Assembly (NCBI GenBank): GCA_019931185.1
Contig: JAINDK010000017.1
Location: 1-38,339 of the forward strand
Length of the DNA stretch: 38,339 nt
Origin: Bryobacter sp. CoA8 C33
GTDB lineage: Bacteria; Acidobacteriota; Terriglobia; Bryobacterales; Bryobacteraceae
Reading direction: 5' to 3'
Part shown: positions 1 to 38,339 of the stretch, piece by piece
Layout: each line of letters opens with the position of its first letter
How positions within the stretch are numbered: the stretch's first letter is position 1
Made by a program: the position numbers and the translations under genes
Notes under the pieces: generated by a model
Database searches by the model: none
What the model was told of the DNA's origin: nothing
Seen by the model: only the letters and a program-made list of their open reading frames with translations

Positions 1-117
1 ACGTTATCTGCGGAGCAGTTAGCCAAAGACCAGCGATGGCCTGAAATGCTGCGCTGGATCTTTCGGGATTTTACGGCTCAGCGGGGGCGCGACAAGCTGA
101 TGCCAGAGGCGGGATGA
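1..117 (+). CDS. C-terminal end of an unrecognised protein (partial)
   Basis: The frame is open from the first base and ends at TGA 115-117, giving 38 residues that finish in KLMPEAG. The 5' part lies outside the window. The visible tail is rich in Arg, Trp and acidic residues (for example RWPEMLRWIFRDF). I do not recognise a family. It directly precedes a truncated peptidase remnant, so this may be the end of a gene brought in by a rearrangement. It could also be a chance open frame, because only 38 codons can be seen. Confidence 0.3.
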   Translation, partial: TLSAEQLAKDQRWPEMLRWIFRDFTAQRGRDKLMPEAG

Positions 118-301
118 GGTTCCAACTGCTTTTTTTAGGTTTATTCAGACGGTGGATCTGGTGCGGCGCCTCGAGCAGTACAAGGTGCCGTATGAGGAGA
201 TCGTGATAGCGGACGACACGCATCATTTTCTGCGGCACGGGAACTGGACGAAGGTAGGGCGGGCGACGGCGGAGTTTTTCGCGCGTCAGTTGAAGCCTTA
301 G
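101..301 (+). pseudogene. C-terminal remnant of an S9-family (prolyl oligopeptidase-like) peptidase
   Basis: The translated end contains TVDLVRRLEQYKVPYEEIV followed by DDTHHFLRHGNW and ends AAEFFARQLKP-like. That is the usual C-terminus of S9 peptidases with a WD40-like N-terminal domain, and the HHF histidine matches the position of the catalytic His. Homology seems to begin around 140-146. Upstream, the frame hits a TGA at 98-100, and no catalytic Ser or Asp region exists in any frame of the bases before it. It has no plausible start codon or ribosome binding site. I read it as the stump of a gene whose first roughly 600 codons were lost or lie elsewhere. The stop overlaps tail to tail with the minus-strand gene at 298-525. 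Confidence 0.55.
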
Positions 302-525
302 GAGAGATCGCGAATGCGCGCTTCGAGGTAGGCGAGGCTTTCTTCGAGTTGGGCGCGGTAGCGGGGGTGGCAAGCGGCCTGGAGGCTCGAGAGGACGCGG
401 GTGCGCTGGAGCAGGAGGGCGTCGCGTTGTTGTTCGCGATCAGACTTGGTGCGCGGGGCGGCCTCGGGCGCTTCGCGGAGTTCGCGCTGGCTCTCGACGT
501 CTTTCGATTCCCATCCACGGGCCAT
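298..525 (-). CDS. Small hypothetical protein (75 aa)
   Basis: The protein starts MARGWESKDVESQ, then has a charged Arg/Glu/Gln-rich middle and a C-terminal helix ending in LEARIRDLS. No signal peptide, membrane segment or metal motif is visible. The opening MARGWESK resembles a small hypothetical family I associate with acidobacterial genomes, but no function is known to me. I chose the ATG at 523-525 because the conserved-looking N-terminus begins there; the frame extends 12 codons further upstream. It lies 4 bp downstream of the rhodanese gene on the same strand and is probably cotranscribed with it. Confidence 0.6.
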   Translation of the reverse strand: MARGWESKDVESQRELREAPEAAPRTKSDREQQRDALLLQRTRVLSSLQAACHPRYRAQLEESLAYLEARIRDLS

Positions 526-529
526 AGGG

Positions 530-871
530 TTAGTATCGGGGGACGGAGGGGTCGATCTCAAGGGACCAGCGGTCGATGCCGCCGGAGAGGCTGACGGCCT
601 GATCGAGGCCCTGGCGGCGGAGCCAGGCGACGGTATTGAGACTGCGCACGCCGTGGTGGCAATAGACGACGAGAGGTTTGCCTTCGGCGAGGGCTTCGAG
701 GCGATTGAGATTGGCGGGGATGGTGTTCATGGGGATATTCTCGGAGGGCTCGATACGAGCGGCGGAGTGTTCCCAGGTTTCACGGCAATCGAGGAGCACG
801 AGGGGCACGCCTTCGCGCAGGGAGCGGGCGAGATCGGCGGGGGAAATTTCGTAGGAATCGGGTGAGGCCAT
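530..871 (-). CDS. Single-domain rhodanese-like sulfurtransferase
   Basis: This 113-aa protein is one rhodanese domain. It has LVLLDCRETWEH near residues 25-36 and the active-site loop CHHGVRS with the catalytic cysteine at about residue 71. It ends with the typical LSGGIDRW segment. The six-residue loop after Cys fits sulfurtransferases of the GlpE/PspE type, which move sulfane sulfur to thiol or cyanide acceptors through a persulfide. No signal peptide is seen, so it is probably cytoplasmic. I chose the ATG at 869-871; the longer frame overlaps the divergent protease gene and is unlikely. Only 22 bp separate its start from that of the S41 protease on the other strand. Confidence 0.85.
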   Translation of the reverse strand: MASPDSYEISPADLARSLREGVPLVLLDCRETWEHSAARIEPSENIPMNTIPANLNRLEALAEGKPLVVYCHHGVRSLNTVAWLRRQGLDQAVSLSGGIDRWSLEIDPSVPRY

Positions 872-879
872 CCATAGAC

Positions 880-887
880 AGGATAAT
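880..887. promoter_or_regulatory. Possible overlapping divergent -10 elements
   Basis: Only 22 bp lie between the rhodanese start (871, minus) and the S41 start (894, plus). On the plus strand GATAAT (882-887) ends 6 nt before the ATG. On the minus strand TATCCT (885-880) ends 8 nt before its ATG. No Shine-Dalgarno sequence precedes either start. If both are -10 elements, transcription would begin at or next to the start codons. No good -35 match is visible. Confidence 0.35.
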
Positions 888-893
888 GGAAGA

Positions 894-2147
894 ATGAGCA
901 AGATTGTGTTCGGCTTGTTGCTGGCGGCAGCGGGACTGGCCCAGCAGATGGAGAGTTTCGAGGCCGTATGGACGGCGGTAGCAGACAAGCACTGGAGCCC
1001 GGAGCAATTGAAGCAGATCGGCTGGAATGAATTGAAGGAACCATACCGGCGGCGGGTGGCGGCGGCGGGGAACCAGAGCGAGGTGCGGCAGATCTTGCGG
1101 GAGATGGTGGGAAAGATCGGGAAGAGCCATTATGCGATCTCGGGACTGGAGATGCGGGTATCGCCGAAGGTGCGGCAGGGCGGGGGGAACTCGCCGGGGT
1201 TTCGCGTGGGACTGGTGGAAGGCAAGGTGGTGGTAACGGGCCTCGAGCCCGGGGTGAGTGATGTACGGATGGGATGGGAAGTGGTGGAGGTGGATGGACG
1301 GGCGGTGGCGCCGGCGGTGGTGGAGATACAGAAGCAGGTGGGAGAGGGTCTGCAAAGCGGGCTGCGGCTGCACCAGATGCTGCAGGTGATGGTGAGCGGG
1401 TCGCCGGGGGAGGAATTGGCATTTGCCTTCGAGGGGCTGGGGGGGGTGAAGCACAAGGTGGTGCGAAAGGTAGCGGCGGGGAATGGGTCGGCGGGCTTTG
1501 GCTTTGTGCAGGGAGTGAATGTGGGGCGGGAATACCGGAGGGTGGGAGCGCGACGGGACATTGGCTACTTCCGTCTGGATCTGTTTCTCGACGTGGTGCG
1601 GGTATTGCCGCAGTTTCAAAAAGCAGTGGAGGATTGCCGGGCCTGCCGGGGATTTATCATTGATCTGCGGGGGAACCCGGGGGGACTGGCGGTGATGGCG
1701 AATGCGCTGGCGGGCTGGTTTGTGCAAAAGGAGGACGTGAAGCTCGGCACGATGTACCAGCGGGGAGTGGAGTTGAAGTTTGTGGTGATTCCGCGGCTGG
1801 GAGGGTTTGCGGGACCGCTGGCGATACTTGTCGATGAGGCTTCGGCATCGACGAGCGAGATCTTCGCGGGCGGGATGCAGGACCTGGGGCGGGCGCGGAT
1901 CTTGGGCGAGCGGACGGCCGGGGCGGCCCTGCCGAGCGTGGTCGAGAGTTTGCCGAATGGGGACCTGTTTCAATTCGCTGTGGCGAACTATGTTTCGGAA
2001 TCGGGGCGGGAGTTGGAGGGAAAGGGCGTGAAGCCGGACCAGGTGGTGGGGCATACGCTGGCGGCGTTGCGGGCGGGGCGGGACCGGCCGCTCGAGGCTG
2101 CGATAAGCTGGATTTATGCGAGTGCTGTACGGCCTGCTGGCCGCTAG
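894..2147 (+). CDS. S41-family (tail-specific/tricorn-like) exported protease
   Basis: The 417-aa protein has an N-terminal signal peptide (MSKIVFGLLLAAAGLAQ), a helical N-terminal region, a PDZ-like stretch around residues 100-140 and the S41 catalytic core. The core shows GFIIDLRGNPGG, then VDEASASTSEIFAGG, which holds the catalytic serine, then ILGERTAGA. The Lys found in this last loop in the CtpA subfamily (GKG) is absent and replaced by TAGA, as in the S41B/TSP-like subfamily that uses other residues. It probably degrades periplasmic proteins or peptides. Its 3' end overlaps the next gene by 32 bp, implying translational coupling. Confidence 0.85.
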   Translation: MSKIVFGLLLAAAGLAQQMESFEAVWTAVADKHWSPEQLKQIGWNELKEPYRRRVAAAGNQSEVRQILREMVGKIGKSHYAISGLEMRVSPKVRQGGGNSPGFRVGLVEGKVVVTGLEPGVSDVRMGWEVVEVDGRAVAPAVVEIQKQVGEGLQSGLRLHQMLQVMVSGSPGEELAFAFEGLGGVKHKVVRKVAAGNGSAGFGFVQGVNVGREYRRVGARRDIGYFRLDLFLDVVRVLPQFQKAVEDCRACRGFIIDLRGNPGGLAVMANALAGWFVQKEDVKLGTMYQRGVELKFVVIPRLGGFAGPLAILVDEASASTSEIFAGGMQDLGRARILGERTAGAALPSVVESLPNGDLFQFAVANYVSESGRELEGKGVKPDQVVGHTLAALRAGRDRPLEAAISWIYASAVRPAGR

Positions 2148-2871
2148 TACGTTTCTGGCGGGGGAGAATTGTTCCCCAAACCCCGAGGCGATTTTGAACC
2201 GGCATCTGGAGATGTCGGGCGGCAAAGAGGCCTATGCACGGGTGAAGAGTGTTTCGATGCTCGGCACGATGGAGGTGAAGGGGCAGAACGTAAAAGGTGA
2301 GGCGCGAATCTACCGCAAGAACGGGGGCAAATCCTATACGGTGGTGGATCTGCCGGGAATCGGAAAACAGGAAGACGGCAGCAACGGCACGGTGGTGTGG
2401 GACAAGACGGTGTTGGGGCCGCGGATCAAGACGGGAGTGGAGCGGTTTCTGACGATCTGTTCGAGCTCGGCGCTGGGTGAATATACACGGGGAGCTCTAG
2501 AAAAAGACACCTGCTACGACAAGTTTGAGTTCGCGGGGGAAGAAGTCGTGGATGGGCGAAAGCTTTGCAAGTTGCGGCTGACGCCGAAGCAAGGCAAGGC
2601 GGAAGAGCACTTATTCGACAGCGAAACGGGTTTGCTGGCGCGGACTAAGATGATCATGCCGTCGCCGATGGGCGAGGTGCCGATCGTGGCGATCATTGAA
2701 GAGTACCGGAACGTGGATGGGGTGAAGACGCCGGTGAAGATCACGAATCAAATGGGTGTGGTGGCGATGACGATGAGCTTTACGTCGGTGAAGTTCAACG
2801 AGGCGATACCGGAGGCGATGTTTGCGTTGCCGCCGGAGATCAGCGCGCTGGTGAAGGCGGGGAAGAAGTAA
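2116..2871 (+). CDS. Exported LolA/LppX-fold-like protein
   Basis: This 251-aa protein begins with a short hydrophobic export signal (MRVLYGLLAASTFLAG). It continues with ILNRHLEMSGGKEAYARVKS, the usual opening of a family of exported acidobacterial proteins resembling outer-membrane lipoprotein-sorting proteins. Features of that fold are visible: repeated short beta strands with GKLxxxxY-like segments, EEYRNVDGVKTPVKI and the closing FALPPEI. Such proteins are thought to bind lipid or lipoprotein acyl chains, but the substrate here is unknown. It overlaps the S41 protease by 32 bp, so the two are likely made together in the envelope. It converges on the gene ending at 2877. Confidence 0.65.
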   Translation: MRVLYGLLAASTFLAGENCSPNPEAILNRHLEMSGGKEAYARVKSVSMLGTMEVKGQNVKGEARIYRKNGGKSYTVVDLPGIGKQEDGSNGTVVWDKTVLGPRIKTGVERFLTICSSSALGEYTRGALEKDTCYDKFEFAGEEVVDGRKLCKLRLTPKQGKAEEHLFDSETGLLARTKMIMPSPMGEVPIVAIIEEYRNVDGVKTPVKITNQMGVVAMTMSFTSVKFNEAIPEAMFALPPEISALVKAGKK

Positions 2872-2876
2872 GGAGC

Positions 2877-3290
2877 CTAGTTCTTACGCCAAGCGTCTTC
2901 GAAGGCCTTCCAGAAGTCTTTTTCGTTTTCGGTCCAGACATCGGGTTTGCCGCCGCCGATTTTGAACTCTTCCTGGCGCATGGCGCCATGACCGTGGGGG
3001 CAGATCCATTCGAGCTTGGGGGGCGCAAAGAGAACGGCGCGAGACCAGTTGCCCTCGGCCAGGGGCATGCGGAGGCGGGAGCAGCAGGAGCGGCAGCGGT
3101 AGCGCTGGTCGATCCAGAGCGCGTAGCCGACGAGGAACACGAGGATGTGGGCGGCGAGGAGCCAAAAGGTGTAGTCGAGGTCTTTGCCCATGCGGTCCTG
3201 GGGAAAGAAGTGGTTGACGGCGAGAATAAGCGCGAGGTGAAGGGCGCCGAGGAGGGCTAATTTTGCCACGAGCAGGAGCCACCAACGCAT
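2877..3290 (-). CDS. Two-helix membrane protein with cysteine-rich cytoplasmic part
   Basis: The 137-aa protein has two membrane helices, at about residues 3-28 and 42-60. The soluble C-terminal half contains CRSCCSRLRMP and later CPHGHG, a Cys/His arrangement that could bind zinc. The end is acidic and aromatic (ENEKDFWKAFEDAW). I do not recognise a characterised family. It is the last gene of a minus-strand run after PAP2 phosphatase and proline dehydrogenase, with 15 bp to the latter. Confidence 0.65.
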   Translation of the reverse strand: MRWWLLLVAKLALLGALHLALILAVNHFFPQDRMGKDLDYTFWLLAAHILVFLVGYALWIDQRYRCRSCCSRLRMPLAEGNWSRAVLFAPPKLEWICPHGHGAMRQEEFKIGGGKPDVWTENEKDFWKAFEDAWRKN

Positions 3291-3305
3291 GTCGAATTGG
3301 ACGAA

Positions 3306-4199
3306 TCAGGGGCGGAAGAAGTTCCTGGCGAGGAAGAAGACGTTGGCGGGGCGCTCGGCGAGGCGGCGCATGAAATAGGGGAACCAGGCTTCGCCATAGG
3401 GGACATAGAGGCGCACGCGGAAGCCCTGTGCGAGGAGGCGGCGTTGGAGGTCGCGGCGGACGCCGTAGAGCATCTGAAACTCAAATTGCGCCGGGGGAAA
3501 GGCGAGGGCGGGGGTGATCATGCGCTCGTCGTGGGAGGCGATGGCGGGGCTGTGGCCTTCGGTGAGGAGGAGTTGGGACAAGGAGAGGTAGTTGGTGTCG
3601 ACGGCGGATTTTTCACTGAAGGCGAGGGAGGAGGGCTCGAGGTAAGCGCCCTTGCAGAGGCGGACCGGGAGGCGGAGCTGATTGAGGCGGTGGAGGTCGC
3701 CGGCGGTGCGGAAGAGATAGGCCTGGAGGACAGCGCGGACGCAGCCGAATTCTTCATGAAGGCGGGTGACGACGGCGAGGGTGGGGTCGACGTACTGGCT
3801 CGACTCCATGTCGAATTCGACATGGGAGCCCATGCGCTGGGCGCGTTCGACGAGGAGGCGGGCGTTCTGGAAGCAGAGATCGGGGTCGATGTCGAGACCG
3901 AGTTGGGTGAGCTTGACGGAGATGGAGGCGGTGAGGGCGAGTTTTTCGATTTCAGCGAGAGCGGCGAGGTATTGATCGCGGCTTTGGGCGGCTTCAGCGG
4001 CATTGGTGACACTTTCGCCGAGGTGATCGAGGGTGACGAGGTAGCCTTGCTGGTTGAGGCGGGAGCAGACCGGGAGAACCTCGGCGAGGGTGTTGCCGGC
4101 GATGAAGCGCCGGGTGAGGCGCTCGGCGAGGGGAGAGGATTCCATCCAGCGGCGGAGGGCTTTCCGGCGCGAGAGGGAGATAAAGAACGCGCGGAACAT
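3306..4199 (-). CDS. Proline dehydrogenase (monofunctional, FAD-dependent)
   Basis: The 297-aa protein matches the length of monofunctional proline dehydrogenases and carries the flavin-barrel signatures: TLDHLGESV near residue 56, SVKLTQLGLDID near 93, HVEFDMESS near 125, VRLCKGAYLEP near 180 and the C-terminal YVPYGEAWFPYFMRRLAERP. The last motif contains the paired arginines that bind the proline carboxylate. It oxidises L-proline to pyrroline-5-carboxylate and passes electrons through FAD to the quinone pool. No P5C dehydrogenase gene is in the window. It sits between PAP2 and a small membrane protein on the same strand. Confidence 0.93.
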   Translation of the reverse strand: MFRAFFISLSRRKALRRWMESSPLAERLTRRFIAGNTLAEVLPVCSRLNQQGYLVTLDHLGESVTNAAEAAQSRDQYLAALAEIEKLALTASISVKLTQLGLDIDPDLCFQNARLLVERAQRMGSHVEFDMESSQYVDPTLAVVTRLHEEFGCVRAVLQAYLFRTAGDLHRLNQLRLPVRLCKGAYLEPSSLAFSEKSAVDTNYLSLSQLLLTEGHSPAIASHDERMITPALAFPPAQFEFQMLYGVRRDLQRRLLAQGFRVRLYVPYGEAWFPYFMRRLAERPANVFFLARNFFRP

Positions 4200-4238
4200 G
4201 ACGGGGAACCGTATATCTATTGTCGCAGCTTGGGCGAG

Positions 4239-4775
4239 TTAGGCAAGTAGGGAGAGGGAGAGGCAGCCGAGGGCGACACCGACGGCGGCGCCGGCGAGCA
4301 CATCGCTGAGGAAATGCATGCCGAGGAGGATGCGACTGGAGGCGATGGAGAGGGCGGCGAAGGTGAATTCGAGGCTGAATTCGGGATAGAGGACGGTGAG
4401 GGGGGTGAGGATGGCGAAAGCGGTGATGGTGTGTCCGGAGGGGAAGCTGAATCGATCGGGGGGCAGGAGAGTGGACCAGCAATGAGGCTCGATGTGGCAG
4501 GGGCGGCGGCGGCCGGTGAGGCGTTTGGCCCAGAGGAAGAAAGCAATGCCGGCGCCGGCGGCGAGGAAGGAGGAGCCAATGGCAAGGTAGCGTTCCGGGC
4601 CGCCATAGAGGGCGACGGCAATGGCGAGGAGGGACCAGAGCCAGCCGTCTCCGCCACGGGTGGCGCAGATCATCCAGAGGCGAACCCATTGCGGCGCGCG
4701 CCAGCGGTGAACGCGGTGCATCAGACGGTGGTCGCGTGTTTCGATAAAGTCGCGGACGAGAGGGAAAACGCTCAT
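4239..4775 (-). CDS. PAP2-family membrane phosphatase
   Basis: This 178-aa membrane protein has the three PAP2 phosphatase motifs in order: KRLTGRRRP (residues about 84-92), FPSGHT (about 111-116) and SRILLGMHFLSDVLAG (about 147-162). The Lys/Arg pair, the PSGH histidine and the final His/Asp form the catalytic site. It has five or six hydrophobic helices. Such enzymes dephosphorylate lipid phosphates, for example phosphatidic acid or undecaprenyl pyrophosphate; the substrate cannot be told here. A GGAGGA lies 9 nt upstream of the ATG and supports the start. Confidence 0.9.
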   Translation of the reverse strand: MSVFPLVRDFIETRDHRLMHRVHRWRAPQWVRLWMICATRGGDGWLWSLLAIAVALYGGPERYLAIGSSFLAAGAGIAFFLWAKRLTGRRRPCHIEPHCWSTLLPPDRFSFPSGHTITAFAILTPLTVLYPEFSLEFTFAALSIASSRILLGMHFLSDVLAGAAVGVALGCLSLSLLA

Positions 4776-5016
4776 TCAACCAGGTCCTCCGGCTCAAGTG
4801 AAGTCAAATCCGCCGTGGGGCGGCCGCCAAGGCCTGAAAGCATGAACTGCTTTGAGTATAGCAAGCGGAGTTGAGGGCAAATGTTGCGATAGCGGCTCAC
4901 TTGATCTGTTTATGACCGTGGGAGATGACAGGGCGGTGACGAATGGAAAAAACATTTGTGAATCATTTTGTTTTTTAAACGGGGGATGGTGGATTGGCGT
5001 AGGATGAGGGAGCGGA
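4776..5016. other. Intergenic region between divergent PAP2 and glycosyltransferase genes
   Basis: These 241 bp separate two divergent genes and presumably hold both promoters. A clearly AT-rich patch lies at about 4945-4979 within otherwise GC-rich DNA. I find no convincing -35/-10 pair and no ORF that looks real. Confidence 0.4.
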
Positions 5017-6147
5017 ATGCCAAAACTGGACTTCATTTATTTCGACGCCGGAGGAGGACACCGGGCGGCGGCAACGGCGCTCGAGAAGGCCTGCGAAGAG
5101 CGTTATCCGGGCTGGGAGATCCGGTTGATGCATCTGCAGGAGGAGTTGTCGTCGCTCGACATCTTCCGGCAGTTGTTCGGGATCAAGATGGAGGATGTTT
5201 ACAACCTGGTGCTGCGCAAGGGTTGGACGCTGGGTTCGCCGCAATTGCTGGTGGCGATGCATGCGTTGATCTGGATGTACCACCCGCTGCAGGTGAAAGT
5301 GCTGAAGAAGTTTTGGGCCAAGGGGGCGCCGGATGTGGCGGTGTCGCTGATTCCGAATTTCAACCGGGCTATCCATGAGGCGCTGCGGGCGGTGAGCCCC
5401 CGGACGAAGATGGTGACGGTGCTGACGGATCTGGCCGATTACCCGCCGCACTTCTGGATCGAGCGGGGGCAGGATCAGTATTTCGTCTGTGGGACGGAGA
5501 AGGCCGAGGGGCAGGCGCTGGAGATGGGGCATGCGCGGGAGAAGGTGTTCCGGGTGAGTGGGATGGTGCTGAATCCGCGCTTTTATGAACCGCTGGAGGT
5601 GGATGTGGCCGCCGAGCGGAGCAAGCTGGGGCTGCGGGCGGATTTGCCGACGGCGCTGGTGTTGTTCGGGGGTTATGGGGCGCCGGTGATGGGGCGGATC
5701 GCGCGGTGGATCGAGGAAAGCGGAGAGAAGCTGCAAATGATTTTTATTTGCGGCAAGAGCGAGGAGCTGAAGCGGGAGATCGAGGGGATGCGGTTGAAGA
5801 TGCCGCATTTCGTTGAGGGCTTTACCAAGCAGGTGCCGTACTACATGCGGCTGGCGGACTTTCTGATTGGCAAGCCGGGGCCGGGGTCGATTTCTGAAGC
5901 CGTGCACATGGGGTTGCCGGTGATCGTGACGAAGAACGCGCTGACGCTGCCGCAGGAGCGCTACAACGCGGATTGGGTGGCTGAGCAGAAGGTGGGCCTG
6001 GTACTGCCGCACTTCGGGCAGATTGTTGATGGGGTGAGGAAGCTGCTTGAACCGGGAGTGTTAGCGCGGTATCAGGAGAATGCGAGACGGATGAAGAACC
6101 GTGCCGTGTATGAAATTCCGGAGATCCTTGATAAGCTGCTGCCATGA
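5017..6147 (+). CDS. GT28-family glycosyltransferase, MGDG-synthase-like
   Basis: The 376-aa protein has the two-domain GT-B layout of diacylglycerol glycosyltransferases. The N-terminal motif FDAGGGHRAAATAL matches the glycine-rich GGGH loop of MGDG synthases and UgtP. The C-terminal domain has LFGGYGAPVMGR near residue 215, then GFTKQVPYYMRLADFLIGKPGPGSISEA-type elements near 268-295 that bind the nucleotide sugar. It probably adds a hexose to a membrane lipid. The stop overlaps the next start by 4 nt (ATGA), so the esterase-like gene is translationally coupled to it. Confidence 0.85.
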   Translation: MPKLDFIYFDAGGGHRAAATALEKACEERYPGWEIRLMHLQEELSSLDIFRQLFGIKMEDVYNLVLRKGWTLGSPQLLVAMHALIWMYHPLQVKVLKKFWAKGAPDVAVSLIPNFNRAIHEALRAVSPRTKMVTVLTDLADYPPHFWIERGQDQYFVCGTEKAEGQALEMGHAREKVFRVSGMVLNPRFYEPLEVDVAAERSKLGLRADLPTALVLFGGYGAPVMGRIARWIEESGEKLQMIFICGKSEELKREIEGMRLKMPHFVEGFTKQVPYYMRLADFLIGKPGPGSISEAVHMGLPVIVTKNALTLPQERYNADWVAEQKVGLVLPHFGQIVDGVRKLLEPGVLARYQENARRMKNRAVYEIPEILDKLLP

Positions 6148-8009
6148 TGAGATGGCTGCTGATATTGAGCTTGGCGGGGACGATCGAGGGACAGGATCCG
6201 TACACGGATTACATCGACCGCATCGGGCAGGGTTATTTGAAGCAACGCCGGGAGGCGGTGCGGGGGATCCGCACGGAGGCGGAGGCAAAGGAGCGGGCGC
6301 GGGCCTCGCGGGCCAAGGTCTTGCGGCAGATCGGCGGGTTGCCGGATTACCGGGGGCCACTGCGGGCCAAGACGGTAAAGACGTTGGACCGGGGGGCTTA
6401 TTGGCTGGAGCTGGTGCACTTTGAGAGCCTGCCGGGCTATGTGGTGACGGGAAACTTGTACCGGCCGAAGCAGAGCGGGCGGCATCCGGCGGTGCTGTAC
6501 TCGATCGGACACTGGGACGAAGGCAAGATTGCCGGCCAGCGGATCGGGGCGAACCTGGCGGCGAAGGGCTTTGTGGTGTTGGCGTATGATCCGGTAGGAC
6601 AGGGGGAGAGGCAGCAGGCATTTGACGAGCGTCATGGGCGGAGCCTGATTGGGGGCTCGACGGAGCAGCACTTTGTGAACGGGGCGCAGGCATTGCTGGC
6701 CGGGGAGAGCGTGGCGCGGTATTTCATACACGACTCGATGAGGGCGATCGATTATCTGTTGAGCCGGCCGGAGGTGGACGGCTCGCGCATTGGGGCGAGC
6801 GGTTGTTCGGGGGGTGGGACGCAGACGATGTATGTGGCGGCGCTCGATGAGCGGATCAAAGTGGCGGCGCCGTCGTGCGTGATGAACAGCTTTGAGAAAG
6901 TAATGGCGGGGCCGACGGGAGACAGCGAGCAGAGTTTTCCGGGCTTTGTGAGTGAGGGCTTGGACCAGGCGGATTGGATTTATCAGTTTGCGCCGAAGCC
7001 ATGGCTGATCTCCTCGACGGAGGAGGATTTCTTTACGCCGGCGGGGGCGGAGATCGTCTACCGCCAGGGGGTGGAGTTTTACCGGGTGTTTGGAGCCGAG
7101 GAGAAGTTGAAATGGGTGGTGGGGCCGGGCGGGCATGGGACGCCGCTGAAGGTGAGGGAGGCGATTTATGAATGGATGATCCGCTGGCTGAAGGGTGGGG
7201 CGGGAGATGCCAAGGAGATGGAACTGGAGATGCTGACGGTGGGGGACTTGTGTGTGTTCGCGGGTTGCCGCGCGCCGGGCAAGGAGTTGACGGAGGTGAT
7301 CGCCGAGGGCTGGAAAGGGCGGCGCAAGAAGGGAGATATCCGCAAGCGAATTGAATTGGGGGGGCCGGGGAGCGGACTGAGCGAGGTGAAGTGGCTGGGG
7401 CCGGAGACGCAGAAGGAAGAGTTGCTGGTGATGGTGAACGATGGGGTGCCGGCGGAGCGGCGGGCGGCGAGCCTGGCGAAGCTGGGATTGCGAGTGAAGC
7501 TGGTGAAGCTGCCGGGATCGGGACAAGTGGGGGGGCGCTATAGCGGGGGTTGGATTGACCATACGCGGGCGTGGCTGGTGGGGAAGAACCTGCCATCGAT
7601 CCGGGCGAACGATCTGTTGGTGGAAACGCGCCAGGAACTGGACCGCTATCAGAAGGTGTATCTGCACGGCTGGGCGTGGGGGGGGATCCCGGCGCTGTAT
7701 GCGGCGCAGGCGGAAAAGCGGATCGCGGGGGTATGGATTGAGAGAACGCCGTGGTCGCTGGCGATGGCGATGGAGGCGCGGCTACCGCGCAATCTGCATG
7801 AAGCGATCGTGGTGGGCTTGGCGCTCGAGGGGGATTTCGCGGACCTGATGGACAAGCGGTTCTTCATCGTGGACGCGCACGACTGGAACGAGAACCGGAT
7901 TGAGAGGGCGATTGAGGGAGTGTACCGGCGGCCCTTCGAGCAGACGGATGAGGAGCTGTTAGCTGCCTTTCGTAAACACGTTCTTCATCGTGAACTCGCC
8001 TTGCGGTGA
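6144..8009 (+). CDS. Exported alpha/beta hydrolase with acetyl xylan esterase-like domain and degenerate second domain
   Basis: The 621-aa protein starts with a signal peptide (MMRWLLILSLAGTIEGQ). Residues about 90-350 form an alpha/beta hydrolase of the acetyl xylan esterase/dienelactone hydrolase kind: oxyanion-side HWDEGK, AYDPVGQGER, nucleophile elbow GCSGGG with Ser222, an acidic SSTEEDFFTP segment and GPGGHGTP carrying the likely catalytic His. The C-terminal 230 residues look like a second hydrolase-type domain. There the elbow reads HGWAWGG, with Ala where Ser is expected. A carbohydrate- or cell-wall-ester substrate is plausible but unproven. The 3' 51 bp overlap the convergent gene ending at 7959. 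Confidence 0.75.
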   Translation: MMRWLLILSLAGTIEGQDPYTDYIDRIGQGYLKQRREAVRGIRTEAEAKERARASRAKVLRQIGGLPDYRGPLRAKTVKTLDRGAYWLELVHFESLPGYVVTGNLYRPKQSGRHPAVLYSIGHWDEGKIAGQRIGANLAAKGFVVLAYDPVGQGERQQAFDERHGRSLIGGSTEQHFVNGAQALLAGESVARYFIHDSMRAIDYLLSRPEVDGSRIGASGCSGGGTQTMYVAALDERIKVAAPSCVMNSFEKVMAGPTGDSEQSFPGFVSEGLDQADWIYQFAPKPWLISSTEEDFFTPAGAEIVYRQGVEFYRVFGAEEKLKWVVGPGGHGTPLKVREAIYEWMIRWLKGGAGDAKEMELEMLTVGDLCVFAGCRAPGKELTEVIAEGWKGRRKKGDIRKRIELGGPGSGLSEVKWLGPETQKEELLVMVNDGVPAERRAASLAKLGLRVKLVKLPGSGQVGGRYSGGWIDHTRAWLVGKNLPSIRANDLLVETRQELDRYQKVYLHGWAWGGIPALYAAQAEKRIAGVWIERTPWSLAMAMEARLPRNLHEAIVVGLALEGDFADLMDKRFFIVDAHDWNENRIERAIEGVYRRPFEQTDEELLAAFRKHVLHRELALR

Positions 8010-8420
8010 GGAAATGGCGTTCTCGATGGTGAGCACCTTGCCGTCGTTCGAGAGAGTCCAGGTTTCGTTTTGAAGGATTTCGGCGCCGTTGAACTCGAGC
8101 TTGGTTTTGATGTTGAGCTTGGAGCCAATCCAGGCGGCGGTGGACTTGGCATCGCGGCCCATGAGTTGGACGGAGGATTCCTTGCCGTTGGTGGTGAGCT
8201 TGGACTCGGAGGTGCGTTCACCGCGGGGACCGGCCTGGAGGGTTTTGATCTTGATCTCGGGATCCTTGTGATCGATATCGCGCTCCAGCTTTTCGGGGGG
8301 AGGCAGCATGCCGAAATCGCTCTTGGCGAGGTCGATCGACCAGTGGCCGGAGAAGTCGGGCTTGGGGTCAGCGGCCAGGAGGGCGGCGGGAAAAACGAGG
8401 CAAAGTGTGCGGCGGAGCAT
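7959..8420 (-). CDS. Small exported hypothetical protein
   Basis: This 153-aa protein has a signal peptide (MLRRTLCLVFPAALLAAD) followed by DFSGHWSIDLAKSDFGMLPPP. That DFSGxW...KSDFG pattern is common in exported acidobacterial proteins of unknown function. The rest is a predicted beta-rich domain with repeats of TWTLSNDGKVLTI type. No catalytic motif is visible; a lipocalin-like or calycin-like fold is a guess. TAACCT lies 6 nt upstream of the ATG with no Shine-Dalgarno sequence, so it may be leaderless. It starts 26 bp from the divergent gene at 8447. Confidence 0.65.
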   Translation of the reverse strand: MLRRTLCLVFPAALLAADPKPDFSGHWSIDLAKSDFGMLPPPEKLERDIDHKDPEIKIKTLQAGPRGERTSESKLTTNGKESSVQLMGRDAKSTAAWIGSKLNIKTKLEFNGAEILQNETWTLSNDGKVLTIENAISSPQGEFTMKNVFTKGS

Positions 8421-8446
8421 ATTCTCAGGTTAGTCGATTTCGTAAG

Positions 8447-10096
8447 ATGGGGGGAGTGAGACTGATCGCGGTGCTGGTTGCCGCCGGAGCGCTGGCTTGG
8501 GCGGAAGACTGGCAAAAGATCAACGCCGGACCCTTCGAAATTTACACGAATGGGGATACGCGGGCAGCCAAGATCCTGCTGGGCACGCTCGAGCAGATGC
8601 GGGGGCAGTTGGGGGATTTGATTGGGGTGAGTGAGCCGAAGCCGGAGTGGCCGGTGCGGGTGGTGATCGCCAAGGGGCAGGGGGCGGTGGGGCTGACGCT
8701 GACGACGGGTGTTTACAGTCTGCTGGTGGGCGAGGCGAAATTGAGCCGGGGGCAGAAGCGGCAGATTCTCGAAAAGATGCTGGCAGCGTCGGCGGGGCCG
8801 CTGGAGGCGGGGCTTGAGGATGGTTTGTTGAGCATTTTGAGCAGTCTCGAGGCGGACCGGACGCGGGTGACGATTGGGGCGCTACCGGAGGGGGCGGCGC
8901 AAAGCAAGGACTGGGAGTTGCTGCAACATCTGATCACGAACGACAGCTACCGGGGGCGGGTGAGGGTGTTTTTGGCGAATCTGATGCGGGGCACGGACCA
9001 GGGGACGGCGTTGAAGAATGCGTTTGAACAGGATGAGGCCACGCTACGGGGAGAGGCGGCGGCGGCGCGCGGGGGCTTCGGGCCGGTGAGTTATGCGGCG
9101 CGGACAATTTGGCCGGAGCGCGATTACCGGGCGCGTGATATTGAGCCGGGGGTGGGGAGGTGGCAGTTGGCGATAGCGCAATTGGGGAATGCGGGGTTGC
9201 GGGAGAACGCGCGGAAAGTTTGCGCGACGGCGGCGGCCGAGGAAGCGGAGGCGCAGGCGTGCGTGGCGGTGGCATATGAGTTGGCGGGGCAGGCGGATCT
9301 GGCGGCGAGCGAGGCGGAGAAGGCGACGAGTTTGCCGCGGATGCTGTATCTGGCGGCGATCGGGCAGCCGGAGCGGCTGAAGCACCAGCAACAACTGTAC
9401 ACGCTGTTGCAGTTGCGGCCGGTGTATCCGGCGGCGGCGCTGGCCTTTGCCAGCAAGGAGAACGATCCGGCGAAGGCATTCAAGGCGTTGAAGGACGCGG
9501 CGGTGGGGGCGCAACGGGATGCGCGCTATTTGAGTGCGCTGGCGAAGTGGGCGCAGAAGGCGGGCCTGTACGCGGAGGAGGCGAAGGCGTGGGCGCAGGC
9601 CGAGCGGGCGGCGCGGGCGCCGGAAGAAAAAGAAATGCTGCGGGAGGCGCGACTGGGGGCGCAGGACCGGCGCTACGAGGCCGAGGCGGAGGCGCGGCGG
9701 GCAGCCGAGGAGGCGCGGTTGCGGGATATTGAACGGGTGAAGCAGGAAAGCCTGCGGCGGGTGCGGGAGGCCGAGGCGCGGGCGCGGGGGCAACTGACGC
9801 CGATCGAGGAAGGGGTGAAGGTGGAGAAATGGTGGGATGGGGAAAAGCCGGGCCGCTTGGTGACGGGCGAGCTAGTGCGAGTGGATTGCCTGAGCGGGGG
9901 CCGGGCGAGATTTGCCGTGCGGGGCGAGGCGGGGGCGCTATCTTTGTATGAAGTGGAAGACCCTGGGAAATTGATCGTAAGCGGGGCTGACGCGGGGAAC
10001 TTTACGTTCTCCTGCGGCGCACAGAAGCCGCCGCGGAAGGTGAAATTGGGAGTCCAGGACAAGCGTGTGCTGACGCTGGAATTGCTGAACCGATGA
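8447..10096 (+). CDS. Exported TPR-like protein with C-terminal beta domain
   Basis: The 549-aa protein has a signal peptide (GGVRLIAVLVAAGALAWAE). The first 120 residues resemble a degenerate peptidase-like domain of the kind found in exported TPR proteins (FEIYTNGDTRAAKILLGTLEQ region). Residues about 230-430 are Ala/Glu-rich helix pairs resembling degenerate tetratricopeptide repeats. A charged coiled coil follows at about 420-460 (EAEARRAAEEARLRDIERVK). The C-terminal 90 residues are beta-rich. No enzyme motif is seen. GTG 8456 is an alternative start. Its stop overlaps the MFS start by 4 nt. Confidence 0.65.
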   Translation: MGGVRLIAVLVAAGALAWAEDWQKINAGPFEIYTNGDTRAAKILLGTLEQMRGQLGDLIGVSEPKPEWPVRVVIAKGQGAVGLTLTTGVYSLLVGEAKLSRGQKRQILEKMLAASAGPLEAGLEDGLLSILSSLEADRTRVTIGALPEGAAQSKDWELLQHLITNDSYRGRVRVFLANLMRGTDQGTALKNAFEQDEATLRGEAAAARGGFGPVSYAARTIWPERDYRARDIEPGVGRWQLAIAQLGNAGLRENARKVCATAAAEEAEAQACVAVAYELAGQADLAASEAEKATSLPRMLYLAAIGQPERLKHQQQLYTLLQLRPVYPAAALAFASKENDPAKAFKALKDAAVGAQRDARYLSALAKWAQKAGLYAEEAKAWAQAERAARAPEEKEMLREARLGAQDRRYEAEAEARRAAEEARLRDIERVKQESLRRVREAEARARGQLTPIEEGVKVEKWWDGEKPGRLVTGELVRVDCLSGGRARFAVRGEAGALSLYEVEDPGKLIVSGADAGNFTFSCGAQKPPRKVKLGVQDKRVLTLELLNR

Positions 10097-11295
10097 GGGA
10101 ACAAAACCGCTGGTGGGTGGTGGGGGTGTTCTACCTGAGTTCGGCGGTGAACTATCTGGACCGGTTTATTCTGGGGGCGGTATCGCCGGCGTTCATGATG
10201 GAATTCGGGTTGAACTATGAGCAGTTCGGCTGGATTCTGACGGCGTTTTCGACGGTGTATATGTTGAGCTCGCCGCTGGCGGGCTGGTTTCTGGACCGGA
10301 TGGGGTTGAATCTGGGAACGAGCGTGGCGCTGGGGTGGTGGAGTTTGGCGGGGATGGCGAGGGGGCTGACCGGGGGATTGGGCGGGTTGGTGGCGACGCA
10401 CAGTCTGGTGGCGGTGGGGGAGGCGGCGGGGATCCCTTCGACAGCGAAGGCGGCACAGAATTACCTGAAGCAGGAGGAGCGGGCGATCGGGAGCGCGATG
10501 TCGCAGGTGGGTCTGGTGATTGGGATGATGCTGGCCGCCGGGATCGCCAATTATGCGATGGCGAATTGGGGGTGGCGCAGCGCGTTTTTTGTGGCGGGCT
10601 GGCTGGGGCTCGCGTGGATCCCATTGTGGTATTGGGCGTCGAGGAAGGCGCCGATTCAGCCGGCGGCGCCGGAATCGACGGGCTACGATACACGCGGCAT
10701 ACTGCGCGAGCGGCAGATGTGGGGATTTGTCGGGGCAAACATCCTTTCGCTGGGTATCTTTCTGTTGTGGACGAATTGGACGAATCATTATTTCAGGGTT
10801 AAGTGGGGCATGACGACAGCGGCGGCGAACCAACTAGCGCCGCTGTTGCAGGCGATCGCGCTTGGGGGCTCGCTGATGGGGGGCTACGGCTCGATGCGGC
10901 TGATTCGGAGGGGAGTGGCGCCGCTACGGGCGCGGCGAAGCATTTGGCTGGTGGGGGCGCTTGGTATGACGCTGTCGGCGCTGGTGCCGATTGCGCCGAG
11001 TGTACCGGTGGCGGTGGGGTTGATCGGGCTGAGTTACTTAGCGTCGTCGGCGGCGAGTGTGAACCTGTACACAATGCCGCTCGATGCGTATGGGGGGAGC
11101 CGGGCGGCGTTCGCCGTATCGCTGTTGACGAGCGGGTACGGCGCGCTGCAACTGGTATCGTCGCCGCTGATCGGGTGGGTGGCGGACCGGCATGGCTTTG
11201 ATCCGATCTGCGTGGCTGTGGCGTTTCCGCCGTTGTTGGGGTACTTCCTATTGAAATGGACACAAGAGCGTGGGGCGCAGACGCTGGGTCGTTAG
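10093..11295 (+). CDS. MFS transporter (ACS/hexuronate-type)
   Basis: The 400-aa protein has about twelve hydrophobic helices. Helix 1 contains SAVNYLDRFILGAV, a hallmark of the anion:cation symporter subfamily that includes hexuronate and glucarate carriers. The loop between helices 2 and 3 carries GWFLDRMG, the MFS motif A. GEAAGIPSTAKAAQNYL in helix 4 also fits this group (GIGEAGNFPAAIK in relatives). It probably imports an organic acid or sugar acid with protons. It is coupled by a 4-nt overlap to the preceding gene and overlaps the following glycosyltransferase by 26 nt. Confidence 0.85.
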   Translation: MREQNRWWVVGVFYLSSAVNYLDRFILGAVSPAFMMEFGLNYEQFGWILTAFSTVYMLSSPLAGWFLDRMGLNLGTSVALGWWSLAGMARGLTGGLGGLVATHSLVAVGEAAGIPSTAKAAQNYLKQEERAIGSAMSQVGLVIGMMLAAGIANYAMANWGWRSAFFVAGWLGLAWIPLWYWASRKAPIQPAAPESTGYDTRGILRERQMWGFVGANILSLGIFLLWTNWTNHYFRVKWGMTTAAANQLAPLLQAIALGGSLMGGYGSMRLIRRGVAPLRARRSIWLVGALGMTLSALVPIAPSVPVAVGLIGLSYLASSAASVNLYTMPLDAYGGSRAAFAVSLLTSGYGALQLVSSPLIGWVADRHGFDPICVAVAFPPLLGYFLLKWTQERGAQTLGR

Positions 11296-12820
11296 CATCG
11301 CGAATGGGGAGAGGGGCCGCGTGGAGGCGATGCGGGCGGAGCTCGAGCGTATCCTGCCTGAATTTGAGCACCGGCTGGAGCAGCGGGGGCCGGAGGAGAG
11401 CGCGGGGGCGTTCTGGCAGCGGCTGATCGCGCAGTATCCGCCGTTCAGCGTGGCGCATGTGGCGGCGTTGACGGGAAGGGATACGGACCGGGGCGCGTTT
11501 TGGGCGGGGTGGGCCATGGCGCCGGGGCGAATGCTGGCTTATGACGCCAGGGGGGATCGCTTTCATCTGAGCGCGCGGCAGGCCCTGAGCAGCTTTTTGT
11601 TTTTGCGGGGTTGGCCGGTGCCGGAAATTCATCTGCGGCCGTGGCGTGACGATACGGTGCACGATGGGGGGATCGCGCGGTTTGAGGGGAGAGCGCGGCG
11701 GGAGGGGATGGCACAGATTGCGATTCTGAGCCCGTATTTGCCTTGGCCGCTGGCGCATGGCGGGGCGGTGAGGATCTACAACCTGCTGCGGGTGTGTGCC
11801 GCGGGGCAGGATCTGCATCTGCTGGCTTTCGTCGAATCGGGGGAGAAGATGGAGCCGGGGCCGCTGCGGGAGATTTGCACGAGCATTACGCTGGTGCGCA
11901 AGCCGGAGTTCCGGCGGCTGCGCTGGGCCAGCTGGCTGCCGGCGGAAGTGCATGAGTACAACACGCCGGCGATGTGGGAGGCATTGCGGGGGCTGCCGCG
12001 AGACCTGTTGCAGGTGGAGTTTACGCAACTGGCGCAATATGGGGGGGAGGTGCTGGTGGAGCACGACGTGACGATGGATTTGGCATGGCAGGAGTGGCGG
12101 CGACGGGGGGATTTGGGGGCGTGGTGGAACTGGTGGCGGTGGAAGCGTTATGAGACGAGGGTGTTGCGGCAGTATCGCGGGGTAGTGGTGATGAGCGAGA
12201 AGGACCGGCGGGCGGTGGGAGGGGTGGTGGCGCCGAATGGGGTGGATCTCGAAAGATACGCGCCGGTAGGGGAGCCGGAGGGCAAGCGGCTGTTGTTTGT
12301 GGGGAGTGTGCGGCATTACCCGAATGCGCTGGCGGTGCGTTTTTTGGTGGAGGAATTCTGGCCGCGGCTGAAGGCGGCCGAGCCGGAGGCGGAACTGGAA
12401 ATCGTGACGGGACCGGGGGCGGAGCTGTACTATCCGTTCGGCCTGATCGGGGCCGCCGCCGGACTGACGGTGCATGGGTTCGTGGAGGATGTGAGGGGGC
12501 TCTATGAGCGGGCGAATGTGGTGCTGATACCGACGCCGGTTTCGGCGGGAACGAATATCAAGGCACTGGAGGCGTTGGCGATGGAGCGAGCTATCGTGTC
12601 GACGCCGAGCGGAGTGAACGGGCTGGAGCTACGGGAGGGGGAGGAGGTGGTGGTGGCGGAGGGAGTAGAAGCGTTTGTGGAGGCGGCCCGTGGGCTGCTT
12701 GGGGATCGAGCGCGGCGCCGGGCGATCGCCGAGAGAGGGAGGCGGGTGGCGGAAGCGCGATTTGACTGGAAGGCGGTGGGCGCGAAGCAGGAGGCGCTGT
12801 GGCGGAAGATCTTGTCTTGA
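11270..12820 (+). CDS. GT4-family glycosyltransferase with N-terminal extension
   Basis: The 516-aa protein joins an unassigned N-terminal region (about 1-145) to a GT-B glycosyltransferase starting at MAQIAILSPYLPWPLAHGGA. The catalytic half shows VAPNGVDLERYAP, RLLFVGSVRHYPNALAV, GFVEDVRGLYERANVVLIP and GTNIKALEALAMERAIVSTP, typical of family GT4. The N-terminal part contains FLRGWPVPEIHLRPWRDD and looks conserved-coding, not a mis-called start. The GTG at 11270 overlaps the MFS gene by 26 nt; an internal start near codon 146 would give a standard-length GT4. The acceptor is unknown. Confidence 0.8.
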   Translation: MGRRRWVVSIANGERGRVEAMRAELERILPEFEHRLEQRGPEESAGAFWQRLIAQYPPFSVAHVAALTGRDTDRGAFWAGWAMAPGRMLAYDARGDRFHLSARQALSSFLFLRGWPVPEIHLRPWRDDTVHDGGIARFEGRARREGMAQIAILSPYLPWPLAHGGAVRIYNLLRVCAAGQDLHLLAFVESGEKMEPGPLREICTSITLVRKPEFRRLRWASWLPAEVHEYNTPAMWEALRGLPRDLLQVEFTQLAQYGGEVLVEHDVTMDLAWQEWRRRGDLGAWWNWWRWKRYETRVLRQYRGVVVMSEKDRRAVGGVVAPNGVDLERYAPVGEPEGKRLLFVGSVRHYPNALAVRFLVEEFWPRLKAAEPEAELEIVTGPGAELYYPFGLIGAAAGLTVHGFVEDVRGLYERANVVLIPTPVSAGTNIKALEALAMERAIVSTPSGVNGLELREGEEVVVAEGVEAFVEAARGLLGDRARRRAIAERGRRVAEARFDWKAVGAKQEALWRKILS

Positions 12821-13209
12821 GACAGGGCGAGAGCGGGGATGAGGAGCGGATGGCGGCGATTCTGGCCGGGGCGCCCGAGGCGGCGCAGTGGAAGAATGAG
12901 TTTTCGACGCTGGTGGCGGAGGCCGGAGGGGAGGTGGTGGGTTTTGCCGTGTACCGGATCGTGGCTGGGGAGGGAGAGCTGCTCAATCTCGCCGTGGAGG
13001 CGGGGTGGCGAAGGCGGGGCGTGGCAACAGCGCTGCTGGATCGGCTGATGGCGGAAGCGGGGTTGTGGCATCTCGAGGTGAGGGAATCGAATGAGAAGGC
13101 GATTGCCTTTTATCAGCGATGTGGGTTTGAGTGGGTGGGGGAGCGGAGGGGCTATTACCGGGATGGGGAAACGGCGCTACTGTATAGCTGTTTTTCCCGA
13201 ACGGAATAA
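12799..13209 (+). CDS. GNAT-family N-acetyltransferase (RimI-like)
   Basis: The 136-aa protein has the GNAT core. LLNLAVEAGWRRRGVATALL carries the acetyl-CoA pyrophosphate loop RRRGVA, and EVRESNEKAIAFYQRCGF with ERRGYYRDGETALL matches the RimI-type end. RimI-like enzymes acetylate protein N-termini; other amines are possible. It starts at GTG and overlaps the glycosyltransferase by 22 nt, so it belongs to the same transcript. The N-terminal third is short compared with RimI but complete. Confidence 0.85.
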   Translation: MAEDLVLRQGESGDEERMAAILAGAPEAAQWKNEFSTLVAEAGGEVVGFAVYRIVAGEGELLNLAVEAGWRRRGVATALLDRLMAEAGLWHLEVRESNEKAIAFYQRCGFEWVGERRGYYRDGETALLYSCFSRTE

Positions 13210-13232
13210 GCGCAAGAGGCGGAGAGGAAGGC

Positions 13233-13261
13233 TTGTCACGGATTTGAAATGGTGCTACATG
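13233..13261 (+). promoter_or_regulatory. Possible sigma70-type promoter for the DUF465 gene
   Basis: TTGTCA (13233-13238, 5 of 6 matches to TTGACA) is followed after 17 bp by TACATG (13256-13261), a weak -10. It lies in the gap after the GNAT gene and about 60 bp before the DUF465 start. Confidence 0.35.
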
Positions 13262-13308
13262 TACGGACAAGAATGATCCCAGACAGGGGTCAATCGTGGA
13301 TTCCAAAT

Positions 13309-13316
13309 AAGGAGGA
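13309..13316 (+). promoter_or_regulatory. Strong Shine-Dalgarno that fixes the DUF465 start
   Basis: AAGGAGGA lies 7 nt before ATG 13324 and is the best ribosome binding site in the window. It rules out the longer frame beginning at 13249. Confidence 0.75.
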
Positions 13317-13323
13317 ACCATAC

Positions 13324-13557
13324 ATGCCGTTAGTCACTGACGAAGAATTGAAGACTCAGCTCATGTCAACGGATCCGGAGTTTCGCCGCTTAGCGGTGCA
13401 GCATTCCGGGTATTCCCGGCTTCTCGATGAGCTTGAGTCAAAACAACACCGGACAGAAGCCGAAGTAGAAGAAGAAGCCCGATTGAAGAAGATCAAACTG
13501 GCGTTAAAGGATCAAATGCAGGGCAGGATATCGGAGTGGGTGACGCAGCAGACCTGA
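13324..13557 (+). CDS. DUF465 (YdcH-like) small helical protein
   Basis: This 77-aa protein matches DUF465/YdcH: a helical hairpin with FRRLAVQHSGYSRLLDELES followed by EEEARLKKIKLALKDQM. The H...Y...D spacing and the final LKKxKLxLKD are the family signature. Members are small coiled-coil proteins of unknown role. It has its own promoter candidate, a very strong Shine-Dalgarno sequence and a hairpin terminator, so it is probably a highly expressed single-gene transcript. Codon use is less G-rich at third positions than in its neighbours, which fits high expression. Confidence 0.85.
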   Translation: MPLVTDEELKTQLMSTDPEFRRLAVQHSGYSRLLDELESKQHRTEAEVEEEARLKKIKLALKDQMQGRISEWVTQQT

Positions 13558-13575
13558 GCAGGCTAGGCGATTGAA

Positions 13576-13612
13576 TCTGGCCTCGCGGGGCGCAGGACTC
13601 CGCGAGGCCAGA
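13576..13612 (+). terminator. Hairpin terminator after the DUF465 gene
   Basis: A perfect 13-bp stem (TCTGGCCTCGCGG at 13576-13588 with CCGCGAGGCCAGA at 13600-13612) encloses an 11-nt loop. It begins 18 nt after the stop codon. A short T run (TTTT near 13621-13624) follows at some distance, so it is a strong hairpin with an imperfect U tract. Confidence 0.7.
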
Positions 13613-13665
13613 ATGGGTGATTTTGGGGAGAGAGAAATTGAGGGGTTTTCACACTAAGGCAGAAG

Positions 13666-13899
13666 ATGCGAACTACTGCGAGCCGAATTCTCTACCTGAT
13701 GGTTTTTCTGGGGCCGGTTTCTTTTTTGATGGGTTATATGTTGGGAGCTCCGCGAGCGCAAGGGGAGGGGTATCAAATGGCTCCGATTGACGAGAAACCA
13801 TTGCCGGTATCGCCGATTGATTTTTACCGGCAGGAGGATTCGCTGGTGGTGGAGGAGCCGGAGTGGCTGAAGCCGAATTCGAGCATTGAGCGGCGCTAG
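13666..13899 (+). CDS. Small single-pass membrane protein
   Basis: The 77-aa product has one hydrophobic helix (about residues 8-27, ILYLMVFLGPVSFLMGYMLG). A soluble tail follows with PLPVSPIDFYRQEDSLVVEE. With Arg residues only before the helix, the tail is predicted to be outside. I do not recognise a family. It lies between a terminator and a histidine-phosphatase-like gene that begins 17 nt after its stop, so these two are probably cotranscribed. Confidence 0.55.
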   Translation: MRTTASRILYLMVFLGPVSFLMGYMLGAPRAQGEGYQMAPIDEKPLPVSPIDFYRQEDSLVVEEPEWLKPNSSIERR

Positions 13900-13916
13900 C
13901 GGCTTAAGCTGAAGGA

Positions 13917-14597
13917 ATGCAGGAAGTCTATCTGATTCGCCACGGGCAGGCTGGTTCGAGAACAGATTATGACCGGCTTTCTGAGTTGGGCGAAGAGCAG
14001 GCGGGGCGGCTGGGAGCGTATTTCGCGCGATCGGGCTTGGCGTTTGACCGCGTGGTATGTGGGGGTTTGCGGAGGCAGCGGCATACGGCGGAGCTGGTCT
14101 TTGGGGGGGGAGTGGAAGCCGACGCGCTGTGGAACGAGTTTGATTTGGATGCGGTGTATGCGGAGGTGGGTCCGCGGCTGGCGGAGGTGGATCGGGATTT
14201 TCGGCGGGAATTCGAGGAGTTGCGGAGGCAGAGCGAGGATGCGGGCAGCAGTGTGCACCGGAGCTGGAGGAGGAGCGACTACCAGGTGGTGGAGGCGTGG
14301 GTGGAGGACCGCTTCGCGGTGGGCTGCGAGCGTTGGCCGGAGTTTCGCGAGCGCATCTGGCGGGCATGGGATCAAGTGGGAGAGGGGCAGCGGTGGGCGA
14401 TTGTGAGTTCGGCGACGCCGATCGGGATTGTGACGGCGCGGCTTTTCGATGCGCCGGCGGGGAAGTGTTTCGAGCTGGCCGGGGCGCTGGTAAATTGCTC
14501 GTTTACGGTGCTGAGGAGGCGCGGGGGGAACTGGATGCTAAGCGGGTTCAACCACATGCCGCATCTTGAGGAGGAGAGGCTGCGCACGCACCGCTAA
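13917..14597 (+). CDS. Histidine phosphatase superfamily protein lacking the second catalytic His
   Basis: The 226-aa protein begins MQEVYLIRHGQAG, the RHG motif with the phospho-accepting His9. It continues with DYDRLSELGEEQAGRLG, LRRQRHTAEL (phosphate-binding Arg) and WNEFDLDAVY, all expected in phosphoglycerate mutase-like phosphatases. The second His normally sits in a VSHGG-like strand. Here that strand reads AIVSSATPIGI, with Ser165 at the expected position. An insertion of charged helices lies at about 85-135. The protein may have altered or no phosphatase activity; substrate unknown. GAAGGA directly abuts the ATG. Confidence 0.75.
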   Translation: MQEVYLIRHGQAGSRTDYDRLSELGEEQAGRLGAYFARSGLAFDRVVCGGLRRQRHTAELVFGGGVEADALWNEFDLDAVYAEVGPRLAEVDRDFRREFEELRRQSEDAGSSVHRSWRRSDYQVVEAWVEDRFAVGCERWPEFRERIWRAWDQVGEGQRWAIVSSATPIGIVTARLFDAPAGKCFELAGALVNCSFTVLRRRGGNWMLSGFNHMPHLEEERLRTHR

Positions 14598-14629
14598 GGC
14601 AGAGGCAATCGTGCGAAGCTGATACTTGG

Positions 14630-14950
14630 ATGGCAGGTGCGGCAATTACTCCCGAGCTGGAACGCGAGACCGTGGATTCACGCGAGCCGCTGTTTCACGT
14701 GATCCTGCTCGATGACGATGCGCATACGTACGACTACGTCATTGAAATGCTGCAGAAGCTGTTTTTCTTCAGCTTTCAGCAAGCGCTCGATCATGCCACG
14801 GAAGTGGATGAGAAAGGGCGGACGATCCTGATGACGGTGGAGTTGACGATGGCGGAATTCGCGCGGGACCAGATACATAGCTACGGGCCGGATTACCGGA
14901 TGGAAAATTCAAAGGGCTCGATGAGTGCAATCATCGAGCCCGCGGTCTAA
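14630..14950 (+). CDS. ClpS-like adaptor with altered N-degron pocket
   Basis: The 106-aa protein aligns along its length with ClpS, the adaptor that delivers N-degron substrates to ClpAP. It has FHVILLDDDAHTYDYVIEML, then FSFQQALDHATEVDEKGRTI and a C-terminal strand ending in SMSAIIEPA. Compared with E. coli ClpS, the ND-D segment reads D28-D29-D30 (Asn34 replaced by Asp), Met40 is Tyr34 and His66 is Asp60. Those Asn and His residues hold the substrate alpha-amino group. No clpA or clpC is adjacent. It may bind different substrates or regulate another AAA+ protein. Confidence 0.75.
   Translation: MAGAAITPELERETVDSREPLFHVILLDDDAHTYDYVIEMLQKLFFFSFQQALDHATEVDEKGRTILMTVELTMAEFARDQIHSYGPDYRMENSKGSMSAIIEPAV
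14914..14941 (-). terminator. Intrinsic terminator for the cytochrome transcript, inside the clpS-like gene
   Basis: An 11-bp perfect stem (GGGCTCGATGA with TCATCGAGCCC, loop of 6 nt) lies in the last codons of the plus-strand clpS-like gene. Read on the minus strand it begins 23 nt after the cytochrome stop and is followed at once by TTTGAATTTT, a good U tract. No U tract follows on the plus strand, so it is oriented to end minus-strand transcription. Confidence 0.65.
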
Positions 14951-14964
14951 AGCTGAACAGCGAG

Positions 14965-15360
14965 TTAGTGAGTCATCTTGAGCTTGTAGCTGCCGTCAGC
15001 GAGCTTCTCGCGATACATGTCGTGGCAGCCCTTGCAGGTGGCGCCGACCGCGGCGAAAGGGCCTGTGCCATCCGCGAGAGCTTTGGCGGCATCGAGGGTT
15101 TTCTTGTTCATTTCGGTGGCGTCGGCCATCTTATGCTTGGCCCAGAACTTGGCTGAGAGGTTGAACTGTTCGACGAGCACCTTTCCGCCGGCCTTGAGAG
15201 CGGCTTCATCCTTGGCTTCGTTTGCCTTGCGCAATTCGCCCATGGTCTTGCCGACGAGTTTCATTGCTTTGTCGAGATCTTCCTCAGTTTGGGAAAAAGC
15301 CGGCACGATGGCGAGGATCCCAGCGAGGAGAAGAGAAAAGAGTTTGCCCAATTTGGTCAT
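14965..15360 (-). CDS. Periplasmic cytochrome c' / c556-type protein
   Basis: The 131-aa protein has a signal peptide (MTKLGKLFSLLLAGILAIVPAFS cut near residue 23) and a four-helix-bundle pattern. One heme site, CKGCH, lies near the C-terminus, which is the layout of cytochrome c' and c556. It probably carries electrons or binds small ligands in the periplasm. The ATG at 15358-15360 is chosen because the signal peptide starts there. TAATAT lies 7 nt before the ATG and overlaps the moaB stop, so it may have its own leaderless promoter besides read-through from moaB. Confidence 0.85.
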   Translation of the reverse strand: MTKLGKLFSLLLAGILAIVPAFSQTEEDLDKAMKLVGKTMGELRKANEAKDEAALKAGGKVLVEQFNLSAKFWAKHKMADATEMNKKTLDAAKALADGTGPFAAVGATCKGCHDMYREKLADGSYKLKMTH

Positions 15361-15364
15361 GCGC

Positions 15365-15373
15365 ACTATATTA
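15365..15373 (-). promoter_or_regulatory. Possible -10 element for the cytochrome gene
   Basis: On the minus strand TAATAT (15373-15368) overlaps TATAGT (15370-15365). These lie 7 and 4 nt before the ATG. No Shine-Dalgarno sequence is present, which suggests a leaderless start inside the moaB-cytochrome gap. Confidence 0.35.
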
Positions 15374-15880
15374 CTTGCGTCCCACTTCCCACGCAAGGTG
15401 TTCGAGTTCGGGCTCGATGAGTTTGGACCAAGCGACGCCGACGGCATTGGTGGAGCCAGGCGTGGAAAGGACGACTTTGCCGCGGTAGGTTCCGGCAGTG
15501 GCGCGGCTGAGCATGGCGGCGGCGCCGACTTCGGCATAGCTGAGCATGCGGAAGAGTTCACCGAAGCCGGGGAGGCTTTTCTCGAGTTTACGGCTCAGAA
15601 CATCGAAGGTGGTATCGCGGGGAGAAATGCCGGTGCCGCCGTTGAAGAGAATGAGGCGGCAGGGGGTAGCGGCGAATTCATCGAGGACGGAGGCGACCTG
15701 GTCGGGTTCGTCCTTGATGATGCGATAACCATCGAGGCGATGGCCGAGGGCTTCGATGCGTTCCCGGAGGAATTTTCCGTTCAAGTCGGTATCGGGAGTG
15801 CGGGTGTCGGACACGGTTACGAGGCAAATGCCAATGGGGCCGAGGTGTTTGGCCTGTTCTTTATGTTCGGCGGTGCTCAT
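15371..15880 (-). CDS. moaB: MoaB/Mog-type molybdopterin biosynthesis protein
   Basis: The 169-aa protein has the MoaB/Mog fold signatures: [35 protein letters not shown] (molybdopterin-binding loop), [24 protein letters not shown] and [11 protein letters not shown]. These proteins adenylate molybdopterin before molybdate insertion, though some MoaB proteins have no proven activity. Its length fits MoaB. No other molybdenum cofactor gene is in the window. The cytochrome gene follows 10 bp downstream. Confidence 0.9.
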
Positions 15881-15933
15881 AGGGGGGGTTCGCTTTCTGA
15901 GGGAAAGATTGGGCGCGAGGCTGTCCCACGGGT

Positions 15934-17646
15934 TTAGGGCAGCGTGACGGGAGCGGAGATACGGCCGGCCTTGACGCTGTCATAGGTGAAGGTGAGGGCG
16001 CCGGGACGGCCTTCGACGAGAAACATCAGGATCGTTGTGTCAAAACCGCTGATGCCGCCGTCGACGACGAGGCGCTCGGGGCGGTGCTGCTGGAGGCTGA
16101 CTTTGTTGAGGAGGGGATCCTGAACGATGCCGCTGGCGATCACTTTGGCGCCGGTGATGGTGGCGAAGTCCTGGCGGTGGAGTTTGTGCTGGGAAACAAT
16201 TGCGGCGGTAGTGGGGATCATGCGCTCATTGAGAACGGGCACATGGATGCGGTAGAGGCCGTTGCGGAGGCGGATGACTTCGGGAGTCTGGACTTTGATT
16301 TGGGGAAGTTGGTGGGCATTGAAGAGGACGAACATCGCGTTGCGATGGCACTCTTCGACATTGAGAAAGCCCTCAGGCGGACGGTTGGTGTCGTGCTTGT
16401 AGCCGCCGATTTCGATATTGCCGAACTGGGGGTGCTGGAAGGATTTCCAGTCGACGAACATACGGCCCTGGGTGAGTTCGTCGTTGAATTTCATCTGCTC
16501 CTCGGGGGAGACTTTTTTGTCCTTGTCGTAATCCTGTTGGGTATCGTTGAGTTCGACAACGAAGCTGACGGCGCCATGGCGGCCGTAGGTGTGATCGGTG
16601 GTATCGCCATAGCTGTCATAGAGCAGTTGCCAACTGTTGCCATAGCGATAGCCGGGGAGAATTTTTTCGCCTTCCTTGCCGAGGAAATCGTGGACGCGGA
16701 GGTCGGCGGGGTTCATGGGCCGCTGGGGTTTGGCGCCTGGGCCGCGGAGGATGAATCGGCCAAAGTTGTGGAAGCTGAGAACGGCGTTGACGTTCAAATG
16801 GGAGCGGAACCACTGGGCAATGTTACGCTGCTCGGGATACTGGAGGGGGTATTCGCTCGAGCCGGACTGGACGTAGCGGGGCATCCAGCCCTCGCCCCAG
16901 GCGCGGTTGGGGTCGATGTAGCCGTAGGTATCTTCGTTGACCTGGCCATCGCCATCGTTGTCGATGCCTTCGGCGCCGAGCATGATGTAATCACCGAGTT
17001 CATTGGGCTCGACAGGAACGAGGAGGCGGGAGTCCTTGGGGTGGAGCTTGAGGTTGCCCTGGCCGAGGGGAACCTTCTTGCGCATCATGGTAATTTCGCC
17101 GTCGCCATCGAGGTCATCGAAGCCGTCTTCATCCTTGGCGCCATCGCGGTCATCGTCGATCGAGACGGGGAGGGTGCGGGGGAAATTGGGAGTGGCGGGC
17201 TGAGTGAACCAGCGCTCGCGGCTATCGATGTTCATCATGGGGATGACATAAAGAGTGCCGCGATCGAGAAACTCGGTAACGCGAGGCAGCTTGCCATAGT
17301 TTTTGAGCACGAAGTTGACGGTATACATACAGACTTCGGTGCCCTGGATTTCGTTGGCGTGGGTGGCGCCGTCGATGTAGACGGCGGGCTTGGAATCAGC
17401 GGGTCCGGTTTTGGGGTTGGTAATGGTGAGCAGCCAGGTCTCGCCGCCGGCGCTGGTTTTGCCGAGGCTTTCCATCTTCACCCATTCGGGGTAGGCGCGC
17501 TGATAGCCGCGCATCATTTCGAGGATCTGGGCGTTGGGATAGAGACGGTCCCAGTTGGGATCGGGGGGCGTGAGCTTTGGCTTGAGGGAGTTGTCCTGAC
17601 TGAAAGCGGCCAGAGTGAGGAGCAAGAAAATGAGGAGACGGGACAT
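15934..17646 (-). CDS. M14-family zinc carboxypeptidase, exported
   Basis: The 570-aa protein has a signal peptide ([17 protein letters not shown]). Its M14 catalytic domain shows H96-A-N-E99 in [19 protein letters not shown] with the substrate-binding Asn/Arg near 247-248, H293 in SFHNFG and the general base Glu365 in FVVELND. All zinc ligands are present. Two Asp-rich inserts ([20 protein letters not shown] at 164-183 and [11 protein letters not shown] at 229-239) look like calcium-binding loops. The C-terminal 130 residues are a beta domain. It likely trims peptides outside the cytoplasm. Its ATG overlaps the upstream gene's stop in TAATG. Confidence 0.9.
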
Positions 17647-19712
17647 TAGGGAAGCACCACCTCGCGGCGATCTTCGCCTGCGTTTTGAGTCAAGATACGG
17701 ATGGTTAGTTTGTCGCCAGCATTGGCGGAGACGAGCCAGGTTGCCTCGAGGGTTCCGCCGGAGCCGGCGATGCGTTCACTGGTGACGCGATTGTTGCCTT
17801 GGACGAGCTTGGAGCCGGATGGTAGAGAGAGGGTGAGGCGGGCGGGGAGATAGCTTCGCGTTCTGACCTGGAGGCGGGTCGCGGTGGGGAGGAAGCCCTG
17901 ATTGACGGCAGTGGCTTTGATTTCGAAAACACCGGCGCCGAGGGGCTTTACCTGGACATCGGCGATGGCAACCTGGGCGAGTTTACCGGCCAGGGAGAGG
18001 ATGGTCTCGGCATGGGCATCGGTGGCCTTCTTGAGATCGGCTTCGAGGGGGGTGACAGCGAGGAAGGGGTCGACACCGCCGACTTCGGCCATTCTGCCGT
18101 CGGCGAGAGTGACTGGTGTCCAGGGTGTGAAGCCGTCCTTGGCGACGGCATCGATGTAGGCGATGGTGTCTTCATCGGGGTTGGAGGGCGAAGAAGGGGT
18201 GGGAGGGGCCGCAGCAGCGGCCGGGCGGCCGGGGCCGGCCTGTCCGCGGATCATGGAGGCCATCTGAGCGGGGTTCATGCGGCCGCTGGCGAGGCCCTGT
18301 TTGATCATGGCAGGGGTGGCCATGGGGGGTGCGTTGACGCTCTTCAGGAAGGCGGCCAGTTTTTCGTCGTCGAGAGCGGCCAGCTCGGCGGCGCTCATTT
18401 TCTCGAAGCTTTCGATGGTGAGGCCGTTGGCGGCGGAGGAGGCGGGGCGGGGGGCGGATTTTTTGGGGATGCCCCAGACATCGAGCTCTACGGCGAAGGT
18501 CGAGTACTGATAATAGAGCCAGTTTTGCAAGCCGCCTGGGGCGCTTTGGGCGGCGGAGCGCTTGTTGTCGAGGCCGGACTTTTCAAGGAGCTTCTTGTAG
18601 TCGTCGGCGAAGCTCTGGTAGAACTTGAGGTCTTCGGCATCGGGTGAGGTAGCGGGGCCGCCGCCGAGGAAGCTGGCGAGAGCTTCTTTGGTGAGGCCGC
18701 CCTGGGCGCGGGCCATGGAAGAATCCTTCAGCAGTTCATAGAGCTCGTCAATGGTGTACTCCTTGGAGGCATCGAGGCCGAAGTTCTGCGCGAGATTTCT
18801 GGGGACTTGAACGCGGAGGCTGCCGAGGTCGGCGAGTCTGGTCCCGGCGCCACGGGGGAGTTCGAGGAAGTTATTGGCGGGACCGAATACGATGGCCAGG
18901 GCGACATTGCGGTGGGCGATGAAGAAGTCCATGACGGCTTTCGCTTCGGGTTGGGCGCTGGGCCAGGGGCCGGACTCGGGATCACGGTCATTCCAGGCGT
19001 GGGCGAAGTTGAGGTCGGGGCGATAGCCACCGGGGCCGTCTTCGTTGAAGAGGCCGTCCTTGTCATCGTCATCGCCTTCGCTGAACAGGCGGAATTTGCC
19101 GGTTTCGCCCTTGAGGGGGTCGGCGCGGCGCAGGAGGCGGGGATCTTTTTCGTCGGCAAGCCACTCGCCGGCGGGGTCAGCCAAGCGCATCATCGTGATT
19201 TTGCCGTCCTTGTTCAAGTCATTGAGGCCGTCTTCGGCGATGAGACCGTCGAGATCGCGGTCGAGCTGGCCGGCGTTGAGGCTGCGGCGATGGCGGGGCG
19301 CGGTGAAGAGGCCATCGTGGGCGTCGGGGTTGAGCATGGGGGCGATGTAAAAGGTGCGGGTTTCGAGCAGGCGCTTGACGGGGGCCTCTTCCTTGCGGGT
19401 GAGCAGCTTTTCAAGGAAGGCGACGGCGGCCTGTGTACCGGCATTGTGGAAGCCGACGAGATTGGCGCCGATGAAGACAGCCGGCCGGGCCTCGGGTTTT
19501 GAATTACCGGGAGCGGCCAGGGTGAGGAGGTGGAGCTTGCGGCCACCGGAGGAAGTGCCGATGGTGGTGATTTGAACCAGCGAGGAGTTTTGGCGGGTGA
19601 TCTCGGCGAGACGCTTTTCGGCATCAGCAAAGCTGAGATAGCCGACCATGGGCTGGGAGAATGCAACCGCAGCCAAGCAAACGAGCCCGGCGAAAAGATG
19701 CGCTAGACGCAA
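17646..19712 (-). CDS. M14-like pseudo-carboxypeptidase, exported
   Basis: The 688-aa protein is a divergent paralogue of its downstream neighbour: signal peptide, GTSSGGRKLHLLTL, RDLDGLIAEDGLNDLNKDG calcium-like loop, then a long Ala/Pro-rich insert and a C-terminal beta domain. The zinc-site positions do not hold ligands: the HxxE segment aligns with VGFH and the later His segment reads VFGPANNF. The base-like Glu in FAVELD remains. It is probably not a metallopeptidase and may bind peptides or partner the active enzyme. I prefer TTG 19712 as start (GGAGGG 9 nt upstream); ATG 19742 would add ten residues. Confidence 0.75.
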   Translation of the reverse strand: MRLAHLFAGLVCLAAVAFSQPMVGYLSFADAEKRLAEITRQNSSLVQITTIGTSSGGRKLHLLTLAAPGNSKPEARPAVFIGANLVGFHNAGTQAAVAFLEKLLTRKEEAPVKRLLETRTFYIAPMLNPDAHDGLFTAPRHRRSLNAGQLDRDLDGLIAEDGLNDLNKDGKITMMRLADPAGEWLADEKDPRLLRRADPLKGETGKFRLFSEGDDDDKDGLFNEDGPGGYRPDLNFAHAWNDRDPESGPWPSAQPEAKAVMDFFIAHRNVALAIVFGPANNFLELPRGAGTRLADLGSLRVQVPRNLAQNFGLDASKEYTIDELYELLKDSSMARAQGGLTKEALASFLGGGPATSPDAEDLKFYQSFADDYKKLLEKSGLDNKRSAAQSAPGGLQNWLYYQYSTFAVELDVWGIPKKSAPRPASSAANGLTIESFEKMSAAELAALDDEKLAAFLKSVNAPPMATPAMIKQGLASGRMNPAQMASMIRGQAGPGRPAAAAAPPTPSSPSNPDEDTIAYIDAVAKDGFTPWTPVTLADGRMAEVGGVDPFLAVTPLEADLKKATDAHAETILSLAGKLAQVAIADVQVKPLGAGVFEIKATAVNQGFLPTATRLQVRTRSYLPARLTLSLPSGSKLVQGNNRVTSERIAGSGGTLEATWLVSANAGDKLTIRILTQNAGEDRREVVLP

Positions 19713-19721
19713 GAGATTCAG

Positions 19722-19752
19722 CCCTCCTTCAAGGGTCTGCATTTTTAGTATA
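19722..19752 (-). promoter_or_regulatory. -10 element and Shine-Dalgarno of the M14 operon
   Basis: On the minus strand TATACT (19752-19747, 5 of 6 matches) lies only 4 nt before ATG 19742. GAAGGAGGG (19730-19722) lies 9 nt before TTG 19712. A transcript from this -10 would begin near or inside the upstream ATG, so the TTG start with its Shine-Dalgarno is favoured. The -35 region is poor. Confidence 0.45.
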
Positions 19753-19795
19753 GAGGAGAGGCAGCGGTGGTTGGGCTTAGCAGGGGCGCGGAGAC

Positions 19796-21280
19796 TTACT
19801 GGTTACGGATGAAATTCTCGTAGGCGTGGGGCCGCGGGCCGGTGTATTGGATGGTGTCAAAAAAACTGGCGTTACCGTTGAAGCGGGGGTCGCCTTCCTG
19901 GCGGAGGGTGGATTCCAAGCGGGAGCGGAGTTCGCGCAGGACCAGGGCGTGGTCGAGATTGCGGGCGAGGTTTTGGAGGCAATCGGGATCGGAGGAAATC
20001 CGGTAGAGTTCCTCGTGGGGTCGCTTGCCGAAGTTGAGTTTGTAGTAATCGTCGAAGCGGGAGAGCAGGAAGGTCTTGGTCGGGCTGTCGTCGACGTCGC
20101 GGTAACCGGTTTCGGGCATACCGGCGGGCCAGACATCGGGCAGATAGTTGCGGATGTAGAGCCACTGGTGGGTGCGGATAGCGCGGACGGGATAGCCGGC
20201 GTCGTTGGGCCTGCCGATGTCATGGCGTTCCTTGGCGATGATCATGGCGTCGCGGGAGGCGTCGACGATGCCGGATTTACCACTTTTGAGGACATCGAGA
20301 AAACTCTTGCCGGTCATCGAGGAAGGGGGTTTGAGGCCGGCGAGTTCGAGAAAAGTGGGGGCGAAATCACGGGTATTGATGATGTCGTCGATGACACGGC
20401 CGGGTTGGATGTGTTTGCCGTAGCGAACAGCGAGGGGGATGTGGAAGCCTTCTTCGTAGATTTGGCCCTTGACACGGGGAAAGGGCATGCCGTGGTCGGA
20501 GGTGACAACGATCATGGTGTCATCGAGCTCGCCGGCCTGTTCGAGGGCGGCGAGGACGCGCCCGAGGTGGCGGTCGTTGGACTCGACCTCGAGAGCGTAG
20601 TCGAGCAAGTCGGACTTGATGAGATTTTGATCGGGCCAATAGCCGGGGAGTTTGACATCGGCCAATTGCTTGCCGGCGCGGAGGCCGGAGCCTTCTTCGT
20701 AGAAGCGATGGGGCTCCTGAGAGCCGAGCCAGAAGCAGAAAGGCTGGGCGGCTTTGCGGCGGGCGAGGAAGTCTTCAAAATTAGCGGCGTAATCGTTGGC
20801 GGCCATGCCTTTATAGGGAGGCTGGTAAGTCTTACTGTTGTAGGAGGGGCCGGCGGGATTGTGCTTCCAACCGGTGACTTTGAATTCGCCGGGGCCCCAG
20901 CCCTTGCCGGTGAGGCCGACGTGGTAGCCGTTGTCGGCGAGAATCTGAGGGTAAACAGGAAAATCGGGCGGGAAGATGCTGTAGTGATTGATGGCTTCGC
21001 GGGTCTGCCAGCTATTGCGGCCAGTGAGAATGGTGGCGCGGGAGGGGGAGCATTTGGGGTTGGAAGTGAAGGTATTGGTAAAGACGACGCCTTCGCGGGC
21101 GACGCGGTCGAAGTTGGGGGTCTTCAGCCAGGGCACACCGAAGAAGGAGGCATGGCGTGAGGACCAGTCGTCGGCGATGAAGAAGAGAATATTGGGACGG
21201 CGCGACTGGGCCTGGGCGAGGGAACTGCCGAGGGCGAAGCGGAAGGAGTTGCGGAGAAAACTGCGGCGCGAGAGCGGCAT
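19796..21280 (-). CDS. Sulfatase, Tat-exported (S1 family, CSPSR)
   Basis: The 494-aa protein begins with a Tat signal (SRRSFLRNSFRFALGSS). It shows IADDW (metal Asp pair), the formylglycine motif C77-S-P-S-R81 followed by ATILTGR, GLTGKGWG and the metal site TSDHGMPFP. The surroundings NPKCSPSRATILTGR resemble heparan N-sulfatase-like S1 members. It needs conversion of Cys77 to formylglycine by a maturase not seen here. It hydrolyses a sulfate ester or sulfamate of an unknown glycan. It follows another sulfatase by 18 bp on the same strand. Confidence 0.9.
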   Translation of the reverse strand: MPLSRRSFLRNSFRFALGSSLAQAQSRRPNILFFIADDWSSRHASFFGVPWLKTPNFDRVAREGVVFTNTFTSNPKCSPSRATILTGRNSWQTREAINHYSIFPPDFPVYPQILADNGYHVGLTGKGWGPGEFKVTGWKHNPAGPSYNSKTYQPPYKGMAANDYAANFEDFLARRKAAQPFCFWLGSQEPHRFYEEGSGLRAGKQLADVKLPGYWPDQNLIKSDLLDYALEVESNDRHLGRVLAALEQAGELDDTMIVVTSDHGMPFPRVKGQIYEEGFHIPLAVRYGKHIQPGRVIDDIINTRDFAPTFLELAGLKPPSSMTGKSFLDVLKSGKSGIVDASRDAMIIAKERHDIGRPNDAGYPVRAIRTHQWLYIRNYLPDVWPAGMPETGYRDVDDSPTKTFLLSRFDDYYKLNFGKRPHEELYRISSDPDCLQNLARNLDHALVLRELRSRLESTLRQEGDPRFNGNASFFDTIQYTGPRPHAYENFIRNQ

Positions 21281-21298
21281 AGCGCCATTGTATTCGGT

Positions 21299-22714
21299 CT
21301 ATCGGGATTGGAGATATTCGTTGACGGAACGGAAAGTGCCATTGTTGTAGAGGCGGCCGCCGTCTTCAACGGGGGCGGACCAGTTGAAATTCCAGGAATC
21401 GCCAGTGGACTGCATAAAGGAGTTGAGACGGGCTTCGAGGGCGGGCAGCACGAGGGCGCGGGCACTTTCGTTATCCAGGAGGTTGTGGCGCTGGTAGGGG
21501 TCGTTTTCGTTATCGAAGAGCACCCAGGGTTTGTCGATGAAACGGGCGTAGGTATAGCGTTCGGTGCGCAGGCCGCGCCAGCCGGCCGGGGTGCCATCTC
21601 CGGCGTAGGGGCCGAAAATCTGGAGGAAGGCATCCTTGCGGGTTTTGCTGCTCTTGCCGAGGACGGTTTTCGAGAGGTCCATACCCTGAAAGGAGGAGGG
21701 GGGGGAGATGCCGCAGAGGCCAAGGGTGGTGGCGGGGATATCGATGTGAGAGAAGAGGCCGGTGAGGGATCGGCCCTTTTTCATGACACGCGGGTAATGG
21801 ACGATGCCGGGGACGCGGATGGATTCCTCGTGGGGTTTACGCTTGAGGCGGAGGCCGTGGGAGCCGAGCATGTCGCCGTGATCGGAGAAAAAGAAGAGGG
21901 CTGTATCTTCGCCGCGGCGGCTTTGGGCGAGGGCTTTGCGCAGGCGGCCGATCTGGTGGTCGACGCTGGTGCAGGCGGCATAGTAATCAGCCAGATTCTT
22001 GCGAGTGGGGCCTTTGGGAAATTCTTCGTAATTGGGGCGGAGGCGGATTTTGGCGGGGTCGAAGCGGGAAGTGTACTCGGCGGGCGCGCCATAGGGATCG
22101 TGCGGGGGGCCGGGAGCGACCATGAGGAAGAAGGGCTGGTCGGAGTTGTTTTGCTGGGCGAGGAATTCGAGGGCGAGATCGGTCCAGCCTTCGGCCTCGA
22201 ACTTGCCCATGCGGATGGGCTGGTTTGCATCACGGAAGTAGACGGGGTTGAAGTGGTCGTGGCTGCATTCGTTGGCGGCCCAGAAATCGAAGCCATGGCG
22301 GCGGTCACCGGGAGGGATGAAGCCAGGGAGGCGGGGGCCGCCGTCGAGGTGCCACTTGCCGATGAAGCCGGTGCGATAGCCGGCGCCATTAAGCAGGCGG
22401 GGCACGGAGGGGAGGCGTTCGTTGAGGCGCAGATCGTTGGCGGTCATGCCGTTGCGGTGGCAGTATTGACCAGTGAGGAGAATCGCGCGGGCGGGACAGC
22501 AAACGGGGGTGTTGGCGACGGTATTGCGGAACTGCAGCCCGTCCTGAGCCAACTGGTCGAGATGGGGAGTTTGGGCGTTTTCATCGCCCATGGAGCCGAG
22601 GGCTTGGCCGCGCCACTGATCGGGCATGAACCAGATGATGTTGGGAGCCTTGAGCTTGGACTTGGCGGTGAGGAGCCCGGGTGCGGCGGCGAGAAGGGAT
22701 CGGCGGGAAAGCAT
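21299..22714 (-). CDS. Sulfatase, Tat-exported (S1 family, CCPAR)
   Basis: The 471-aa protein starts with a Tat-like signal (MLSRRSLLAAAPGLL). It has MPDQWRGQALG (metal site), the formylglycine motif C72-C-P-A-R76 followed by AILLTGQ, TGFIGKWHLDG and the metal site FFSDHGDMLGSHG. The motif fits C-x-P-x-R with a second Cys at x. An ATG at 22712-22714 gives the Tat signal directly; a TTG three codons upstream is the alternative. It is first of a two-sulfatase operon. The different motif surroundings from its neighbour suggest a different substrate or linkage. Confidence 0.9.
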   Translation of the reverse strand: MLSRRSLLAAAPGLLTAKSKLKAPNIIWFMPDQWRGQALGSMGDENAQTPHLDQLAQDGLQFRNTVANTPVCCPARAILLTGQYCHRNGMTANDLRLNERLPSVPRLLNGAGYRTGFIGKWHLDGGPRLPGFIPPGDRRHGFDFWAANECSHDHFNPVYFRDANQPIRMGKFEAEGWTDLALEFLAQQNNSDQPFFLMVAPGPPHDPYGAPAEYTSRFDPAKIRLRPNYEEFPKGPTRKNLADYYAACTSVDHQIGRLRKALAQSRRGEDTALFFFSDHGDMLGSHGLRLKRKPHEESIRVPGIVHYPRVMKKGRSLTGLFSHIDIPATTLGLCGISPPSSFQGMDLSKTVLGKSSKTRKDAFLQIFGPYAGDGTPAGWRGLRTERYTYARFIDKPWVLFDNENDPYQRHNLLDNESARALVLPALEARLNSFMQSTGDSWNFNWSAPVEDGGRLYNNGTFRSVNEYLQSR

Positions 22715-22782
22715 GTTGGGCAATGACTTCAGGGGACTAAGTTATCACTAAACGGTGGGGGAGTTGTGGGGATTTCCCGCGG

Positions 22783-23439
22783 CTAAAGGAGCATGAGGAC
22801 ACCGAGGAGGATGAGCGTGAGGGCGCTCATGATGGGGAGGATGTGGCTCAAGGACTCAAATCGCCGCACGGAAGGCATGACGAGGACGGCGGCCAAGCCG
22901 AGGCCCACGAGGACAGCGGCGAGGCCGAGGGAAAAAGAGCCGAGCAGGACGAGGCCATAGAGACTCTGGCCGCGGGACAAGGAGAGAAGCAGGAGAGAGA
23001 GGGCCTCGGGGCAGGGGACGATGCCGCCCGAGACGCCGAGGGCTTTGAGGGAGGGGCCATGCGGATGATCGCCGAAGGCGACGAGTGAGGGGGGCAGGGG
23101 GGCTTGGGGCCGAAGCCGTTGGTATAGCAACCAAACACCGATGGCGGCGATGAGGAAAGCGCTTAAACGGTTGAGCCAGGGGTACCAGGCCTGGAGATCG
23201 ACGGTTTCCGAGAGATAGAAGGCGAGCAAGCCGAGGAAGAAGACGCTGGCGGTGTGGGTGAAGGTGACGATGGCGCCGAGGCGGAGGGCGTCGAGAGCAT
23301 TGCCGCGGGAGCCGGCGAGGTAGGCGGTGACGACGGTTTTGCCATGGCCGGGCGTGAGAGCATGCGCCGCGCCCAGAACGGCAGCCGAGCCGAGGGAGAA
23401 GACACCGGGAGCGAGCAGGAGTTCGGAAAGGGTGCTCAT
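22783..23439 (-). CDS. NicO/RcnA-family nickel/cobalt transporter
   Basis: The 218-aa membrane protein has about six helices. It contains AAHALTPGHGKTVVTAYLAGSRG near residue 24, the His-rich signature of NicO proteins, followed by THTASVFFLG and GGIVPCPEAL near 140-150. A short His-containing loop (FGDHPHG) lies between. Members export or import Ni or Co. In a genome with cobalamin-dependent NrdJ, cobalt handling would make sense, but this link is inference. The start overlaps the aminotransferase stop by 4 nt, so both are one transcript. Confidence 0.85.
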   Translation of the reverse strand: MSTLSELLLAPGVFSLGSAAVLGAAHALTPGHGKTVVTAYLAGSRGNALDALRLGAIVTFTHTASVFFLGLLAFYLSETVDLQAWYPWLNRLSAFLIAAIGVWLLYQRLRPQAPLPPSLVAFGDHPHGPSLKALGVSGGIVPCPEALSLLLLSLSRGQSLYGLVLLGSFSLGLAAVLVGLGLAAVLVMPSVRRFESLSHILPIMSALTLILLGVLMLL

Positions 23440-24665
23440 GCGCGGCTGAAGGCTTCGGCCACGGCGTCCATCTGCTCGAGGGAGTTGTAGATATGAGGCG
23501 AGACTCGCATGCCACGCATAGGGCCGTCGGCGGTGACAGAAAAGGCCATGCCGTGTTTGGAGTAAAGAGAGGCGTCGAGAGCGCGGAGGTCGGCCACGGC
23601 GGGAAGGTCGGCCTTGACAACGCCACAGGAGAGGGCGGCAGCGCGGTTGGTGCGCAATTGAACTTTGGGATTGCGGGAGAACTGGTTCATGAGGTGGTTG
23701 GTCAATTGGCGCACGCGGTCTTCGACGGCGGGCATGCCGATCATGGTGAGGAAGTCGAAGGTGGACTCGAGGGCGGCGAGGCGGGCATCGTCGCGCTGGC
23801 CATAGGCTTCGAGAAAGCGAATGCCGCCCTTGCCGTCCTCGCTGTAGCCGACGCTGACGATGGCGGGCCAGACTTCCTTATGGCGGTAGCTGGCGACGTA
23901 GAGCACGCCGGCCTCGAGCGGGCCCATGAGCCATTTGTGGGAACTGGTGGCGTAGGAATCGCAGCCGATGCGGCGGAGGTCGACGGCGAGCATACCGGCA
24001 CTTTGGGCGCCATCAAGGTGGGTCCAAACGTCTTTTTCGCGGGCGGCGCGGCAGATTTCCGCCGCCGGGTAGAGCAGGCCGGTGGTGCTGGTGAGGTGGG
24101 TGAAGGAGAGCACACGGGTTTTGGGGGAGAGGGCGGAGAGGACGCGTTCGGCGAGGACACTGGGGGAATCGGCCAGTTGGGTAGCGGGAACGAGTTTGAC
24201 GGTGAAGCCGACGCGGCGGGAGTGGTTGCGCCAGGAATCGAGATTGGAGGGGTGATTGTCCTCGACGAGGACAACCTCATCGCCGGCCTTGAGATTGAGG
24301 CCATGGACGATGGTGTTGGAGGCCTCTGAGGTATTGCGGGTGAGGGCGAGTTCGTTGGCGGTGACGCCGAAGAATTGGGCGGCGCGGGCGCGGACGCGTT
24401 CGCGCAAGGGGCCGAATTTGGCTCGGTTCTGGAAGCTGGGGTCGGCCTCGAAGTCGCGCAGGAAATGCTGGTGGCGCTCGAGAACGGGCAAGGAGGCGGG
24501 ACAGACGTTGGCGGCGTTGAGATAGATCAGACCGTCACGGAGGGGGAAGTTGCGGCGGAGCAGAGTCCAGAAGGCTTCATCGCGCGGTGTGCCGGATTGA
24601 GTGTTCTGAGCGAGGGCAGACCAGAGGGGGGTGATGGCCAAAGGGAAGAGGGAACGGCGCAGCAT
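23436..24665 (-). CDS. Exported class V aminotransferase-fold PLP enzyme
   Basis: The 409-aa protein is of the isopenicillin-N-epimerase/cysteine-desulfurase fold. It has TRNTSEASNTIV near residue 109, VEDNHPSN, THLDGAQSAG with Asp218 (pyridine nitrogen) and SSHKWLMGP with the PLP Lys244. The N-terminus MLRRSLFPLAITPLWSALAQ looks like a twin-arginine export signal, so the folded enzyme would act outside the cytoplasm. No Cys-loop of a desulfurase is evident. Substrate unknown; epimerase, lyase or aminotransferase are possible. TATACT 8 nt before the ATG, without Shine-Dalgarno, suggests a leaderless start. Confidence 0.8.
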   Translation of the reverse strand: MLRRSLFPLAITPLWSALAQNTQSGTPRDEAFWTLLRRNFPLRDGLIYLNAANVCPASLPVLERHQHFLRDFEADPSFQNRAKFGPLRERVRARAAQFFGVTANELALTRNTSEASNTIVHGLNLKAGDEVVLVEDNHPSNLDSWRNHSRRVGFTVKLVPATQLADSPSVLAERVLSALSPKTRVLSFTHLTSTTGLLYPAAEICRAAREKDVWTHLDGAQSAGMLAVDLRRIGCDSYATSSHKWLMGPLEAGVLYVASYRHKEVWPAIVSVGYSEDGKGGIRFLEAYGQRDDARLAALESTFDFLTMIGMPAVEDRVRQLTNHLMNQFSRNPKVQLRTNRAAALSCGVVKADLPAVADLRALDASLYSKHGMAFSVTADGPMRGMRVSPHIYNSLEQMDAVAEAFSRA

Positions 24666-24673
24666 ACCGAGCG

Positions 24674-24679
24674 AGTATA
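24674..24679 (-). promoter_or_regulatory. Possible -10 element for the aminotransferase-NicO operon
   Basis: TATACT on the minus strand (5 of 6 matches to TATAAT) ends 8 nt before the ATG at 24665. No Shine-Dalgarno sequence is present, so transcription may start at the initiation codon. No clear -35. Confidence 0.4.
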
Positions 24680-24695
24680 TCGAAATGGAGGACGC

Positions 24696-24725
24696 TTGAC
24701 TTCAGGGAGTGAGTATGGCTAAATT
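24696..24725 (+). promoter_or_regulatory. Promoter of the HU-led envelope operon
   Basis: TTGACT (24696-24701, 5 of 6) and TAAATT (24720-24725, 4 of 6) are spaced 18 bp, or 17 bp if CTAAAT is used. The predicted transcript has a leader of about 50 nt before ATG 24783, with GAAGGAAG as Shine-Dalgarno. This is the best conventional promoter in the window. Confidence 0.55.
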
Positions 24726-24782
24726 AAAGTTCTTGTTTTGTTGAATTTAGCCACTGCGTCCCAATTGCGAAGGAAGAATCGA

Positions 24783-25049
24783 ATGATCAAGCTCGACATC
24801 ATCAATGAAGTGGTTTCCAAGACGGGGATCACGAAGACGAAAGCGGAGATGGCGGTGGAGACCGTGTTTGAGAGCATGAAGCGGGCGCTGGGCCAGGGCG
24901 AACGCATCGAATTGCGGGGCTTTGGGATCTTCAACGTGCGGCCGCGGAAGACTGGGATTGGGCGGAACCCACGCACGGGCGATGAAGTGGCGATTCCGCC
25001 GGGCAAGGCTGTGCGGTTCAAGCCGGGTAAAGAGTTGCAGACGCTGTAA
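24783..25049 (+). CDS. HU/IHF-family DNA-binding protein
   Basis: The 88-aa protein is a standard-length HU/IHF subunit: helical base MIKLDIINEVVSKTGITKTK, then IELRGFGIFNVRPRKTGIGR with the FGxF strand and the DNA-inserting arm carrying GRNPRTGDEVAIPP, and a final VRFKPGKEL. RNPRTG is the classic arm signature with its proline. It bends and compacts DNA. The ATG at 24783 is supported by GAAGGAAG 7 nt upstream; the frame extends 15 codons further without support. It heads a run of envelope genes, the next starting 9 bp after its stop. Confidence 0.92.
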   Translation: MIKLDIINEVVSKTGITKTKAEMAVETVFESMKRALGQGERIELRGFGIFNVRPRKTGIGRNPRTGDEVAIPPGKAVRFKPGKELQTL

Positions 25050-25058
25050 ACCATTGGA

Positions 25059-25952
25059 GTGATTATCGAAGAACAGCAACGGCCGCGGTACGCGCTTGCC
25101 GGGATACTGTTGTTGTTGAGTTTGTGGACGACGAGCGCGGCGGGGTCGAGAAGCGTCCATAACTTTTGGAACAATTTGCCACCGTTCCGTTTTGAACAAG
25201 ATGGAATGGAAATGTTCTCGGCGTTTCTCGATCCGGGAGCGTTGTGGGCGGGTCTGAGCTTTTCCCTGCCCCTAATACTGATTCTGCTGGCGCACGAGTT
25301 GGGACATTACTGCGCGTGCTTGTATTACGGCCTGGACGCGACGCTGCCATATTTTCTGCCGGTGCCGACGTTTATCGGGACGATGGGGGCATTTATCCGG
25401 ATCCGCTCGATCATTTACTCGCGGCGGATTTTGTTTGATGTGGGCTTGGCGGGGCCGCTGGCGGGCTTTGTGGTGCTGATGCCATTTCTGTTTTTCGGGG
25501 TGTGGATGAGCCGGGTTTCTCCGGCGGGCAGCCAGGGAGATCTGGTATTTGGAACGCCGCTGGTGATTGAACTGCTCGAGAAGGTATTCTTCCCGGGTGT
25601 GCCGGCGAAAGAAGTTTATCTGCATCCGATGGCGCGGGGGGCCTGGGTGGGGGTGTTTGCGACGGCGCTCAATCTGCTGCCGATCGGGCAACTGGATGGG
25701 GGCCATATTGTTTACGCGCTGTTGGGAAGGAGTGCGCGGTTGGTATCGCTCGCGGCGATCGCGGCGCTGGTACCGCTGGGATACTTTTATCCGCCTTGGT
25801 GGGGCTGGGCGATTGCGTTGTACTTTGCCGGGCGGAGGCACCCGCACATTTACGACAACACGCCGGTGAACGGGGTGCGGAAGGGGTTTGCGGCGCTGGG
25901 GCTGGCGCTATTCATCCTTTGTTTCATGGTGGCTCCGTTAGGCTATGAGTAA
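25059..25952 (+). CDS. Site-2 protease-like M50 membrane metallopeptidase
   Basis: The 297-aa membrane protein has HELGH (residues 79-83), the zinc site of M50 peptidases, inside a hydrophobic helix. The third ligand region is NLLPIGQLDGGH. About seven helices are predicted, with a short proline-rich loop carrying YFLPVPTFIGTMGAFIR, typical of the EGY1-like/S2P subgroup without a PDZ domain. It probably cuts membrane-embedded substrates such as regulators. It starts at GTG with TTGGAG just upstream, 9 bp after the HU stop, and the next gene follows after 3 bp. Confidence 0.9.
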   Translation: MIIEEQQRPRYALAGILLLLSLWTTSAAGSRSVHNFWNNLPPFRFEQDGMEMFSAFLDPGALWAGLSFSLPLILILLAHELGHYCACLYYGLDATLPYFLPVPTFIGTMGAFIRIRSIIYSRRILFDVGLAGPLAGFVVLMPFLFFGVWMSRVSPAGSQGDLVFGTPLVIELLEKVFFPGVPAKEVYLHPMARGAWVGVFATALNLLPIGQLDGGHIVYALLGRSARLVSLAAIAALVPLGYFYPPWWGWAIALYFAGRRHPHIYDNTPVNGVRKGFAALGLALFILCFMVAPLGYE

Positions 25953-25955
25953 ACG

Positions 25956-26702
25956 ATGAAGATCTCAGCGGCGATCATCACCTACAACGAGGAACGCAAC
26001 ATCGCGCGGGCGATCGAGAGCCTGCGCTGTTGTGATGAGATCGTGGTGGTGGACAGTGGGAGCAACGACCGGACGGTGGAGCTAGCCGAGAATCATGGGG
26101 CGCGGGTGGTGGAGACGTATTGGCGGGGTTACGCGGCGCAGAAGAACTTCGCCGCCGAGGCGTGCTCGCACGACTGGGTACTAAGCATCGACGCCGATGA
26201 AGCGCTGAGTGAATCGCTCGAGGGCGAGATCTGGCAGTTGAAGAAGAACGGCGCGCGCTTTGACGGGTATACGATGCCGCGGCTGGCGCAATATCTGGGG
26301 AGATGGATTTTGCATTCGGGGTGGTATCCGGACCGGAAGGTGAGGCTGTTTGACCGGCGAAAGGCCAAGTGGGTGGGGGATTATGTGCATGAGAGCGTGA
26401 TCGTAGAAGGGGCGGTGGGGGATCTGGAGACGAACCTGTTGCACTATACGTGTTCGAGCCTGAGCGAGCATTTGCGGACGATGGACCGTTATACAACGCT
26501 GGCGGCCGAGCAGATTGTGGCGCAGGGAAAAGCGGTAAGTTGGAGGAACCTGGCAATCGATCCGGCATGGACGTTTTTCCGGACCCTCGTGTTGAACCGG
26601 GGGTTTCTGGATGGGCCCGAGGGATTAGCCATCGCCTACATGGCCGGCATTTACACATTTTTAAAATACGCCAAGGCGAGAAACATGGCGCCGCAGCGAT
26701 GA
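25956..26702 (+). CDS. GT2-family glycosyltransferase (WaaE/KdtX-like)
   Basis: The 248-aa protein has the GT-A fold signature: ISAAIITYNEERNIARAIES, DEIVVVDSGSNDRT and WVLSIDADEALS, where the DAD acts as the DxD metal site. Residues after 105 (SGWYPDRKVRLFDRRKAKW, VHESVIVEG) match the WaaE/KdtX subgroup of lipopolysaccharide core glucosyltransferases. It is probably membrane associated through a C-terminal amphipathic region. The stop overlaps the following GT4 start by 4 nt (ATGA), so the two glycosyltransferases are coupled. Confidence 0.88.
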   Translation: MKISAAIITYNEERNIARAIESLRCCDEIVVVDSGSNDRTVELAENHGARVVETYWRGYAAQKNFAAEACSHDWVLSIDADEALSESLEGEIWQLKKNGARFDGYTMPRLAQYLGRWILHSGWYPDRKVRLFDRRKAKWVGDYVHESVIVEGAVGDLETNLLHYTCSSLSEHLRTMDRYTTLAAEQIVAQGKAVSWRNLAIDPAWTFFRTLVLNRGFLDGPEGLAIAYMAGIYTFLKYAKARNMAPQR

Positions 26703-27595
26703 AGATATTACTAGCTGATTCGAACTGGAAGATGCGCGGGGGACAGTGGCAGACGCTTTATCTTGCCGAGGGGCTGCGGGAGCGGGGCCATCAGGTGGTA
26801 CTGCTGCTGCGGCATGGTTCTCTGTTGTCGGAGCTGGCGCAGCGATCGGGACTGGAGACACGGGAGATCGGCCTGACTACGATGTTCGCGTTGAGCGGGC
26901 GGCAGGATGTGGTGCATGCGCAGGATGCGCATGCGCACACGCTGGCGGCGCTGGCTTCGCGGCGGCCATTTTTGGTGTCACGGCGGGTCGCCTTTGCCGT
27001 CCGGCCAGGTTGGTTTTCGACCAAGAAGTATCGGAAGGCGCGGGGCTATGTGGCGGTATCGGAAGCCGTGGGGAGGGAACTGCGCCGGGCTGGCATCGCG
27101 GGGGAGAAGATCCGGGTTGTCTATGATGGCGTGCCGGACATCGCTGCGTCCTCCCACAGCCGGACGATTCGGGGATTGAAAAGCGAAGATCCGGGCAAGC
27201 TGAATTGGCTGATGGAGGAGGCTTGCGGGCTGGCGGGCTTGGAGTTGGGGCTACATGAAAAATTGGCGCGGGCATTGAAGGATGGGCTAGCGTTTCTGTA
27301 TCTGAGTGAAAGTGAAGGGCTAGGCTCGGCGGTGCTGCTGGCGATGGCGGCGGGCATGCCAATCATCGCCAGCCGCACGGGTGGATTGGTGGAAGCGGTG
27401 GATGAGGGATTTTCGGGATTGCTTGTGCCGAATGAAAAAAAGGCGGTGGCGGCGGCGCTGGCGGCGCTGCGGGAAGATCGCAACCTTTCGTTGCGCTTCA
27501 GCGAGAACGCGCGGCGGCGCTATCTCAGCAAATTCACGCTGGACAACATGGTCGAGCGAACGTTAGACGCATACCGGGAGTTTGAGAATGAGTGA
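26699..27595 (+). CDS. Compact GT4-family glycosyltransferase
   Basis: The 298-aa protein is a short GT4 enzyme. It starts MKILLADSNWKMRGGQ and has HAQDAHAHTLAAL, VAVSEAVGRELRRAGI and VVYDGVPD in the N-domain. The C-terminal part has FLYLSESEGLGSAVLLAMAAGMP and SRTGGLVEAVDEGFSGLLVP. The middle of the C-domain, where GT4 enzymes usually show the G-x-G and KG nucleotide-binding strands, is compressed to about 60 residues. It may act with the preceding GT2 on a core oligosaccharide. The true start is ATG 26699; the frame runs on upstream without meaning. Confidence 0.82.
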   Translation: MKILLADSNWKMRGGQWQTLYLAEGLRERGHQVVLLLRHGSLLSELAQRSGLETREIGLTTMFALSGRQDVVHAQDAHAHTLAALASRRPFLVSRRVAFAVRPGWFSTKKYRKARGYVAVSEAVGRELRRAGIAGEKIRVVYDGVPDIAASSHSRTIRGLKSEDPGKLNWLMEEACGLAGLELGLHEKLARALKDGLAFLYLSESEGLGSAVLLAMAAGMPIIASRTGGLVEAVDEGFSGLLVPNEKKAVAAALAALREDRNLSLRFSENARRRYLSKFTLDNMVERTLDAYREFENE

Positions 27596-28415
27596 AGTGG
27601 AGCTAGTTACATTAGCGGCGGCACTGTTTGGGCTTTTGATCGGAAGCTTTCTCAATGTTTGCGTACACCGGATGCCGCGGGATTTGAGTGTGGTGCGGCC
27701 GCGGAGTTTTTGTCCGGCCTGCGAGAAACCGATTGCCTGGTATGACAACATTCCGCTGCTGAGTTATGTACTGCTTGGGGGAAAGTGCCGCGCATGCGAG
27801 GGGAAAATACCCTGGCGTTATCCGCTGGTGGAGTTGAGCACGGGGGTATTGTTCGCCGGGGGGGTGATGCACTACGGAGTCGATCCGCAGGCGTTGAAGT
27901 TCAGTATTTTCGCGGCACTGATCGTGGGACTGGTATTCATGGATTTTGAAGAGCGCATCCTGGCCGATGAAATGACATTAGGGGGGATGGTGTTTGGATT
28001 CGGGCTGAGCCTGTTTTTGCCGATGCCGCGATTCTTGGCGCATTTTCTTTTTCCGGCGGAATGGAGGGAGTCATACCTGAGCTTGCTCGAAAGCTTGGTG
28101 GGGGCAATTCCACCGGCGATGGGGCTGTGGCTGTTGGGAGAGCTATATTACCGGCTGCGGGGACGAGAGGGACTGGGGCTCGGGGACGTGAAGATGATCG
28201 CGATGATTGGGGCGTTCTACGGGTTGCAGGGGGCGATTGTGACACTGATGATCGGGAGCCTGCTGGGGTCGGTGGTGGGGCTGGTATTCATCTTTCTGTC
28301 GGGGAAGGATGCGGCTACGTATGAGTTACCTTTCGGATCGTTTCTGGGAGTTGGGGCGCTGATCGCGCCGCTGGCGTTAATCAAGGGAGAAGGTGGCCTC
28401 GTTGTACCATGGTGA
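27588..28415 (+). CDS. pilD: Prepilin peptidase (type IV, A24)
   Basis: The 275-aa membrane protein has the N-terminal GSFLNVCVHRMPR motif and a zinc-type domain with two CxxC pairs (FCPACEKPIAWYDNIPLLSY and CRACEGKIPWRYP). The aspartyl protease residues are in VFMDFEERILAD and GLGDVKM. It cleaves and N-methylates prepilins for type IV pili or type II secretion. The ATG at 27588 overlaps the GT4 stop by 8 nt; a TTG two codons earlier is possible. No pilin genes are nearby. Confidence 0.93.
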   Translation: MSEVELVTLAAALFGLLIGSFLNVCVHRMPRDLSVVRPRSFCPACEKPIAWYDNIPLLSYVLLGGKCRACEGKIPWRYPLVELSTGVLFAGGVMHYGVDPQALKFSIFAALIVGLVFMDFEERILADEMTLGGMVFGFGLSLFLPMPRFLAHFLFPAEWRESYLSLLESLVGAIPPAMGLWLLGELYYRLRGREGLGLGDVKMIAMIGAFYGLQGAIVTLMIGSLLGSVVGLVFIFLSGKDAATYELPFGSFLGVGALIAPLALIKGEGGLVVPW

Positions 28416-28421
28416 GTTGCC

Positions 28422-29222
28422 ATGCATGAGTTATTGGCGAGTCTGAGCCCGGGTTCGGAAGAATGGATTCTCGCCGAGAGTCTGAATCCACGGAATTTAC
28501 CGCGTCACATTGCCGTGATCATGGACGGCAACGGGCGGTGGGCAAAGCAGCGGAGGTTGCCGCGCATCGCGGGGCACAAGGCGGGAGTGGACAGTGTGCG
28601 GGAGATTACGGAGAGTTGTGCGCGGCTGGGGATTCGGGCGCTGACGCTGTATGCTTTTTCGACCGAGAACTGGAAGCGGCCGGGCATGGAAGTCGAGGCG
28701 CTGTGGCAACTGCTAAAGCTCTACCTTCGCAGTGAGCTTCCGACCTTGCAGAAGAACCGGGTGAAGTTACACGCCATTGGCCGAACCGAGGAATTGCCAT
28801 CGGCAGTAAAGCGGGAGTTGGAGTTTGTGATAGCGGCAACGGCTGAGAACGATGGGCTGCAACTAAATCTGGCATTGAACTACAGCGGGCGGGCCGAGAT
28901 CGTCGATGCGGTGCGGGCGATGATGTGGGATGGAGTGCGCCCGGAGGCGGTGGATGAAGGGTTGATCGAGCGGTACTTGGGGACGGCGGGCTTGCCTGAG
29001 CCGGATCTGCTGATTCGCAGTTCGGGAGAGATGAGGGTGAGCAATTTTCTGCTGTGGCAGATCGCTTATAGCGAGTTGGTGGTGTCGAGCACGCTTTGGC
29101 CGGATTTTCGCTGCCTGCATCTGCTCGAGGCATTGCAGGAATACCAGCGGCGGGAGCGGCGCTTCGGCGGGGTGGGAGAGGGGGAGCAGAAGGAAGTTCC
29201 GGTGGGCGTTGAGACGCGATGA
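28422..29222 (+). CDS. uppS: Undecaprenyl diphosphate synthase
   Basis: The 266-aa cis-prenyltransferase has RHIAVIMDGNGRWAKQR with the catalytic Asp35, GHKAGVDSVREI, TLYAFSTENWKRP, NLALNYSGRAEIVDA and the end LLIRSSGEMRVSNFLLWQ. It condenses isopentenyl diphosphate onto farnesyl diphosphate to make the C55 carrier lipid for peptidoglycan and O-antigen. About 20 extra residues precede the core. It starts 6 bp after the prepilin peptidase and overlaps cdsA by 4 nt, the classic uppS-cdsA pair. Confidence 0.95.
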   Translation: MHELLASLSPGSEEWILAESLNPRNLPRHIAVIMDGNGRWAKQRRLPRIAGHKAGVDSVREITESCARLGIRALTLYAFSTENWKRPGMEVEALWQLLKLYLRSELPTLQKNRVKLHAIGRTEELPSAVKRELEFVIAATAENDGLQLNLALNYSGRAEIVDAVRAMMWDGVRPEAVDEGLIERYLGTAGLPEPDLLIRSSGEMRVSNFLLWQIAYSELVVSSTLWPDFRCLHLLEALQEYQRRERRFGGVGEGEQKEVPVGVETR

Positions 29223-29995
29223 AACGTGTCCTGACGGCGGCCTGGCTGATTCCCTTCGGCACGTATAGCATCTTTTACGCCAATGAGCGTCTGTTCGTGG
29301 CGATTGTGGCGATGCTTGCGCTGTTCTGTTACCGGGAGTTGGCGCGGATGATCGAAGGGCACGGGTTTCAGGCATGGCCGTGGATGGGGGTGGTGCTGGG
29401 GCTGGGGTTGTTGGTTGCGCCGGAGCCGGGATGGACGGTGCTGCCGCTCTTGCCGGTGGTGGGGCTGGGGCTGGGTTTGCGGGCGGCTGACTTCAAAATT
29501 GGATTTGCCAGCGCGGGTGCCTACACGCTGGGGATCCTATATGTGTTTGGGGCCTGGCGTTGCGGGATTGGTTTACATGCCATCAGCGCGCATTGGCTTT
29601 TCTTCGCAGCGGCGCTGAATTGGGCGGGGGATGTGGCGGCCTACTATACGGGGCGCCGCCTGGGCCGGCGGAAGCTGGCGCCGTCGATCAGCCCTGGCAA
29701 GACCGTGGAGGGGGCGATTGGCGGGGTTTGCGCGAGTGTACTGTTCGGTTGTTTGTATCTGCCGCGAGTGCTGCCGGAAGTAAGCTTGGGGGAGGCGGCG
29801 GGGCTAGCGCTGGCCGGCAGCGTGGCGGGGCAGATAGGGGATTTGTGCGAGAGCGCGCTCAAGCGCGGGGCGGGACTGAAGGATAGCGGGGCGATGCTCG
29901 CGGGGCATGGCGGATGGTTGGACCGTTTGGATTCCAGTCTGTTCTCGATGCCCGTCGTATATTGGGCGTTGATGACTTTGCGTCACTGGAGCTGA
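29219..29995 (+). CDS. cdsA: Phosphatidate cytidylyltransferase
   Basis: The 258-aa membrane protein has about seven helices and the CdsA signature: NWAGDVAAYYTGRRLGRRKL, SPGKTVEGAIGG, GQIGDLCESALKRGAGLKD and GHGGWLDRLDS. It makes CDP-diacylglycerol from phosphatidate and CTP. The usual P in LPGHGG is Ala here (LAGHGG). In many bacteria dxr and rseP follow cdsA; here an O-methyltransferase starts 3 nt after the stop instead. Confidence 0.94.
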   Translation: MKRVLTAAWLIPFGTYSIFYANERLFVAIVAMLALFCYRELARMIEGHGFQAWPWMGVVLGLGLLVAPEPGWTVLPLLPVVGLGLGLRAADFKIGFASAGAYTLGILYVFGAWRCGIGLHAISAHWLFFAAALNWAGDVAAYYTGRRLGRRKLAPSISPGKTVEGAIGGVCASVLFGCLYLPRVLPEVSLGEAAGLALAGSVAGQIGDLCESALKRGAGLKDSGAMLAGHGGWLDRLDSSLFSMPVVYWALMTLRHWS

Positions 29996-29998
29996 AGA

Positions 29999-31033
29999 GT
30001 GAGCCTTCCGAATCCCGAGCCGGTTTTTTTTCTGATCGAGGCATTTCGCCGCAGCCAAGCACTGTTCACGGCGGTGGATCTGAAGATTTTTGATGCGCTC
30101 GAGGATGGGGCGCAGGGGGTGGGCCAACTGGCGGACCGGATTGAAGCGAACCCCGATGCGCTCGAGCGGCTGTTGAGCACGTGTGTGCATTTGGGTCTGC
30201 TCGACAAGGAGGGGGAGCTTTACCGGAATCCGCCGCTGGCGAGCGTGTATCTGTGCCGCCGCTCGCCGCAAGCGCTGGTTGGCTACATTGAGTATTCGCA
30301 GCGGGCGCTGTGGGCGCTGTGGGCCAAGTTACCGGATGCGGTGCGCGAGGGGAAGCACCGCTGGGAGCAGGTGTTTGGTGGGCAGGGGGAGCTGTTCTCG
30401 CACTATTACACGACCGAGGAAGACAAGCGGCGCTTTGTGATGGGGATGCATGCCTTCGGGCTGATCAGTTCGCCGCGGGTGGTGCGCGCGTTTGATCTTT
30501 CCGGCTTCCACAGACTAGTGGACCTGGGCGGGGCCACGGGACATTTGCCGATTGCGGCCTGCGAGGTTTATCCGCGACTGGCGGGCTGTGTGTTCGATCT
30601 GCCGAAGGTACTGAATGTAACAGAGGAGATCGTGGCCGGGGCTGGACTGAGCGGGCGAATCACGACGGCTGGGGGTGATTTTTTCACCGATCCGCTACCG
30701 GAGGCGGATCTGTACAGCCTCGGGAGAATCCTGCATGACTGGGGAGAGGAAAAGTGCCGCCTGTTGCTGAGCCGAGTTCATGAGGCCCTGCCGGCAGGCG
30801 GCGGATTGTTGATCGCCGAGAAAGTCCTCGATGAATCGGGCGTGCGGCCGCTCTGGGCGCTGCTACAATCGCTCAACATGCTGGTGGTCACCGAGGGGAA
30901 AGAGCGCAAGCTGAGTGAATATGAGCGGCTGCTGCGGGCGGCCGGGTTTTCGTCAGTGGAAGCGGTGGTGCTTGAGGATTCGCCGCTCGACGCGATACTG
31001 GCGCGCAAGAATTCAGGGCAAGCGGGAGGCTAG
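29999..31033 (+). CDS. SAM-dependent O-methyltransferase (acetylserotonin/COMT-like)
   Basis: The 344-aa protein matches small-molecule O-methyltransferases. It has an N-terminal dimerisation winged helix (about 10-90), then LVDLGGATGHLPIA (SAM loop), GGDFFTDPLPEADLY, RILHDWGEEKCRLLL with the catalytic-type His, and AGGGLLIAEKVLDE. The usual HDWxDEx appears as HDWGEEK. Substrate unknown; phenolic natural products, quinones or carotenoids are typical. It starts at GTG 3 nt after cdsA and ends the plus-strand run, overlapping the convergent gene by 4 nt. Confidence 0.87.
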   Translation: MSLPNPEPVFFLIEAFRRSQALFTAVDLKIFDALEDGAQGVGQLADRIEANPDALERLLSTCVHLGLLDKEGELYRNPPLASVYLCRRSPQALVGYIEYSQRALWALWAKLPDAVREGKHRWEQVFGGQGELFSHYYTTEEDKRRFVMGMHAFGLISSPRVVRAFDLSGFHRLVDLGGATGHLPIAACEVYPRLAGCVFDLPKVLNVTEEIVAGAGLSGRITTAGGDFFTDPLPEADLYSLGRILHDWGEEKCRLLLSRVHEALPAGGGLLIAEKVLDESGVRPLWALLQSLNMLVVTEGKERKLSEYERLLRAAGFSSVEAVVLEDSPLDAILARKNSGQAGG

Positions 31034-31341
31034 CGGGCGGGGTCGCGGCGATTCTTGCGCTGCTTGACGGACTCGTCCCACTTTTTCATCTGGTCGGGAG
31101 TCAGAACGCCAGCGAGCCGTTCACGGGTCTTCTGCTGAATCGACTTGACTTCGTCGCGAAGCGTACTATTCTTGCGGGCAGCCTGGAGAGCATCGCGCTG
31201 TTCCTTGAGGATAGCTTGGACCTTGGGGCGCTGCTCTTCGGACAGACCGAGTTCGTCGGCGAAGGCTCGGGCGTTGCTTCGGGGATTCTGGCCGAAGCAG
31301 AGGGTAGAGGCGAGCATGAGGATGAGGATCGTTGTCTTCAT
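31030..31341 (-). CDS. Small periplasmic Spy/CpxP-like protein
   Basis: The 103-aa protein has a signal peptide (MKTTILILMLASTLCFGQ). A helical domain follows with LGLSEEQRPKVQAILKEQRD and a second unit LAGVLTPDQMKKWDES. Two such L-(S/T)-x-x-Q-type units are typical of Spy/CpxP-like stress chaperones and metal-sensing relatives (LTxxQ motif). Function here is not certain. It converges on the methyltransferase with a 4-nt tail overlap. The ABC transporter gene ends 86 bp upstream on the same strand. Confidence 0.7.
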   Translation of the reverse strand: MKTTILILMLASTLCFGQNPRSNARAFADELGLSEEQRPKVQAILKEQRDALQAARKNSTLRDEVKSIQQKTRERLAGVLTPDQMKKWDESVKQRKNRRDPAR

Positions 31342-31426
31342 GACTGGTTAAACCCGGGCCAGTGGGCTTTGTTTCGCGGGAAATAGCCGACGGGAGTAAA
31401 GACTTTGTAAAAGTGGGGGAGGGGGG

Positions 31427-32206
31427 CTAGACCAGCGCGTACCGGCCTTCGTGGCAGACAACTTCGAGCCGGGTATTGAACAACTCGCTCAAGCGGCGGG
31501 AGGTCAACATGTCCTGCTTGGGGCCATCGGCGAGGATACGGCCTTCGTGGAGGAAGGCAACGCGCTCCATTTCCGGGAGGATGTCGCTCAGGTGGTGGGT
31601 GACGAGGACGATGGTGCGGCCCTGGCGGGCCTGGAGGCTGATGAGTTCATTCAAATGGCGTTGGGCGGCGAAGTCGAGGCTGGTGCCGGGTTCATCGAGC
31701 AGCAGGGCTTTGGGCTGGTGGACGAGGGCGCGGGCCAGGAGGATGCGGCGGGCTTCTCCGCTGGAGAGCTCGTCGGTCCAACGGTCGGCGAGATGGAGGA
31801 CGCCCATTTCGGCGAGGGCGGCGTCGGCGCGCTCCCGCATGGAGGGGGTGACCTCGTGGTAGGGCTCAATGACGATGCTATTGAAGAAGCCTCCAAGCAC
31901 CAATTCCCTGCCCCGGACGTCGCGGGTGGCGCGGGCCATCCAATCGTTGGAGACGATGCCGAGCCATTGGCGGAGTTCATCGAGATGCCAGCGGTCCTGC
32001 CCGTAGATGCGCACAAAGCTGTCAGGCCGCAAGAGCGGATACTCCTCGCGGGTGATCACCTTGAGCAAGGTGGACTTGCCACAGCCGTTAGGACCGAGGA
32101 TGGCGATGTGTTCGCCTTCCTCAATACGGAGAGAGAGGCCACGCAGGGCGGGCCTCTCTCCACGACAAACAGTAATGTTTTGGACTTCGAGTAAAGGCGC
32201 GGCCAC
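31427..32206 (-). CDS. ABC transporter ATP-binding protein
   Basis: The 259-aa ATPase has Walker A GPNGCGKST (residues 38-46), the signature LSSGEARRILLARAL, Walker B ALLLDEPGTSLD and the switch His in VTHHLSD. The sequence around RIYGQDRWHLDELRQWLGIVS resembles single-domain ModF/YlmA-type ATPases. No permease or binding protein is adjacent. It begins with GTG, whose first base is the last base of the peroxiredoxin stop (TAGTG), so it is coupled to that gene. Confidence 0.88.
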   Translation of the reverse strand: MAAPLLEVQNITVCRGERPALRGLSLRIEEGEHIAILGPNGCGKSTLLKVITREEYPLLRPDSFVRIYGQDRWHLDELRQWLGIVSNDWMARATRDVRGRELVLGGFFNSIVIEPYHEVTPSMRERADAALAEMGVLHLADRWTDELSSGEARRILLARALVHQPKALLLDEPGTSLDFAAQRHLNELISLQARQGRTIVLVTHHLSDILPEMERVAFLHEGRILADGPKQDMLTSRRLSELFNTRLEVVCHEGRYALV

Positions 32207-32754
32207 TAGAGCTTGCCCTTGCTCCTCGAGCAGGCGGTGACAGCACCGGTTACGTCGATAGCGGAACTGCCTTCCTCAATGTGAGTGATCTTACCGTCGA
32301 TGTCGACGACGAAGGTGGCACGGTTGGCGATGCCCCGGTCCTTCATGAGAATGCCATAGGCTTCGGCGGTTTTGCGCGTGGCGAAATCACTGCCGAAGGC
32401 AAAATCCGGCTTGATCACATTGTCTGCCCAATACTTGAGACTCGGGACGTTATCGGTGGAGAGGCCGATGACTTCAAAACCGAGATCTTTGAACTTTTGG
32501 ATACCAGCCTGGTATCCGGTCATTTCCTTCGTTCAACCACCGGTGAAGGCAGCAGGGAAGAAGGCGACAACGACGCCATTCTTGCCCTTGAAATCGGAGA
32601 GCTTGAAAGGTTTGCCTAGGGTGGTGGGCACGGAGAAATCCGGAGCGGCGTCGCCGACCTTCAAGTGCGTCTTGGGCGGCGCGGGCGCCTGCGCAAGCAA
32701 CCAGGAAGTGGAGGACACCGTCGCGGTGGTGAGGAGAAAGGATCGACGTTCCAT
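32206..32754 (-). CDS. Selenocysteine-containing peroxiredoxin (AhpC/TSA family), exported
   Basis: Read through one in-frame TGA (32533-32535), this is a 182-residue peroxiredoxin. It starts with a Tat-like signal ([22 protein letters not shown]), then [48 protein letters not shown], the catalytic Arg segment [11 protein letters not shown] and a C-terminal Cys in TACSRSKG. The TGA takes the place of the peroxidatic Cys at residue 74, completing the PxxxTxxC motif as P67...T71..U74. A hairpin suitable as a SECIS element lies 23 nt downstream. No other defect is present. It would reduce peroxides outside the cytoplasm. The alternative is a nonsense mutation. sel genes are not in the window. 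Confidence 0.8.
32499..32517 (-). promoter_or_regulatory. Putative bacterial SECIS element
   Basis: On the mRNA strand GGATACCA (32517-32510), loop GGC and TGGTATCC (32506-32499) form a perfect 8-bp hairpin. The loop starts 23 nt after the UGA and its first two bases are G. This agrees with the bacterial SECIS pattern as I know it: a loop about 16-37 nt from the UGA with G among its first two bases, bound by SelB. Confidence 0.7.
32533..32535 (-). other. In-frame UGA, proposed selenocysteine codon
   Basis: TGA on the minus strand replaces the codon of the peroxidatic Cys. The frame remains open on both sides, with conserved peroxiredoxin sequence before (FFPAAFTGG) and after ([10 protein letters not shown]). 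Confidence 0.75.
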
Positions 32755-32767
32755 AATGGAGATTATG
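32752..32767. promoter_or_regulatory. Near-symmetric divergent start region
   Basis: CATAAT-GGAG-ATTATG is a 6-bp inverted repeat. It contains the ATG of the peroxiredoxin (minus) and of the YfiT gene (plus). On each strand CATAAT lies exactly 7 nt before the other gene's ATG and resembles a -10 element, so one dyad may serve two leaderless promoters. Confidence 0.4.
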
Positions 32768-33274
32768 TCAGACCCACGCTACCCGATTGGGAAGTTTCAA
32801 TATGTTCCTTTTTCGAGCGATGCCGAGCGGCTGTCGGCGATCGCCGAGCTACGCAATCTGCCGCAGCAACTGAAGGCGGCGCTGGAGGCCTTGGGGGCAG
32901 GCGGGCTCGATACGCCTTACCGGGAGGGCGGCTGGACGGTGCGGCAACTGGTGCACCACATCGCCGACTCGCACATGAATGCGTTTACGCGCTTCAAGTT
33001 GGGGCTGACGGAGACACGGCCGGTGATCAAGCCCTATGACGAGAATGCCTGGGTGATGCTGCCCGATGCGAGCCTGCCGGTGGAGCCGTCGCTGCAGATT
33101 CTCGAGGGAGTGCACCAGCGGCTGACGGTGTGTCTGGAGCTGACACCGACGGAGGCGTTCGGGAGGGAAGTTGTGCATCCCGACAACGGGGTGATGACGC
33201 TCGACAAAGTGCTGCAGATGTACGCGTGGCATGGGCGGCATCACGTCGCCCACATCGAGAACGCGCCGCGCTAG
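32765..33274 (+). CDS. YfiT/DinB-superfamily putative metal-dependent transferase or hydrolase
   Basis: The 169-aa protein matches the YfiT group: [53 protein letters not shown] and the end [13 protein letters not shown]. The first HxxxD-S-H region and the terminal HxxxH supply the divalent-metal ligands of the four-helix DinB fold. YfiT-like proteins include bacillithiol S-transferases, but no bacillithiol gene is visible and the thiol here is unknown. An ATG three codons upstream (32756) is possible. Its start is only 10 bp from the divergent peroxiredoxin start. Confidence 0.85.
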
Positions 33275-33277
33275 GGC

Positions 33278-34633
33278 TTAAGCAGCGGGAGTGCTGGGAA
33301 AGGCGGGAAGCAGGGTCTGCAGTTCGCGCACGCGCGCGTGCTCGTCGGCGGCGCGGTTGCGAGTTTCGCCAGGATCTGCGGCGAGGTTACTGAGCCAGAG
33401 TTTTTCGCCGGGTTGGCCATGCGGATCATCGGGGAAGCGGGGGGGATTCTCGATCAGTTTCCAATCGCCGCGCCGGACGGCCCGGCTGTTGAGATAGAGC
33501 CAATGGATGTGATCGTGGGCAGACTTGCCGCGATCGAGCAGCATGGCGGATTGGTTCTTGCCATCGGTGCGGGGGGATTGGCCGGCACCGGCGAAGGACA
33601 GGAATGTGGGAGCGATATCCATCGCCATGCCGACCCCGTCGAGAACCTGGCCGGCGGCAATGCGCCGGGGCCAACTCATGAAGGCGGGCACACGGATGCC
33701 GCCTTCAAACAGGCCTTGCTTCCAGCCGCGGAAAGGGGCATTGCTGCCGCCGCGATAGGGTCTTCCGGCATGGTCGGCGCGAGTCTCCTGAGTTGCACCG
33801 TTGTCGCTTTGAAAATACACGACTGTGTTGTTGAGCAGGCCGCGTTTTTTGAGCGTGGCCATCAGGGAGCCGACGGCATCGTCCAAGGCGGAGACCATGG
33901 CGAGATGGAGGCGGCGGTCGCGGTCCATGGAGGCGGGGTAGCGGTCGAGGTATCGCTGGGGGGCGGTCATGGGATAGTGGGGCGCGCCGAACCACAAATT
34001 GAGATAAAAGGGCTGCGCGGGGGACTGGCGGCCGGCAAAGGCGGTGGCCTCGCGCGCTAAGGCTTCGGTCTGGTAGACGTTGTCGAGCCAGACCTCCTGC
34101 TGATTGCGCCAAAGATCGTGAAGGATTTCGCTTTGTCCGCGGCCCAGCGTGTAATAGCGATGGGAGTAGTAATCGGTCCAGCCGGAATAAAAGCCAAAGA
34201 ACTCATCAAAGCCGGCGGCTTGGGGGCGGGAGTGGGCGGCGCTGCCCATGTGCCACTTGCCAATGTGCGCGGTGCGGTAGCCGGCGGTCCGCAACTGGCT
34301 GGCGAGGGTGGTCTGGCCGGGCTTGAGCCCAGGGGTGTTGAACTGCGCCGTTGAGGTGAGCACATCGAGGATGCCATGATTTTCCGGATAGAGGCCGGTA
34401 AGGACACTGGCGCGGGAGGGGGAGCAGACGGGGGAATTGGAATACCAATTAGTAAAGCGGGCGCCGGAGGCGGCGAGGCGGTCCAGATGAGGAGTCTTCA
34501 CTTCGGGGTGGCCATAACAGCCGAGGTCGCCAATACCCTGGTCGTCGGTATAAATGATGATGAAGTTCGGGCGGCTGGCGGCTTGCGCGAGGGGCGCCAA
34601 AGCGGCGGCGCCGAGAAAGGAGCGGCGGTTCAT
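33278..34633 (-). CDS. Sulfatase, Tat-exported (S1 family, CSPSR)
   Basis: The 451-aa protein has a Tat signal (MNRRSFLGAAALAPLAQA). It contains IIYTDDQGIGDLGCYG (metal site), the formylglycine motif C70-S-P-S-R74 with ASVLTGLYPENHG, TAHIGKWHMG and YFQSDNGATQETR. The DDQGxGDLGCYG and SDNG elements are those of aryl- and glycan sulfatases close to the S1_20/S1_16 type. It starts at ATG 34631-34633; a longer frame runs through the terminator of nrdJ. TATCAT 7 nt before the ATG suggests a leaderless promoter. It stands apart from the other two sulfatases and converges on the YfiT gene. Confidence 0.9.
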   Translation of the reverse strand: MNRRSFLGAAALAPLAQAASRPNFIIIYTDDQGIGDLGCYGHPEVKTPHLDRLAASGARFTNWYSNSPVCSPSRASVLTGLYPENHGILDVLTSTAQFNTPGLKPGQTTLASQLRTAGYRTAHIGKWHMGSAAHSRPQAAGFDEFFGFYSGWTDYYSHRYYTLGRGQSEILHDLWRNQQEVWLDNVYQTEALAREATAFAGRQSPAQPFYLNLWFGAPHYPMTAPQRYLDRYPASMDRDRRLHLAMVSALDDAVGSLMATLKKRGLLNNTVVYFQSDNGATQETRADHAGRPYRGGSNAPFRGWKQGLFEGGIRVPAFMSWPRRIAAGQVLDGVGMAMDIAPTFLSFAGAGQSPRTDGKNQSAMLLDRGKSAHDHIHWLYLNSRAVRRGDWKLIENPPRFPDDPHGQPGEKLWLSNLAADPGETRNRAADEHARVRELQTLLPAFPSTPAA

Positions 34634-34640
34634 CGTCCTG

Positions 34641-34646
34641 ATGATA
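34641..34646 (-). promoter_or_regulatory. Possible -10 element of the third sulfatase
   Basis: TATCAT on the minus strand (5 of 6 matches) ends 7 nt before the ATG at 34633, immediately after the nrdJ terminator hairpin. No Shine-Dalgarno sequence is present. Confidence 0.35.
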
Positions 34647-34650
34647 GCGA

Positions 34651-34677
34651 AAGGCCCGGCTTGAGCGGCCGGGCCTT
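34651..34677 (-). terminator. Hairpin terminator downstream of nrdJ
   Basis: AAGGCCCGGC (minus strand 34677-34668) pairs perfectly over 10 bp with GCCGGGCCTT (34660-34651) around a 7-nt loop. It begins 23 nt after the nrdJ stop and is followed by only one extra T before CGC, so the U tract is short. Confidence 0.65.
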
Positions 34678-34700
34678 CGAGACGGGTCTGGGAAGCGCGC

Positions 34701-37529
<2,829 letters not shown>

Positions 37530-37918
37530 GAACGAAACCTCATTTTATTATTACTTAACGACAACTGCACACGAATACGGACAGGATGGGCAGCCGGGGG
37601 AGGCATGCGTGTTTTCGGTGCGATAGCGATGATGACACAAGGTATTGTGTTACAGCAAGAAAAATATCTATATACGGTAGAACAACTTGCGCTGACGGAG
37701 AAAGATTTAAACATACGGCAGGAATTTTTCCACATATTTTGCAGTGGCTAAGCGTTGGGAAAAGCGGAACTTAAGCAATCCAGGCGGGGAGGACCGTGAA
37801 AATACTGTCAGCAAGGAAAGTGATCAAAAAAATAAGGTTGTTCCCGCGCGTGGCATTCCACGGAGGGAGAAAAAATTGTCTGGGGCCAGGCGGGCTTCGC
37901 TAGTCTGGAAGGACAGCT
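37530..37918. other. 389-bp intergenic region between nrdJ and the interrupted right-edge gene
   Basis: The region is distinctly AT-richer than its surroundings near 37540-37560 and 37640-37745. It holds the NrdR-type box and presumably the nrdJ promoter. A short inverted repeat CGTGG-CATT-CCACG lies near 37848-37861. The open frame at 37744-37950 has no coding character. I see no riboswitch or tRNA. Confidence 0.5.
37635..37650 (-). promoter_or_regulatory. NrdR-type box upstream of nrdJ
   Basis: On the nrdJ strand the 16-mer ACACAATACCTTGTGT has 6-bp inverted ends. It closely resembles the NrdR consensus (ACACWATATWTWGTGT-like). NrdR represses ribonucleotide reductase genes when dATP is high. 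A second, weaker candidate (ACCGTATATAGATATT, upstream) is about 28 bp away. Confidence 0.6.
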
Positions 37919-38203
37919 ATGCAAATCAACAAGAGTTCGATTTTGATTGACGTCCGAAACGCACTGGGTGAGAAGATCCGTGGCGCGGAGGCGCGTTTTT
38001 TTCTTTACAATCAAAGACTTCGCAGCCTGGATTGCGCATTTCGGGTGAAGTTGGGAACGGCGCCGATCCTGCTGACGGATGTGCCGGCATTTCCGTTTGG
38101 GGCAGCCGATTTGGTGATATCGATCGACCGGTATCATGGCAAGAAACGCTTTGTGAACGTGGCTGCGGGTGAGGCGTTGGAGCTCCGGGAAGTATTTCTG
38201 CTA
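37919..38203 (+). pseudogene. Hypothetical gene apparently cut by an IS630-family element
   Basis: About 95 residues are native-looking (MQINKSSILIDVRNALGEKI to ALELREVF), rich in beta strands with FPFGAADLVISIDRY and KKRFVNVAAGEA. The frame then runs into DNA belonging to the transposase end and stops at 38255-38257 after CFKQSACYSVRSVPA, which is antisense to the transposase. GGAAGGAC precedes the ATG. I do not recognise the family; the pattern suggests an Ig-like or carboxypeptidase-regulatory-type domain at the start of a longer protein. The missing part should lie beyond the insertion. Confidence 0.5.
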
Positions 38204-38339
38204 GTGGTGTGCTTCAAACAGTCTGCCTGTTATTCAGTGCGCTCTGTGCCCGCATGACTTTGGCAAGGATATCCTGAGCGCTGGCGGTCCAGATGAAGGG
38301 TTTGGGCTCCTCATTGTGGTGGTCTACATATCCGTCGAG
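38204..38339 (-). mobile_element. End of an IS630-family insertion sequence (partial)
   Basis: The transposase C-terminus lies at 38214-38339. The outer end is probably just after TA 38202-38203, since IS630 elements insert at TA and duplicate it. The inverted repeat cannot be checked because the other end is outside the window. Confidence 0.6.
38214..38339 (-). CDS. IS630-family transposase, C-terminal part
   Basis: The 41 visible residues begin LDGYVDHHNEEPKPFIWTAS and continue AQDILAKVMRAQSAL to a TGA at 38216-38214. NxxPKPFxWTA(S)xxxIL-KVxRA is the closing signature of IS630-family DDE transposases, following the catalytic Glu helix. The gene enters from the right edge, so its start and catalytic residues are not visible and intactness is unknown. 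Confidence 0.85.
   Translation of the reverse strand, partial: LDGYVDHHNEEPKPFIWTASAQDILAKVMRAQSALNNRQTV

Follow-up and report, generated by a model that had tools for sequence, protein, structure and literature searches.

A selenocysteine peroxiredoxin with its own SECIS-type hairpin, predicted in Bryobacter sp. CoA8 C33 and its relatives

On the strength of comparative sequence analysis, we confirm the active-site, in-frame TGA in an AhpC/TSA peroxiredoxin (Prx) gene of Bryobacter sp. CoA8 C33, a codon that appears to be read as selenocysteine (Sec). The gene lies in what we call the window, that is, the whole stretch of 38,339 nucleotides that was analysed. The comparison of genomes shows the UGA at the active site, a Sec machinery, a covarying hairpin, selection on the frame after the UGA, and a congener with Cys in place of Sec, in which the hairpin is lost and no machinery was detected. 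The core claim of the original prediction, a selenocysteine peroxiredoxin with its own SECIS-type hairpin, is thereby supported by the machinery, by homologues with UGA or Cys and by an undecayed frame. Many related bacteria keep both the UGA codon and the hairpin needed to read it. We consider it highly probable that the product is a putatively exported, envelope-side peroxiredoxin of AhpE/BCP-like type, with a peroxidatic Sec inserted via SelB and the hairpin and with Cys175 as the proposed resolving residue.

Gene, active site and start region

Read with the standard code, the Sec-Prx gene is split in two. The mechanical ORF list shows two short ORFs, the outcome that had been expected from automatic annotation. 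The original prediction joined the frames 32533-32754 and 32206-32523 into one peroxiredoxin, and both frames are in the same register on the reverse strand, linked by the TGA (Table 1). With the TGA counted as an amino acid, the codons of the 182-residue product span 32754-32209 (-) and the motif reads P67-A-A-F-T71-G-G-U74, which places U at the peroxidatic residue of PxxxTxxC, as had been claimed.

Table 1. Features of the Sec-peroxiredoxin locus, in window coordinates
Feature	Position	Strand	Basis or remark
Sec-peroxiredoxin gene	32206..32754	-	182 codons with UGA as Sec; stop TAG 32206-32208
UGA codon (U74), peroxidatic position of PxxxTxxU	32533..32535	-	Sequence, translation, alignment
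SECIS-type hairpin, perfect 8-bp stem, GGC loop at 32507-32509	32499..32517	-	Folding and comparison
Arg145 codon, taken as active-site Arg	32320..32322	-	Invariant in 36 rows of alignment A1
Cys175 codon, proposed resolving Cys, in predicted helix 169-181	32230..32232	-	Invariant in 36 A1 rows
N-terminal signal-like segment, 22 residues, RR motif	32689..32754	-	Translation, low pLDDT at 1-20, genus conservation
ABC ATPase gene, starting with a GTG that shares 1 nt with the prx stop	31427..32206	-	ORF list, neighbour comparison

The window protein scores 110.5 bits for AhpC-TSA and 93.1 bits for Redoxin in Pfam. AlphaFold2 (38 aligned sequences, C for U) predicts a Prx fold with high confidence (pLDDT 92.9, pTM 0.85): residue 74 lies close to the beginning of helix 72-83, a C-terminal helix spans 169-181, and pLDDT is low over residues 1-20. 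Position 74, either C or U, is invariant in the 36 A1 rows, as is Cys175, and the catalytic Arg that was said to be kept is likewise present throughout. By our own count, the Pro of PxxxTxx(C/U) is replaced in 8 of the 36 rows, which counts against our best explanation. With its Prx domain and fold, its PxxxTxxU motif and its active-site Arg, the window protein is classed as a peroxiredoxin and is presumably a peroxidase.

The listed starts of the Sec-Prx gene (-) and of a divergent DinB-family gene (+, ATG 32765) are 10 bp apart (32755-32764); the sequence of this start region is similar in five other congeners with the Sec form and different in the Cys-form congener G006. Should both listed starts be correct, either the promoters are located within coding sequence or the transcripts have almost no leader. 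Elsewhere in the window, a gene for a class II (B12-dependent) ribonucleotide reductase at 34701-37529 (-) adjoins a sulfatase-family gene at 33278-34753.

The clade, its C-terminal Cys and its known relatives

A quick tree of 143 rows contains a clade of 85 rows (SH-aLRT 94, not starred), made up of 75 Sec and 10 Cys rows, with the Cys rows falling by eye on about eight branches. The clade is mostly Acidobacteriota: all rows of named origin belong there except L134, which is titled a Deltaproteobacteria MAG, and the remaining rows are relatives in the window's class. Every one of the 85 distinct members carries a C-terminal Cys, located 98-107 residues downstream of position 74, and 82 of the 85 have no other core Cys. 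A Cys at +5, that is, five residues after the peroxidatic residue, where the resolving Cys of BCP/PrxQ is located, is found in 0 of 85. Among 58 distinct rows outside the clade, such a tail Cys occurs in 6 and a Cys at +5 in 14. Most clade members, judged by eye, begin with a hydrophobic signal-like stretch.

Because the C-terminal Cys is conserved, other Cys are scarce and a signal-like N-terminus is common, we propose an envelope peroxidase in which Sec is the peroxidatic and Cys the resolving residue. In this scheme SelB and Sec-tRNA-Sec would bind the hairpin 3' of the UGA and the ribosome would insert Sec at position 74. The selenolate of Sec74 would reduce H2O2 or organic peroxides, and the resulting selenenic acid would be resolved by Cys175 of the C-terminal helix to form a selenenylsulfide, which an envelope thiol relay may then re-reduce. 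The C-terminal Cys could instead be structural, in a 1-Sec peroxidase of AhpE type that is reduced directly by an outside thiol. We hold this to be possible though rather unlikely: the 1-Cys AhpE is indeed among the near solved folds (4x0x_A, TM 0.77/0.91), and the match to the AhpE profile runs only to position 156 of the profile's 177, short of the C-terminal Cys, but this one Cys is retained by every clade member, at a narrow spacing, in a protein that otherwise has almost no Cys. The clade suggests that selenium serves many Acidobacteriota soil bacteria in their defence against peroxides, and that this may take place beyond the cytoplasm.

The original prediction further described a Tat signal and a coupling to the ABC ATPase. 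Within the genus the RR motif is conserved, but a loose RRx pattern is present in just 25 of 85 distinct clade members, and the Tat label of the N-terminus is thus weak, export as such being predicted from the signal-like segment. Similarly, an ABC gene follows in 7 of the 7 genus loci examined, the six besides the window's being close copies (80-87%), but no close copy was seen in loci outside the genus. In six loci outside the genus, ABC matches have 25-32% identity and sit at other places; in the 40 loci fetched by place, the sequence extends just some hundred bases beyond the gene, and most of these loci are too short for this comparison. A broadly conserved partnership with the ABC ATPase was rejected, and the case for its coupling to the peroxiredoxin is weak.

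A profile search ranks archaeal Bcp and AhpE first, and the near solved folds include archaeal Bcp, plant and animal 2-Cys Prx, and mycobacterial AhpE. Among the archaeal Bcp structures (2ywn/4g2e, 3hjp, 3drn), 2ywn is the best profile match with 138.7 bits and 3drn the best fold match. AhpE of Mycobacterium tuberculosis (Rv2238c, 1-Cys), also among the best solved relatives with 136 bits, shares the stretches AFTG-x-C and ANR-x-TFVVD with the window protein, but has Cys rather than Sec, and the match stops short of Cys175; its solved chains start at the Prx domain, as constructs, and say nothing on export. PrxU of Eubacterium acidaminophilum (NF040737) has in common with the window protein a Sec at the peroxidatic position of PxxxTxxU. 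The window protein nevertheless scores 68 bits on NF040737, against a cut-off of 270, and unlike the PrxU family it has a signal-like N-terminus, the C-terminal Cys175 and a mostly Acidobacteriota clade. No NCBIfam model exceeded its curated cut-off for the window protein.

According to the portions consulted, peroxiredoxins with TxxU are an established selenoprotein family (PMC13188914, PMC1794560, PMC5029168, PMC9312934), with 91 members in 78 organisms (PMC5029168). In the main texts of these four papers, Acidobacteria are mentioned twice in one and nowhere in the rest, and genes of the clade may well be included unnamed in published Prx totals. The deep-Sep study, in the part consulted, analysed an Acidobacteriota genome with three known selenoproteins (PMC12013277). 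The portions of the literature searched contained no description of an exported or Acidobacteriota Sec-Prx, or of this clade with its C-terminal Cys. Sec-Prx is already known, and the new element is the apparently exported, C-terminal-Cys, mostly Acidobacteriota variant.

The hairpin downstream of the UGA

The claimed 8-bp hairpin with a G-starting loop 23 nt downstream of the TGA was found in place, with the sequence GGAUACCA-GGC-UGGUAUCC; its GGC loop starts 24 nt after the UGA, i.e., with 23 nt in between. For positions 32488-32538 (51 nt) the folding energy is -15.3 kcal/mol (z -3.06), a value reached by 0 of 200 shuffles. Since z is only -1.89 for the 51 nt that follow the window UGA, single-sequence folding is modest evidence, and it is the comparative evidence that makes the hairpin more than chance. 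An Rfam scan of the window gave no match over the gathering score.

For the comparison, 70 distinct UGA rows and 10 Cys rows, gapless from position 74, were used after identical nucleotide contexts had been removed; the clade members L120, L134, L154, L156, L163 and L164 are in neither count. For the five upper pairs of the stem, pairing is seen in 62, 69, 70, 70 and 68 of the 70 UGA rows, and in 7, 3, 7, 6 and 2 of the 10 Cys rows. Pairing of positions 21 x 29 yields a Fisher value of 9e-17, although p-values for the hairpin, and likewise those given below for the machinery, are inflated and not to be read literally because the rows are related. A silent Tyr third base tracks a Gly/Asp change (UAC...GGU versus UAU...GAU), with UAC/GGU counted 40 times, UAU/GAU 23, UUC/GGA 3, UAU/GGU 2, UAU/GAC 1 and AUC/GGA 1. 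Wherever the residue 3' of the loop is Ala, it is encoded by GCU (56 of 56), as against 13% of Ala codons elsewhere in the same genes. Mean fold z is -1.00 for UGA rows versus +0.23 for Cys rows (p 0.0012), and z falls below -2 in just 4 of the 70 UGA rows (51 nt after the UGA). Given that folding is weak for many rows, the argument for the hairpin rests on pairing, covariation and codon choice.

The covariation score of the 8-pair structure, computed on 65 distinct of 68 sequences, is 0.267 versus 0.136 when shuffled (0 of 500 as high), and it is 0.109 or less when the structure is slid by 1-3 columns. Counting against the full stem, its two lowest pairs fail to form in 35 and 32 of 65 rows; many of these rows have, by eye, a bulged lower stem. 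Overall, the comparison makes a hairpin arising by chance very unlikely and points to a 3' hairpin conserved as RNA, for which SelB binding is predicted.

The bacterial SECIS of E. coli fdhF type is a hairpin directly 3' of the UGA with a G-containing apical loop. The clade hairpin is like it in both respects and differs in having mostly a 3-nt GGC loop at +24, typically CAGGCUG. Of 26 UGA forms outside the clade, L127 is the only one with an apical loop at the same distance. One Cys form (L042; G034, 1489-2007) has a similar hairpin that still folds, in a genome with selA and selB, and looks like a recent Sec-to-Cys change because the SECIS-like hairpin is still present.

Selenocysteine machinery, Sec and Cys among relatives, and the reading of the UGA

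The window genome (138 contigs, 97.7% complete) was searched for selA, selB, selC and selD, a check that the original prediction had proposed, and four of four are present. One strong tRNA-Sec was found (73.4 bits, the sole one of ten listed matches over the cut-off); ARAGORN also calls a tRNA-SeC, with anticodon UCA and discriminator G73. The profile scores for selB (354 bits), selA (467 bits) and selD (351 bits) are all over the cut-off. The selD gene (L019, G000:C110:10145-11068) is itself a selenoprotein candidate, with an in-frame TGA in AKAAGUASKLAPG, whose AGUASK we take to be the catalytic site; the 51 nt after this TGA fold at -23.3 kcal/mol.

A second proposed check was to align homologues and see whether UGA or Cys occupies position 74. 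One or the other does in all 150 aligned loci, and never Trp; one homologue listing comprised the best 80 of at least 518. TGA stands in the position-74 column of 61 of 70 fetched loci, which is not an unbiased rate because 40 regions were hand-chosen, mostly flagged with TGA, and the per-genome counts are fairer. We searched 61 genomes, that is, the window genome and 60 relatives. Among the matches listed, the clade is present in 53 of them, of which 47 have one or more TGA forms and 6 the Cys form only (G006, G021, G023, G033, G034 and G053). Again among the matches listed, 8 of 61 have no clade member: G058, excluded by the tree since its fetched Prx lies outside the clade, and G002, G009, G017, G022, G027, G031 and G036, judged off the tree by their weak best matches.

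selA is over the cut-off in 44 of 47 Sec-form genomes versus 3 of 6 Cys-only genomes (one-sided Fisher p 0.015). Taking tRNA-Sec at 55 bits instead, the association is weaker (40/47 vs 3/6, p 0.07), which counts against our best explanation; the tRNA-Sec search of the relatives used stricter filters that lose weak matches. Also counting against that explanation are G005 and G024, drafts of >1000 contigs with the Sec form and selB over the cut-off in which selA was not found, G021, G033 and G034, Cys-only genomes with both selA and selB, and the congener G002, which has selA and tRNA-Sec yet no clade member. In the draft G013, of Sec form, selA and selB occur only in pieces. Neither gene is over the cut-off in the Cys-only genomes G006, G023 (just 62% complete) and G053. 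The congener G006 (98% complete, 4 contigs) has TGC at position 74, the hairpin gone and no selA, selB or tRNA-Sec over the cut-off, with the clade gene still between the DinB-family gene and the ABC ATPase. This natural Sec/Cys comparison within one genus and in the same gene order makes it testable in vivo what selenium buys over sulfur. For the Acidobacteriota at large, we give even chances to the idea that exported selenoperoxidases with a Sec74/Cys175 two-chalcogen site form an old class found throughout the lineage. This class would be a main customer of the Sec machinery and would have reverted to Cys in several lineages, at least once with loss of the machinery.

In comparisons with five congeners, dN/dS of the part before the TGA is 0.02-0.04; for the part after it, the four computable pairs give 0.02-0.03 (dS being saturated for L026). 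The frame after the TGA is thus under purifying selection like the frame before it, in agreement with the claim that the gene shows no decay. These values bear on the idea that the UGA is a selenium-sensing switch, at which low selenium would yield a truncated peptide of 73 residues and termination would be the regulated output. Competition between Stop and Sec is generic at UGA codons; as conservation is equally strong on both sides of the UGA, and nothing in the analysis points to a function for the short peptide, we regard a switch as quite improbable. Still less probable is that the UGA specifies cysteine, by way of a selC*-type tRNA-Cys, or tryptophan, under an altered genetic code. tRNA-Cys of selC* type with a UCA anticodon and U73 occur in some bacteria, and allo-tRNAs in Acidobacteria, according to the part consulted of PMC7609411. 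The tRNA of the window genome, however, bears G73, the genome also encodes selA and selD, TGA serves as a normal stop in other places (it ends 9 of 26 gene-like ORFs that we picked in the window), and the absence of Trp at position 74 speaks against tryptophan; both readings were rejected as very unlikely. Equally rejected, and the least probable of all, is a genuine peroxiredoxin whose frame is interrupted by a nonsense mutation or sequencing error, a reading that the two short ORFs would suit but that conflicts with the same-column TGA in the independent genomes of five other congeners and across families and orders, with the selection on the downstream frame and with the covarying hairpin. 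The preferred reading remains Sec at position 74.

UGA at the peroxidatic position was also seen in other Prx groups (L083-L092, L119-L170), from Planctomycetota, Verrucomicrobiota, Chloroflexota and Bacillota (such as Neobacillus, Fictibacillus and Litchfieldia), with hairpins mostly at other distances. Finally, in the relative G060 two tRNA-Sec-like genes score above the cut-off; they lie roughly 3.6 kb from each other, at G060:C2:1115713-1115807 and 1112064-1112158 (66.2 and 60.9 bits, in the order listed).
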